DNA from: Amylostereum areolatum
Lineage: Eukaryota; Basidiomycota; Agaricomycetes; Russulales; Stereaceae
Assembly (NCBI GenBank): GCA_012932865.1
Contig: SAXG01000068.1
Coordinates: 62,001 to 126,000 of the forward strand
DNA length: 64,000 bases
Reading direction: 5' to 3'
The notes under the pieces were generated by a model. It saw nothing but the letters and a program-made list of their open reading frames with translations, ran no database searches and was not told the origin of the DNA. A program made the translations under genes and the position numbers. This document shows positions 1-64,000 of this stretch, in pieces (the first letter of the stretch is position 1; every line of letters starts with the position of its first letter).

Positions 1-1258
1 GCAATACGAGACGACGTACGAAAGTACGTCGAAGGCTGCGAAACGTGCCAACAGAACAAAATACGCCACGACCAAATAGCCGCCCCGCTGCATCCACACG
101 AGCCTCCCAAGGGACCATGGGAGCACGTCTCAATCGACTTTGTCATGCCGTTACCCGTCTCAGAAGGATACGACGCCATCTGTAATGTCAACTGCATGGG
201 CACCAAGCAAGTCGTATTCTGGGCCACAACCAAAGACCTCACCGAAGACGAATTAGCCAAAGAATTCTTACGCAATGTCGTGCCCCATCATGGTGTCCCG
301 CGAAAGATCGTCAGCGACCGAGGCAGCGTATTCGTCTCCAAATTCACGAAGGCCTTGTGCGAACAACTAGGAATTGAAGCCAACCCCTCCACGGCGTACC
401 ACCCCCAAACCGATGGACAAACCGAACGCTCCAATATGACGATGGAAAACTACCTCCGCATCTATGTAAACCATCGTCAGGACGACTGGGCCCATTTCCT
501 ACCCCTGGCCATGACCGCGTTCAACAATATGACCCATTCATCCATCGGCATGTCCCCCTAACTTCGCCAATTACGGTCGCGAACTCTACCTCGGAACAAA
601 TCCCCGCCGCGAAACAACCAACCCCACGGCCAACGAACTCGCCCAACGAATGCGAGACATCTACACCGAAGCACGCTCCGCCCTCAAGGCCGCTCAAAAT
701 GATCAGAAGCGGTTCTATGATCGTAACAAAGCCGACCCCGTGGACTACCATGTCGGGGACTTCGTATGGTTGGAAGCCAAAACTCGCGACGGACAGACGG
801 TGATCCATACCGTACGACCAATGCAGAAGCTAGACGCCAAACGATTCGGGCCGTTCAAAGTTCTGAAAAAGGTTGGGGCATCGGCGTACCATCTTCAACT
901 CCCGAAGACGTGGGGACGTAAACACCCAGTGTTCAACGAATCCCTCTTATCACCGCACAACGGTCCTGCCTTCGACCAACAGAAAAAAGCACCACCTCCG
1001 CCCCCTGACCTTATCCAAGGAGAAGAATTCTACGAAGTAGAATCCATCGTCGACGTCCGTAGAAAGTCGAAACGCCTCGAATTCCTGGTCCATTGGAAAG
1101 GGTACGATCAAAGTGAAGATACCTGGGAACCAAAGACAAATCTGGGGAAAGCCAAGAAACCCCTAGACGACTTCTACCGCCGCCACCCCACCGCCTTAAG
1201 ACTGCTCAAATGGCTCCTCATACGCCGATTACGATCGAAGCCAACCATACGATCATGA
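1..1258 (+). pseudogene. gypsy pol 3' part: integrase and chromodomain, frameshifted
   Basis: This is the C-terminal part of a Pol polyprotein that would insert retrotransposon cDNA into chromatin. Frame 1 runs from base 1 to a stop at 559-561. It shows the end of the integrase zinc domain (CETCQ), the first catalytic Asp (SIDFV), the second (SDRGS) and the Glu (QTERSN). A1 reads MSPNFANYG where this copy meets a stop; the run of five C at 554-558 holds one base too many, and the sequence continues in frame 2 to 1258. That second part carries the integrase C-terminal domain and a chromodomain (YEVESIVD to TWEP). The extreme C-terminus diverges from A1. It is clearly defective. Confidence 0.92.
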
Positions 1259-1350
1259 AGGCTGCCCATGAGCGTCTGGACAAACATCTTGTGCGCCGAA
1301 GGGTTTATCATCGGGATTCAACGAGGACGTTGAATCTAACGGGAAGGTGA

Positions 1351-1843
1351 TGTCATGAACGTTACCATTCCGGACATCTCGGACACCTCAGGGACCTCGG
1401 GGATAATATCCCAATTCATTTTTATTTTCATTTCTATCTGACTACTCATCACTTAGTAACACTCCGTCACTCCGGTGGAGACTCGGCTTATCCTTGATCC
1501 TTCCTGACGTCATGACTCCAGGCTCGTCTTATCATCGCTTCTCTTGACTCCACATGACATCATAATGCTACGCATGACATCATGCCGCTCCGGACCCGGC
1601 TCATCCTTATTGTCTCGCTTACTGATCCTGCTGCGCATGTATCTATACTTAGCTCTGCTTACTGACCGCCGTGTGTCGTAGCTTACTAAGTGACTCTGCC
1701 TCGTAGTATATAAGGGCTCCGTTCCTCCTGTACATATTCCCCATCTCGACCTGGTCAATACTACCGACCTTACTCCCCATCGCCCCTCTTCACTTGTGTC
1801 ACACGTCGTCGCCTAGTGCTCGTCACTAAGGCCGTTGCTGACA
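1351..1843 (+). repeat. 3' LTR of E1
   Basis: The LTR begins TGTCATGAACG directly after a purine tract (GGGAAGG, the likely polypurine tract) and ends GTTGCTGACA, with TG...CA termini. A TATA box (TATATAAGG) lies at 1707-1715, the same placing as in the A LTRs. The right edge abuts a hairpin whose left arm begins at the LTR end, so E1 seems to have inserted into that hairpin. Confidence 0.85.
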
Positions 1844-1877
1844 TTTTCAGGCCGCGTTTCAAAACGCGGCCCGAAAA
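1844..1877. repeat. Foldback hairpin cut by the E1 LTR
   Basis: Arms at 1844-1859 (TTTTCAGGCCGCGTTT) and 1862-1877 pair almost perfectly around a two-base loop. The right side continues into ATATGTCATG, giving the outer motif (CATGACAT..TTTTC on the reverse strand) seen in the hairpins at 2305-2357 and 31322-31373. The left outer end has been replaced by the LTR terminus GCTGACA. Confidence 0.6.
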
Positions 1878-2258
1878 TATGTCATGATCTCTGGCGAGAA
1901 CGACGCGACTTCCTCATCACCAACCTCGTCCTCATCCCTCTCTCCCTCCTCTTTCCTCCGCCCCCGTCCCTCCTCAACGCATCCAACGACACTCCAAAAT
2001 TCCAGCGCCGCCGGCACCGCCGCCATTCTCCTCATTGCCCCGCGTTCAAAGACGCCTTTTAGGAGAGCTAGCGGACAAGCCGCGCCCCAGGTGCGTTCTC
2101 CCTCCTGCTCTCCCTCGGCCTCGTCCCTTGCCGCCACCCGCCCTTGCCGCCACCCGCCCTTTCCGCCGCCCGCCCTCCCCCCTCGTCCCTCACCACCATC
2201 CGCCCTCGCCCTCACCCTCACCTGCCCTTGTCTCCGCCGTCTCCGCCATCTTCCGTGC
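1878..2258. other. Pyrimidine-rich intergenic DNA
   Basis: The stretch is strongly C+T rich on the plus strand (repeated CCGCC, CCTC and CCCTC). Open frames exist on both strands, but they are compositional artefacts of Pro/Arg/Ser-rich low complexity with no recognisable domain. I see no gene. Confidence 0.6.
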
Positions 2259-2294
2259 GCGAGGATGCCATCACTGGCGTGATGGCATCCTCGC
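2259..2294. repeat. Perfect 15-bp inverted repeat
   Basis: The arm GCGAGGATGCCATCA (2259-2273) is followed by a six-base loop and its exact reverse complement at 2280-2294. It lies 10 bp left of the next hairpin. No transposase or terminator context is visible, and its role is unknown. Confidence 0.8.
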
Positions 2295-2304
2295 CTGCAC
2301 GAGG

Positions 2305-2357
2305 TATGACATTTTCCGGGGCCCATTCCTTGAGAATGGGCTCCGGAAAATGTCATA
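2305..2357. repeat. Foldback hairpin with TATGACATTTTCC ends
   Basis: Arms of 24 bp at 2305-2328 and 2334-2357 match with one mismatch around the loop CTTGA. The outer 11 bases, TATGACATTTT, are also the outer bases of the hairpin at 31322-31373. The inner part of the stem differs completely between the copies yet remains self-complementary. Confidence 0.85.
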
Positions 2358-3404
2358 TCATGTGCTCGTGTGTGTCCGCAACGCCCATGCCCGCACGCCC
2401 CGCGCCCGCACACCCACAAGGCACGCGCCCATGGCCAACCGCTCACCCGCAACGCACCTGTCCACCTGCACGCCCCGCGCATACCCGCCCGCATGCCCTG
2501 CACATGCACGCGCCGCACACGCAGGCCCACACACAACACCTGCGGCCACTCGCCCGCCCGCAACACCCACAACACGCACGCCCGCCCGCCCGCATGCCAC
2601 GCACGCCCTCACGCCTGCAACACACCGCCCTGCGCTCAATGCATCCCCCATACCCTGCACGCCGGCGACCCGCACGCGCACACGCCTGCGCTCAACGCAC
2701 CCACCCGCACTCAACGCGCCTACCCACCACGCGCGCGACCCAACTTCAACGCACATGCCCGCGCGGGCGTCGAGGGCGCGCGTGCACGGACGTTGTGGGC
2801 ACGCGGGCGTGGGCGGATTGAGGGCGCAGGCATCGAAGGCGCGCGGGCGCGGGTGGGACAAGGGCGAGGGCGGAGGCGGAGCGAGGGCGCGGGCAGGAGC
2901 ACGTGGAGGGCGCGGGCGTGTTGAGGGCGGGGGCGGGGGCGAGGCAAGGGCTGGGGAAGGGATGCGTCGAGGGCGGCGGGGGCATCCATGTTGGGCGCGT
3001 GCACATGCATGTCTACTCGCCGCCGCCGCACTTGCCGCCGCCGCCGCCGCGAACGCTCACAACGCGCATGCCCGCAACGCCCCCCCTCAACATGAACGCC
3101 TGCATGCCTACCACATTGCGCCCGCGTGCCTGCAACGCGAACATGCGCATGCCCGCTCGCAACGCCTGCAACGCACGCAATGCACGCACCTGCGCACCCG
3201 CCCGCCCGCAACATCCGCACCTGCGCACCCACACGCCTGCAACACGAACACCCGCCCGCCCGCAACCCGCGCACCTGCACACCCGCATGCCCATGCACCC
3301 TCGATGCATGCGCCCACGCTACGGCCCTCGATACAAACCCCCCCCTCTCCTCGGCCTCACGCACGGCCGACGTTGCTCGCACGTCGCGCGAGCACGCAGG
3401 TTGT
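2358..3404. repeat. GC-rich degenerate minisatellite desert with strand switch
   Basis: About 1 kb is built from degenerate short units such as GCACGCC, CGCCCGC and, inverted, GAGGGCGCGGGC. From about 2358 to 2755 and from about 3010 to 3350 the plus strand is C-rich; between them (about 2760-3000) it is G-rich. Open frames of up to 462 codons in this stretch are Ala/His/Arg/Pro low complexity and are not genes. A similar G-rich domain follows the hairpin at 31322. Confidence 0.75.
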
Positions 3405-3694
3405 GCGTGTATACGCCATATGAGGGCATATCCATGAGAAGACCGGGTGGGGATTGATGTGGGGATGAGGGTGAAGGGTGGATGAGGAGGTATCCGGGGC
3501 GTGCTGAACAAAACTCGGTGGTTGCCGGTCTTAGGAGAAATTAACACAAGCGAAATTTATGTAGCTTGAAAAAAAATCAACCCATACTGTAGTGTAGAAG
3601 AATAGAAGGGTAGAAATGTTGCCATCTATTGAAAAGTTTGTATTGAGACAATATGAGGTGTAGAGGAGAGAACTTGGAATAGTTGTGAGACCTA
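3405..3694. other. Intergenic stretch, no feature recognised
   Basis: The composition returns to moderate and then AT-rich. I see no open frame with domain content and no repeat shared with the rest of the window. The last five bases (ctatt) are the left target-site duplication of element C. Confidence 0.5.
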
Positions 3695-3960
3695 CTATTT
3701 GTTATGGACGGTCCTTATCACGTGACAAGCGGCTCAGGCTACAGTACTCTTACGTGTGAGAGGTGGGATCAGGTGATCCAGACGTCTCGGTTGCGCGAAG
3801 GTTAGAGTCGATAAGCGAAGCAGTAAGTATTCACGGAATACTTAGGCGAGCTTTCGACTTTAGTTTAGATTCTCTTTAGTAGACTTAAGAGGAGGTTCTT
3901 TAGTTAGAACAGTCCTGTATTTACAAAGAGAACGAGCTGAGGAATGGCTCGTTCGATGAG

Positions 3961-3982
3961 CCTCCTTTTATAAGAAAGGAGG
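3961..3982 (-). promoter_or_regulatory. TATA box inside a palindrome of the C LTR
   Basis: CCTCCTTT (3961-3968) and AAAGGAGG (3975-3982) form an 8-bp inverted repeat around TATAAG. On the element's coding strand this reads TTATAAAAGG, a good TATA box. The same palindrome is present at the matching place in the 5' LTR and in the solo LTR at 55518-56066. Confidence 0.6.
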
Positions 3983-4025
3983 TCGAGTAAATATATGTAC
4001 ATTGAGCGACGGTCACATCAAGTAT

Positions 4026-4469
4026 CTACGGGGATGAGACTGTGGCACCGTCGCGGCTGTGCCGTTGAGACGGTGACGATCTGTGGCACTGTCGTCGGGA
4101 CGGTGACGATCTGTGGCACTGTCGTCGTCGCGTCATTGAGACGGTTACGAACTGGGGCACAGTCGTAATCCGTCGTTTAGCGACGTCCTTCCTAATAAGG
4201 CAATGGAAAATGAAGTACCTTGGACAAGTTGTAACACTATCCCCCTCTCTAGAATCTACGTCTCGTAGATTCCTGAATCGAAGCGGTTCTAGAGGGATTT
4301 CTTGAACATGCTGTCGATTGCTCGCTCTTCGCCATTGGAGGAGGAATATTGTTGATGCGAGGAATATGAGGATCGTAAGTCCTACGATGATGCTGATGAC
4401 GGCGATGAGCCAGCGTGGAGTAGGCGTATTGAAAATCGCGAGATCGGGCGACTGAGTGGGCTGCATCAC
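4026..4469 (-). CDS. Small membrane-anchored ORF at the 3' end of element C
   Basis: The frame encodes about 147 residues. Near residues 19-45 there is one strongly hydrophobic stretch (from WLIAVISIIVGL to TIFLLQW) followed at once by basic residues, as in a single-pass membrane protein. The part after about residue 78 is encoded by the 3' LTR and is unlikely to matter. It sits where envelope-like genes sit in some gypsy elements, but no envelope motif, signal peptide cleavage site or cysteine pattern is visible. It could instead be the last exon of a spliced transcript. I do not recognise the protein. Confidence 0.35.
   Translation of the reverse strand: MMQPTQSPDLAIFNTPTPRWLIAVISIIVGLTILIFLASTIFLLQWRRASNRQHVQEIPLEPLRFRNLRDVDSREGDSVTTCPRYFIFHCLIRKDVAKRRITTVPQFVTVSMTRRRQCHRSSPSRRQCHRSSPSQRHSRDGATVSSP
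4069..4127 (-). repeat. 30-bp tandem repeat in the C LTR U3
   Basis: A 29-bp unit starting GACGGTGACGATCTG occurs at 4069-4097 and again at 4099-4127, with diverged partial units on both sides. It lies upstream of the TATA box on the element's strand, so it is placed like a U3 enhancer array. The solo LTR at 55518-56066 carries its own, differently spaced units. Confidence 0.75.
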
Positions 4470-4540
4470 GCTTCTGAGTCCTCATGTTTTGATGTTCACT
4501 CCTTTTATCCTTATCCGGAATCGAGCGATAGAATTCTATT

Positions 4541-4924
4541 CTACCGCTTCAGTAACGCCTCCACTACTTTTACGTCCTCCCCGTCCATCGTGGGAGACCC
4601 TAGCCGATGCCCTATCCTCGCCGTCGTCGCGTGGTCCGGGCTTCTGAACCGGGGGCCGTGCTTCCGGAATACCCCTCTAATGCCGCATTTCCCTTTCGAC
4701 TCCCGCATGGCTTCTTCGTCTAGACTTCTCGGCCTCTTCGTGGCGCGAGCGACGTCCGGACGGCTTAGGAGTTCCGTGACTCTCTTGAGATGACGAAGGA
4801 GTTCTTCGTCTTGTGGGTCGGGCGTGGGAGTGCGCGAGAGGACGGGCGAGGGAGGAGGAGTGGTAGGGGGAGTGTGGTCGGTGGTGGAGAGGTTGCGCGA
4901 TGAGGAGGTGAGGGTGGAAGACAT
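4541..4924 (-). CDS. Hypothetical ORF, 127 aa, 3' region of element C
   Basis: Starting at the Met near 4924, the frame begins with a Ser/Thr/Pro-rich segment (SSTLTSSS, then PPTTPPPSP). A short possible helix (EELLRHLKRVTELL) and a basic patch (KRPRSLDEE, a possible nuclear signal) follow. An open frame without a nearer Met continues upstream to about 5074. It has no known domain and no homologue that I recognise. It lies between the zinc-knuckle ORF and the membrane ORF on the same strand, so it may be an exon of a spliced 3' transcript. Confidence 0.35.
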   Translation of the reverse strand: MSSTLTSSSRNLSTTDHTPPTTPPPSPVLSRTPTPDPQDEELLRHLKRVTELLSRPDVARATKRPRSLDEEAMRESKGKCGIRGVFRKHGPRFRSPDHATTARIGHRLGSPTMDGEDVKVVEALLKR

Positions 4925-5070
4925 TTGGTTGGTGTGGGTGGTGCGAGTGGGTTTGTTTAGACGATGTCTGAGGGTGTTGTGGTCTTTGTAGCTTTCCCTT
5001 TTATCCTTACGATGCGGAGGGGCAATGATGTAATCATTGCCAGCAATCGTAAGCGATGATTCGTACATGA

Positions 5071-5312
5071 TCAAAACCGAGTCGTAAGCAGGCGACGTGT
5101 CCAGCGCGTCGCGGAGAGAATATCGAGCGTCTCGCCTTCCTCATAGCGATAGAAACCGGTATAGTAGAGAAGTCCGAGGAAAATATGCGTGCGGATGCGG
5201 GCGCAGTCCATGATCAGTCCGAGAAGTATCGTGACGATAGATGCGAGAGCGTAATGATGGGGGGAGAGAGAAAGTCCGAGTGCATGATGATGGGTAAAGT
5301 CTTTCCGCGCGC
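5071..5312 (-). other. Hydrophobic open stretch just 3' of the zinc-knuckle ORF
   Basis: One frame here encodes a hydrophobic segment (ALASIVTILLGL, then IFLGLLYYTGFY). The zinc-knuckle ORF ends in a sequence that is also a splice-donor match (CCCTGGTAAGCG). The stretch could be an alternative exon or untranslated sequence. I cannot place a convincing acceptor. Confidence 0.25.
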
Positions 5313-6614
5313 TTACCAGGGCTCCGGCCAGTGATCCTTCGACTCCTCTGCTTCCTGCAAGTCCCAATCTTCTTCCTTCCAGAAGAGATCGTCGATGCGC
5401 CAGGAGTGATTGAAGCGCGAGGGGGGTTCTCGCTGAGTGCGGAGCATTGCGTCCTCCCAGTACAGCCATTGCTCAGTGGCGTGTTGGGCGGCTTCGTGCG
5501 TCAGGCTCTCACGTCGCGTGAGGAATCCCAGAAGCTGCCTGTGGGCGCGGGCGGTAGCGTCGGTACGTCGGAGGTGGGGGTGGGACATCAGTGTTCCTGG
5601 ACCGTAACTGATATCCGGACGGCTCGGGCGAGGGTGAGGAAGAGGAGTCTGTGGTCGGAGGGGATAGTAGGACCGAGATCGGGGGAAGTGAGGGGGAGCG
5701 TCCTTGCGACGGGGACAATCTCGGCGGAAATGGCCTCGCTTGCCGCATTTCCAGCAGCGTTTCCGCGGCTTCGAGGGAATTGCGTCCCACTCCTCTTGCG
5801 TCCACGTGGTCGGCTCGTTGTTCCACTGGTCCGAGGGATTCTCGGCCGTTTCTTCTGCCTCGTCCGCCAAACTGTCCGACTCGTCCGTTAGGTTGAGTTC
5901 CTGTCTCCGGCGAGCGCGGTCTTCCATCATCCGATCGACTATCTTCTGGAGCTCCTTGAAGTTCTTCCTCACCCGATGCATCGGGGAGTCTGAGCTCTCT
6001 GATTCGCTTGAACGGTCTTCCGTCGGGGTCGACAGAATCATGTTTACGTCGCTGTGTGGTGACTCGGGGATCTTGGGTGACGGGATCTCGAGCGTGGTCG
6101 GGGTGCGGACGTAGGAATGAGGGATAGGGGGCGGGGCCTCCGTGCCACGGCATGGGAGCATCGCCAGCAGATAGTGGGAATGGAGTTGGCGGTCTAGGCA
6201 CGGCGGGCAGCCGAGAAGGTGTCCTAGGTACCGGTCACGGACTGCTGGTCGGTCGTCCGGTCGGTTGTCCGAGCTCTGGAAGGACCAGGGGCTGTCCCGA
6301 TAGCTCTCCTGGCAGGGGCTGTCTGAACAGCTCTCCGGGTACTCCGTTTCGAGCGACGGGAGGTTGGATGGGGTTAATGTGGGTGAGGCCGGGGATGGGT
6401 ATGGATCCCGGCGGGGTGGGAGCGGTGACGGGTCGTGGAGGGGCGTTAGGAAGGAACGGGGGTCTGGCGAGGGCGGATGCAATGGGATTGGGTCGAACAG
6501 TATAGCCCGGGGAGATGTGATGTCCATGGAAGATGAGGTCGATGTCGGGGCCGTCGCGTGACGACATATGGGGAACTCCGGTAGTTTCCATTCGTCTGCG
6601 GAGGATTTCTCCTT
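5313..6614 (-). pseudogene. Post-pol CCHC zinc-knuckle ORF of C, 3' exon part (split by A1)
   Basis: This 433-codon frame is the C-terminal three quarters of a gene broken by A1. It continues in phase from 14135-14524 once A1 and one TSD copy are set aside. It starts Pro/Ser-rich, then has an acidic Ser stretch, a helical segment (KNFKELQKIVDRMMEDRARR), a CCHC knuckle CWKCGKRGHFRRDC, an Arg/Pro-rich stretch and an acidic Trp-rich tail. The knuckle implies nucleic-acid binding as in Gag, yet the gene lies 3' of pol and is separate from the real gag at 18778-20094. It could be a second Gag-like protein or a captured host gene. The function is unknown. Confidence 0.7.
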
Positions 6615-6619
6615 CGTAG

Positions 6620-7076
6620 TGTCATGAACGGTCTATAATTTTCTTTTTACTTTACATCGGTTACACGCTTTAGGACTTATCGACTTATCACCGGTCCGGC
6701 TCCACCTTGGCCCGGACCCGGCTCATCTATATCCCGCCCGGACCCACGTGACTCATCTCGGTCCGGGTCTGACTCCTTTCTCTTGACTCATGCTGTACGA
6801 TACTGACTCATGCTGTGCTCTTTTACATACGACTGCTTACTTATACTAGGTCTGCTTACTGATCGCCGTGTATTGGTTGCTTACCTAAGTCTCTCTCCTC
6901 TTGTGTATATAAGGCTTGCTCTCGCTGTACATATCCCTTATCTCGAGCTAGTCAATTCTACCGACTTTGCTTGCTTTCCCTTGTCTGTCGCCGTGTCTGA
7001 TCGGCTCCCCTCTGTCGTCCTCTTCCTCTGTCAGCTTTGTTGTAACTTGGTGCTGTCGCACTAGTCGTTGCTGACA
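6620..7076 (+). repeat. 5' LTR of A1
   Basis: TGTCATGAACGG to GTTGCTGACA. A TATA box (TATATAAGG) lies at 6905-6913. The sequence after the LTR (TAAGCTCGAGATC) would hold the primer-binding site, but I cannot match it to a particular tRNA. Confidence 0.96.
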
Positions 7077-7547
7077 TAAGCTCGAGATCTGTTTACTCTT
7101 GCACCACCCTACGACCGTCCCTACGTACTGTAGCGTAGTAGTAGTAGTACCCGTCTGGTACTGACCTTGTTCTTCCCCCGTGCCGCCCTAGACCGTTGCC
7201 CCCAGAGTACGCGACTCGTTACCCTGACATTGTGGTCGTGCGCACGTATACCGGTGCCGGCTTGACGTTTCCTCGAAACGTTACACCTACTCGAGACTCT
7301 CCAATACCAGGAGTTGAAAGCTCAGAGGTGACAGTAGAAGGTGCACCTTTGGTGTAGGAAACGAGTAAAAGCGGCGAAAGGAAAGCGGTTTAGGAAGTCT
7401 TTGGGCTCGTGTCCCCTAGACGAAGAGACAGCCAACAGGTCGAGAAGACTGAGGCAGACCGTCTTGCGATCTCATAACAGAACCACCTTCCCTCGACAAA
7501 ATCTTCCCTTGCCGCACAGAGTAACCATTTCGACTGGGGGCTCGTGC

Positions 7548-7949
7548 ATGGAAGATTGGCGCTCGCAAGTACAAGAATTCATCCCCATCAGCCACGACGC
7601 TATCATCTCCCTCATCAACGAATCTAAAGACCCTTGGGCCTGGCACAATTGGAAGGTCGCCCTCGGTGTAGAAGAACTTGAAGACTCCGTCGTAGACATC
7701 CACTTCTATCGCCTCAAAATAAGCGAACAAGGAAACGGAAACCTCTACGTCTACTCCTGCCCATACGTCACCTACCGCTACAAACTCGAGCAACCCCCAA
7801 AGTCCTTCTACGCGCCCAACGAGAAAATACCAGTAGACACTCGACACACCCACCGCCTCCTTACACCAGGCAACACCCCCAGCCCCACACCAGAGCCAGA
7901 GGTCATCGACCTCACCCAGCCAGAGGTCATCGACCTCACCCACTTATAA
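7548..7949 (+). CDS. ORF1 of A1: small pre-gag protein with tandem SUMO-interaction-like motifs
   Basis: The first AUG after the LTR is at 7548 and gives 133 residues. The core contains DPWAWHNWKV and a beta-rich stretch (VDIHFYRLKI, LYVYSCPYVTYRY). The C-terminus has two VIDLT motifs (residues 119-123 and 127-131), the classical SUMO-interacting motif, made by a 24-bp tandem duplication (7896-7919 and 7920-7943). A2 has one unit. The frame ends at TAA (7947-7949) and is then open in the same phase for 102 codons into gag, so an N-terminally extended Gag is conceivable by readthrough. The start context (T at -3, G at +4) is weak. The family is unknown to me. Confidence 0.6.
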   Translation: MEDWRSQVQEFIPISHDAIISLINESKDPWAWHNWKVALGVEELEDSVVDIHFYRLKISEQGNGNLYVYSCPYVTYRYKLEQPPKSFYAPNEKIPVDTRHTHRLLTPGNTPSPTPEPEVIDLTQPEVIDLTHL

Positions 7950-8255
7950 ACAATTCCCTCGTTCGGACTCAACGGCTCCGACTCCAGTTCTGACTCCGAC
8001 ACCGACGTTGAGGACGAAAACTGCTACATATATCCCCTCCCTCTAGGCTTCACTGAACGAGGAAACGACTTCTTTGTCCAACTCGGAGACACCACTGTCG
8101 AAGTCGCCTTCGTAGCAACCCAAACAAGTGGCATCAGTTGGTACTTCGCCAACGAAAGCCAAGACGACCTCACTGAAGCCGACTTCAACCTCATCGCCGC
8201 CTCCGCCCTACCGCCTGTCACCGACGAAGACTTCTCCGACCTCGACGAACCAATC
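7950..8255 (+). other. Met-less in-frame extension between ORF1 and gag of A1
   Basis: This stretch of 102 codons is in phase with both ORF1 and gag and contains no stop and no Met. It begins with an acidic Ser run (SDSSSDSDTDVEDE) directly after the VIDLT motifs, typical of the acidic or phospho-Ser flank of SUMO-interacting motifs. A2 keeps the same stop, frame and acidic run. Confidence 0.6.
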
Positions 8256-9513
8256 ATGGCTGCCCAGTGGATCCGCACCGACCCCCAACCCCCTCTCCCC
8301 GCCGAACTTGCCAACTGCACCGAAATCGGTGGAACATGGAACATTGTCATCGGCCAAACTGGCTCTCCCATCCAACACATGAATAACGGCACCGACGATG
8401 CCTGGCTCATGGAAGTAAATGGCCAATGGGTCGCCATCCCTGCCGTGCTTGTTGCTGCCCTCAACCTGCCACCCCCCACCGTCAACGTCACGGCCCCCCC
8501 CATCACCGTCAACCCCCCTGCGGTCACTGTTAGTGCCCCAGCCGCCGCCGCCGCCAGACCCCCCCGAAAGAAAGTCCACGCGAAAACTCCTGAAGGCTTC
8601 TCTGGGAAACGAGAGGACTTCAATGACTGGATGCGGTCGTGCGAGGAATACATGCGAGCTGCTGAGGATGACCTCGTGACGGACAAGGACAAAGTCCTCT
8701 TCATTCTCACCTACATGACGGGGGAGGCAGCACGCACCTGGAAGGCCGAGTATGAGGATGCACACTTGGCCAATGGAGCCATGGTCGCCTGGGTGGACTT
8801 CCACAAAGCACTCAAAGGGGCCTTCACCGACGTCAATGAGCAGCACCGTGCCGCAGTTGAACTGGACGGGTTCAAACAGACGAAGGGTACCACTGCCCAT
8901 GAATACTTCGCCAAGTTCGAGCAACTCGCAAGAAAGGCAGGATACTCCACGGCGCAGGACCCTATCCACCTCATGCAGCTGCTCAAACACAACGTCTACT
9001 ATCGGACCATCGACTCCATCTACGACAGCGGTCACGTTCCTCAGAAATATGAGGACCTCAAAGAGCGCATCATCCTGATCGACGGTCTGCGACAGGAGCG
9101 GGAGGACCTTAAGACCCAGCGCAGTGGACCCGTGCAGAACCAAAAACCCAAAGGACAAGGATCGTCCAATGGGCAACAAGGGGGGCAGGTCCCATGGCGC
9201 CGCGATGGAACCGGCACGGTGCACGGTGGCAAAGGTCAGCCGATGGACGTCAAACCGTGTCGACATCAAGGGGCGATGCTTCCGCTGCGGACAGAATGGC
9301 CACCAGGTGCGGGACTGCAGGGTGGACGTGAAGAACATCCGAGACATGTGGGGGAGGGACCGGTACACGGAACCACCAAAGCGGGAGGCTCGAGCACAGA
9401 CGTTCGAGACGCCCACCGCCTGGGCTAGGAGCCTGTCGGCCGAAGATCGGAAAAGCGTGATGGACGCGCTTCAAGCTCAGCCGAAGGTGGAGGAGAAGAA
9501 GGAGGGTTTTTGA
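8256..9513 (+). pseudogene. gag of A1, one-base frameshift before the zinc knuckle
   Basis: Gag would form the retrotransposon particle. The Met at 8256 has a strong context (A at -3, G at +4). A Pro/Ala-rich N-terminal segment is followed by a typical retrotransposon capsid fold (DFNDWMRSCEEYMRAAE, YMTGEAARTWKAEYED, FAKFEQLARKAGYS). An extra A within 9252-9254 (absent in A2) moves the CCHC knuckle CFRCGQNGHQVRDC into the next frame, so Gag translated from 8256 stops at 9428 without the knuckle. The corrected frame ends EKKEGF at 9513, at the slippery site. Intact length would be about 419 residues. The base could be a true mutation or an assembly error in this single copy. Confidence 0.85.
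9504..9513 (+). promoter_or_regulatory. Probable -1 frameshift site between gag and pol (A1)
   Basis: G GGT TTT (9504-9510) is a canonical X XXY YYZ heptamer in the gag phase, followed at once by the gag stop TGA (9511-9513). Pol is open in the -1 frame across it. A2 has the identical heptamer and stop at 35097-35106. Confidence 0.75.
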
Positions 9514-12500
9514 GGGGGCTGACGATGTACACGGCATCTGAAGCCCAAGTTTCTGTTTCTCGCTCGTCTGGTTTTGTGGCGCCTCGGTGGCCTGGTTCTC
9601 GTTTACATATGCGCATTGTTGATTCGGACTGTACTACTACGGGGGATATCCCCATTATGACTTCTCTTACGGACTCTATCGGTACGGGCACGCGTCCCGT
9701 TGTTATTTTAGATACTCAGGCCTCGATTTGTGAGCCTTCGGCTTTGGATATGGCTTCGGTTTCGGCTTCAGTTTTGGATACGGCTTTGGATACGGACTCG
9801 GTTTTGGATATGGACCCTGTGAAGTCAGGGACAACGCCGTGCGATGGAAGGGGCACGGCGCCCAAATCATGTTATATGGCACCTGGAACAGCTCAATGGA
9901 CGCTTCGTCGCTTAAGGGAAGACAAACCCGAAAGTGCGATTGCAATCCTTCGCATCTGGACACACCACCGACGCCGTGACGAGGCTACTTATGAAGCCAT
10001 CAAGGAAATAACTGGCATGGGAGACGAGTTAGCATGTCAAGCTCTACTAGAGCTCGCCACTCCTATGCAGTTCATACGCTCCGCCAGCGCCAAGGAACAA
10101 ACGGTCATTCCCACACAACTGGTGGTAGATTCCAAATGCATTGTCAAAGCTCTCGCACTCCTGGACAGTGGTTGCACTGGCTCGTGTATCAACACGAAGT
10201 TTGTGCAGGAAAATCACATCCCCACGCGACGGACTGCTCGCCCAATCCCAGTACGAAATGCAGACGGCACTCTCAACACAGGAGGTCCCATTACGGAATA
10301 TGTCACACTTCGCCTAAATATTCAAGACCATGAAGAAAACATTGACCTGGCGGTCTCCAATCTAGGAGATACGGACCTTTTCATTGGACATGAGTGGCTA
10401 AAGAAGCACAACCCTCACATCGACTGGAAATCCGGGTCAATTGAATTCGACCGATGCCCTATCAGCTGCTCTCGTCCCCCTCCCCTCCTCAATATCGATG
10501 AGGATGAAGAGGAGGAGGAAGAGCCAGTCCACATGGAAAAGGACGAGCAGCTGTTTGCTTTCGACTGGGATGGCTACAAAGCGACATACCACATCCGGAC
10601 CCATGCATCGGACATTGCAATTGAAGAGCACGCTAAGAAAAAGGAACAGACCTTCTCTGAGCGAGTCCCAACGGCGTACCACGAATTCAAGGACATCTTT
10701 GACAAAGACGACTTCGACAAGCTCCCTGAGCGACGCCCATGGGACCACGCCATTGAGCTCACTCCTAACTTCAAACCGGTCGATTGCAAAGTTTACCCCC
10801 TCACATTGGACGAGCAGAAGCAACTGGACGCCTTTCTGGAAGAGAACCTGAGATCTGGCCGGATCCAACCGTCCAAATCACCCATGGCCTCCCCATTCTT
10901 CTTCATCAAGAAAAAAGACGGCTCGCTACGTCCTGTGCAGGACTATCGAAAGCTCAATGAGATGACAATAAAGAACCGTTACCCGCTCCCGCTCATCCAA
11001 GAGTTGGTTGACAAACTTAAAGGAGCACGGCACTTTACCAAGCTCGATGTCCGATGGGGGTACAACAATGTTCGGATTAAAGAAGGGGACGAGTGGAAAG
11101 CTGCATTCCGCACGAACAAAGGTCTCTACGAGCCTACGGTCATGTTCTTTGGACTCACCAACTCCCCGTCTACGTTCCAAGCCATGATGAATGACCTGTT
11201 CAAAGACTTGATCCACCAAGGAGTCGTGGTCGTCTATTTGGACGACATCCTCATCTTCACACATACGCTAGAAGAACATCGTCGAATAGTCAAAGAGGTC
11301 CTTCGGATCCTGCGAGAAAACAAACTCTATCTGAAGCCAGAAAAGTGCGAGTTTGAGAAGGCAGAAATCGAATACCTGGGCATGATTGTCGGCGGAGGAA
11401 GGGTTCGCATGGATCCAGCAAAGGTCGCGGCAATCACCAATTGGCCAGCCCCCAAAACGAAGAAACAACTTCAATCATTTTTGGGCTTTTGCAACTTCTA
11501 CCGTCGCTTTATCAAGGACTTCAGTGGCATTGCTCACCCAATGACTAAACTCACTGGGAAGACGGAATGGGTCTGGGACACCCCACAGCAGGAGGCTTTT
11601 GAGGAACTCAAGCGACGTATAACATCGCAGCCAGTTCTAGCAATCCCTACAGACGATGGACAGTTCCGTGTCGAGGCGGACTCCTCTGACTATGCCACGG
11701 GCGCGGTACTTTCGCAACAACAGGACAATGGCAAATGGCACCCGGTTGCCTTCCTCTCAAAGTCCCTCAGCGAAGCTGAGAGGAACTATGAGATTTATGA
11801 CAAGGAATTACTGGCTATCATGATGGCGCTAGAGGAATGGAGACAATACCTCATGGGGGCACGACAGGAGTTTGAAATCTGGTCGGATCATCGCAATCTC
11901 ACGTACTTCCGCAAGGCGCAGAAGCTAAATCGGAGACAAGCACGATGGTTAACGGAGCTACAAGAGTATCATTGTACGCTACTCCACAAGCCTGGCAAAA
12001 CAATGGGTAAACCCGATGCTATTTCCCGACTAGCGGGCCTTGAGAAGGGGGAGAAAGACAATGAAAACATTGTCCTCCTGAAACCAGAACTCTTTCGCGC
12101 CCTCAACCATGCAGGAATTATAACCAATGGACCTGACAATATCTTCATTGAGCGGATTCAGGAGGCTACCTTACTCCGAGACCATGCAGTAGAACGCGCC
12201 TTAGCACTCAAAGTGAAGGGATGGCTGGAACACGCAGATGGAACGATCACCTGGCAACACAGACTCTATGTCCCAAGAGACAAAGGACTCCGTGCAGACA
12301 TCATCCAAGCTCATCATGACGGCCCGCTTGTCGGTCACCCAGGACGATACAAGACCCATGAGCTCATCACGCGCAACTACTGGTGGCCTGCCATTAGAGA
12401 CGATGTCCGGAAATATGTTGAAGGATGTGAGACCTGCCAACGCACCAAGATTAGACATGATCGCATTGCCGCTCCACTCCACCCACATGACCCGCCACAA

Positions 12501-13685
12501 GCGCCTTGGGAGCATGTATCCATCGACTTTGTCATGCCGCTCCCAGTCTCGGATGGAAAAGACGCCATCTGCAATGTGAACTGCATGGGTACCAAGCAGG
12601 TTGTATTCTGGGCCACGACCAAAGACCTAACGGAGGACGAACTCGCCTTCGAGTACCTACGCGAGGTGGTCCCCCATCATGGAATTCCTAGAAAGATCGT
12701 CAGCGACCGTGGCAGCGTGTTTGTCTCCAAATTCACCACAGCATTGTTCCAACTGTTAGGCATTGAAGGGAACCCGTCCACGGCGTATCACCCTCAGACG
12801 GACGGACAGACCGAGCGCTCCAACATGACCATGGAAAACTACCTTCGCATCTTCGTCAATCAACGACAGGACAATTGGACACGTTACCTCCCACTTGCCA
12901 TGACTGCACTCAACAACATGGTCCATAGTTCGATTGGGATGTCTCCCAACTTTGCCAACTATGGTCGGGAACTCTACCTGGGGACAAACCCTCGACGTGA
13001 GACAGACAACCCATCGGCGAACGAGTTTGCACAACGCATGCGAGACATCTATGAGGAAGCCCGCTCTGCGCTAAAGGCAGCACAGGACGATCAAAAGCGC
13101 TTTTACGATCGCAAGAAGGACGAACCAATAGATTACAAAATTGGCGACTTCGTCTGGCTGGAAGCCAAGACCAGAGATGGCCAAACCGTAATCAAAACGG
13201 CACGTCCTATGCAAAAGCTAGATGACAAGCGCTTTGGTCCTTTCGAAATCCTGGAAAAAGTCGGAGCATCGGCTTACAAGCTTCGCCTCCCTACATCCTG
13301 GTCACGAAAACATCCGGTCTTCAACGAGTCCCTCCTATCTCCACACAACGGTCCCGCCTTTGACAATCAGAAAGCACCTACACCTCCACCGCCAGAGTTA
13401 GTCCAAGGAGAGGAAGTCTATGAGGTAGAAAGGATTATAGATTCCAAGAAAGTTGGTCGCGGCTTCAAGTACCTCGTCAAATGGAAAGGCTACCCAGACA
13501 ATGACAATACTTGGGAGCCTCTCACCAATCTCCAGAATGCCAAGAAACGCATTGACGACTTCCACCGTGAACATCCGGGTGCCCCGAAACCTGCACGCCT
13601 TAATCGTTGGAAACTCCTGTCGGAGGAAGAAACTGGATCTGATTACGACGAGGACGTCGAATCTAAGGAAGGGGTGATGTCATGA
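9510..13685 (+). CDS. pol: Pol polyprotein of A1 (protease, RT, RNase H, integrase, chromodomain)
   Basis: The frame is open for 1391 codons with no true AUG at its head, so it is expected as a -1 fusion with Gag. Order: aspartic protease (LLDSGCTGS, Asp about 219); reverse transcriptase (KKKDGSLRPVQDYRKLN, then YLDDIL, Asp about 578); RNase H (VEADSSDYATGAVLS); integrase with an HHCC zinc domain (HHDGPLVGHPG to CETC) and D,D35E at about D1006, D1066 and E1102; then a chromodomain (about 1304-1352, YEVERIID to TWEP). All catalytic motifs are intact. The last codons overlap the 3' LTR. This is a chromovirus integrase of the type whose chromodomain targets modified histones. Confidence 0.97.
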   Translation: MRGLTMYTASEAQVSVSRSSGFVAPRWPGSRLHMRIVDSDCTTTGDIPIMTSLTDSIGTGTRPVVILDTQASICEPSALDMASVSASVLDTALDTDSVLDMDPVKSGTTPCDGRGTAPKSCYMAPGTAQWTLRRLREDKPESAIAILRIWTHHRRRDEATYEAIKEITGMGDELACQALLELATPMQFIRSASAKEQTVIPTQLVVDSKCIVKALALLDSGCTGSCINTKFVQENHIPTRRTARPIPVRNADGTLNTGGPITEYVTLRLNIQDHEENIDLAVSNLGDTDLFIGHEWLKKHNPHIDWKSGSIEFDRCPISCSRPPPLLNIDEDEEEEEEPVHMEKDEQLFAFDWDGYKATYHIRTHASDIAIEEHAKKKEQTFSERVPTAYHEFKDIFDKDDFDKLPERRPWDHAIELTPNFKPVDCKVYPLTLDEQKQLDAFLEENLRSGRIQPSKSPMASPFFFIKKKDGSLRPVQDYRKLNEMTIKNRYPLPLIQELVDKLKGARHFTKLDVRWGYNNVRIKEGDEWKAAFRTNKGLYEPTVMFFGLTNSPSTFQAMMNDLFKDLIHQGVVVVYLDDILIFTHTLEEHRRIVKEVLRILRENKLYLKPEKCEFEKAEIEYLGMIVGGGRVRMDPAKVAAITNWPAPKTKKQLQSFLGFCNFYRRFIKDFSGIAHPMTKLTGKTEWVWDTPQQEAFEELKRRITSQPVLAIPTDDGQFRVEADSSDYATGAVLSQQQDNGKWHPVAFLSKSLSEAERNYEIYDKELLAIMMALEEWRQYLMGARQEFEIWSDHRNLTYFRKAQKLNRRQARWLTELQEYHCTLLHKPGKTMGKPDAISRLAGLEKGEKDNENIVLLKPELFRALNHAGIITNGPDNIFIERIQEATLLRDHAVERALALKVKGWLEHADGTITWQHRLYVPRDKGLRADIIQAHHDGPLVGHPGRYKTHELITRNYWWPAIRDDVRKYVEGCETCQRTKIRHDRIAAPLHPHDPPQAPWEHVSIDFVMPLPVSDGKDAICNVNCMGTKQVVFWATTKDLTEDELAFEYLREVVPHHGIPRKIVSDRGSVFVSKFTTALFQLLGIEGNPSTAYHPQTDGQTERSNMTMENYLRIFVNQRQDNWTRYLPLAMTALNNMVHSSIGMSPNFANYGRELYLGTNPRRETDNPSANEFAQRMRDIYEEARSALKAAQDDQKRFYDRKKDEPIDYKIGDFVWLEAKTRDGQTVIKTARPMQKLDDKRFGPFEILEKVGASAYKLRLPTSWSRKHPVFNESLLSPHNGPAFDNQKAPTPPPPELVQGEEVYEVERIIDSKKVGRGFKYLVKWKGYPDNDNTWEPLTNLQNAKKRIDDFHREHPGAPKPARLNRWKLLSEEETGSDYDEDVESKEGVMS

Positions 13686-14134
13686 ACGGTCTATAATTTT
13701 CTTTTTACTTTACATCGGTTACACGCTTTAGGACTTATCGACTTATCACCGGTCCGGCTCCACCTTGGCCCGGACCCGGCTCATCTATATCCCGCCCGGA
13801 CCCACGTGACTCATCTCGGTCCGGGTCTGACTCCTTTCTCTTGACTCATGCTGTACGATACTGACTCATGCTGTGCTCTTTTACATACGACTGCTTACTT
13901 ATACTTGGTCTGCTTACTGATCGCCGTGTATTGGTTGCTTACCTAAGTCTCTCTCCTCTTGTGTATATAAGGCTCGCTCTCGCTGTACATATTCCTTATC
14001 TCGAGCTAGTCAATTCTACCGACTTTGCTTGCTTTCCCTTGTCTGTCGCCGTGTCTGATCGGCTCCCCTCTGTCGTCCTCTTCCTCTGTCAGCTTTGTCG
14101 TAACTTGGTGCTGTCGCACTAGTCGTTGCTGACA
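13678..14134 (+). repeat. 3' LTR of A1
   Basis: Identical to the 5' LTR except for four substitutions (A/T, T/C, C/T, T/C). It begins directly after the tract AAGGAAGGGGTGA and ends GTTGCTGACA, followed by TSD cgtag. Confidence 0.97.
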
Positions 14135-14750
14135 CGTAGGCGGCGCAGAAGGTGTGTCTTTCCCAGTTGAGCCAGTTGACTCTGTGTCCGACTTCAGTAA
14201 GGAATCTCCGGAGCTCTGCGACGTTGAGTACAGCTGCTGCGCTAGCTTCCGGAATCGTCGAAGAAGCTTGACCTCTCGCTCCTCCATCTCGGTCGAGAGC
14301 GTCAGGTACCTCGAGTCTAGCTGGCGGAGTTCTCCATCGAGCATCTTGACGTGGTTCTTCAGGATGTCCTGGACGTCGGCCGACTCCCTCCTGAGGTCGT
14401 CGATCCGCTGTCTGGCCTGCTCGAGTGCTACTCCGGCTATCATGCGGGCTATCTGACTCTCGAGTATCGGGGAATCGGGCGTTGGGACTTCCGCTGCTCT
14501 GGGCCACGGGGATTGCATTAGCACCTGTGAGGAATCCGGGTGCTTCAGTTAGGGTTCTTCTGTGTGCTTATAAGCGGCTTACCCCTTGCTCTTCCGTCTG
14601 TTCTTCCGTCTGGTCCTGACCTAGGCGGAGAAGGTACTGACTTAATTGCAAGGATTGCTGCTGATCGAGCGATGAAGCAGTCTCCGCAGAGGGCGCGTTC
14701 CTGTTGAGAGTGGTGAACTCGGTTGCAGACGAGGCGGAGGTGGTCGACAT
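14135..14750 (-). pseudogene. Post-pol CCHC ORF of C, 5' part with a predicted 58-nt intron
   Basis: Exon 1 runs from an ATG at 14750 to 14583 (56 codons, Gln/Ser-rich). A 58-nt intron follows (14582-14525) with donor GTAAGC, a CTAAC branch match and acceptor CACAG. Exon 2 starts at 14524 in the same phase and encodes a helical, probably coiled-coil segment (about MIAGVALEQARQRIDDLRR and on through MEEREVKLLRRF). The frame is broken at 14135 by A1 and resumes at 6614. The unbroken gene would be about 619 residues, ending with the CCHC knuckle. The gene lies 84 bp after the pol stop on the same strand. It may be expressed from a spliced or subgenomic RNA. The function is unknown. Confidence 0.6.
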
Positions 14751-14893
14751 TGCTAGATGAGACGATCGGATTGGTGGAGGAAGTGTTGGCTGCGTTTGGG
14801 GTGGTGGACATTGGTGATCTGTCTTGTTGAACCCGTAGGGTTTTTATCCCCTCCTTGTTAGCAGTGCATTCGCCTGAATGCCGTTGAGTCTCA

Positions 14894-17800
14894 CTAATGT
14901 CTTACTTTCGTCTTGCGTTTCTTTCGTCTCGTTGGTCTTTGTTCTTGCTGTGTTGCGTCGGTTTCATCACGATCAGTGGCTTCTGTGTTGGTATCTCTAA
15001 TTGGCTGTGGTGGCAACTTCGGTGCCTTGGGGTTATTCCGATGGAACTCTGCGATCGCATCTTTTGATCCTTCGAGATTAGATGCTGGTTCCCATGTGTT
15101 ACCGGAATCTGGGTAGCCTTTCCATTTTACGAAATAATGTAATGGTTCGGAATATCGTTTGTCTAGTTTCGAGGCTATTATTGTTTCTAGTTCATAGAGT
15201 TCTTCATCGTTTACTAGTTCCGGAGGCGGTTTTTCGTAAGCTTCTCCATATTGTTCTGTTTCTTTGAACGGAATTAATAGTGCCGCGTGAAATACCGGAT
15301 GTATTTTCCACTTCGCTGGTAGTTCTAAGCGATAGGTTACTGGTCCTATTACTTTTTCGATTTTGAATGGGCCGAATCGCTTTGGTGCTAGTTTAGTTTT
15401 CGGGTATACCGTGTTAAGATTTTTCCCGTCTAACCATACTTGGTCACCCTGTTTGAGTTGATCTCGCAGTGTGAACGTTTGATCATGCTGCATTTTCATT
15501 AATTTGGCAGCTATTTCCAGACTTGCTTCTGCGTTGTCCCATGCGTCCTTAAAGTTCTTTATTCTTTCTTCGGCTGTCGGTATTCGCGGATCAGTTGGTA
15601 TTGCCGGGTTAAAAACCGGTTGATACCCGTGTAGGAGTTCAAATGGGGAAGCTTTCGTAGCTGAATGTTGTCTTATATTGTGTGCAAATTCTGCTTTTGG
15701 TAGAAGTTTTGCCCAATTCGTTTGATCTCCGTTGCAGAATGCTCGAAGATATTGTTCTAACTCTTGATTCACTCTTTCTGTTTCGCCATCCGTTTGGGGA
15801 TGATACGCTGTACTGAGCAACGAGATAACTCCGAGGCTTTCGCAGATGGATTGGAATACTTTGGATGCGAATTGAGGGCCTCTGTCCGATATCATTCTTT
15901 TCCATAGTCCAAATCGTCTGTAAACATTGTCGATCAGAAGATCAGCTGTTCCTTCTGCGTTGATCGTCTTTAGGCACGGCGTGAATACTGCGGTTTTGGT
16001 GAACCTGTCGACGACTACGTTGATTGAATCGAATCCGTTGGAGATCGGAAGATCTGTAATAAAATCTGATGTGATTGTTTCCCATGGTCGTTCTGGTATT
16101 TCCGTAGGTTGTAATGGATGTTTTGCTGGATGCGTGACATTCTTTGTTGACTGGCATACGGGACATCCTTGAACATAGCCTTTTACGAAGGAAATCATCT
16201 TTGGCCACCAAAAGTTTCTTTGTACCAGCTCCAGAGTTTTCATTTCGCCTGGATGTCCAATCGTTTCCAGATCATGATGCGATTTTAGGATCATGCGTCT
16301 AAGTTCGAGATTCTGTGGCACATATATCTTTCCTTTTCTGATGATCAGGTCGTTCTCGAAGTTCCAATCTTTGATTCCTTTTGCGAGGGTGCGTGGTCCC
16401 GATCTTTTGATTGTATCTAACGCTGTCCAAACTTCATCATCTAGGTGTGAGAAGTTTCTTAGTTCTTTGAGAAGTTCTTTGTCTCCGACTGCTTCGACTG
16501 TTCCTCTTCCGGTGGCTCTAGCCCTGAAAACAGAAGGGTGAAGCAGGATGCGGTCGTCGTTGTCTGGAATGTCTTCCTTATGATCTGATCTTCTAGAAAG
16601 TCCATCTGCCTTGTTTGTACTTCCTGGTTTGTGTACCAAGGTGTAGTCGAAACGGGACAGATACAAGCTCCATCGTGCTTGTCGTCGATTGAGTTTCTGA
16701 GCTGTTGTGAAATATTCTAGATTTTTATGATCTGTCCAGATTTCGATTTTGTGGTTCGCTCCTTCTAGATAGTGTCGCCAGTGTTCTAAGGCTTTCACTA
16801 CTCCTAAGAGTTCTTTGTCGTATATCTCGTAATTCTGTTCCGCGGGAGACAGTGATTTGGATAGGTACGCGACCGGATGCCATCTTTCGATCTCATCTGG
16901 CTGCGATAGGATAGCTCCGTACGCGAAATCGGAGGCGTCACTCTCTATGCGGAATGGTTTGTTTTCATCGGGCATGATTAAGATTGGGGACGATGTGAAT
17001 TCTCGTTTCAGTCTTTCGAAGGTATGTTCACATTCGGTCGTCCAGTTCCATTCGTGGTCTTTCTTTGTGAGCTGGAATAGGGGTCTGGCGATCTTAGAAT
17101 AGTCTTTGATGAAGCGTCGATAAAAATTTCCAAATCCGAGGAATGATTGGACTTCTTTTACTTTCCTCGGTGTGGGCCATTCAGCTAGCCCTTGGACTTT
17201 GACCGGGTCCATCTGTACCTTGTTGTGCGTGATTATCACGCCTAGGTATTCGATCGATGGTTGTTCGAAGAAGCACTTCTCTGGTTTCAGGAATAGATCA
17301 TTCCGTTCTAGAAGTTGGAGGGCTTCTTTCATCAGTTTCCTATGTTCGTCGAGTGTTTCTGTAAATATCAATATGTCATCCATATAGACCACCACTTTTC
17401 CTGTGTCTATTAATTCTTTGAACAGTGTGTTCATCATTGCTTGGAATGTTGCGGGAGAGTTGGTTAGTCCGAAGAACATTACCATTGGTTTGAAAAGGCC
17501 TCTGTTTGTTTTGAATGCAGCTTTCCATTGATCTCCTTCTTTGATCCGAACATTGTTGTATCCCCATCGGAGATCGAGCTTTGAGAAGATCTTAGCGCCT
17601 TTTAATTTGTCGATGAGATCTGAGATGAGCGGTATCGGGTATTCATTTTTGACCGTGATCGAGTTAAGATAGCGATAGTCCTGTACTGGTCGAAGAGATC
17701 CATCTTTCTTCTTGATAAAGAAGAAGGGCGATGATATCTCTGATTTTGATTCTCGGATGTACCCTTTTCGTAGATGTTCATCTATGAATGTGTCCAGTTC

Positions 17801-18781
17801 CTTCCGTTCCGGTACCGTCATTGGGTACACTTTGCAATTTCGAGGTTTCCATCCTTCAGTCAGGTCTATCGCGTGATCCCAAGGTCTGCTGATTGGAAAG
17901 CGTTCCGACGCTTTCTTTTCGAATACCTTCTGATACTGTTTGTAACTAGACGGAATCATCTCATCGAGTGTCTTCTTCTTCTCTCCTATGGCCGCTCTTT
18001 CTGCGAGTTCTTGTGCCTTGGTTGCTCTTGCTGTTATCCAAATACCGGGTTCGTTTGTTTCTTCTGCAATCGGCATTGTTTCTACGTCAGTCTTTCCCTG
18101 GAACGTTCTGACTATCCTGATATCGGCGAGATCGGAGTCGAATTCGGGGTCTTCTTGTTCTTCTATCGTTGCGTGATGGTTGATCTTCTGTTCTTCGAAT
18201 GATTGTAGAGGGTGTTCGTCTTTTCCTTGGACGATCATTGTTTTACTGGTAGTGGAGCACGTACCTGGACATGTCTGTAGTGTAATCTGTCTCTTTCTCC
18301 AATCGATATGAGGATTGTGTTTCTTGAGCCAAGGAGTTCCTAAGATTACTTCGTCTCCTCCCAGGGCTGTGACGAACAATCCTAAGTTTTCGCGGTGAAT
18401 TTCTCCGTTGATCCCTTCCATCGTCATTGGAAGGTACACTTTCTGTTTGATCTCTCCTAGAGTGTTCCGAGATCCATCAACGTTGTATATCGGTATCGGT
18501 TTCTTAAGTTGGATCAGATTCATCTTGTGTTTTCGTACGAAATCTGGATGGATTAGGGTACTGCTTGCTCTGCTATCTAGTAGCGCTTTCGCTGCGGCCT
18601 TACGGAACTTTCCATGAAATATAACAGGTATATGAATTGATGGAGCGTGCGTTGCTCCGTCTTGGTATGACCTTAGATACACTGTTCTATTTACGTCATC
18701 TCCTATTTCCTGCACAGGAGATTGATTTGAAAAGTTCATTGTCTGTGTCCTTTCAACAGCCGCGGTTGAAGGACGATTCAA
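14894..18781 (-). CDS. pol: Pol polyprotein of C
   Basis: 1295 codons in the -1 phase relative to gag; the frame's head has no AUG. Order: protease (ALLDSRASST, Asp about 69), RT (KKKDGSLRPVQDYRYLN, VVVYMDDILIF), RNase H (IESDASDFAYGAILS), integrase zinc domain (HHDLETIGHPG to CPVC), catalytic TSDFI, SDRGPQF and GETERVN, then a chromodomain (YELETIIA to TWEP) and a very basic C-terminus (RRKKRKTKVRH), a likely nuclear signal. Oddity: the protease reads D-S-R instead of D-S-G (codon AGA at 18569-18571), a G-to-A change that should disable the active site. The rest appears intact. Confidence 0.95.
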   Translation of the reverse strand: MNRPSTAAVERTQTMNFSNQSPVQEIGDDVNRTVYLRSYQDGATHAPSIHIPVIFHGKFRKAAAKALLDSRASSTLIHPDFVRKHKMNLIQLKKPIPIYNVDGSRNTLGEIKQKVYLPMTMEGINGEIHRENLGLFVTALGGDEVILGTPWLKKHNPHIDWRKRQITLQTCPGTCSTTSKTMIVQGKDEHPLQSFEEQKINHHATIEEQEDPEFDSDLADIRIVRTFQGKTDVETMPIAEETNEPGIWITARATKAQELAERAAIGEKKKTLDEMIPSSYKQYQKVFEKKASERFPISRPWDHAIDLTEGWKPRNCKVYPMTVPERKELDTFIDEHLRKGYIRESKSEISSPFFFIKKKDGSLRPVQDYRYLNSITVKNEYPIPLISDLIDKLKGAKIFSKLDLRWGYNNVRIKEGDQWKAAFKTNRGLFKPMVMFFGLTNSPATFQAMMNTLFKELIDTGKVVVYMDDILIFTETLDEHRKLMKEALQLLERNDLFLKPEKCFFEQPSIEYLGVIITHNKVQMDPVKVQGLAEWPTPRKVKEVQSFLGFGNFYRRFIKDYSKIARPLFQLTKKDHEWNWTTECEHTFERLKREFTSSPILIMPDENKPFRIESDASDFAYGAILSQPDEIERWHPVAYLSKSLSPAEQNYEIYDKELLGVVKALEHWRHYLEGANHKIEIWTDHKNLEYFTTAQKLNRRQARWSLYLSRFDYTLVHKPGSTNKADGLSRRSDHKEDIPDNDDRILLHPSVFRARATGRGTVEAVGDKELLKELRNFSHLDDEVWTALDTIKRSGPRTLAKGIKDWNFENDLIIRKGKIYVPQNLELRRMILKSHHDLETIGHPGEMKTLELVQRNFWWPKMISFVKGYVQGCPVCQSTKNVTHPAKHPLQPTEIPERPWETITSDFITDLPISNGFDSINVVVDRFTKTAVFTPCLKTINAEGTADLLIDNVYRRFGLWKRMISDRGPQFASKVFQSICESLGVISLLSTAYHPQTDGETERVNQELEQYLRAFCNGDQTNWAKLLPKAEFAHNIRQHSATKASPFELLHGYQPVFNPAIPTDPRIPTAEERIKNFKDAWDNAEASLEIAAKLMKMQHDQTFTLRDQLKQGDQVWLDGKNLNTVYPKTKLAPKRFGPFKIEKVIGPVTYRLELPAKWKIHPVFHAALLIPFKETEQYGEAYEKPPPELVNDEELYELETIIASKLDKRYSEPLHYFVKWKGYPDSGNTWEPASNLEGSKDAIAEFHRNNPKAPKLPPQPIRDTNTEATDRDETDATQQEQRPTRRKKRKTKVRH

Positions 18782-18787
18782 AAACCC
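18778..18787 (-). promoter_or_regulatory. Probable -1 frameshift site between gag and pol (C)
   Basis: On the minus strand G GGT TTT is followed by TGA, exactly as in family A. Gag stops at the TGA. Pol reads TTG AAT CGT in the -1 phase. Confidence 0.75.
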
Positions 18788-20094
18788 TGATTGTCTTTGA
18801 ACATGTTGGCAGTGCGTGCGAACGTTTCACTGTCCATCTTGTTCACAAGCTTGGTGATCTGATCAATCGGGGATTCTTCCTCTGTTAGATTCACTGTTCG
18901 TGCATTGATTGTCGTTTGGGTACGTTTCTCTGGGCAGTTCCTGGAGATGTGTCCTGGCTTCCGGCAATAGAAGCATGATCCTGATTTCTGGAGTTCGGTA
19001 CGTTCTTGCGGGGTAAGGCGTCTGAAGTTTCGGCCGTTGTTTCCGGTCTGAGCGGCCCTGGTGGTGGTAACGTTTCCTTTATTTCCGTTTCTTCGGAATG
19101 GAACGTACGCCTGTGGTTTCTTGTACAGGAGTGTGAGATCACTCGTCGGGTTCATTGGTCTCGTATAATGTCGTTGGAATGCTTGAGCTTCTCGCCAGTT
19201 ATTATCGATACGCAATGCGAGCTCATACCATTCATCAATATCGTTCGAGATGTGATCTCTCTTGAGGATCTCGACTACGATATCATTGCGTAGTCCTCTC
19301 TTGAATTGGTCGATCAGTGCTTTATGATCGTAGCCCGCTTCCATGGCGTAGTCCCTGAAGATTGTAATATAATCTTTGGTTTCCATAGTCCCTTGTTCTA
19401 GGCGCTGTATATTGAATCTAGCGTCTCTTCCTAGGTCTATTTCTCCGAAGGTCTCTAAGAAGTAGTCGCGGAATGCCGTCCATGTGAGGTATACTTCTGG
19501 ATCTAGACCATGATCTCGTATCTTATCAATCTTACTTATTAAGAGGGATGCCCAGTGGAGGGCTGGTCCATCGGTGAGATGCGAGAGTACAAAGGTTATC
19601 TTACGCATGTTGGCTGCATACGCGTTGGGAAAGGCTATGAAGCGAAGTACGCATTGTTCTATGAACTTTGCTGCTTTCGCTCGATCTCTTCCGTCGTATA
19701 CTCCCAGTGCGTTCAGTTTGAATCCTTTGTCCTTATCATCGGGTTTTGATCCGATTGTGCCTGTTCCTCCTGGTGGGGAATTCCCTGGTGGGTGCTTCGA
19801 TTTTTTCGGAAGATCCGCGGTTGCTCCTCTTCCGAAGACATAGTCTCTGACTTCTTTTCCCTTTTTGTTATCTATTGATTGGTTGGAAAATGATGGTGAT
19901 GGTGGCGATAGCGTTCTCCATCCTATTGGGTCGGTCGTGCCAAATCCTAGGGAGAATCGAGTCTCATGTCTCGGTTTTGCGGGATCGGCTGGTGTTGGAG
20001 TTGCAGGCGTCTGGCGCGGTACATTAGTCTCTCCAGGGGGGACATTGCCAAGTGCGGTGGCGGGGTTGGGTATCGAGGTGGCGGTGTCTCCCAT
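18778..20094 (-). CDS. gag: gag of C
   Basis: 438 codons from the first AUG of the internal region. After a Pro/Thr-rich N-terminus comes a capsid-like helical domain (KAAKFIEQCVLRF, LTDGPALHWASLL, RDYFLETFGEIDL, GYDHKALIDQFKRGL) and then one CCHC knuckle CFYCRKPGHISRNC. It ends DNQGF at the slippery heptamer. The reading frame is open upstream of this AUG for a further 266 codons without any Met, back to an in-frame TAG beside the LTR. The AUG at 20094 is chosen because it is the first in any frame. Confidence 0.9.
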   Translation of the reverse strand: MGDTATSIPNPATALGNVPPGETNVPRQTPATPTPADPAKPRHETRFSLGFGTTDPIGWRTLSPPSPSFSNQSIDNKKGKEVRDYVFGRGATADLPKKSKHPPGNSPPGGTGTIGSKPDDKDKGFKLNALGVYDGRDRAKAAKFIEQCVLRFIAFPNAYAANMRKITFVLSHLTDGPALHWASLLISKIDKIRDHGLDPEVYLTWTAFRDYFLETFGEIDLGRDARFNIQRLEQGTMETKDYITIFRDYAMEAGYDHKALIDQFKRGLRNDIVVEILKRDHISNDIDEWYELALRIDNNWREAQAFQRHYTRPMNPTSDLTLLYKKPQAYVPFRRNGNKGNVTTTRAAQTGNNGRNFRRLTPQERTELQKSGSCFYCRKPGHISRNCPEKRTQTTINARTVNLTEEESPIDQITKLVNKMDSETFARTANMFKDNQGF

Positions 20095-20892
20095 TGATGC
20101 GATGTTTTCGGGTTTTCTGAATAGATTTCCTTTTCTTCCTCTTGTGGTTCCGAAGATGTCGTCAGGTGATGGGGATCTTGTTGGGTTCTCTGTATGTTCT
20201 TTCGTTTCTGCTGCGCTCGGTGGGCTGCTTTCTCGACTTCCTCCGGGATCGGACTTAATTTGGGGGTTTGATATAGTTCTCTTAGGTTCTGGCGCGGTTT
20301 CCTCTGGAGGTGGTGCGGCTGTTGCGGGTTCTTGAGGATGCTGGAGTTCGGTTCGAGGGTTCTGTGGTTCGGTTGTCGTATCGGCTGTGTCGGTATCGGG
20401 ATCAAATTCCCAGTAGTCCTTAATATTCCCGGTGTAAGGTTTCTCTTCGACTTTCTGTGCGTCCGGGTGTTTCCAGAGTTCTTCTGATGAGAGGGGCCCG
20501 ATATGAGGTCTTGAATAATCTGGGCGCTTCCAATGTGAATTGTCGTAGCTTCCGTCTTCCTTTTCTCTTTTGGATCTATCTTTGAAGTATTCTGCTGCTG
20601 GGGGAAGGTTGTATCTGTATATGGGCGGGTTCCACTGGTATGCGTATGTCCCTTTGCTTTCTTTCGCGACGAGGGCTCCGTCGTAGTAAAAAAGGAGATG
20701 ATAGGGGTCAAATGTCCAGCGATGATCTTCGTTTCCGTTAGGGAAGTCTCGACTGCAGTTTGATTGGAGTTGAGGGATCTCAAAATCTGATGGTCTTTTT
20801 TCAGCGGATTGTTCCGCTGACTCCGTGGTGGGTGTTTTGTTTGACGCTCTGCGCCAAACTGTAGGGTGAGCTAGTGTAGAGGAGAGCTCGTT
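20095..20892 (-). other. Met-less open extension upstream of gag (C)
   Basis: Translated in the gag phase this gives 266 residues with no stop and no Met. It is protein-like: aromatic-rich parts (RWTFDPYHLLFYYDG, TYAYQWNPPIYRYN, KDYWEFDPD) followed by Pro/Glu/Thr-rich low complexity. No AUG occurs in any of the three minus-strand frames between the LTR and 20094, although CAT is common on the same strand. A non-AUG start, or an unrecognised splice supplying a start, would be needed to make it. Confidence 0.55.
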
Positions 20893-20896
20893 CTAG

Positions 20897-21433
20897 TGTT
20901 ATGGACGGTCCTTATCACGTGACAAGCGGCTCAGGCTACAGTACTCTTACGTGTGAGAGGTGGGATCAGGTGATCCAGACGTCTCGGTTGCGCGAAGGTT
21001 AGAGTCGATAAGCGAAGCAGTAAGTATTCACGGAATACTTAGGCGAGCTTTCGACTTTAGTTTAGATTCTCTTTAGTAGACTTAAGAGGAGGTTCTTTAG
21101 TTAGAACAGTCCTGTATTTACAAAGAGAACGAGCTGAGGAATGGCTCGTTCGATGAGCCTCCTTTTATAAGAAAGGAGGTCGAGTAAATATATGTACATT
21201 GAGCGACGGTCGCATCAAGTATCTACGGGGATGAGACTGTGGCACCGTCGCAGCTGTGCCGTTGAGACGGTGACGATCTGTGGCACTGTCGTCGGGACGG
21301 TGACGATCTGTGGCACTGTCGTCGTCGCGTCATTGAGACGGTTACGAACTGGGGCACAGTCGTAATCCGTCGTTTAGCGACGTCCTTCCTAATAAGGCAA
21401 TGGAAAATGAAGTACCTTGGACAAGTTGTAACA
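20897..21433 (-). repeat. 5' LTR of C
   Basis: 537 bp with the same palindromic TATA and 30-bp tandem units as the 3' LTR. The internal region starts immediately at an in-frame TAG (20893-20895). The outer flank is TSD ctatt. Confidence 0.95.
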
Positions 21434-21436
21434 CTA

Positions 21437-22626
21437 TTAACGGTTGTACAGAGAATTGTAGGGAGCCTTCACGGAAAATGTAGTAGCAGCTGTACTGAAC
21501 TGTACAAGTGGATAGAAAACAGATTGTATCGGATTAACCCTAACCTTAACTGTCTGAGCGTCACAAATCGTTGCGCCTCTCCCAAAAAAAGATGACATAA
21601 TAAATGTTCCTAAAAGGAACCGTAAAATATTGTTCCAATGACTTTTTTCGAGATGACTCTGCATATCCTTGCTAGTATAGTAGCACCTGAATGTACGTGA
21701 GTACACACTCATAGAGTAACAATATGAAACATACTGGGGCTGCTCTTCCTCGTTGTCATCCTCGCTCGCTGAATCCTGGTCTGGCTTCTTGACGCTCTCT
21801 TCCTCATCACTCTCCGTTGCAACAGCCATGCCCTTGATAGCCGCTGTCTTGTTTTGTTGGACCAAACACTTCATACCAAGGACAGCATTGCCATCTACCT
21901 GGCCCTTGCCTTTGTTGGCCTTAGCCTCCTTAGCTACACGTGCCGTGCTGGTAGAAAATATGTAAGTAGAAAATATAGCCAGAAAGTTGATTCCAACTCA
22001 CAGCTTCTTATCATGTTCATCATCAGCAGCCGTTCTCTTGCGCAACTTCTTCGGCTGTACAGTCTTGCACGCCATTCCGATCAGTTATAATGCAATCCAC
22101 AATAGAAGGAGTACACACTCCAACTCGTCCTCAGAGACGATGAAGCCCTTTAGGTTGCCGTCAGAGTCAGCATCCAAATCAACATCCATGAGCTCGTCCA
22201 TCGACTCTTTGGCTTCATCGTCAACCAGAGATTTAACACCTTTGGCCTTGGTCTCTTTTACGTCCATATCCATATTGTTGTCTTCAGAGGCATCACCATC
22301 CTTGTCAGAGTCGGGCTGGACAGGGTGGGGAGTATCCTCCCGGCTAATAGCACATATATTCTGTCAGTCAAACCCTCATAAGATATATATTAAGTGAGAT
22401 ATACACTTTCTTACGCCTCTCAATAACAACCTCGGCTCTATTAGAAATGATGCGTTTGATACCACGAGTGCTGAACTTTGAGTTAGCATAAGTAGAAGCA
22501 GACAGGAGAAGAACAGACTTTATCTTTGCCTTCGCGTCTTTCTCGACCTTGACCTCTTCTTCTTCATCTGAAGAATTGATGCTGATTACATGGACCTTGG
22601 AGGGTTTGTTCTCCTCATCACTATCC
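21437..22626 (-). CDS. Acidic, Lys-rich nuclear-type protein, 3' exons of a host-like gene
   Basis: Five exons can be read in continuous phase: 22626-22405, 22343-22115, 22054-22002, 21947-21735 and 21686-21437. Their introns are 61, 60, 54 and 48 nt, with donors GTATAT, GTACTC, GTGAGT and GTATGT and acceptors TAG, CAG, CAG and CAG. The product alternates acidic Ser/Asp/Glu runs (SSDEEEEVKVEKD, MDVDLDADSDG, TESDEEES) with basic patches (PKKLRKRTAAD, AKEAKANKGKG), which suggests a chromatin or nucleolar protein. A short CYYTSKD...SHLEKSHW segment could be a decayed zinc finger. The stop lies at the C insertion site. The upstream part is cut by B1. I do not recognise the family. Confidence 0.55.
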
Positions 22627-22674
22627 CTAGAACGAGTTAGAATCTGTTGCTCACTCTACGAAGCGAAGAGCTCC

Positions 22675-23094
22675 TGTCACGGATCGCTCCATTTCTTTCT
22701 TCATTTGCAGACCTTGTACACGCGACGCATCACGGCACATGACTTTCCTTCGCATCACATGCTCCAACGACGTCATTGCCCGGACTTCCGAACGGTGTTC
22801 CGTATCCTTATCTATGACATCATTGCTCCGGACCTCTGTCCTCCTCCCCATGACCCCTTTCTTATTGTTCCCCCCGCTCGCACCACTATCACATCGCATC
22901 GCACCATCGTTCCCACTTGTATATAAGGACAGTATCCCTTTTCCCTTTTCCTCAGACTGTCCATCTCGTCATACGGTACTGTAGCGCACGTTGCACTACC
23001 CTAGACCCCGGCACTCTCGAATATATTTTCTTCTCGCTCCTCCCATCGTCGCGACTTAGGCGGTTCATCGGTCTCATAAACTGTGTTTCTGACA
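22675..23094 (+). repeat. 5' LTR of B1
   Basis: TGTCACGGATCG to GTTTCTGACA; TATA box TATATAAGG at 22920-22928. Confidence 0.95.
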
Positions 23095-23096
23095 CC

Positions 23097-23711
23097 TGGA
23101 CAGTCTACCCCTACACCTACCTCGCACCCCTCTCTCCATCTACCTCTGCCGTCTCTACGACGTTAAAAACTCCCACCACGGACCTCCCGAACGCACCGGT
23201 TTTCCTCCCGTTCAACGGAAAGCCGATCACCCCCCGCGACGACGCACCACTCCCCTACCCTTGGTCCGACACCGTCACCATCAACTGCCTCGTCCCCGTA
23301 CAGAACCTCTGCAAGAAAGATCCCTGGACCGCGCACGGCCTCAACTTCCGCATCTTCGAGTGGAGGTGGCACAAGGATCACGGTACTGTCGTCCTCGCCC
23401 TATACGTCCGGATCACTACGTGCATCAACGTAGATCTCGAACGCCTTGAATTCACCCTCCACGCCCCCACCTACCACACATACCTCATCCAGGACGCCCC
23501 CAACCCGATCCTCCAAACCAGTTTCACCTCTGTCTCCCAGTTTAACCGCCGGACCCCCGAATCCACCCCGCCACCAGTCCTCCGTCCCACCATCAAGGGT
23601 AAGACCCTTCGTCGCCGCCACCACGAACATAAGATCCGCCAGGCAGTAAAAGCCGGCTACCTCACCAAGAAACTCCTCGGCCGTCGCCCCATCGCGGCGG
23701 ACTTCTTCTAG
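23097..23711 (+). CDS. ORF1 of family B (Met-less pre-gag frame)
   Basis: 204 codons in phase with gag, open from the LTR edge (and into the LTR) to TAG at 23709-23711. Not one Met codon is present. The translated protein looks real: NAPVFLPFNGKPITPRDD, KKDPWTAHGLNFRIF, a beta-rich stretch (VVLALYVRITTCINVDL) and a basic C-terminus (KGKTLRRRHHEHKIRQ). B2 and B3 keep the frame almost unchanged. The DPW...H start and beta-rich centre recall ORF1 of family A, which sits in the same place. No known domain is recognised. Expression would need a non-AUG start. Confidence 0.5.
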   Translation, partial: WTVYPYTYLAPLSPSTSAVSTTLKTPTTDLPNAPVFLPFNGKPITPRDDAPLPYPWSDTVTINCLVPVQNLCKKDPWTAHGLNFRIFEWRWHKDHGTVVLALYVRITTCINVDLERLEFTLHAPTYHTYLIQDAPNPILQTSFTSVSQFNRRTPESTPPPVLRPTIKGKTLRRRHHEHKIRQAVKAGYLTKKLLGRRPIAADFF

Positions 23712-24302
23712 ACCATCATCACGTCCTCCACAGCCCCTCGTCCCCCCACTCCGAACCTCCCCCCAGGCGTTTTTCGAGACTACTGTCCCGAAGAATACTA
23801 TATCCTCACCTCGCAGCAGACTAAGGAATCCGTACGTTGGCTGCACGACGAACCAAACCGGCAACGTCGAGACTGGTACTTCGACGACCGTGACGAACAA
23901 CCCTACGTCGAAGAATCGGATTTTGCCACCGCTGCGGACGTTCTACAGCGCTTCCTGAACCCCCCTCCGACCAACTCGCCCCCACCCCGTCGACGTACTG
24001 TAATCGAAGTCCCAGAAGGGATCAACCACAACGACACCACTGGGAAGTGGTACGCCTATAGACGGAACAAGAACGGAACCCCAGGACGATCAGTAGTTGA
24101 GTGGCAGCCCACTTCGTTCAGTCCCGTCCAAGATCACTGGTCGTGGCATCATAACCAGCAATTCCTCACCCCCGCCGACTTCCTTGTTGCAAAACAAGTT
24201 GAGGACGAAGTTGAAGAAGCAGAAGAACGCCGACGAGAAACCCTACGCCGCCTTGATCAAGAACTCGCCCAATCCCTCACCATCCCCCTCCCCTTCGACA
24301 AG
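23712..24302 (+). other. Met-less in-frame extension between ORF1 and gag (B1)
   Basis: 197 codons after the TAG, in gag phase, with no other stop and no Met. Features include RDYCPEEYYILTSQQT, RQRRDWYFDDRDEQPYV, GKWYAYRRNKNG and a charged helix (VEDEVEEAEERRRETLRRL) leading into Gag. From 23095 to 24302 I found no ATG in any plus-strand frame. Confidence 0.55.
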
Positions 24303-25328
24303 ATGTCCGATGCCGAATCCAAACCTGCCGTCTCCAAGCGGGAGATCGGCCCCAAGCCAAAGCCATTCAAAGGCGATAGACGCGACACCCTCCGGTTCTC
24401 CCTCGAGCTCCGCATGTTCCTGCGCGTTAACAAGGATGTTTATGCCACAGATGACGCCAAGATGATGCTCCTCCTCAGCCTGATGGAGGACGACACGGCG
24501 AAAGCCTGGGCCACGCATCGCCGCATGGAACTCTTCGCCGACGAAGACGAGAAGGAAGACGCCGAAACCCTCGACCCCACGCCCCCAACACTCCACTATA
24601 GCTCCTACAAAGAGCTCTTCGAGAGGTTTGGCAAAGACTTCGTGCCCGTCGATCCGAAGATAGAGGCTCAGCGTAAGATCAACGAGCTCGCAATGACCAC
24701 CCGGGACGTCACTGACTTTATCACCGAGTTTGAGATGCTGGCAACCATGTCGGCGTACGACGACGAGGCGCTAATCCACTTCTTCAAGAAGGGACTTCAG
24801 CGTGACCTCGGCAAGCAGGTGGCCCGGTCGTACCCGTTCCCCACCAAGCTCGCGGAGTGGAAGGAGCGCGCCCGCCGCATCAACCACCAGTGGCTCGAAG
24901 AGAACCCGGAGAGGAAGAGCAGTCAGTCCAAGGGGGCTGTCGCGCTCACCTCGAACGGTTCGACCAACGACTCCTCGTCACGCCGAGTCGGCGCCTTCAC
25001 CAACACCTCGACCCGCCCTGCAAAGCTGACGGACGACGAGCGCGCAAAGATGATGCGCGAAGGCAAGTGCTTCATGTGTCGACAAGCCGGTCACGTCTCT
25101 CGCGACTGCCCCAACCGCGACTCGAGCGCGCAACGGGTGGGCGCAGTAGAGACTGGGTCCAAGGCCCCTCCCCTGCCGACGAACACGGCTCCGTCCACTG
25201 CGAAAGCAGCTCCCGACCCATCCAAAACCATCGCGGCGATCACTCGCCAGCTGAAGGATCTGGACGCGGAAGGCAAGGAGCAGGCAGTAGCGCTGTTGAA
25301 GGACATCCTGGAATCGCAGGATTTTTGA
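24303..25328 (+). CDS. gag: gag of B1
   Basis: 341 codons from the first AUG downstream of the LTR. The capsid-like helical region (RFSLELRMFLRVNKD, LMEDDTAKAWATHR, YKELFERFGKDF, FITEFEMLATMSAYDD) is followed by a CCHC knuckle CFMCRQAGHVSRDC and a C-terminal helix. It ends LESQDF at TGA 25326-25328. The product would form the virus-like particle and bind the element RNA. B2 encodes a 341-aa Gag in which I saw no difference. Confidence 0.93.
   Translation: MSDAESKPAVSKREIGPKPKPFKGDRRDTLRFSLELRMFLRVNKDVYATDDAKMMLLLSLMEDDTAKAWATHRRMELFADEDEKEDAETLDPTPPTLHYSSYKELFERFGKDFVPVDPKIEAQRKINELAMTTRDVTDFITEFEMLATMSAYDDEALIHFFKKGLQRDLGKQVARSYPFPTKLAEWKERARRINHQWLEENPERKSSQSKGAVALTSNGSTNDSSSRRVGAFTNTSTRPAKLTDDERAKMMREGKCFMCRQAGHVSRDCPNRDSSAQRVGAVETGSKAPPLPTNTAPSTAKAAPDPSKTIAAITRQLKDLDAEGKEQAVALLKDILESQDF
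25319..25328 (+). promoter_or_regulatory. Probable -1 frameshift site between gag and pol (B1)
   Basis: G GAT TTT directly before TGA. This is not a perfect X XXY YYZ heptamer, but it resembles the known functional GGAUUUA type. Pol is open in the -1 phase. B2 has the same sequence at 45100-45109 (minus). Confidence 0.65.
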
Positions 25329-28300
25329 AACGCCCCCCAGTCGCGTCGTCTGGTGGAGGCAAAGGACTTTTGGTATCATCGTCGAATCGTTTCGCTGTAT
25401 TATCATCCATGCATACCTGTGAGCAATCATATCCCCCGTGTTTGTATCTGTCTACTGTCACCAAGAACAGGCAAACACCATCGATCACGCTCAAAGTCAA
25501 GCTGATCGGACGAGTTACCAAAAGAGAAATCGACGCAGACGCGCTGCTTGATAGCGGCGCAGAAGGAATTATCCTGAACCGAAGCTTCGTTGAACGCAAG
25601 AAGCTCACCACAAGAAAACTAGAAAACCCGTTCCCCGTGCGTAATGTGGATGGCACCGAGAACATCATGGGCTGGGTACGCGACACAACGACCCAGCGGA
25701 TCCGGATATACTCGCAAGATTCAAAGGCGTACCATGAGGAAGAAGCTGAGTTCTTCATCACCGACATTGGCGATCATGACATGATCCTTGGAACAGACTG
25801 GCTCGACGAGCACAATCCCACCATAGACTGGCAACGAGACCGTGTTGACATGCTCCGCTGCCCTCCCTCGTGCACTCTGTCCAAACCTCCTGTGACGAAC
25901 CTCGCAACCAAGCCACGGAAACCATCATCGGTCCAATCACAGCGTAAGGTTGAAGCAGGTAAAACCCCGAGGACACCTCTCGTTTTGGACGATCCCTTCC
26001 CAGAGCCGACATATGTGTCCTGGACCCCAGTCCCCACTTATGTTATTCCTGCACGCAGAGTCAAAGGTGTTCGCGTCCGCACGGTCCATCGCTCCCCTCT
26101 ACCCGCACAACTCTTCACTGAAGACGACGACAAGCGGCCCATGGTATTCCGAGACTGGGAGATCAATGGACTACGCCACGCCGGAATCCTCCCTGAAACC
26201 GATGGTCCTAATCCAGATGCAGTACCTATCCGCGCGGGCTTTACAAAAGCACAGGAGCTTGCAGAGCATTCAAAAGAGAACACACGCCCGCAAACCTTTG
26301 AAGACTTAGTCCCCCCGCCGTACCGCGACTTCGCGCCTGTATTCGACAAAAAAACCTCCAAGCGACTTCCTGACCGACGACCATGGGACCATGCTATCGA
26401 CATGAAAGACGGCTTCGAACCCAAACCGTGCAAAATCTACCCCCTCTCACCTTCCGAGCAGATCAAACTCGACACCTTCCTCGACGACCACCTGAAGAAG
26501 GGCTATATCCGCCCATCGAAGTCACCTCAGGCGAGTCCGTTCTTCTTTGTGAAGAAAAAGGATGGAAAGCTGCGTCCCGTACAGGACTATCGAGAACTAA
26601 ACAAGGGCACTGTCAAGAACGAATACCCCTTGCCACTGATCTCTGAAATTGTCGACCGTCTCAAAGGTGCAAAGATCTTCTCCAAGATGGATGTCCGCTG
26701 GGGCTACAACAATGTCCGCATCAAGGAAGGCGACGAGTGGAAGGCTGCGTTCAAGACGAATCGCGGTCTCTTTGAACCCACGGTGATGTTTTTCGGGCTT
26801 ATGAACTCCCCTGCGACGTTTCAGGCAATGATGAATGAACTGTTCAAGGATCTCATCGACTCGGGCAAGGTCATCATCTACATGGACGACATCTTGGTGT
26901 TCACTCGCACCATGGACGAACACCGTGCCATAGTGCGGCAGGTTCTGCAGTGTTTGCAAGACAACGACCTCTTCCTCAAACCGGAGAAATGCGTCTTTGA
27001 GCAAGACTCTGTCGAATACCTCGGACTCATCATCTCGCACGACAAGATCGCTATGGACCCCGTCAAGGTAGCAGGTATTCAGGACTGGCCGACACCACGA
27101 ACGGTCAAAGATGTGCAATCCTTCCTCGGCTTTGGCAACTTCTACCGACGTTTCATCAAGGACTTCTCCAAGGCTGCACGACCCCTATTTGACCTGACAA
27201 AGAAGGACTGCACATGGGGCTGGTCGGCGGACTGCCAAACTGCGTTTGACGCACTGAAAGCTGCGTTTACTTCCTCCCCCGTCTTGGTCATGCCTGACCC
27301 AAAGAAGCCTTACCTCGTTGAAGTCGATGCCTTGGACTTTGCTACTGGAGGTATACTCTCGCAGAAAGGCGATGACGGTCACTGGCATCCAGTGGCGTAT
27401 CTGTCCAAGGCCCTATCGGAACCGGAACGGAACTACGACATCTACGACAAGGAGCTACTCGCGATCATCCGTGCGCTTGAAGCCTGGCGCCACTACCTCG
27501 AAGGCGCCCCCGACACCGTCGAAATCTGGACAGATCACAAGAACCTGGAGCACTTCAAGACGGCACAGAAGCTGAGCCGCCGACAGGCACGTTGGGCTCT
27601 ATTCCTCACTCGATTTGACTTCTCGCTCGTTCATAAACCAGGAATTTCCCACCGCCCGGATCCAATGTCTCGACGACCCGATCACAAGGATGGTGTTGAA
27701 AACGACAACAAGGAGCGCGTCTTGCTTGACCCCAAGTACTTCCAAGTACGCGCAACAAGGCCAGGAGCAGTAACCTCCCTCGGTGATGTCGAACTCCGAC
27801 GACGTATCCGCGACTGCAAAACCAAGAACATCGAGGTCGTTCAAGCCCTGGACGCCATCTTACGAAACGGACCACGTACACTCGTCAAGAACCTTCAAGA
27901 GTGGAACTACGAAGAAGGCCTGGTCCTGTTTAGAGGAAAGGTATACGTCCCTGCGGATGACGAGTTGCGACGCGACATTGTCAAAATGTACCATGAATCG
28001 CCCCTGGCTGGACACCCCGGTCGCTTCAAGACTTACGAGCTTGTGAGTCGTGAATATTGGTGGCCTGGCATGTCTGTCTTTGTCCACGACTTTGTAGCAG
28101 GATGCGCAACCTGCCAGTCGACGAAGACACAGAGCAGCCGACCCCACGTCGACATGATCCCAAACGAAGTACCCGATCGACCATTTGGCGTCATCTCCAC
28201 TGACTTCATCGTCGAACTCCCTGACTGCGAAGGCTATAACGCCGTCAATGTTGTGGTCGATCGCCTCACCAAGATGGTGGTTACCACCCCATGTACAACG

Positions 28301-29416
28301 AAGATCACCAGTGATGGCACGGCCGACATTCTCTTTGACAAGGTATACCGACACTACGGCTTAGCAGACAAGATCATCTCGGATCGTGGACCCCAATTTG
28401 CTGGACAGGTGATGCGTACACTCAACGAGAAGCTCGGGATCAAGTCCGCCCTCAGCACAGTGTATCACCCACAGACAGACGGCCAAACCGAACGCGAGAA
28501 CCAGAACCTCGAGCAGTTTCTGCGAGTATTCTGCAACTACCGTCAAGACGACTGGGTGAAGTGGTTGCCCTTCTTCGAGTTTTCTCACAACTCTCGCACC
28601 CATGCAGCCACTGGAAAGGCTCCCTTTGAAGTCCTCTCCGGCTTCCTCCCGAAAATGTACCCATCCGTAAACCCGTCCTCAAAGGTCCCCGCAGTTGAAG
28701 AACGCCTCCGTCAACTTGAAGAAGTCCGACGAGAGATCAAAGCCAGCCTTGCCCTCGCATCGGACTTAATGAAGCACTACAATGGCGACACGGTCAGCGA
28801 ATCAACACAGTTTGCCGTCGGAGACAAAGTATGGCTAGAAGGCAAAAACCTGAAGACGACGAGACCGAAAGCTAAGCTTGCTGCCAAACGATTTGGACCC
28901 TTCAAAATCATTGACGTCATCAGCCCAGTCAACTACCGCTTGAAGCTGCCGAAGACGTGGCGAATCCATCCAGTCTTCCATGCCTCGCTGCTCACCGTGT
29001 ACAAGGAGACAGCCGCTCACGGGCCAAATTATGAACAGCCGCCACCAGACCTCATCGACGATGAAGAAGAATACGACATTGAAGACATTGTCGACTCTAA
29101 ACCAACTCGTAACAAGAAAGGCATTCAGTACCTCGTCAAGTGGGCCGGCTATCCCGACTCCGAAAACACCTGGCTCCCGTGTTTGTCGCTCTCAAAGGTT
29201 ACCGACATGATTGACGCTTTCCACAAGCGCCATCCAAATGCGCCCCGCCCCGTGCGTTCCCTCGGCATCTCCTTTGACGATTTTCTCGCATCCACCCTTG
29301 CAGATGACATCGCGCTCCAGGCGAAAGCGCGTCTTAAAGGGGGGGTAATGTCACGGATCGCTCCATTTCTTTCTTCGTTTGCAGACCTTGTACACGCGAC
29401 GTGTCACGGCACATGA
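25325..29416 (+). CDS. pol: Pol polyprotein of B1
   Basis: About 1363 codons in the -1 phase relative to gag. Protease LLDSGAEGI (Asp about 76); RT KKKDGKLRPVQDYRELN and IYMDDILVF (Asp about 521); RNase H EVDALDFATGGILS (B2 has S for L); integrase zinc domain (YHESPLAGHPG to CATC) and D,D35E at about D960, D1020 and E1056; chromodomain (YDIEDIVDSK to TWLP, about 1248-1300). The last 22 codons and the stop lie inside the 3' LTR. All catalytic residues are present, so this copy may be coding-competent. The open frame also extends 5' of the slip site across gag, which is a shadow. Confidence 0.95.
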   Translation: MKRPPVASSGGGKGLLVSSSNRFAVLSSMHTCEQSYPPCLYLSTVTKNRQTPSITLKVKLIGRVTKREIDADALLDSGAEGIILNRSFVERKKLTTRKLENPFPVRNVDGTENIMGWVRDTTTQRIRIYSQDSKAYHEEEAEFFITDIGDHDMILGTDWLDEHNPTIDWQRDRVDMLRCPPSCTLSKPPVTNLATKPRKPSSVQSQRKVEAGKTPRTPLVLDDPFPEPTYVSWTPVPTYVIPARRVKGVRVRTVHRSPLPAQLFTEDDDKRPMVFRDWEINGLRHAGILPETDGPNPDAVPIRAGFTKAQELAEHSKENTRPQTFEDLVPPPYRDFAPVFDKKTSKRLPDRRPWDHAIDMKDGFEPKPCKIYPLSPSEQIKLDTFLDDHLKKGYIRPSKSPQASPFFFVKKKDGKLRPVQDYRELNKGTVKNEYPLPLISEIVDRLKGAKIFSKMDVRWGYNNVRIKEGDEWKAAFKTNRGLFEPTVMFFGLMNSPATFQAMMNELFKDLIDSGKVIIYMDDILVFTRTMDEHRAIVRQVLQCLQDNDLFLKPEKCVFEQDSVEYLGLIISHDKIAMDPVKVAGIQDWPTPRTVKDVQSFLGFGNFYRRFIKDFSKAARPLFDLTKKDCTWGWSADCQTAFDALKAAFTSSPVLVMPDPKKPYLVEVDALDFATGGILSQKGDDGHWHPVAYLSKALSEPERNYDIYDKELLAIIRALEAWRHYLEGAPDTVEIWTDHKNLEHFKTAQKLSRRQARWALFLTRFDFSLVHKPGISHRPDPMSRRPDHKDGVENDNKERVLLDPKYFQVRATRPGAVTSLGDVELRRRIRDCKTKNIEVVQALDAILRNGPRTLVKNLQEWNYEEGLVLFRGKVYVPADDELRRDIVKMYHESPLAGHPGRFKTYELVSREYWWPGMSVFVHDFVAGCATCQSTKTQSSRPHVDMIPNEVPDRPFGVISTDFIVELPDCEGYNAVNVVVDRLTKMVVTTPCTTKITSDGTADILFDKVYRHYGLADKIISDRGPQFAGQVMRTLNEKLGIKSALSTVYHPQTDGQTERENQNLEQFLRVFCNYRQDDWVKWLPFFEFSHNSRTHAATGKAPFEVLSGFLPKMYPSVNPSSKVPAVEERLRQLEEVRREIKASLALASDLMKHYNGDTVSESTQFAVGDKVWLEGKNLKTTRPKAKLAAKRFGPFKIIDVISPVNYRLKLPKTWRIHPVFHASLLTVYKETAAHGPNYEQPPPDLIDDEEEYDIEDIVDSKPTRNKKGIQYLVKWAGYPDSENTWLPCLSLSKVTDMIDAFHKRHPNAPRPVRSLGISFDDFLASTLADDIALQAKARLKGGVMSRIAPFLSSFADLVHATCHGT

Positions 29417-29768
29417 CTTTCCTTTGCATCACATGCTCCAACGACGTCATTGCCCGGACTTCCGAACGGCGTTCCGCATCCTTATCTATGACATCATTGC
29501 TCCGGACTCCCGTCCTCCTCCCCATGACTCCTTTCTTATTGTTCCCCCCGCTCGCACCACTATCGCATCACATCGCACCATCGTTCCCACTTGTATATAA
29601 GGACAGTATCCCTTTTCCCTTTTCCTCAGACTGTCCATCTCATCATACGGTACTGTAGCGCACGTTGCACTACCCTAGACCCTGGCACTCTCGAATCTAT
29701 TTTCTTCTCGCTCCTCCCATCGTCGCGACTTAGGCGGTTCATCGGTCTCATAAACTGCGTTTCTGACA
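29349..29768 (+). repeat. 3' LTR of B1
   Basis: 420 bp, preceded by a G-rich purine tract (AAAGGGGGGGTAA). It differs from the 5' LTR mostly by C/T and G/A changes. Confidence 0.95.
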
Positions 29769-30948
29769 GCGACTTAGATTGGCCACATCTAGAAAGGCGT
29801 CAGAATCCCATCAGGATAGCGTCCGCGCAGCCAACACGCGAAGGCTCTCCACAGGACGTGGCACCAAAACGTAGGAGTACGAAGACTTACTGGCATTGCT
29901 GTCATCAGCATGGGAAAGGTTGACTTGGGCATCGGTCCAGAACACGTTATCGATGGTCCCGATCGATGGTGCATTGACGAGATTTGCGTTGAGTCGCATG
30001 TGGGCGCGGAACTCTTCGGGTAGATACCTGGAAGCGGCGACGCCAACGGACATCCCACACTATGACAAGACTGTGAGTCACATACTGAGCGAATGAGAAC
30101 AGAGACTTACCTGCAAGACATCTCGACACATATTGAGGCCGCGCAAGTTCTCGTTGCCAGGTGAGACCTTGTTGCCTTTCACAGGTGAGATCAGCTGAGT
30201 TGTCCGTTCGAACGACGTGGCGATACCGTATGCACGCGTGCCATCTGCGACTGGATGGGCATGGCCAGAGCACTCAAAGGCAGTCCCACCCTGGTAGACC
30301 GTGCCCTTCATGCCTGGTTCAACGATGCGATACTGGAGGGGGATGGAGGGCCCGCGTTCGGCCTGCTTGCCTAAGATATCATCCCAAACCGCGACCAGGG
30401 CCTCGACAGCCTTGATCGGGGGCAGACTGTTGTCGCTGTCGTACCCGTTGACGTCTTCAAGGGCGGGCAACATGGTGTCGTCGCTGGTGTCATTCTGGAC
30501 TGGTTTAGTGAAATGTACACTACGAGATTGTCAGGATCGGAAGATGAGGAGACACGAGTAAACGTACCGGTCGAGGACTAGAGCCTGAAGGACGTCCAAC
30601 GAGCCGTTGTCTGGGTTGCCTTTCTTGCGAGTGAAGATCACATCGCCGGCCTTCAACTCAAGGAAGCCTATTGTTTGATTAGTTATGAGTACACGGAGAC
30701 ATGGGAGACCACTCACCAAAGTCGTCCTCCAAGTCCTTTGCAGAGGTCGTCTTGGGCACCTCCTGCTTCAAGGCTTCATCGTCGAGGTGCTTCAACGCGG
30801 CCTTGAACACGTCTTGTTCGAACACGTAAGTGTTGCCCACAGGGAGACCAGAGGGGCGCCTAGGGTGTGCGTCGAGACAAAGGAGCAATTCGGGAAGGTA
30901 GGCTTTGCACGTGGGGAGTGAGACGCAACTAACGCGGATGGGAGGCAT
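29769..30948 (-). pseudogene. Host-like gene, five 5' exons, cut by B1
   Basis: Exons read in phase: 30948-30717 (ATG start, MPPIRVSCVSLP), 30667-30568, 30519-30111, 30059-29891 and the first 20 bases of a fifth (29788-29769). Introns are 49, 48, 51 and 102 nt with donors GTGAGT, GTACGT, GTAAGT and GTAAGT and acceptors TAG. About 309 residues remain. They include FLELKAGDVIFTRKKG, a central part with YRIVEPGMKGTVYQGG and CSGHAHPVADG, and GTIDNVFWTDAQVNLSH. No family is recognised. B1 ends the gene inside exon 5. The acidic exons at 21437-22626 are on the same strand beyond B1 and could be its 3' part, but without a TSD this is unproven. Confidence 0.6.
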
Positions 30949-31321
30949 GGTGGTAGGATGTGGGCGGAGGGGGGGGCGGCGGGGCAACAAAACCTGGAAC
31001 AAAAGGGGTAGAAATGTCAGAAAATAGCGGTCCGGACATACCTTTATGAATTTCAGATGATATGCATGGGCAGGCACATCAGAGTGTCTCAGATGGGGTG
31101 TGAGCCATCCTAAAGAGCTTGGGAACGAGTAAGTTCTGAGGTAGGCGAGCAAAGGAATTAAATTCGTATTTTTACTACAGAACTGTGGGCTTTAACTATT
31201 TAATTCATGGCACGAAAGCGCTCGCACATCGAAATGGACTGTGGGCGCATTGTATATTGAGCAAGAATGTGCCTGATCACCCGCTTTGAGCGGTCCGGGA
31301 GGGAGCCGGGCTTGTGCTGGG
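30949..31321. other. Upstream region of the host-like gene, no gene seen
   Basis: G-rich directly 5' of the start codon (GGCGGAGGGGGGGGCGGCGGGG at the far side), then mixed sequence. It would hold the promoter and 5' UTR. I see no clear TATA box and no further exon that I can support. Confidence 0.4.
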
Positions 31322-31373
31322 TATGACATTTTTTGGAGTCATTGTGAAGATCCTGACTCCGAAAAATGTCATA
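31322..31373. repeat. Foldback hairpin with TATGACATTTT ends (second locus)
   Basis: Arms of 20 bp (31322-31341 and 31354-31373) pair with one mismatch around a 12-base loop. The outer bases TATGACATTTT equal those at 2305-2357, while the inner arm (GGAGTCA) is unrelated. It again marks the edge of a GC-rich degenerate domain. Confidence 0.85.
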
Positions 31374-32236
31374 GGAGGCTGAAGGCCGGATACCGGTTTA
31401 ACCGGGTGTGCAGTGGGCGGCGGGCATGGACAAGCATGATGAGGCATGGGCTTGAGGGCGGGGCCATACGAGTTGAGGGACGGAGGATGCTCGCTGATAG
31501 TGGGGGCGTGCGTGCTGAGGGCGTGCACGTTGGGACACATGCATGAGTGTGTGAGATGACAGCAGAGACGTGCGCACTGTGGGTACGGGCGTGCACGCTG
31601 TGGGCGTGGGCGCGCGTGCAGAGAGCGCGGGAAGCAGAGCGGGTGCGCTGAGGGCGCGGGCAGGCATGCATGCTGGAGGCACGGACGTGAGCATGTAAGA
31701 TGAGGGCGGTGATGTGCGAGATAAGGGTCAGGCGGGGGCATGTGTTGCGTGCGCGGTGAGGGCATGGGTGCACGGGGTGCGCTGGGGGCAGGGTCGTGCG
31801 TGTTGGGGGGGGTGACTGGCGTGCTGAGGGCGGGGGTGTGCACCGTCCTTGCAGCAAATGCGAGGAGGGCAGGACACATAGGGAAGAGCGCGCCTTTGTG
31901 CAAGTGCGGGCATGGAGAATTTCAGGCGCTGGGGCAGTGGTTAGGGTCGTGCGGGGTCGTGCGTGTTGAGGGTGTGCGTGTGCCATGATGGCGTGGGTGG
32001 GTGGGGTGCACTGGGGGCGGGGTCGTGCATATTGGGGGGGTGACTGGTGCGCTGAGGGCAGGGGCGTGCACCGTCCTCGCAGCAAACACGAGGAGGGCAG
32101 GACGTGTGGGACGAGCGTGCCGTGCAGGCATGGGCATGGAGAATTTCAGGCGCTGGGGCGGTGAGGCGTGGAGGCGGAGATAGGGGGTGTGCTCGTGAGG
32201 CGCAGGCAGGGCAGGGTAGGGAAGAAAGAGGGCGGC
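31374..32236. repeat. G-rich degenerate repeat domain
   Basis: The plus strand is made of degenerate G-rich units (GAGGGCGTGC, GGGCGTGCACG, GTGCTGAGGGCG), like the inverted middle part of the domain at 2760-3000. Open frames on the opposite strand are Pro/Ala/His/Thr low complexity. No gene is seen. Confidence 0.7.
31763..32170 (+). repeat. About 229-bp tandem duplication in the G-rich domain
   Basis: A longer unit starting near 31763 recurs from about 31991. Matching landmarks such as CACCGTCC..GCAGCAAA (31841 and 32069) and GGAGAATTTCAGGCGCTGGGG lie about 229 bp apart. The second copy runs nearly to the A2 LTR. Confidence 0.7.
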
Positions 32237-32694
32237 TGTCATGAACGGTCTATAATTTTCTTTTTACTTTATATCGGTTACACGCTTTAGGACTTATCGG
32301 CTTATCACCGGTCCGGCTCCACTTCAGCCCGGACCCGGTTCATCTATATCCCGCCCGGACCCACATGACTCATCTCGGCCCGGGCCTGACTCCTTTCTCC
32401 TGACTCATGCTGTACGATACTGACTCATACTGTGCTCTTTTACATATGACTGCTTACTTATACTAGGTCTGCTTACTGATTGCTGTGTATCGGTTGCTTA
32501 CCTAAGTCTCTCTCCTCTTGTGTATATAAGGCTCGCTCTCGCTGTACATATTCCTTATCTCGAGCTAGTCAATTCTACCGACTTTGCTTGCTTTCCCTTG
32601 TCTGTCGCCGTGTCTGATCGGCTCCCCTCCGTCGTCCTCATCTTCTAGTCAGCTGTGTTGTAACTTGGTGCTGTCGCACTAGTCGTTGCTGACA
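32237..32694 (+). repeat. 5' LTR of A2
   Basis: Diverged copy of the A1 LTR with the same ends and TATA position. Confidence 0.93.
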
Positions 32695-33165
32695 TAAGCT
32701 CGAGATCTGTTTACTCTTGCACCACCCTACGACCGTCCCTACGTACTGTAGCGTAGTAGTAGTAGTACCCGTCTGGTACTGACCTTGTTCTTCCCCCGTG
32801 CCGCCCTAGACCGTTGCCCCCAGAGTACGCGACTCGTTACCCTGACATTGTGGTCGTGCGCACGTATACCGGTGCCGGCTTGACGTTTCCTCGAAACGTT
32901 ACACCTACTCGAGACTCTCCAATACCAGGAGTTGAAAGCTCAGAGGTGACAGTAGAAGGTGCACCTTTGGTGTAGGAAACGAGTAAAAGCGGCGAAAGGA
33001 AAGCGGTTTAGGAAGTCTTTGGGCTCGTGTCCCCTAGACGAAGAGACAGCCAACAGGTCGAGAAGACTGAGGCAGACCGTCTTGCGATCTCATAACAGAA
33101 CCACCTTCCCTCGACAAAATCTTCCCTTGCCGCACAGAGTAACCATTTTGACTGGGGGCTCGTGC

Positions 33166-33543
33166 ATGGAAGATTAGCGCTCGCAAGTACAAGAATTCAT
33201 CCCCATCAGCAATAATACTATCATCTTCCTCATCAACGAGTCTAAAGATCCTTGGGCCTGGCACAATTGGAAGGTCGCCCTCGGCGTAGAAGAACTTGAA
33301 GACTCCGTCATAGACGTCCACTTCTATCGCCTCAAAATAAGCGAACAAGGAAACAGAAACCTCTATGTCTACTTCTGCCCATACGTCACCTACCGCTACA
33401 GACTCGAGCAACCTCCAAAGTCCTTCTACGCGCCCAACGAGAAAATACCAGTGGACACTCGACACACCCACCGCCTCCTTACACCAGGCAACACCCCCAG
33501 CCCCACACCAGAGCCAGAGGTCATCAACCTCACCCACTTATAA
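33166..33543 (+). pseudogene. ORF1 of A2, early stop
   Basis: The ATG at 33166 is followed by GAA GAT TAG, so the reading stops at codon 4 (TGG to TAG relative to A1). The frame then stays open to the family TAA at 33541-33543. It has a single VI(N)LT motif where A1 has two VIDLT copies. The distance from this ATG to the gag ATG is a multiple of three, as in A1. Confidence 0.75.
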
Positions 33544-33849
33544 ACAATTCCCTCGTTCGGACTCAATGGCTCCGACTCCAGTTCTGACTCCGATACCGAC
33601 GTCGAGGACGAAAACTGCTACATATATCCCCTCCCCCTAGGCTTCACTGAACGAGGAAACGACTTCTTTGTCCAACTCGGAGACACCACTGTCGAAGTCG
33701 CCTTTGTAGCAACCCAAACAAGTGGCATCAGTTGGTACTTCGCCAACGAAAGCCAAGATGACCTCACTGAAGCCGACTTCAACCTCATCGCCGCCTCTGC
33801 CCTACCACCTGTTACCAATGAAGACTTCTCTGACCTCGACGAACCAGTC

Positions 33850-35106
33850 ATGGCTGCCCAATGGATCCGCACCGACTCCCAACCCCCTCTCCCCGCCGAG
33901 CTTGCCAACTGCACCGAAATTGGTGGAACATGGAACATTGTCATCGGCCAAACTGGCTCTCCCATCCAACACATGAATAACGGCACCGACGATGCATGGC
34001 TCATGGAAGTAAATGGCCAATGGGTCGCCATCCCTGCCGTGCTTGTTGCCGCCCTCAACCTGCCACCCCCCACCGTCAACGTCACTGCCCCCCCCATCAC
34101 CGTCAACCCCCCTGCGGTCACTGTTAGCGCCCCAGCCGCCGCCGCCGCCAGACCCCCTCGAAAGAAGGTCCACGCGAAAACTCCTGAAGGCTTCTCTGGG
34201 AAATGAGAGGACTTCAACGACTGGATGCGGTCATGCGAGGAGTACATGCGAGCCGCCGAGGATGACCTCGTGACGGACAAGGACAAAGTACTCTTCATCC
34301 TCACCTACATGACGGGGGAGGCAGCACACACCTGGAAGGCCGAGTATGAAGATGCGCACCTAGCCAATGGAGCCATGGTCGCCTGGGTGGACTTCCACAA
34401 GGCGCTCAAAGGCGCCTTCACCGACATCAATGAGCAGCACCGTGCCGCGGTCAAACTGGACGGGTTCAAGCAGACGAAGGGTACCACCGCCTATGAATAC
34501 TTTGCCAGGTTTGAACAACTGGCAAGGAAGGCTGGGTACTCCACGGCGCAGGACCCCATCCACCTCATGCAGCTGCTTAAGCACAACATCTACTACCGGA
34601 CCATCGACTCCATCTATGACAGCGGTCACGTCCCTCAGAAATATGAGGACCTCAAGGAACGCATTATCCTAATTGACGGTCTGCGACAGGAGCGAGAGGA
34701 CCTTAAGACCCAGCGCAGTGGCCCCGCGCAAAACCAAAAACCCAAAGGACAAGGATCGTCCAATGGGCAGCAAGGGGGACAGGTCCCATGGTGCCGCGAT
34801 GGAACCGGCACGGTACACGGTGGCAAAGGACAGCCGATAGACGTCAACCGTGTCGACATTAAGGGCCGATGTGTCCGCTGCGGACAGAATGGCCACCAGG
34901 TGCGGGACTGCAGGGTGGACGTAAAGAACATCCAAGACATGTAGGGGAGGGACCGGTACACGGAACCACCAAAGCGGGAGGCTCGAGCACAGACATTCAA
35001 AACGCCCACCGCTTGGGCCAGGAGCCTGTTGGCCAAAGATCAGAAAAGCGTGATGGATGCACTTCAGGCTCAGCCGAAGGTGGAGGAGAAGAAGGAGGGT
35101 TTTTGA
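33850..35106 (+). pseudogene. gag of A2, with in-frame stops
   Basis: Same domains as gag of A1. Stops are TGA at 34204-34206 (CGA in A1) and TAG at 34942-34944 (TGG in A1). The CCHC knuckle CVRCGQNGHQVRDC is in the main gag phase here, showing that the extra base in A1 is secondary. It ends EKKEGF with the slippery GGGTTTT (35097-35103) before TGA. Confidence 0.9.
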
Positions 35107-38100
35107 GGGGGCTGACGATGTACATGGCATCTGAAGCCTAAGTTTCTGTTTCTCGCTCATCTGGTTTTGTTGTGCCTTGGTGGCCTGGTTCTTGTTTGCA
35201 TATGCACATTCTTGATTTGGACTGTACTACTATGGACTCTATTGGTATGGGCACATGTCCCGTTGTTATTTTAGATACTCAGGCTTCAATTTGTGAGCCT
35301 TTGGCTTTAGATACGGCATCGGTTTCAGCTTCAGCTTCGGATACAGCTTTGAATACAAACTCGGTTTTGGTCATGGACCCTGTGGAGACAGGGACAATGC
35401 TGTGCGATGGAAGGGGCACGGCGCCCAAATCATGTTATATGGCACCTGGAACGGCTCAATGGACAATTCAATGCTTAAGGGAAGACAAACCCGAAAGCAC
35501 GATTGCAATCCTTCCCATCTAGACGCACCATCAACGCCGGGATGAGGCTACTTATGAAGCCATCAAGGAGATAACTGGAATGGGAGACAGATTAGCATGC
35601 CAAGCTCTATTAGAGCTCACCACTCCCATGCAGTTCATACACTCCTCAAACATGAAGGAACAAACGGTCATCCCCACACAACTTGTGGTAGATTCCAAGC
35701 GCATTATCAAAGCTCTCGCACTCCTAGACAGTGGTTGCACGGGTTCGTGTATCAACACAAAATTTGTACAGGTAATCATATCCCTACACGACACACAGCA
35801 CGTCCAATACCAGTACAGAACACAGACGGTACTCTCAATGCAGGAGGACCCATCACAGAATATGTTATGCTCCGCCTGATTATCCAGAACCATGAGGAAC
35901 ACATCAATCTTGCAGTCTCAAACCTGGGAGATACAGACCTGTTCGTCGGACACGAATGGCTAAAACAACATAACCCTCACATCGACTGGAAATTAGGATC
36001 AATTGAATTTGACCGATGCCCTACAAGCTGCTCTCGTCCCCCTCCCCTTCTCAATATTGATGATGACAAAGAAGAGGAGGAAGAGCCAGTCCACATAGAA
36101 AAGGACGAGCAGCTGTTCGCTTTTGACTGGGATGGTTACAAGACAACCTACCACATCCGGACCCATGCATCAGACATTGCAATCGAGGAGCACGCTAAGA
36201 AAAAGGAACAGACCTTCTCAGAGCGAGTCCCAACGGTGTACCATGAATTCAAAGATATCTTTGACAAAGACGACTTCAACAAGCTTCCTGAGCAACGCCC
36301 ATGGGACCACGCCATTGAACTCACTCCTAACTTCAAACTGGTTGATTGCAAAGTTTACCCCCTCACATTGGACGAGCAGAAGCAACTGGACGCCTTTTTG
36401 GAAGAGAACCTGAGATCTGGCCAGATCCAGCCATCCAAATCACCCATGGCCTCCCCATTCTTCTTCATGAAGAAAAAAGACGGCTCGTTAAGCCCTGTAC
36501 AAGACTATCGAAAGCTCAATGAAATGACAATAAAGAACTGTTACCCACTTCCGCTCATCCAAGAGTTGGTTGATAAGCTTAAGGGAGCACGGCACTTTAC
36601 CAAGCTCGATGTCCGATGGGGGTACAACAATGTTTGGATTAAAGAACAGGACGAATGGAAAGTGGCATTCCGCACGAACAAAGGTCTCTACGAGCCTACA
36701 GTCACGTTCTTCGGACTCACCAACTCCCTGTCAACGTTCCAAGCCATGATGAATGACCTGTTCAAAAACTTAATCCACCAAGGAGTCGTGGTCGTCTATT
36801 TGGACAACATCCTCATCTTCACGCATACGCTAGAAGAACATCGTCAGATAGTCAAGGAGGTCCTCCGGCTCCTGCGAGAGAACAAACTCTATCAGAAGCC
36901 AGAAAAGTGCGAGTTTGAGAAGGCATAAATTGAATACCTAGGCATGATCGTTGGTAGAGGAAGGGTTTGCATGGATTCAGCAAAGGTTGCAGCAATCACC
37001 AATTGGCCAGCCCCCAAAACAAAGAAACAACTTCAATCGTTTTTGGGCTTCTGCAACTTCTACCGTCGCTTTATCAAGGATTTCAGCAGCATCGCTCACC
37101 CAATGGCTAAACTCACTGGGAAGACGGAATGGGTCTGGGACATCCCGCAGCAGGAGGCGTTCGAGGAACTCAAGCAATGTATAACATTGCAGCCAGTTCT
37201 AGCAATCCCTACAGACGATGGGCAATTCTGTGTCGAAGCAGACTCCTCTGACTATGCCACGAGTACGGTACTTTCGCAACAACAGGACAATGGCAAATGG
37301 CACCCGGTCGCCTTCCTCTCCAAGTCCCTCAGCGAAGCTGAGAGGAACTATGAGATCTACGATAAGGAATTACTGGCCATCATGATGGCGCTGGAGGAAT
37401 GGAGACAATACCTCATGGGAGCACGACAGGAGTTTGAAATCTGGTCAGATCATCGCAATCTCACGTACTTCCGCAAGGCGCAGAAGCTAAACTGGAGACA
37501 AGCACAGTGGCTAATGGAGCTACAAGAATATCATTGTACGCTACTCCACAAGCCTGGCAAGACAATGGGTAAACCCAACACTATTTCCCGACTAGCGGGC
37601 CTTGAGAAGGGGGAGAAAGACAATGAAAACATTGTCCTCCTGAAACCAGAACTCTTTCGCGCCCTCAACCATGCAGGAATTGTAACCAATGGACCTGACA
37701 ATGTCTTCATTGAGCGGATTCAGGAGGCTACCTTACTTCGAGACCATGTAGTAGAACGCGCCTTAGCACTCAAAGTGAAGGGATGGCTAGAACACGCAGA
37801 CGGAATGGTCACCTGGCAACACAGACTCTATGTCCCAAGAGACAAAGGACTCCGTGTAGACATCATCCAAGCTCATCATGATGGCCCGCTCGTCGGTCAT
37901 CCAGGACGATACAAGATCTATGAGCTCATCACGCGCAACTACTGGTGGCCTGCCATCAGAGACGATGTCTGGAAATATATCGAAGGATGTGAAACCTGCC
38001 AATGTACCAAAATTAGACATGATCGTATTGCCACCCCGCTCCATCCCCATGATCCACCACAAGCACCTTGGGAGCATGTATCCATTGACTTTGTTATGCC

Positions 38101-39241
38101 ACTCCCGGTCTCGGATGGGAAGGACGCCATCTGCAATGTGAACTGCATGGGTACCAAGCAGGTGGTGTTCTGGGCCACGACCAAAGACCTAACGGAGGAC
38201 GAACTCGCCTTCAAGTACCTACGCGAAATGGTCCCCCATCATGGAATCCCGAGAAAGATTGTCAGCAACCGTGGCAGCATGTTTGTATCCAAGTTCACCA
38301 CGGCATTGTTCCAACTGTTGGGCATCAAAGGGAACCCGTCCACGGCGTACCACCCTCAGATGGACAGACAGACTGAGCGCTCCAACATGACCATAGAAAA
38401 CTACCTTTGCATCTTCGTCAATCAACAACAGGATGATTGGACACGTTATCTTCCACTTGCCATGACTGCACTCAACAACATGGTCCACAGTTCGATTGGA
38501 ATGTCTCCCAACTTTGCCAACTACGGTCGAGAACTCTACCTAGGGACGAATCCGCGACGTGAGACAGACAACCCATCAGCGAACGAGTTTGCACAACACA
38601 TGCGAGACATCTATGAAGAAGCACACTCTGCGCTAAAGGCAGCACAGGACGATCAAAAGCGCTTTTACGATCGTAAAAAGGATGAGCCGATAGATTACAA
38701 AATTGGCGACTTTGTCTGGCTGGAAGCCAAAACAAGAGATGGCCAAACCGTAATCAAAACGGCATGTCCTATGCAAAAGCTGGACGACAAGCGCTTCGGT
38801 CCTTTTGAAATCCTAGAAAAAGTCGGAGCATCAGCTTACAAGCTTCGCCTCCCAGCATCCTGGTCACGGAAACACCTGGTCTTCAATGAGTCCCTCCTAT
38901 CTCCACACAACGGCCCCGCCTTTGACAACCAGAAAGCACCTGCACCTCCACCCCCAGAGCTGGTCTGAGGAGAGGAAGTCTATGAGGTCGAAAAGATTAT
39001 AGACTCTAAGAAGGTTGGCTTCAAGTACCTCGTCAAATGGAAAGACTACCTAGACAATGACAATACTTGGGAGCCTCTTGCCAATCTCCAGAATGCCAAG
39101 AAATGTATTGACGACTTCCACTGTGAACATCCAGGTGCCCCGAAACCTGCACGCCTTAATCGTTGGGAACTCCTGCCAGACGAAGAAGCTGGATCTGATT
39201 ACGACGAGGACATCAAATCTAAGGAAGGGGTGATGTTATGA
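35103..39241 (+). pseudogene. pol of A2, multiple stops and lost catalytic residues
   Basis: Collinear with pol of A1 and interrupted by several stops, for example near 35140, 35521, 36927 and 38966, and by at least one frame change near 35770. The RT motif is YLDN in place of YLDD (36803-36808), and the second integrase Asp is Asn (SNRG, 38267-38269). The QTDGQTE segment is altered, and many Arg are now Gln, Cys or Trp. The chromodomain is partly deleted. It is not functional. Confidence 0.92.
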
Positions 39242-39682
39242 ACGGTCTATAATTTTCTTTTTTACTTTACATTAGTTACACGCTTTAGGACTTATCGACT
39301 TATCACCGGTCCGGCTCCACTTCAGCCCGGACCCGGTTCATCTATATCCCGCCCGGACCCACATGACTCATCTCGGCCCGGGCCTGACTCCTTTCTCCTG
39401 ACTCATGCTGTATGATACTGACTCATACTGTGCTCTTTTACATACCACTGCTTACTTATACTAGGTCTGCTTACTGATCGCCGTGTATCAGTTGCTTACC
39501 TAAGTCTCTCTCCTCTTGTATATATAAGGCTCGCTCTCGCTGTACATACTCCTTATCTCGAGCTAGTCAATTCTACCAACTTTGCTTGCTTTCCCTTGTC
39601 TGTTGCCGTGTCTGATCGGCTTCCCTCCATCTCTAGTCAGCTTTGTCGTAACTTGGTGCTGTCGCACTAGTCGTTGCTGACA
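39234..39682 (+). repeat. 3' LTR of A2
   Basis: Starts TGTTATGAACGG (TGTCATG in A1) and ends GTTGCTGACA. It abuts the copia fragment directly. Confidence 0.92.
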
Positions 39683-40655
39683 GCGAGTTTCCTATTAACG
39701 CCATGTAGTCGACATACAGTATCAAAATGATAACTGTGTTCCCCTCTTGTCGATGATAGACGTATAATTCCCTGTCCAAATAAGTACAGACAGGGTAGTA
39801 AGATGACTTTCTCCGAATGTGCATGGTCTACGAAACCTTCTGATTGCTCTATGTAGATTTCTTCCTCCAGTTGCCCGTGCAGGAACGCCGACTTGATGTC
39901 CATGCCATGTATTTCCCAATCTTCTTGTGCGGCCAACGCAAAGCAGAAACGAATTATTTCAAACCAGGCAACAGGGCTGAAGGTTTCTGTCTTGCTGTAC
40001 TCCTGTTTGAAGCCCCTAGCGACCATGCGAGCATGAAATAGCGTGTCTGATTTACGCTTGAAGACCCATTTGCAGGTGATAATGTTCACATCCTTGGGTC
40101 TGTCCACCAATCTCTAAGTTCTCATTTTGTCTAGCGCATTTTTCTCATATTGACACACTTCCCTCCACTGTGCCGCTTCATGCAATGTCATTGCTTCTCT
40201 AAAAGACTGTGGGTCAGGCAATGCTGCTGTATCCAGCAAAGCTGAAAGCAAATACATTCTTCCCATTACATGACAACGACCTCCTTGTCTGCCCATAGTT
40301 GCATTGACCTGGCTAGACCTCCCTATACTGTGCACATTATCTGGATTGTTGTAGTGCAGGTTCAAATCTGCACAATTTTTTTGCAGCCTTTGTTCAGGTG
40401 TGACAGGCTCATGCGAAGGTGGGGAGTAGTCTGCATGTGGGGGGTTTGCCAGAGTGTCATGGTACTGACTAGTTTGAGAAGTTTGTGGGAGCGGTGTGAC
40501 TCCCACTGCAGGGATACATGGTGGAGTTTGTGGTGGTGAAGAGGATGGAGAAAGGGTGGTGAGGTCAGAGATAACAGATTCCGTCTCCTTAACCTCTTCC
40601 TCTTCATGCTCAGACGGTGGGGTTTCAACTTCTTCCTCACCACCATCTTTCTTTT
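39683..40655 (-). pseudogene. copia pol: reverse transcriptase N-terminal part
   Basis: After a Pro/Ser-rich linker the frame gives SFREAMTLHEAAQWREV, KWVFKRKSD, ARMVARGFKQEY, ETFSPVAW and DIKSAFLHGQLEEEIY, the standard copia RT start. A later frame gives LYVDYMALIGNS, the LYVDD active site with the second Asp lost. Frameshifts separate the pieces. A2 removes everything downstream. Confidence 0.85.
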
Positions 40656-41078
40656 TGTCAGAAACACAGTTTATGAGACCGATGGAACCGCCTAAGTCGC
40701 GTCGATGGGAGGAGCAAGAGAGAACAGATGGATTTGAGAGTGTCAGGCCTAGGGTAGTGCAACGTGCGCTACAGTACCGTATGACGAGATGGACAGTCTA
40801 GGGAAAAGGGAAGAGAAACACTGTCCTTATATACAAGTGGGAACGATGGTGCGATGCGATGCGATAGTGGTGCGAGCGGGGGGAACAATAGGAAAGGAGT
40901 CATGGGGCGGAGGACGAAGGTCCGGAGCAGTGATGTCATAGATAAGGATGCGGAACCCCGCTCGGAAGTCCGGGCAATGACATCATTGAAGCATGTGATG
41001 CGAAGGAAAGTCATGTGCCGTGACACGTCGCGTGTACGAGGTCTGCAAACGAAGAGAGAAATGGAGCGATCCGTGACA
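40656..41078 (-). repeat. 3' LTR of B2
   Basis: Minus strand TGTCACGGATCG to GTTTCTGACA. It apparently matches 47334-47756 exactly. Confidence 0.95.
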
Positions 41079-44000
41079 TTACCCCCCCTTTAAGACGCGC
41101 TTTCGCCTGGAGCGCGATGTCATCTGCAAGGGTAGATGCGAGGAAATTGTCAAAGGAGATGCCGAGGGAACGCACAGGGCGGGGCGCATTTGGATGGCGT
41201 TTGTGGAAGGCGTCGATCATGTCGGTGACCTTTGAGAGCGAGGAGCGAGGGAGCCAGGTATTCTCGGAGTCAGGATAGCCTGCCCACTTGACGAGGTATT
41301 GTATGCCTTTCTTGTTGCGGGTCGGCTTCGAGTCGATGATGTCTTCAACGTCATATTCTTCTTCGTCATCAACGAGGTCAGGCGGCGGTTGTTCATAGTT
41401 TGGACCATGTGCCGTTGTCTCCTTGTACGTGGTGAGCAGCGAAGCATGGAAGACTGGGTGGATTCTCCACGTCTTTGGCAGCTTCAGGCGGTAGTTCACT
41501 GGGCTAATGACGTCAACGATCTCGAAGGGTCCAAATCGTTTGGCAGCAAGCTTAGCTTTCGGCCTCGTCGTCTTCAGGTTTTTGCCTTCGAGCCAGACCT
41601 TGTCTCCAATGGCGAACAGTGTCGATTTGCTGATCGTGTCACCATTGTAGTGCTTCATTAAGTCCGATGCGAGGGCAAGGCTGGCTTTGATCTCTCGTCG
41701 GACTTCTTCAAGTTGACGGAGGCGTTCTTCAACTGCAGGGACCTTTGAGGACGGGTTTACGGATGGGTACATCTTGGGGAGGAAGCCGTAGAGGACTTCA
41801 AAGGGAGCCTTTCCAGTAGCTGCATGGGTGCGAGAGTTGTGAGAAAACTCGAAGAAGGGCAACCACTTCACCCAGTCGTCTTGACGGTAGTTGCAGAATA
41901 CTCGCAGAAACTGCTCGAGGTTCTGGTTCTCGCGTTCGGTTTGGCCGTCTGTCTGTGGGTGATACGCTGGGCTAAGGGCGGACTTGATCCCGAGCCTCTC
42001 GTTGAGCGTACGCATCACCTGTCCAGCAAATTGGGGTCCACGATCCGAGATGATCTTGTCTGCTAAGCCGTAGTGTCGGTATACCTTATCGAAGAGAATG
42101 TCGGCCGTGCCATCGCTGGTGATCTTCGTTGTACATGGGGTGGTAACCACCATCTTGGTGAGGCGATCAACCACGACATTGACGGCGTTATAGCCTTCGC
42201 AGTCAGGGAGTTCGACGATGAAGTCGGTGGAGATGACGCCAAATGGTCGATCGGGTACTTCGTTTGGGATCATGTCGACGTGGGGTCGGCTGCTCTGTGT
42301 CTTCGTCGACTGGCAGGTTGCGCATCCTGCTACAAAGTCGCGGACAAAGACAGACATGCCAGGCCACCAATATTCACGACTCACAAGCTCGTAAGTCTTG
42401 AAGCGACCGGGGTGTCCAGCCAGGGGCGATTCATGGTACATTTTGACAATGTCGCGTCGCAACTCGTCATCCGCAGGGACGTATACCTTTCCTCTAAACA
42501 GGACCAGGCCTTCTTCGTAGTTCCACTCTTGAAGGTTCTTGACGAGTGTACGTGGTCCGTTTCGTAAGATGGCGTCCAGGGCTTGAACGACCTCGATGTC
42601 CTTGGTTTTGCAGTCGCGGATACGTCGTCGGAGTTCGACATCACCGAGGGAGGTTACTGCTCCTGGCCTTGTTGCGCGTACTTGGAAGTACTTGGGGTCA
42701 AGCAAGACGCGCTCCTTGTTGTCGTTTTCAACACCATCCTTGTGATCGGGTCGTCGAGACATTGGATCCGGGCGGTGGGAAATTCCTGGTTTATGAACGA
42801 GCGAGAAGTCAAATCGAGTGAGGAATAGAGCCCAACGTGCCTGTCGGCGGCTCAGCTTCTGTGCCGTCTTGAAGTGCTCCAGGTTCTTGTGATCTGTCCA
42901 GACTTCGACGGTGTCGGGGGCGCCTTCGAGGTAGTGGCGCCAGGCTTCAAGCGCGCGGATGATCGCAAGCAGCTCCTTGTCGTAGATGTCGTAGTTCCGT
43001 TCCGGTTCCGATAGGGCCTTGAACAGATACGCCACTGGATGCCAGTGACCGTCGTCGCCTTTCTGCGAGAGTATACCTCCAGTAGCAAAGTCCGAGGCAT
43101 CAACTTCAACGAGGTAAGGCTTCTTTGGGTCAGGCATGACCAAGATGGGGGAAGAAGTAAACACAGCTTTCAGTGCGTCAAACGCAGTTTGGCAGTCCGT
43201 CGACCAGTCCCATGTGCAGTCCTTCTTTGTCAGATCAAATAGGGGCCGTGCAACCTTGGAGAAGTCCTTGATGAAACGTCGGTAGAAGTTGCCAAAGCCG
43301 AGGAAGGATTGCACATCTTTGACCGTTCGTGGTGTCGGCCAGTCCTGAATACCTGCTACCTTGACGGGGTCCATAGCGATCTTGTCGTGCGAGATGATGA
43401 GTCCGAGGTATTCGACAGAGTCTTGCTCAAAGACGCATTTCTCCGGTTTGAGGAAGAGGTCGTTGTCTTGCAAACACTGCAGAACCTGCCGCACTATGGC
43501 ACGGTGTTCGTCCATGGTGCGAGTGAACACCAAGATGTCGTCCATGTAGATGATGACCTTGCCCGAGTCGATGAGATCCTTGAACAGTTCATTCATCATT
43601 GCCTGAAATGTTGCAGGGGAGTTCATAAGCCCAGAAAACATCACCGTAGGTTCGAAGAGACCGCGATTCGTCTTGAACGCAGCCTTCCACTCGTCGCCCT
43701 CCTTGATGCGGACATTTGTTGTAGCCCCAGCGAACATCCATCTTGGAGAAGATCTTTGCACCTTTGAGGCGGTCGACAATTTCAGAGATCAGTGGCAATG
43801 GGTATTCATTCTTGACAGTGCCCTTGTTTAATTCTCGATAGTCCTGTACGGGACGCAGCTTTCCATCCTTTTTCTTCACAAAGAAGAACGGACTCGCCTG
43901 AGGTGACTTCGATGGGCGGATATAGCCCTTCTTCAGGTGGTCATCGAGGAAGGTGTCGAGTTCGATCTGCTCGGAAGGTGAGAGGGGGTAGATTTTGCAC

Positions 44001-45103
44001 GGTTTGGGTTCGAAGCCGTCTTTCATGTCGATAGCATGGTCCCATGGTCGTCGGTCAGGAAGTCGCTCGGAGGTTTTCTTGTCGAATACAGGCGCAAAGT
44101 CGCGGTACGGCGGGGGGACTAAGTCTTCAAAGGTTTGCGGGCGTGTGTTCTCTTTTGAATGCTCTGCAAGCTCCTGCGCTTTTGTAAAGCCCGCGCGGAT
44201 GGGTATTGCATCTGGATTAGGACCATCGGTTTCAGGGAGGATTCCGGCGCGGCGTAGTCCATTGATCTCCCAGTCTCGGAATACCATGGGCCGCTCGTCG
44301 TCGTCTTCAGTGAAGAGTCGTGCGGGTAGAGGGGAGCGATGGACCGTGCGGACGCGAACACCTTTGACTCTGCGTGCAGGAATAACATAAGTGGGGACTG
44401 GGGTCCAGGACACATATGTCGGCTCTGGGAAGGGATCGTCCACGACGAGAGGTGTCCTCGGGGTTTTACCTGCTTCAACCTTACGCTGTGATTGGACCGA
44501 TGATGGTTTCCGTGGCTTGGTTGCGAGGTTCGTCACAGGAGGTTTGGACAGAGTGCACGAGGGAGGGCAGCGGAGCATGTCAACACGGTCTCGTTGCCAG
44601 TCTATGGTGGGATTGTGCTCGTCGAGCCAGTCTGTTCCAAGGATCATGTCATGATCGCCAATGTCGGTGATGAAGAACTCAGCTTCTTCCTCATGGTACG
44701 CCTTTGAATCTTGCGAGTATATCCGGATCCGCTGGGTCGTTGTGTCGCGTACCCAGCCCATGATGTTCTCGGTGCCATCCACATTACGCACGGGGAACGG
44801 GTTTTCTAGTTTTCTTGTGGTGAGCTTCTTGCGTTCAACGAAGCTTCGGTTCAGGATAATTCCTTCTGCGCCGCTATCAAGCAGCGCGTCTGCGTCGATT
44901 TCTCTTTTGGTAACTCGTCCGATCAGCTTGACTTTGAGCGTGATCGATGGTGTTTGCCTGTTCTTGGTGACAGTAGACAGATACAAACACGGGGGATATG
45001 ATTGCTCACAGGTATGCATGGATGATAATACAGCGAAACGATTCGACGATGATACCAAAAGTCCTTTGCCTCCACCAGACGACGCGACTGGGGGGCGTTT
45101 CAA
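41011..45103 (-). pseudogene. pol: pol of B2, single frameshift in RT
   Basis: Same domains as pol of B1, entered by the -1 slip at 45103-45109. An extra base in the run at 43714-43716 breaks the RT within WGYNNV, so the protein splits into a protease and RT N-terminal part (to 43589) and an RT-to-chromodomain part (43779-41011). Downstream motifs (IYMDDILVF, integrase D,D35E, chromodomain) are intact. The last codons lie in the 3' LTR. Because the LTRs look identical, the change is recent, unless it is a sequencing error. Confidence 0.9.
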
Positions 45104-46125
45104 AAATCCTGCGATTCCAGGATGTCCTTCAACAGCGCTACTGCCTGCTCCTTGCCTTCCGCGTCCAGATCCTTCAGCTGGCGAGTGATCGCCGCGATGG
45201 TTTTGGATGGGTCGGGAGCTGCTTTCGCAGTGGACGGAGCCGTGTTCGTCGGCAGGGGAGGGGCCTTGGACCCAGTCTCTACTGCGCCCACCCGTTGCGC
45301 GCTCGAGTCGCGGTTGGGGCAGTCGCGAGAGACGTGACCGGCTTGTCGACACATGAAGCACTTGCCTTCGCGCATCATCTTTGCGCGCTCGTCGTCCGTC
45401 AGCTTTGCAGGGCGGGTCGAGGTGTTGGTGAAGGCGCCGACTCGGCGTGACGAGGAGTCGTTGGTCGAACCGTTCGAGGTGAGCGCGACAGCCCCCTTGG
45501 ACTGACTGCTCTTCCTCTCCGGGTTCTCTTCGAGCCACTGGTGGTTGATGCGGCGGGCGCGCTCCTTCCACTCCGCGAGCTTGGTGGGGAACGGGTACGA
45601 CCGGGCCACCTGCTTGCCGAGGTCACGCTGAAGTCCCTTCTTGAAGAAGTGGATTAGCGCCTCGTCGTCGTACGCCGACATGGTTGCCAGCATCTCAAAC
45701 TCGGTGATAAAGTCAGTGACGTCCCGGGTGGTCATTGCGAGCTCGTTGATCTTACGCTGAGCCTCTATCTTCGGATCGACGGGCACGAAGTCTTTGCCAA
45801 ACCTCTCGAAGAGCTCTTTGTAGGAGCTATAGTGGAGTGTTGGGGGCGTGGGGTCGAGGGTTTCGGCGTCTTCCTTCTCGTCTTCGTCGGCGAAGAGTTC
45901 CATGCGGCGATGCGTGGCCCAGGCTTTCGCCGTGTCGTCCTCCATCAGGCTGAGGAGGAGCATCATCTTGGCGTCATCTGTGGCATAAACATCCTTGTTA
46001 ACGCGCAGGAACATGCGGAGCTCGAGGGAGAACCGGAGGGTGTCGCGTCTATCGCCTTTGAATGGCTTTGGCTTGGGGCCGATCTCCCGCTTGGAGACGG
46101 CAGGTTTGGATTCGGCATCGGACAT
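45100..46125 (-). CDS. gag: gag of B2
   Basis: 341 residues; I noticed no difference from Gag of B1. It has the capsid-like helices and CFMCRQAGHVSRDC. The AUG lies at 46125. It ends at TGA 45102-45100, directly after GGATTTT. Confidence 0.93.
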   Translation of the reverse strand: MSDAESKPAVSKREIGPKPKPFKGDRRDTLRFSLELRMFLRVNKDVYATDDAKMMLLLSLMEDDTAKAWATHRRMELFADEDEKEDAETLDPTPPTLHYSSYKELFERFGKDFVPVDPKIEAQRKINELAMTTRDVTDFITEFEMLATMSAYDDEALIHFFKKGLQRDLGKQVARSYPFPTKLAEWKERARRINHQWLEENPERKSSQSKGAVALTSNGSTNDSSSRRVGAFTNTSTRPAKLTDDERAKMMREGKCFMCRQAGHVSRDCPNRDSSAQRVGAVETGSKAPPLPTNTAPSTAKAAPDPSKTIAAITRQLKDLDAEGKEQAVALLKDILESQDF

Positions 46126-46716
46126 CTTGTCGAAGGGGAGGGGGACGGTGAGGGATTGGGCGAGTTCTTGATCAAGGCGGCGTAGGGTTTCTCGTCGGCG
46201 TTCTTCTGCTTCTTCAACTTCGTCCTCAACTTGTTTTGCAACAAGGAAGTCGGCGGGGGTGAGGAATTGCTGGTTATGATGCCACGACCAGTGATCTTGG
46301 ACGGGGATGAACGAAGTGGGCTGCCACTCAACTACTGATCGTCCTGGGGTTCCGTTCTTGTTTCGTCTATAGGCGTACCACTTCCCAGTTGTGTCGTTGT
46401 GGTTGATCCCTTCTGGGACTTCGATTACAGTACGTCGACGGGGTGGGGGCGAGTTGGTCGGAGGGGGGTTCAGGAAGCGCTGTAGAACGTCCGCAGCGGT
46501 GGCAAAATCCGATTCTTCGACGTAGGGTTGTTCGTCGCGGTCGTCGAAGTACCAGTCTCGACGTTGCCGGTTTGGTTCGTCGTGCAGCCAACGTACGGAT
46601 TCCTTAGTCTGCTGCGAGGTGAGGATATAGTATTCTTCGGGACAGTAGTCTCGAAAGACGCCTGGGGGAAGGTTCGGGGTGGGGGGACGAGGGGCTGTGG
46701 AGGACGTGATGATGAT

Positions 46717-47333
46717 CTAGAAGAAGTCCGCCGCGATGGGGCGACGGCCGAGGAGTTTCTTGGTGAGGTAGCCGGCTTTTACTGCCTGGCGGATCTTATG
46801 TTCGTGGTGGCGGCGACGAAGGGTCTTACCCTTGATGGTGGGACGGAGGACTGGTGGCGGGGTGGATTCGGGGGTTCGACGGTTAAACTGGGAGACGGAG
46901 GTGAAACTGGTTTGGAGGATCGGGTTGGGGGCGTCTTGGATGAGGTAGGTGTGGTAGGTGGGGGCGTGGAGGGTGAATTCAAGGCGTTCGAGATCTACGT
47001 TGATGCACGTAGTGATCCGGACGTATAGGGCGAGGACGACAGTACCGTGATCCTTGTGCCACCTCCACTCGAAGATGCGGAAGTTGAGGCCGTGCGCGGT
47101 CCAGGGATCTTTCTTGCAGAGGTTCTGTACGGGGACGAGGCAGTTGACGGTGACGGCGTCGGACCAAGGGTAGGGGAGTGGTGCATCGTCGCGGGGGGTG
47201 ATCGGCTTTCCGTTGAACGGGAGGAAAACCGGTGCGTTCGGGAGGTCCGTGGTGGGAGTTTTTAACGTCGTAGAGACGGCAGAGGTAGATGGAGAGAGGG
47301 GTGCGAGGTAGGCGTAGGGGGAGACTGTCCAGG
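46717..47333 (-). CDS. ORF1 of B2 (Met-less pre-gag frame)
   Basis: Same frame as in B1, open from the LTR to TAG at 46717-46719, then open in phase to the gag AUG (594 bases from stop to AUG, as in B1). No in-frame Met is present. One out-of-frame ATG arose by a C-to-T change near 47182. Confidence 0.5.
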
Positions 47334-47756
47334 TGTCAGAAACACAGTTTATGAGACCGATGGAACCGCCTAAGTCGCGTCGATGGGAGGAGCAAGAGAG
47401 AACAGATGGATTTGAGAGTGTCAGGCCTAGGGTAGTGCAACGTGCGCTACAGTACCGTATGACGAGATGGACAGTCTAGGGAAAAGGGAAGAGAAACACT
47501 GTCCTTATATACAAGTGGGAACGATGGTGCGATGCGATGCGATAGTGGTGCGAGCGGGGGGAACAATAGGAAAGGAGTCATGGGGCGGAGGACGAAGGTC
47601 CGGAGCAGTGATGTCATAGATAAGGATGCGGAACCCCGCTCGGAAGTCCGGGCAATGACATCATTGAAGCATGTGATGCGAAGGAAAGTCATGTGCCGTG
47701 ACACGTCGCGTGTACGAGGTCTGCAAACGAAGAGAGAAATGGAGCGATCCGTGACA
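47334..47756 (-). repeat. 5' LTR of B2
   Basis: 423 bp; see the 3' LTR at 40656-41078. Confidence 0.95.
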
Positions 47757-49089
47757 CTTTTCTTTGCCTACTGCAGGACCAGGATCAGCTTGAGTAGGTG
47801 CCGATGGTTGAGCATGATGATGTTTTTCAGTAATTTTGACATCTGGAACTAGATCTTCCAGACACACAACAGGCGGCAGCTGAACCAGAGCTGGCAAACT
47901 CAGTTTTGCTGGGGAAGAGGTTTCGTCAAAGTCTACCTCGCCGTAGGCAGCAATGACCATGGTTCTCTTTTCCTTTACCCACAACTGATACCCACTGGCA
48001 CCGGGTTAATAACCAATAAATGTTGCAGGGAATGTCCTTCCTTGTAGCTTGTGATGTTTATCCTTGACTATGAATGCCTTAGCAGCGCAACCAAATACCC
48101 TAAGATACGTGACATTGGGAATATCCTTTCCCTTTGTCCAGCGCTTAAGTGGAGTGTGCCACTGTTAGATCCGAGTCGGTGTATGATTGTAGATGTGGAC
48201 AGCAGCTTCGACTACATACTGCCAGAATCTTAAGCTAAGTTCAGTGTGGTGAAGCATAGCCATTGCCTTTTCAAGGATTGTACAATTGAATTGTTCCACT
48301 TGTCCATTAAGTTGTGGTGTGTACAGCATAGACATATGATGTTCTATTCCCAGTTCTTTAAACCGATCCTCGAGTTCCCAACTAGTGAACTCCCCTCCAT
48401 GATTAGAGTAAAAGATTCCTACCTTTTTGCCCGTCTGATTTTTGGCCCATGCTCTGAAGTGCTCGAACACTTTCACAAGCTCGCATTTAGCCTTCAGATA
48501 GTAGATAGCACTGAAAGACGAACTATTGTCGAGGAATGTAGCCACATAGATATTTTCTTAGATTGATTTTATACGCATGGGCCCTGCTAGGTCAGAATAA
48601 ATCTTTCCCAACACTTGTGTAGCGCATTTCTCTGAAACTGAGAATGTTTGATGTGTTGACTTTCCTATCTAACAACCATGGCAATGATCAGAGGGACAAG
48701 ATGCTGGGCCAATGTGCACTCCTTTGATGACATCTGGTGTTAACTTTGTAAGTGTACCATGAGAGATGTGTCCAAAATGTTGGTACATAATGTCCGCCGT
48801 AGTCATTTTGACTTTTTCCACTTTCACCAAGTTGTAGGCGCAGGGTGTAACATGACCAGTATATATTTCCCTGCTTTGTGACGTGCCCCACAGTAGTGTC
48901 TCCTTTTGAAATAGTACATCTGCCAGACCCACGGAGTTTGATGGTGAAACCCCATTCCTCAAGCATGCTAACTGAAATGAACTGGTGCATAGTAAGAGGG
49001 GCATAGGGCAATATACCAGGAAACCTTCATGTCATTGGCGTCCGAAGACGAAGACACCTATAGGGTATTTACAGTAGGTCCCCCGCCGC
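47757..49089 (-). pseudogene. copia pol: zinc domain and integrase
   Basis: Read on the minus strand: a pre-integrase zinc domain (YQHFGHISHGTLTKL, CPSDHCHGC); integrase core with FLDNSSSF, a degraded second Asp motif (FYSNHGGEF, where SDNGGEF is usual) and YTPQLNGQVEQFN; then the C-terminal part (KEKRTMVIAAYGEVDFDE), where B2 inserted. Several frameshifts are present. It is not functional. Confidence 0.8.
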
Positions 49090-49643
49090 TGTGACGACAC
49101 ACGTCAATAGCCCCTATCTTTTTCCTCAAAGGGACTTACACCCTTTTCATTTTATTATGACGGTAGAAGGACATTGTTCTGGACTTGGGATTATGACTGG
49201 GTTGGTCACGTGACTAAGCACGTGTTTTCCTTCACATGATGTATCACCTGATTTCGGACTTTGGAACTCCGCTTATGTGCACAGCATAGAATCAGCGCAC
49301 AGGATTGGTAGAATACGATTACTGTACTTAGGATATTATGTGGGTCAAGGGGCTCTGAAGTGGGTTGCCCTAGTAGTATAAAAGGAGTGCATATAGCGAG
49401 CCTAGTCCTTATCTCGACCTCTTGGTCTTTGGACTAGGTAAGCAGTGTTTCTACTGTATCTTAGAACTGTGACTAATGCTAAACTTGGTCTTTGGACTAG
49501 TTATTTGCAGTGCCTAAGTAGTGCCCATGCGGCTTCGCGCACTGACCTGTGTAGTCGTGCTCGAGGAGGTTGACTTCGAGTTTCTTTCTTATTTTGTTGT
49601 GTATTGTTGTTGTTGTTGGCACGTGATCGACTCCGTTGTCACA
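49090..49643 (+). mobile_element. Solo LTR F1
   Basis: 554 bp, TGTGAC...GTCACA (a 6-bp terminal inverted repeat), flanked by the perfect TSD gccgc (49085-49089 and 49644-49648). TATAAAAGG at 49377-49385 suggests plus orientation. A near-identical 554-bp copy is F2 at 63377-63930. It interrupts the copia gag. No internal F sequence occurs in the window. Confidence 0.93.
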
Positions 49644-50488
49644 GCCGCCGCCCTCTCCACCTTTCTTCTTTGCCTCTTCCTCATCCTTCTTGCGCTTGCG
49701 ACATTCAGCCTTTTTGTGGCCATACGTGTCATAGTAGAAACATTTGAGGTCCTTGTTATTTTTCTTCTGGGCAGATGATAACAATGAGGATTCCCCTCCC
49801 TTTCCTTTTCCTCTTGCCTTGGAGAATGCAAGGGTAGCAACTTTACCCTTGCAATGAGACTCCTTCTTGATGATGTGAATAAAGATGTCTTCAGAATTTG
49901 CCTTCGTGATGTCAGAGAAGGAGTTGAGGATGACAGGAACTAACTCCTGAAAGGAGTCAGGGAGAGCCTTGAGGGCGACGAAGGCATGGAACATTCGGAT
50001 AGTCCAAGACCGTTATCACCTAGGATATTATACTCCTCCATCATCTTGTCGATTTGAGGATGAAGAGGCTCTGACTCGGAGAGGCAATGTTGTTGGTAGT
50101 GATTGAAGCTGGTGAATGCGGTCATGATGCCAGGTCTGGAGTAGATCCCCTCCAAGACCCCCCAGGTGCCATAAGACGATGTCTAGTACTCTATCTTGCT
50201 GCGCACTGCAGTGACACAAGCAAGTTTGAGAAGACCAAAGGCTGCATCATCATTGTCTTCCCAGTCTCCTCTGACTTCATTATAGTCTTTGCCAGAGAGT
50301 GTGAAGAGTTCCATCTTGGGCGCTGATGTAATTTGGATGGTAATTTTACCCTTGGCTCAAGGCTTCTGGCCATTGATGACACACGACAATTTCCTGCTCT
50401 GCAGCAGGTCCTGCATGTTGCGCGACCAGGATTTCCAGTTTGTCGCATCAGGTTTGACGAAGCTGGAAGAGAGCGAGTTTGAAGACAT
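49644..50488 (-). pseudogene. copia gag, decayed
   Basis: The frame starts MSSNSLSSSFVKPDATNW at 50488 and meets a TGA about 43 codons later. Further pieces give the helical part (MFHAFVALKALPDSFQEL, ILNSFSDITKANSED) and a knuckle CFYYDTYGHKKAEC followed by a Lys/Glu-rich stretch, where F1 inserted. The frame is broken several times. Confidence 0.75.
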
Positions 50489-53361
50489 GATAAGTCTTGG
50501 TGGTGATAATATGGATTGAGGAGTGGTCAGACCCAGATCCCAAAAGTTGCAAAGAGGCAGCAACCCTCCCCTGTGTCTATACTCTAAACCAGAAACCCTA
50601 AGGTTTCTGCTCTGCCTCAATGTCCATGCGCACCTATAGTACTTGTATGAACAGTTATAGTATGTGATGTGCAGTTGTAACAGGTCCTCTAGAGTAGATT
50701 GACTACCTCTCTTTGAATAGCGACACATAAACTGGCCCACACTTAAGGGCACCAGCCAACTGTTCACAAGCATCTATAGCATTACGCTAGGCTCCCCTAG
50801 TGTTTGCCTAATTACCTAAATATAGTAATTACGTACTGGCTTAGCGACGGCACAAGCGTCGCTAGAGGCCCTTCCTGCCAGCTTCCTTAAGTGAGGTCAC
50901 TTGGTTTTAGGGTGCTACAACACTACACGTCCTAAGACGTCTTCAGGGCAGCTGAGAATGAAATGCCTGCACGCAACCTAGATAAGTAAAAGACCATGCC
51001 CCTAATGGGCCAAACTGTATTGTAGCGTGCAGAAGGACGGGGGGCAAGAGGGCTCGCAATGGCTTCTGCCCGCTTCAGGGCTTCCTTGCCGCACTCGTGT
51101 TACCCCTTCAGGGTGAGAACACAATACAAGGCCTGGAGCCAAGCAAATTGGGGAGTGAGTGGGACAAATGAATTTTACTTGCCTTTAAAGAACTTTGTAC
51201 GACTTGAGGGTTAGATAGATAGGCCAGTGCCCATAACTTGTTGAACAGACTTATCCAAGTCAGTGAGACGCTCAGTCAAAGGGATACTTTGAGTTATGTA
51301 TTATACCTTATCCAAGTCAGTGAGACACTATAGTAAGGTATGTAAGCAAGAGAGAAATAAGTAGAAGGTATAAAGGATTGCTCACCTCAGTCAAAGGGAT
51401 GCTTCGAGTGAGGAGGCAGGACAAAATACAAGAGCCTTACATACCCAAACCACTGTGCCATAAGAGCCAATCATAAAAGGCGTAAGAAAGTGGTGTCATA
51501 CATAATTAATCAGCACCAAGAGTGTGCTCAGTCATCTACCACAGCTTTCATATGAAAGCGTACAGTAAGAATCATATGCTCCGCACAGTCTCGCACAGTG
51601 AATTCCATATTGTTTTGGTTCTTCCTAGAGTCTTCCATTCCCTTCTATCACATATTACATAATGTAGTTGAAGCTAAAGATTGTCCGCATTACTATCTTC
51701 AACATATCTCTGGCCCCAAAAAGTGTGGTCGCCAAGCCATCTTGCAAGGAAGCGATGCCTCCACCAACTACATCATCGACGAAGATGGCTCCATAATCAG
51801 CACTGCCATTCTCTCCAACATTAGACAGTTGGTGCACAATATTTTGGAGTCCTTCAAAGAACGTGGACAGACACCTTGATCGTAAATGAAAAGACCTCCT
51901 CGAGTTTGCAGTGGGACTTATGCAGAGCTTGAACATCAGTATCCCATTCTCAGTCTATGCAAAGGCCATTGGAAGGCGGAGCAGCTCCTTGTTAACATGC
52001 ACTCCCAATAGTGGCTGAATCACATGGTCGTGACCGTTCCGGTAACTGTCATAACTTGATGATGACAATGACAATGTCATTGTTGTTGTCAGTTCTGGTT
52101 CATCTAAAGATGACAGCAACACTCCCAGCAATAGTGCAACTCAGTGGTGTTGTGTTCATGCACCTAGGAAAAAGGCAAGGACCTCCAATCCTGGTCCTAC
52201 TATAGCCACACCCCACTCTCCCATTCCCTCTTCCACCGTGCAACCCCCTCTACTACCAGACCCTTTATCTCCCGACTCTGCCAGACTAGCCTCGGTATCT
52301 CCTGAGGTCGACCGTTGCCCAGATATCATGCCAGAAGTGCAGGTCAATTTGCCAGAGGTATGTCCCGTGTCAGCTCACCTACGTGTACTGTCTCTAAGTC
52401 ATGAATCAGCAGTAGCAAAATGATGACAAGGATGCGAATATATTGTAAGCCTAGAAGAACCCTTAACCCAGTCCAAATTTCTGACGTGTCATCCTATCTA
52501 GTGCCAATATCACCTACAAAGTGGACAACTTACCCCCACTACCTCCTACAGCTTCCACCATGACATCCAACAACTCGCCACAGCAAACTGGTGAAGCAGA
52601 CAGCGAGGCAGATGTAGAAAGTCAGAAGATTTGTTGTCACACCTTTCTTGTCTCACCATCTTCCAGCCGTGCCCATTGACAAAGGATCACATCCGTCTAG
52701 AGTGCCCCAGGTGACCTTCCGGCCAAGCCTGCTGTCAACCCCATTGTGTGAGCATCGGGTCAATGTCCTTGTGTGCGGGCCAGTGTGCAAGACTGTGTCT
52801 ATGAACCTCAAACTACGCACATCACAGCCAAGTACATTTTTGTTTATAACTGTCCTTGTAGAATATCTAATGTGACTTCGACAGCAACAGATTAATATGT
52901 GGAAACAAACCCATGCAACTGGCACAGAGGGTAAATTCAATGCACACTGGGCCCATCTTGCTTCATAGAAACATGCTGTAAGCCACCTACATCTTTCCAC
53001 TGTCACACAACCTGATGGTGTCTGGTTGCTAGCACTATGTGGCCACCGAAAAAGTGCAGATAAGACTTATCGCATTGCACAACTACACTCTTTAGCTAAC
53101 TCTATCTTTTAGAAAGCCGAGAACACAACTTCAACAAGCAAATCATGCCGTGGGTAGGAATATGGATGGCGGAGCATCCTTCACGTGTTCAATTCACTTC
53201 TCAGCTTACTAACTGGTGGATTGCAGTATATCTATCAGCCACTTATACAAGACAATTCTTGGGAACATGTGATTGCATGCAGTAGCATGAGCTCGAGGGC
53301 CGTTAGTTACTAGTATTATACTAATAGATTCTGATTTGTCTCAATATATTTCAATGAATGT
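50489..53361. other. Degenerate intergenic DNA, no firm gene
   Basis: The first part (to about 50920) should hold the copia leader and 5' LTR (TGTTGTAGCACC on the minus strand at about 50922 is a possible start). At 51251-51269 and 51308-51326 a 19-bp sequence (TTATCCAAGTCAGTGAGAC) repeats, and CTCAGTCAAAGGGAT also occurs twice. A 93-codon open frame at 51598-51879 (+) and a Pro/Ser-rich one at 52238-52423 (+) have no domain I recognise. The rest looks like mutated remnants. Confidence 0.45.
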
Positions 53362-53576
53362 TGGACACAGAGGTAGATCCCCTGAGTAGTGAGGTGGATT
53401 GTTTTCTGTTCTACTGTACTCTGCACGTGTTACATTCCTGCTCGGCCATCCGGCCCAGTCCTCCTTCTCCTCATCTTATCTTCTCCTCGTCGCCCTCTCC
53501 TCTACCTTCTCCTCCTCCTTGTCCTTATCCTCCTCCGATCCTCCCTCTTCCTTCTCCTCACGTGACCCCCACTCCA
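53362..53576 (-). repeat. 3' LTR of D
   Basis: Short 215-bp LTR, TGGAGTGGG to GTGTCCA on the minus strand. Its purine-rich strand encodes the acidic and basic end of pol. Confidence 0.85.
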
Positions 53577-55517
53577 TGTGCCCCCTTTGAATATGCGCGG
53601 TGTCCTCTTCGCGCCCAACTATTCCTGACCGAGCCCGTGCCCTTCGCACTGTTTCTTCCCCCACCATCCTCCATTTATCCTCCTTCTTGACCTGTTCCAT
53701 GAAGTCCCGCTGCTCTTTTCCCAGAACTGTCTCTTCCCTCGGTGTGAACTCCCATAATCGTCTCGCGCTGACTCGACCCGGTATCCGTGCGCCTTGTAGT
53801 GTTTCCAGTATGTACGAGTTGACTTCCCTCGATGCGATGCGTCTCGGTTCGGACCACTTCGGTAGGATTTTCCTCTTTGTGTGGAATGTGTAGTCGAGGT
53901 CGCTTCGATACACTTGAACGAGTGTTCCTTTCGTGAACACGACCTCGCCCGCCCTGCTCGTGAGCACCCTCCTGTCGAAAGCCGCTTTTCTCTTAACCAC
54001 ATGTGTAACCGCCGCTACGTACCCGTCTAAGTTCTGTTGAGCAACGTAAGCGATGTGTGCCTCCAGATTAGGGAGAGTGAAAGGAGATGCACTTTCCGCT
54101 ACCGGCGTGCGCTTCGTGTTTGTTACCAGCCCTAATAGCAGTTCTTTTGGCGAGAACTTGAATGTCGGGAGAATCCTGTGGTTGAGGATGTGTATCGCTT
54201 CGTCGAAGTGGTCGGTCCACGTCCGTAGTAGTTTGTCCGGGTCCTGTGCAATGTATTCATCTTCCCCTAAACCCGGCGCGCAGAGTCTCTTCAAGACATG
54301 CAAAAAAATCTTGTTAGTACCCTCTACCAGGCCGTTTACCCATGGAGAATATGCCGAGACGATGTGCGCTTCGGTACCCCACTTCTCGCAGAGTTCGCGT
54401 ACTTTGTGGTTGTCAAAATGTTTTCCTCCATCCGACATGAAGGTTTCGGGTGCTACAAAAGCCTGGAAGATTTGCAAGAGCGCCCCCGTTGTTGTCTTCG
54501 CGCTCCCGTGTGTCTTGTATTTGAACCCCCAGACGTGCTGCGAATAGGTGTCCAGGTACAATCCAATGGTATGGAACCCCCCTTTTCCTTCCGGCATTGA
54601 CAGGTAGTCCCCTACCAGTAGCTCGAACGGGTGTCGCCTTGTGATGGGCTGCAATAGTGCGTGCAGGTGCGTAGCCCCAAAGTTCTTGCGTTGCGGGCAG
54701 TCCTTGATCGCCTCCATTATAGATTCATCCAGCTTCGGGCTGCAAATGCGGTCGAGCAGTGTAAGTTTCACGGAGTCGCGACCGAAGTGCCCACCTTCTT
54801 GGTGCTGTTTCACCGCCATGGTTCATGCCTCCGTCCGTGGTACACACTCGACTCTCGCTTGACCCCGTTCTCCCGCCCTTGGTAGCACCCGCCATAACTT
54901 GCCCTCTTCGATCATGTAGCTCTCGGCTCGGTGTCGCGCTCGTCGCCGTTTCTTGAGGTCCTCCCCCGTGTCAATTTCTAGCAGCGCGTCGATGACTTCT
55001 AGGAATGACGGTTCGTCCTTGAATCGTCCCCTCAACTCCGCCATGTTGTCCTGGACCATGAAGATGTCATTGACCAGCCCTTCATTGCTTACCCACTCCG
55101 GATCCACGGATTCCTCACTTCCATCGCCTGGTACCCGCTCCCGCTCCTTGTCTTTCCTGCTTATGCCGTCGGCCACTACATTGATCTTGCCTGGTACGTG
55201 CCGGATGTCCACGATCGTGTGCGCCGTGATTGCATCAAGCCATCGTGCGTGGGTCACGTTAAGCTTGTCGCTGGCTAGGACGTCCCGCAAGGCTTGACAG
55301 TCTGTCTCAATTTCAATCGGGAACCCCCACACTGTGTCCAAGAATTTATCTAGGCCATACTTCAGCGCCGCGAACTCTAAAAGGAATGGTTTGTACTTCT
55401 CTTCTGTTCGTGACGTTCGCTTAGACGCGTAGGCTATTGGGTGTCGTCGCCTTACCGTCTCCCCATTCAAGAGTGTGGTGCTAAACTCCTGCATTAGAAC
55501 AGCACCAAAGCCGGCCT

Positions 55518-56066
55518 TGTTAAGGACGGTCCTTATCACGTGACAAGCGACTCAGGCTACAGTACTCGTACGTGTGAGAAGTGGGATCAGGTGATCCAGA
55601 CGTCTCGGTTATGCGAAGGTTGAGGTCGATAAGCGAAGCAGTAAGTCTTCACGGAAGACTTAGGCGAGCTTTCGACTTAGTTACTTTGGGTTCTCTTTAA
55701 TAGCTTTAAGAGGAGGTTCTATTTAGAACAGTCCTGTATTTACAAAGAGAACGAGCTGGGGAATAGCTCATTCATTGAGCCTCCTTTTATAAGAAAGGAG
55801 GTCGAGTAAACATATGTACATTGAGCGACGGTTGTATCAAGTATCTACGGGAACGAGACTGTGGCACCGTCGTGGCTATGCCGTTGAGACGGTGACGATC
55901 TGCGGCACCGTCGTGGCTATGCCGTTGAGACGGTGACAATCTGTGGCACCGTTGTGATCGCGTCGTTGAGACAGTTACGAACTGGGGCACAGTCGTAATC
56001 CGTCGTTTAGCGACGTCCTTCCGAATAAGGTAAGGGAAAAGGAGATACCTTATCGGAGTTGTAACA
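55518..56066 (-). mobile_element. Solo LTR of family C in the RNase H region of D
   Basis: 549 bp, diverged from the C LTRs (start TGTTAAGG for TGTTATGG) but with the palindromic TATA and similar GACGGTGAC units. The TSD ggcct (55513-55517 and 56067-56071) is perfect. Removing it restores the RNase H frame across the junction. Confidence 0.95.
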
Positions 56067-58384
56067 GGCCTTGCACCCGTCTGTTGTGACAATGAACGGT
56101 GTCCCGTCGAAAACCGGCCGCCTCAGCACCGGTTCGGAGGTGAGCGCTACCTTCAGCGCGATGAACACCGCTGTTTGTTTCCGTCCCCATTTTCCTTCTA
56201 ACAGGTACCCTTGCATGACTCGTCGGTAGGTTGATTTGGACGGATTTGGCGGCATCGGGACCGCCTTGATCAGGTCCCTTAGAGGTCCTTCGATGCGTGC
56301 ATAGTCCTTGATCAGGTCCCTAAAATAGCTGGTGAGTCCTATGAACGACTGTAGCTCACTCGCATTCCGTGGTTGCGGCCACTCCGCCACTGTGGTGAGT
56401 TTTGCTAGGTCTGGGGTGACGCCTTCTGGGCCCACCGTCGCTCCTGCGAAGACCGCCTGTGTTTCGAATAGCCTGGTTTTCATTGGGGACAGGGACAGAC
56501 CGCTTTCTCGGACCCTGGTGAGAATGCGCCGCAGCTTGTCCATCATGTCTTCGAAAAGGTCAGCCGCACAACCGCCATCATCCACGAAGAGTTCCATGAC
56601 CGTTTCCAGCAGTAAGTCATGCAATTTTGTTGCCGTCATATGGGCGAACATTGACGGCGCACCTGTTAACCCAAAAGGCATGCGGCAGTACCAGAAGTAG
56701 CCCCTGCCTTCAACATAGAAACAGGTATAGGGTCGCGACTCCTCGTCAATGGTACATGCGTAGAATCCCGCGGCGAAGTTGAAGACCGATATCCATTTGT
56801 GGCCGCTGAGTCGTTGTTGTTTGGCCCGGATGTCCCCCTGCAGCATCGGCGCAACCTTGGTGACCTTGTTGACCTCTGCGAAGTTTTGACAGACCCGCCA
56901 CTTCTGTTCCTTGGGCTTCTCCGGTACTACCTCGGCCGCCTTCCCTTTTGCCTTGGTCTTCCTGATGTTCCCGAAGAATGGATGTATTCCCGCGCGGATG
57001 GATTCCTCATTCACCTTGTCCCGAATTTCCTCTATTGTGAGTCCGCCTCCGTCGTGCACTTTCTGGGCCAGTGTTATCATTGAGCATGCCTTTACTTGGC
57101 TCGGATGGCACTGCTCGATTATGCCCGCCTCCAGCATCTTGTCTAGCCTCTTGTCGAGGAAGGCCTTCTGCGGCGGCGTCATGGATTTCTGGTGGCCTTT
57201 CCGCGTGAACTTTGCGCCCTCCGGAATGTTCAGGTGGTGCACTGCGCCGTCCACGGCCTTGACCTTGCTCATTGACAGGGCAAAGCAGTCCGCAAATTCT
57301 TTGATGAGCTCGTGCACTTGTTGCTTTTGTTCGCTGCTCAGTGTGCCCTCGCTATCGACCTTGATTGCCCCTAGGATTGCTTGAACTCGCCTTGGATTGA
57401 ACGGGTCCGTATACCTGGTGTATATTGACGGCCCGTCATCTGTTGCGATCTCGACCTCTGGCATTTCCGAGCCCAGGACCGGGTGGTTGTTCTCCTGTTC
57501 TGACACGAGCAGTAGCTGATCGCTGACATTGGGCTGTGCCTTACCTTTGCTATCCGTGTTTGATTTAGCGGCGTCCTCGGTCCTCGTCTTCTTCCTTTGC
57601 AGCTCACTCTGTCTTCTCCGCTCCCGCTCCTGCCTCCGATGCCGGCCTCGCTGTATCTTCCTCCGAATACTCTCCCACAGCCCGTCTCGTCCCCACACCT
57701 GATCATCGTCTTCTCGCATCATGTGTACCTCTTCCTCTCCTGACCTGGGATCCCCTCGATTCGCTGCTTGTGTCTCCAAATTGTGCAGCTGTACTGTACG
57801 TCCATCTTTATTTGGAATCGAGATCACGTCCGTGACGTATTTGTGTACTGCTCGGAAGGCCCGTAGCATTGGTTTGCCCAGCAGGAAGTCCCATCCCCTG
57901 TCTCGGTCCAGCACTTCAAAGGTGCCAAACTGTGTTGCCCCGCCTATAATAAAGTCACCTGCCCATGAAGCCTTTGATGGGACCACCTGTCCGTTGGCCA
58001 TTCGCATGGTTCTCCGTGTTGGTTGCCAGCCGCCCATTATGGTTTTCGCCTTGTCATATATCCGTGGGCTCATGACCGACATCATTGCACCGTCGTCGAA
58101 CAGTGCTCGGACTTCGAACCGTGTTTTTGTGCGGGGTGAGCTGAGGGTCAGGGTTTGGTAGAATGGTATGGTTGGGCTTGGGAATGGTTCAGGATCGTGC
58201 ACCAAGTACAGGTCAAATGCGATGTATTGCGGGGACGTTAATACATTTGGTATCTGGCAGACCTGCCCTGTTGCACACTGATACTCCTCGTCCTCGGCCG
58301 CCGTGGCATCACGGTCGAGGACCTCCCGAATCCCAGTGCTTTGTTGATTGCGGGTCATTTGTTCGCGCTTGACATGAATGACCC

Positions 58385-58397
58385 TCAGGCTTTTCCC
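58385..58397 (-). promoter_or_regulatory. Probable -1 frameshift site between gag and pol (D)
   Basis: G GGA AAA (minus strand, 58397-58391) is a canonical slippery heptamer in the gag phase, followed by GCC TGA. The -1 frame runs on without a stop into pol. Confidence 0.75.
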
Positions 58398-59650
58398 TCG
58401 GCCTCGGTCTCGTTCGTCCCTTCATTCCATGGTACTATTTGCGTCGGGTATCCCACCGTGGATTCAAACTGGTTGATCCATTTGTCCGTCTCGACTAGGT
58501 TCACCTGCGTTGTGTTACCCTGGTTGTCCCGAATGACGCTGAAGGCAATGCACCACCATATCTGCTCAGGCTGCGGTAGCAGGCGCGAATCCCCCGGGAT
58601 GGCCTTCACTGGGCACTCGTTGCTTCAATGGTCTGTGCTTGCGCATGCCCAGCACTCGCCCTTCCCGACTCCGATGTTCCCCGGCCTGAGGGGGAACCCC
58701 ATGAGCATGGTGACCCGTCCCCTGTCGCCGTGTTTGGCCCGCCACGCGCGGACGTCCGCCATGTACTGGTCCTTCCCTGACTGCGTGTCCGGCCTCTGTG
58801 GCCATAGCGCCAGGACCTCCTGGAGTTGTGTTGCGTTGATGTGCGGCGGCGGGTCTCGTGCCCCAGACGTTGGCCTCGCGAATGCTGTTCCTCCACGCCC
58901 TCCCATTGTGGTACTGGTGGTGCTCGGGCTTTGTGCGCTTGCCTGTACCCCGACTGTACTTGGCTGTGGACGCTGGTTTATGCTCAGCGAACGCATTCCT
59001 TGAAGGAGCGGCATCATGGATGACTGTTGCCTCGTAGTCGCTTCCAACTGCTCGATGCGTGCCTCCATGATTGCATACCGTGTTGCGCGCTCGGCCGCAT
59101 CGCGTACTTTCGCCTTGTCGACCGCCGCGATAGCATCCGTGAACGCCTTCCAGTTCGCGAAGGTCGCTGCAATATTGTCTTTGATGCAGGGTGGTAGGTG
59201 GTTTCGTGCTATCCCTATGAGGTCGGTCTTCTGCGCGATTCCCGCCTCTCGTGCCAGCTTCATGAGTCTCGATGCGTGGGCTACATGTTTCATCACCTCC
59301 TTCCCTCCCACCTGGACTGTCGTCCCCAATTCCTCCTCCTTCAGCTTTGCATCCGCAATCTCCGCTTCGATATCTGCTGTCGGCCGCTTCACGACCTCAA
59401 TCGTGGGGAACGCCGCCTCAAACTCCGTGACCACGTCGACGAACGTGATCTTCTTCTTGGCATCGAGGTTTTTGAACCATTCTTTCGCCGGTGAACCGCC
59501 CGCTAGTTGGTCCTGAAAGAACTCAATCTTCTCGTTGTCCGAAGTTAACTTGAATCCCCGAATAGAGTTGCGAATGTCGGAAAGGAAATCGTCGGATCGT
59601 TTGTTGTCGAGGTCTCCTCGAAAACACTTGGTGCGCTCATTCTCCGTCAT
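58385..59650 (-). pseudogene. gag of D, one in-frame stop within the zinc knuckle
   Basis: From the first in-frame Met (59650) the frame gives a capsid-like domain (DDFLSDIRNSIRGFKL, IEFFQDQLAGGSPAKEWF, VVTEFEAAFP), a helical middle, and a C-terminal knuckle CWACASTDH-stop-SNEC, where a TGA (58625-58627) replaces one residue of the CCHC motif. It ends EAEGKA at TGA 58387-58385. The frame is open upstream to and into the LTR without another Met. Confidence 0.85.
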
Positions 59651-60164
59651 TGTGTGATACGCAGTTACGAAGTCGTCGTCGGGATTGCTCTGTTGTGGTG
59701 ATTGTGGGGGTGTAACGTTGGTTGGTGAATTGCCGCGTGAGTTAGTTGGTGATACGGTTGGTGTTGATACGAACGATGGGGTCGAAGGGAGTGAGGAGAG
59801 CGATGAGGTCGATAAGAACGATAGGGCTGGGGGGTACGATCGTAGGGCTGGCGAGAAGAACGGGACCGCTGGAGGGAACGATGGGACCGCTGGTGTTCCG
59901 GGAAGTGATGAAGCTGATGTTGAAGGTTTATCGGGTGAATGGTTCCTCGATACTTGAAGGCTTGTTGCGGGTTTGCGTGCTGTGAACCATCCTCGTTTGT
60001 CTCGTGGTCGGAGGTCGGTGAGTCTTGTCGGGAGGTCTGTGAGCTGTCCTCGAAATGACGCAATGGTGGCTTGCTGTTTGCTGTAGAACACTGGACGCGC
60101 TGGGAGCTGTAGGATCGCAATAGAACACAATGTGACGTGGATTGTTCCGCTCTCGTCACCACGA
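59651..60164 (-). other. Met-less open extension upstream of gag (D)
   Basis: 171 codons in gag phase from the LTR edge to the first Met, with no stop. It is basic and aromatic at first, then Pro/Ser/Thr-rich (TPAVPSFPPAVPFFSPALR). One AUG in another phase (near 59990) is the only AUG in about 510 nt of sense strand. Confidence 0.5.
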
Positions 60165-60379
60165 TGGACACGGAGGTAGATCCCCTGAGTGGTGAGGTGG
60201 ATTGTTTTCTGTTCTACTGTACTCTGCATGCGTTACATTCCTGCTCGGCCATCCGGCCCGGTCCTCCTTCTCCTCATCTTATCTTCTCCTCGTCGCCCTC
60301 TCCTCCACCTTCTCCTCCTCCTTGTCCTTATCCTCCTCCGATCCTCCCTCTTCCTTCTCCTCACGTGACACCCACTCCA
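60165..60379 (-). repeat. 5' LTR of D
   Basis: 215 bp, about 97% identical to the 3' copy by eye. The sequence after it would hold the primer site; no tRNA match is claimed. Confidence 0.85.
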
Positions 60380-60639
60380 ATGTGTTTTCCCATCCCTATT
60401 GGATGAGAGAACAGAGATGTGAAGACATTAGAATGGATGGAAACAGATTCCATGGCATATCAATCTATAGTCAGGCACAGATAGACGGTGCAGGAAGAGA
60501 AAATAATTGATTTCAATCGAAAAAAGACCACATTTGCTCACTCATCTCATCAAATCTCATCAGATTGAAATTAAGTGATATGATTAGACTTAATCAGATT
60601 TTGTGAGATGGACTTCCCACTAGAGATGAGGAGCTGTTA
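60380..60639. other. AT-rich intergenic stretch
   Basis: AT-rich, with the repeated motif TCAGATT/AATCTCAT near 60550-60600. No open frame or repeat family is recognised. Confidence 0.4.
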
Positions 60640-61550
60640 CTCTTGCTGAAGGACCAGAAGGGTCTGTGGCAGGTTTATTCTGGAATCCCAGGCAACCTTG
60701 GCCATGAAAGCAGCCCCGGCGACCGGCGCAGAGCCCTGTTTGACCTCGGTGATGTGCTTGCAGTCTTAGGCTATCAGTCCGGACCTCAGGAGGGCATTGG
60801 TGGCCAGCTGCAGCCCACCGTACTGCTGCTTGGCTATCCAGAGCTTATCCGCTCCAAACCTCTTTATGAAGTGAGGACAGCTAGTGCTGTCTACATTGTG
60901 GAAGTACTCCGGAACTCCTAATCCCTGATAGCTCCAGCTTTCAAAGGTACCCAACTTGGCGCCTTTCTCTACTATAAGGTTGGGATTGGTAGTGATATCC
61001 TATGTAAAGGGTGAGCTTTGGCTGACGGAACACTTGCCAAGCCTCTCACCGCCATCTAGAACTTCTCTTTGGCAAACAGAGAAAGGAGGTAGGACTCCTC
61101 CGACCTAGTACACTCCACCGGCGACACACCGATCCATTTCTTGGTGCTGGCAAACTTCTTCAAGGTCTCAGCCATTTGCTGCCAGAGTCTCCTGACCTTG
61201 CGGAGACTCTCCACCGGCGCCTTGTGCCCACTGTTGCTAAGTTCGACTTGCCAGGAGCCAGCGGGGGCAGCAAGCTTTTTCTTCAGTAGGGTGGCAAAGG
61301 CATGGATGTCATGGCAGTAGATCACTGTAGCTAGGAGGAATGCCTCGGCGGTCATGAATCCGCCGTATCTGGGTTTCCCATTGCCCCTGATGAGGTAGGG
61401 CTGACCGTCAGCCCAGATAAAGAAGTTGTCAAGGGCAGGTTTACTGATCTCCCAGCTTGATATCCATGCAGTGTCTCTCAGCCAGGTTGCCCAGTTGGGG
61501 TAGTATGCCACACTATCATGTAGCACGTTGTCAAGATGGTGCTCCTGCAT
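60640..61550 (-). pseudogene. Unrecognised protein-coding remnant
   Basis: An open piece at 61550-61056 (164 codons, MQEHHLDNVLHDSV, NGKPRYGGFMTAEAF, IYCHDIHAFATLLKKKL) is followed, after about 100 bp of possible intron or decay, by a second at 60954-60640. There TFESWSYQGLGVPEYF to ALLRSGLIA is interrupted by a TAA (CAA would fit) and continues DCKHITEVKQGSAPV to LLVLQQE. The sequence looks globular and non-repetitive, so it was probably a host or host-like gene. I do not recognise the family. Confidence 0.45.
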
Positions 61551-61608
61551 TTTGTCAGTTTATGGCCACCAAGCGGCCAAGGACATGCTCACCAGCATCC
61601 TCATGAGG

Positions 61609-62815
61609 TGTCACGGATCACTCCTTTTCTCTCTTCATTTGCAGACCTTGTACACACAGTGCATCATGGCACATGACTTTCCTCCACATCACATGCTCTG
61701 ACGACATCACTGCCCGGACTTCTGAGTGGAACTCCGCATTCTTATCTATGACATCATCACTCCAGAGTTCCATCCTCCGCCCCATGACTCCTTTCCTATT
61801 GTCTCTCCCCGCTCGCACCACTATTGCATCACATCACACCATCGCTCCTACTTGTATATAAGAACAGTGTTTCTATTCCCTTTTCCTTAGACTGTCCATC
61901 TCGTCATACAATACTGTAGCTTGCGTTGCACTACCCTAGACCCGGCACTCTCAAATCCATTTGTTTCCCTTGCTCCTCCCATCGTCGCAACTTAGGCGGT
62001 TCCTTCAGTCTCAGAAACTGTGTTTCTGACACCTGGACAGTCTACCCCTATGCCTACCTTGCACCCCTCTCTCCATCTACCTCTGTGATCTCCACGACGT
62101 TAAAACCTCCTACCACGGACCTCCCAAACGCACCAGTCTTCCTCCCGTTTAATGGAGAGCCAATCACCCCCCGCGACGACGCACCACTCCCCTACCCTTG
62201 GTCCGACGCCGTCACCGTCAACTGCCTCGTCCCCGTACAGAACCTCTGCAAGAAAGATCCCTGGACCGCGCACGGCCTCAACTTCCGCATCTTCGAGGGG
62301 AGGCGGCATAAGGATCACAGTACTGTTGTCCTTGCTCTATACATTCGGATCACTACGTGCATCAACATAGATCTCGAGCACCTCGAGTTCACCCTCCACG
62401 CCCCCACCTATCACACGTACCTCATCCAGAATGCCCCCAACCCGAACCTCCAGACCAGCTTCACCTCCGTCTCCCAGTTCAACTGCTGGACCCCCGAATC
62501 TACCCCGCCCCCAGTTCTTCATCCCACCATCAAGGGTAAGACCCTTCATCGCCGCCACCACGAACACAAGATCCGCCAGGCAGTAAAAGCTGGCTATCTT
62601 GCCAAGAAACTCCTCGGCCGCCGCCTGTTGCGGCAGACTTTTTCTAGACCATCATCACATCCCCCGCAGTCCCCCGTCCCCCCACTCCGAACTTCCCCCC
62701 AGGCGTTTTTCGAGACTACTGTCCCAAAGAATACTATATTCTCACCTTGCAGCAGACTAAGGAATCCGTACGTTGGCAGCACAACAAACCAAACCCGCAA
62801 CATCAAGACTGGTAC
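61609..62815 (+). mobile_element. Family B remnant B3 (5' LTR and ORF1 part)
   Basis: LTR at 61609-62031 (423 bp, with CpG-type decay), followed by internal sequence collinear with ORF1 of B1 up to 62815, where the 3' LTR of B4 begins. The rest of B3 is absent from the window or lies beyond B4. Confidence 0.9.
62032..62815 (+). pseudogene. ORF1 of B3, frame altered
   Basis: Same protein as ORF1 of B1 (NAPVFLPFNGEPITPRDD, KKDPWTAHGLNFRIF). A one-base deletion just before the family TAG (near 62620-62635) shifts the frame, so the stop is bypassed into non-family residues. It is cut by B4 at 62815. Confidence 0.7.
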
Positions 62816-63222
62816 TGTCAGAAATGCAGTTTATGAGACCGATGAAACTGCCTAAGTTGCGACAATGGGAGGAGCAAGGGGAACAAATGGATTTGAGAGT
62901 GCCAGGTCTAGGGTAGTGCAATGTGAGCTACTGTACCGTATGATGAGATGGACAGTCTAAGAGACTGTCCTTATATACAAGTGGGAATGATAGTGCAATG
63001 CGGTGTGATAGTGGTGCGAGCGGGGGGAACAATAGGAAAGGAGTCATAGAGTGGAGGACGGAAGTCTGGAGCGATGATGTCATAGATAAGGGGGCGGAGT
63101 TCCACTCGGAAGTCCGGGCAGTGATGTCGTCGGAGCATCTGATGTGGAGGAAAGTCATGTGCTGTGACGTGTCACGTGTACAAGGGCTGCAAATGAAGAG
63201 AGAAAAGGAACAATCCGTGACA

Positions 63223-64000
63223 TCACCCCCCCTTTAAGACGCGCTTTCGCCTGGAGCACGATGTCATCTGCAAGGGTGGATGCGAGAAAATCGTCAAAGG
63301 AGATGCCGAGGGAACGCATAGGGCGGGGCGCATTTGTAGAGGTACTGAATACCTTTCTTGTTCTGAGTTGGCTTGGTGTGACAACACGCGTCAATAGCCC
63401 CTATCTTTTTCCTCAAAGGGACTTACACCCTTTTCATTTTATTATGACGGTAGAAGGACATTGTTTTGGACTTGGGATTATGACTGGGTTGGTCACGTGA
63501 CTAAGCACGTGTTTTCCTTCACATGATGTATCACCTGATTTCGGACTTTGGAACTCCGCTTATGTGCACAGCATAGAATCAGCGCACAGGATTGGTAGAA
63601 TATGATTACTGTACTTAGGATATTATGTGGGTCAAGGGGCTCTGAAGTGGGTTGCCCTAGTAGTATAAAAGGAGTGCATGTAGCGAGCCTAGTCCTCATC
63701 TTGACCTCTTGGTCTTTGGACTAGGTAAGCAGTGTTTCTACTGTATCTTAGAACTGTGACTAATGCTAAACTTGGTCTTTGGACTAGTCATTTGCAGTGC
63801 CTAAGTAGTGCCCCTGCGGCTTCGCGCGCTGACCTGTGTAGTCGCGCTCGAGGAGGTTGACTTCGAGTTTCTTTCTTATTTTGTTGTGTGTTGTTGTCGT
63901 TGTTGGCATGTGATCGACTCCGTCGTCACACTTGGAGTCGACAATATCTTCAATGTTGTATTCTTCTCCATCGTCAATGAGGTCTGGTGGCGGCTGTTCG
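63223..64000 (-). pseudogene. pol of B4, C-terminal end with chromodomain deletion
   Basis: From the right: EQPPPDLIDDGEEYNIEDIV, then solo LTR F2, then a short piece (QLRTRKVFSTS) joined directly to NAPRPMRSLGISFDDF by a deletion that removes most of the chromodomain. It ends inside the LTR as in B1. Confidence 0.8.
63377..63930 (+). mobile_element. Solo LTR F2
   Basis: 554 bp, near identical to F1 (49090-49643), with TGTGAC...GTCACA ends. The perfect TSD is cttgg (63372-63376 and 63931-63935). It lies in pol of B4. Confidence 0.93.

Follow-up and report, generated by a model that had tools for sequence, protein, structure and literature searches.

In three families of LTR retrotransposons of Amylostereum areolatum, here called A, B and C, the leader between the presumed transcription start and gag is an AUG desert in all reading frames. 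The arrangement is probably one of leaky scanning, in which ribosomes would meet a weak first start (near-cognate, or an AUG in poor context) at the head of a coding leader and mostly continue to gag. The elements lie in a 64,000-nt stretch, the window, of contig SAXG01000068.1 (GCA_012932865.1; positions 62,001-126,000 of the forward strand; Table 1). By their sequences they are Ty3/gypsy chromodomain elements (chromoviruses), with gag followed by protease, RT, RNase H, integrase and a chromodomain in one pol frame (Pfam); the window copies of A and B have LTR pairs, and the C copy has only a 5' LTR nearby.

Table 1. Features of the elements, in window positions
Feature	Positions	Strand	Remarks
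Family A ORF1, 133 codons	7548..7949	+	AUG with U at -3
Family A Met-less stretch past the ORF1 TAA, 102 codons	7950..8255	+	in gag frame
Family A gag	8256..9428	+	
Family C gag from first AUG	18778..20094	-	Retrotrans_gag, zinc knuckle
Family C Met-less extension, 244 codons	20095..20826	-	in frame with gag
Family C putative ACG start codon	20824..20826	-	context CCCACC-ACG-GA
Family C AUG-free region, about TATA+30 through LTR end to ACG	20827..21139	-	TATA near 21169
Family B putative ACG start codon of ORF1	23178..23180	+	context CCCACC-ACG-GA; ACG replaced by CTG in subfamily B'
Family B Met-less ORF1 of 177 codons, TAG end	23178..23711	+	conserved terminus AADFF-stop
Family B second Met-less stretch, continuing into gag	23712..24302	+	ORF1 frame in B, different frame in B'
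Family B gag from first AUG	24303..25328	+	
Family B second window copy (B2), ORF1	46717..47250	-	identical ACG context
Family D gag frame	58625..60229	-	begins at in-phase ATG 60229; outside the AUG-desert pattern

AUG depletion in the leaders

The long Met-less frames that an earlier note had located in this DNA are present where it placed them. In the interval that runs from near the TATA box up to and including the gag AUG, copy A1 has two ATGs (7548, opening ORF1, and 8256, opening gag), B1 has one (24303, gag) and C has one (20094, gag), against 15.1, 12.0 and 12.3 expected from base composition; the transcription start is placed from the TATA motif alone. Family D, which the earlier note had counted as a fourth desert, does not belong with these three: its frame begins at the in-phase ATG 60229, so a non-AUG start is unnecessary. 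That ATG sits inside a repeat flanking the element, and ATG 59990 in the same stretch is out of frame. L016, the sole other D match, has stops in the corresponding frame, around and within the leader.

The depletion persists in shuffled comparisons. In 10 chosen leaders (1 A, 1 B, 2 B' and 6 C), 0-1 ATG lies ahead of the gag AUG versus 6.4-8.5 in dinucleotide shuffles, and ATG is the most depleted of the 64 trinucleotides in 10/10; these leaders are kin within families and were picked by hand, mostly from copies known beforehand to have few AUGs, and so do not amount to 10 independent tests. The same comparison applied to gag as a control finds no ATG depletion. Permutation of synonymous codons gives P values for AUG depletion of 0.005 and 0.001 in two B frames and 0.000-0.003 in four C leaders, is marginal in B' (0.074 and 0.042) and fails in family A (P 0.111; the second A stretch, with a null mean of 0, is uninformative). 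For B and C, the patterns of substitution and both kinds of shuffle support the earlier idea of two joint pressures, to keep the frame coding and to avoid AUG, while in A avoidance emerges from the dinucleotide shuffle but not from the synonymous permutation.

A survey counting only copies with a TATA motif and intact frames finds an AUG-free leader in 11 of 14 C copies (the remaining three carry 1, 1 and 2 AUGs) and the ORF1 AUG alone in 11 of 16 non-duplicate A copies (the other five have 1-4 extra). Four B/B' copies contain 0, 1, 1 and 2 AUGs, and B2 in the window has one, at -1061 relative to gag. Four further copies, intact or nearly so, were left out for having no TATA match: among them, L033 (C) has AUGs at -980, -71 and -68, L042 (C) has none past -1088, and the B' copies L048 and L054 have one and two, respectively.

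Coding frames and candidate starts

Substitution ratios in the B and C leader frames lie below 1, in line with the earlier reading of the leaders as protein. Over the whole C leader (16 copies), pooled pN/pS is 0.446, and the two remaining sense frames give 0.62 and 1.09; the final 57 codons of the extension have a value of 0.84. Between B and B', dN/dS is 0.41 in ORF1 and 0.36 in the second frame. Judged from these patterns, the C and B leaders encode protein under purifying selection. Ahead of the ACG, C copies differ by non-triplet indels, among them a 1-base insertion 11 bases 5' of the ACG in 4 of 15 open copies (reference L013), and the frame is consequently not maintained upstream of that codon; a net 1-base shift upstream of the start likewise separates B (L011) from B' (L044).

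The place where the coding frame begins is marked by CCCACC-ACG-G in C and B and by CCCACC-CTG-G in B'. When CCCACC-any codon-G was sought upstream of gag, ACG occupied the free codon at 23 of 27 C loci, 4 being without a match; among the 14 B/B' loci it was ACG in 5, CTG in 5 (all B') and ATG in 1 (L047), and 3 had no match at that position. Across the genome, with the codon left free, the B motif has 223 matches (94 ACG, 5 ATG and 1 ACA in the first 100 listed) and the C motif 133 (97 ACG, 2 ATG and 1 ACT in the first 100 listed). ATG thus stands at the start site in 7 of 200 motif places among the matches listed. Context, conservation and frame boundary all suggest that the first frame of B, B' and C would start at a non-AUG codon; that of A has an AUG in weak context. 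The earlier note had named no start codon; ACG (C, B) and CTG (B') are put forward here. A hairpin 20 bases past the B ACG was dropped as a general feature, being absent from B'.

In C, initiation at the ACG would add a 244-residue N-terminal extension to Gag. The earlier proposal of two forms of Gag, one of them extended at the N terminus from a non-AUG start, suits C well, with a specific codon, but is incomplete for A and B, where the 5' frame is a separate ORF1 with a conserved stop and it is the second Met-less stretch alone that runs on into gag.

Homology of the A, B and C ORF1 proteins, suggested by eye, finds no support in profile comparisons (A/B, E 0.14; A/C, 0.15; B/C, 0.46), and that of the A and B second stretches none either (E 0.025, probability 2%); as the ORF1 proteins have no detectable homology, the case is built on position and context and not on one common protein. 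AlphaFold models of B ORF1 (single sequence, mean pLDDT 38.9) and the C extension (two sequences, 45.4) are too poor for use. Pfam at E up to 1 gave a single hit, Big_7, for the C extension (E 0.14; it misses the family's cut-off and was put down to chance) and no match for the other five queries; PDB sequences gave PAP10 for B ORF1 (E 0.06, likewise put down to chance) and no match for the C extension, which also had none in IMG/VR. In the protein database, the C leader alone matched 0 of 481 candidates, the C extension with gag 1 among 7994 scored, and the B/B' second frame with gag 0 among 7995 scored. The one relative found in another species is a hypothetical protein of Amylostereum chailletii with a 215-residue Met-less leader stretch; the part of the gene model ahead of this stretch has no match in the element.

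Possible routes to Gag and the leader proteins

Under leaky scanning, ribosomes would scan from the cap and a minority would initiate at the weak site (within CCCACC-NNN-G, an ACG for C and B or a CUG for B'; for A, the poor-context AUG) to make the extended Gag in C and a separate ORF1 protein in A and B. The majority would pass this site and initiate at the gag AUG, which would be within reach because 0.7-1.1 kb contain no intervening AUG. In A and B, the second stretch, joined to gag, probably has a near-cognate start close behind the ORF1 stop, although this is a guess. It is possible, if somewhat doubtful, that leader and gag form a multi-cistron unit in which each accessory protein would have its own near-cognate start, that of the second lying directly after the first one's stop, over about 1.1 kb nearly free of AUGs, and that three families with accessory proteins of no detectable relation converged on this design. 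Guesses for the second start would be AUC-AUC-ACG, located right behind the TAG, in B, AUU in A and, for B', one of AUC-AUC, AUC-AUU and ACC-AUC; no good candidate is shared, and B' copies differ in the bases just 3' of the ORF1 stop.

Alternatively, ORF1 could be joined to the second frame and gag through readthrough of its stop or through a ribosomal frameshift, and in A and B a single ORF1 stop does separate frames that are in phase. Yet all four B' copies whose 178-codon ORF1 is intact have their second frame out of phase (by two in L043, L044 and L054, by one in L048), and the ORF1 end is conserved despite the phase change; the comparison is limited in that the gag AUG is missing from L043, a stop interrupts the second frame of L054, and in L053, one more B' copy but with both frames broken, the ORF1 stop is in gag phase. 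Since B and B' differ in relative ORF1/gag frame, no single conserved readthrough, frameshift or splice can join the two in both; recoding is an unlikely explanation overall, though a possible one for family A considered alone.

Basidiomycete genes contain many short introns, and splicing of the leader frames to an AUG or to gag would make a non-AUG start superfluous. B offers a candidate, GTAAAA ... CTCAC ... TTCTAG, a 66-base interval spanning the ORF1 stop whose removal would preserve the frame with gag. B' keeps the sites and length (except for TAA in L043), but there removal would miss the gag frame, and the intron was rejected on that ground. The AUG-free C copies, 11 of 14 from TATA+30 to gag, further make splicing improbable, as an intron within such a transcript cannot provide an AUG.

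Packaging signals are often located in such leaders, which here are C-rich or A-rich, and AUG could be absent through base composition or RNA function (packaging, structure, an antisense gene) and not through scanning. This too is quite improbable: against it stand the dinucleotide and synonymous-codon controls, the lack of any Rfam match in the window at gathering score, and pooled pN/pS of 0.55, 0.66 and 1.24 in the C antisense frames versus the sense value, the lowest of the three being not far above it. Internal ribosome entry at a non-AUG codon, for which dicistroviruses provide a precedent (PMC4132737), is a very improbable source of the leader proteins, as alone it leaves unexplained why AUG is avoided both inside the frames and ahead of them, and B, B' and C have no common fold at the start (folding covered 120-base windows at the starts and 150-base windows at the ORF1 stops).

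Reach and parallels

The usual account of LTR retrotransposons has gag and pol linked by frameshifting (PMC5902531). If the leaky-scanning model is true, it would extend a plant-pararetrovirus translation strategy to Ty3/gypsy elements and supply an exact codon for testing. No account of near-cognate leader starts in fungal LTR elements was found in the open-access PMC literature, a scope that does not show absence from print. The B or C start motif occurs at 356 genome places (223 + 133, intact and broken copies pooled); coding sequence behind these would escape AUG-based annotation, and the A. chailletii gene model is a case in point.

Cryptococcus, a basidiomycete, offers cellular parallels. 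Its ArgRS starts at cccaccAUU and its LeuRS at gccaccACGAUU, in gccaccACG context (PMC7049704); as described there, these genes share with the elements a near-cognate codon in cccacc/gccacc context, a fungal setting and further starts downstream, and differ as cellular genes whose N-terminal extensions are mitochondrial targeting sequences. PEG10, a retrotransposon-derived mammalian gene, has a CUG start 34 codons 5' of its AUG, demonstrated by mutation, and its frame then undergoes a -1 frameshift (PMC2800197). The likeness is in the CUG upstream of the AUG of the frame; PEG10 differs as a host gene with a short extension, and the available text of that source reports no AUG desert.

Murine leukaemia virus glyco-Gag, made from a CUG start, was the parallel drawn in the earlier note. 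By sequence it fits C, where a near-cognate codon would open an in-frame N-terminal Gag extension; unlike glyco-Gag, the C extension has 244 codons with no Pfam match and its leader is AUG-free. For A and B, with a stop between the frames, rice tungro bacilliform virus (RTBV) is closer.

In RTBV, about 10% of ribosomes use the AUU start of ORF I, ORFs I and II are AUG-free over 900 nt, and ORF III is reached by leaky scanning (PMC5902531). On that source's description, RTBV and the badnaviruses (Caulimoviridae) resemble A and B in a first start that is weak (putatively so here), a pair of long coding stretches poor in AUG (about 0.7-1.1 kb here) and the main frame at the first good AUG. AUG-free upstream coding of this kind is found in window copies A1, B1 and C and in the majority of intact copies of C and A; 1-2 AUGs occur in several copies of B. 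Unlike RTBV, the hosts of this arrangement are fungal LTR retrotransposons with a chromodomain, ACG or CUG would take the place of AUU, the first frame of C is fused to gag, and window copies A1, B1 and C lack any AUG from TATA+30 to the start site and hence the short upstream ORF used for shunting. By analogy, RTBV leaky scanning would be the best model for these leaders.

AUG depletion in the leaders

Families A, B and C carry gag, protease, reverse transcriptase, RNase H, integrase and a chromodomain; in the 57.1-Mb assembly (182 contigs), 73 of 76 loci match gag (L025, L027 and L035 do not), two of the 73 belonging to family D. Each leader is taken from TATA+30, the TATA motif placing the presumed transcription start, to the gag AUG. 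A window recount agrees with the ATG counts that an earlier note, made on the sequence alone, had claimed for the A1, B1 and C leaders. In the comparison with shuffled sequence that the note proposed, run on ten hand-picked leaders (one A, one B, two of the B subfamily B', six C), mostly from copies already known to be AUG-poor, ATG is the most depleted of the 64 trinucleotides in 10/10, with 0-1 observed and 6.4-8.5 expected from 1000 dinucleotide shuffles each. Over the first 1000 bases downstream of the gag AUG, ATG is undepleted in all ten elements.

A stricter control holds protein and codon usage constant and counts out-of-frame ATGs. None is present in B ORF1, the first leader frame (2.7 expected, P 0.005), in the B second frame, the Met-less stretch after the ORF1 stop (3.6 expected, P 0.001), or in four C leaders (3.8-4.4 expected, P 0.000-0.003). 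The B' frames are marginal (1 vs 3.4, P 0.074; 0 vs 1.9, P 0.042), A is not significant (0 vs 1.6, P 0.111), and for the second A stretch the null expectation averages 0. In-frame Met is absent from all 244 codons of the C extension, which is fused to gag, and from 374 codons in two B frames; the Met share in gag and pol is 1.6-3.5%.

Among copies with intact frames and a TATA motif, duplicates of one place excluded, 11 of 14 C leaders are AUG-free (the others have 1, 1 and 2) and 11 of 16 A leaders hold the ORF1 AUG alone; the other five have 1-4 extra, one of them, L063, having lost its gag AUG. The four B/B' copies have 0, 1, 1 and 2 AUGs, the last being L043, also without its gag AUG, and window copy B2 has one. 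Loci with no TATA match, excluded from these counts, include two open C leaders (L033 with three AUGs, L042 with none after -1088) and two B' copies (L048 with one, L054 with two). The AUGs of L012 and L044 each reflect one C-to-T change at an ACG, in different places, and broken copies may hold many (eight in L055).

Family D, which the earlier note had included in the pattern, drops out: its reading frame begins with an in-phase ATG that lies in the flanking repeat, so its Met-less stretch needs no special, non-AUG start. Searches found two D copies, the second broken in this region.

The candidate start codon and the frames ahead of gag

A motif scan (CCCACC-any codon-G) of the sequence 5' of gag found CCCACC-ACG-G in 23 of 27 C loci and no match in four. 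At this place the 14 B/B' loci have ACG (5), CTG (5, all B'), ATG (1) or nothing (3), the ACG of B and the CTG of B' aligning to one base position. B1 has 13 near-cognate codons flanked by a purine at -3 and G at +4, and its ACG lies nearest the 5' end; in the window C copy, the ACG comes third of 14. Relative to the C copy L013, 14 of 15 open C copies carry non-triplet indels in the 290 bases upstream of the ACG, mostly in the LTR, including a 1-base insertion 11 bases 5' of it in 4/15; from ACG to gag the sole indel is a 9-base insertion, partly an effect of choosing open leaders. Similarly, a net shift of 1 base separates L011 (B) from L044 (B') upstream of the start, and a difference of 3 bases within ORF1. 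From these alignments, the coding frame is judged to begin at the CCCACC-ACG-G/CTG site. Genome-wide, the B motif has ACG at 94, ATG at 5 and ACA at 1 of the first 100 listed of 223 places, and the C motif ACG at 97, ATG at 2 and ACT at 1 of the first 100 listed of 133. Because many copies are young, ACG retention by itself is little proof; the weight of the assignment rests on position, context and the switch in B' to CTG, which is near-cognate too.

In C, the ACG frame continues into gag, with a predicted extended Gag of 682 residues and a 438-residue form. In B it stops at TAG; in A, an AUG frame with U at -3 stops at TAA. The earlier proposal of Gag plus an N-terminally extended Gag fits C well and is incomplete for A and B, where the first frame ends at its own stop and directly after it comes a second frame, again lacking Met, that stays open through to gag. 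The ORF1 end (AADFF-stop) is conserved in B', and the second frame is out of phase with ORF1, unlike in B, in 4/4 B' copies with intact ORF1 (L043 among them lacking the gag AUG, L054 having a stop in the second frame); therefore no one conserved readthrough, frameshift or intron explains both B and B'. A fifth B' copy, L053, with both frames broken, is in phase. Translation of the second frame is probably started independently. Near-cognate codons lie directly 3' of the ORF1 stop (AUC-AUC-ACG in B; AUC-AUC, AUC-AUU or ACC-AUC in B'; AUU in A); their use by all copies is disfavoured, since L048 and L053 carry insertions just downstream.

GGGTTTTTGA or GGATTTTTGA lies at the gag end in B and C, and in the corresponding region of A, with 30 A, 12 B and 20 C matches across the loci examined (duplicates counted); it is likely a -1 frameshift site into pol. 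For most A copies listed, the match to A1 gag covers just residues 1 to about 335, so in window copy A1 the gag end seems to be in a different reading frame. No C-family 3' LTR was found beside its pol end (window 14000-14893).

Features located in the window
Feature	Position (strand)	Remarks
C-type LTR	3700-4240	99.6%
C-type LTR	55518-56051	88.6%
9-base motif GTACTGTAG	7125-7133 (+), 22976-22984 (+), 20936-20944 (-)	LTR, downstream of TATA box; A, B, C; chance occurrence possible
GGGTTTTTGA or GGATTTTTGA	18778-18787 (-), 25319-25328 (+), 9504-9513 (+)	also in other copies
A1 gag end	9260-9428	
In-phase ATG of D	60229	

Coding constraint and relatives

The expectation that leader frames evolve with dN/dS below 1 was borne out in C and in B/B', the families compared. 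Pairwise dN/dS in the C leader has a median of 0.40 (n=118), and pooled pN/pS in 16 copies with open leaders is 0.446, against 0.62 and 1.09 in the other sense frames, 0.66, 0.55 and 1.24 in the antisense frames, and 0.22 in C gag (14 copies). Taken whole, the leader stands little below one antisense frame (0.55); the signal sits in the first 125 codons (by section, 5' to 3': 0.34, 0.16, 0.59, 0.84). Between L011 and L044, dN/dS is 0.41 in ORF1, 0.36 in the second frame and 0.20 in gag. By these measures, the B and C leaders are taken to be coding. The B leader and ORF1 end are nearly unchanged in B' (L043, L044, L048, L053 and L054 vs L011), the ORF1 middle and second frame share about half of their residues at the protein level, and L011/L044 dS is 0.84 and 1.11 in these two parts vs 0.41 in gag; B' is perhaps a mosaic produced by recombination.

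The leader proteins gave no significant match in Pfam or in the PDB and no reliable fold in structure prediction. Protein database searches returned one relative outside this genome among the candidates scored (about 8000 in two of the comparisons): P0001, an Amylostereum chailletii hypothetical protein from a chimeric public gene model. Its front part, with no match to the element and a precomputed Pfam PF22939 assignment, is joined to a C-type element's leader-like frame (215 residues without Met, then the gag Met), as would be expected when annotation requires AUG.

Proposed leaky scanning and known systems

In the proposed mechanism, ribosomes would scan leakily past a weak first start, through an AUG-free coding stretch, to the gag AUG. 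Leaky scanning would account both for the rarity of AUG at the ACG site and for AUG avoidance in all three frames. The predicted family C end product is like the generally known glyco-Gag.

The candidate start has a counterpart in Cryptococcus, a basidiomycete. Two tRNA synthetases there are described in passages of PMC7049704 as starting at AUU and ACG behind cccacc or gccacc, like the putative near-cognate start of B and C. The CUG form of PEG10, in the relevant passages of PMC2800197, resembles the predicted family C end product. The leader pattern of A, B and C matches that of rice tungro bacilliform virus, whose leaky scanning is outlined in PMC5902531: about a tenth of ribosomes use an AUU start, a coding stretch of 900 nt free of internal AUG precedes the main frame, and changing AUU to AUG, or strengthening the next start, lowered the downstream product.
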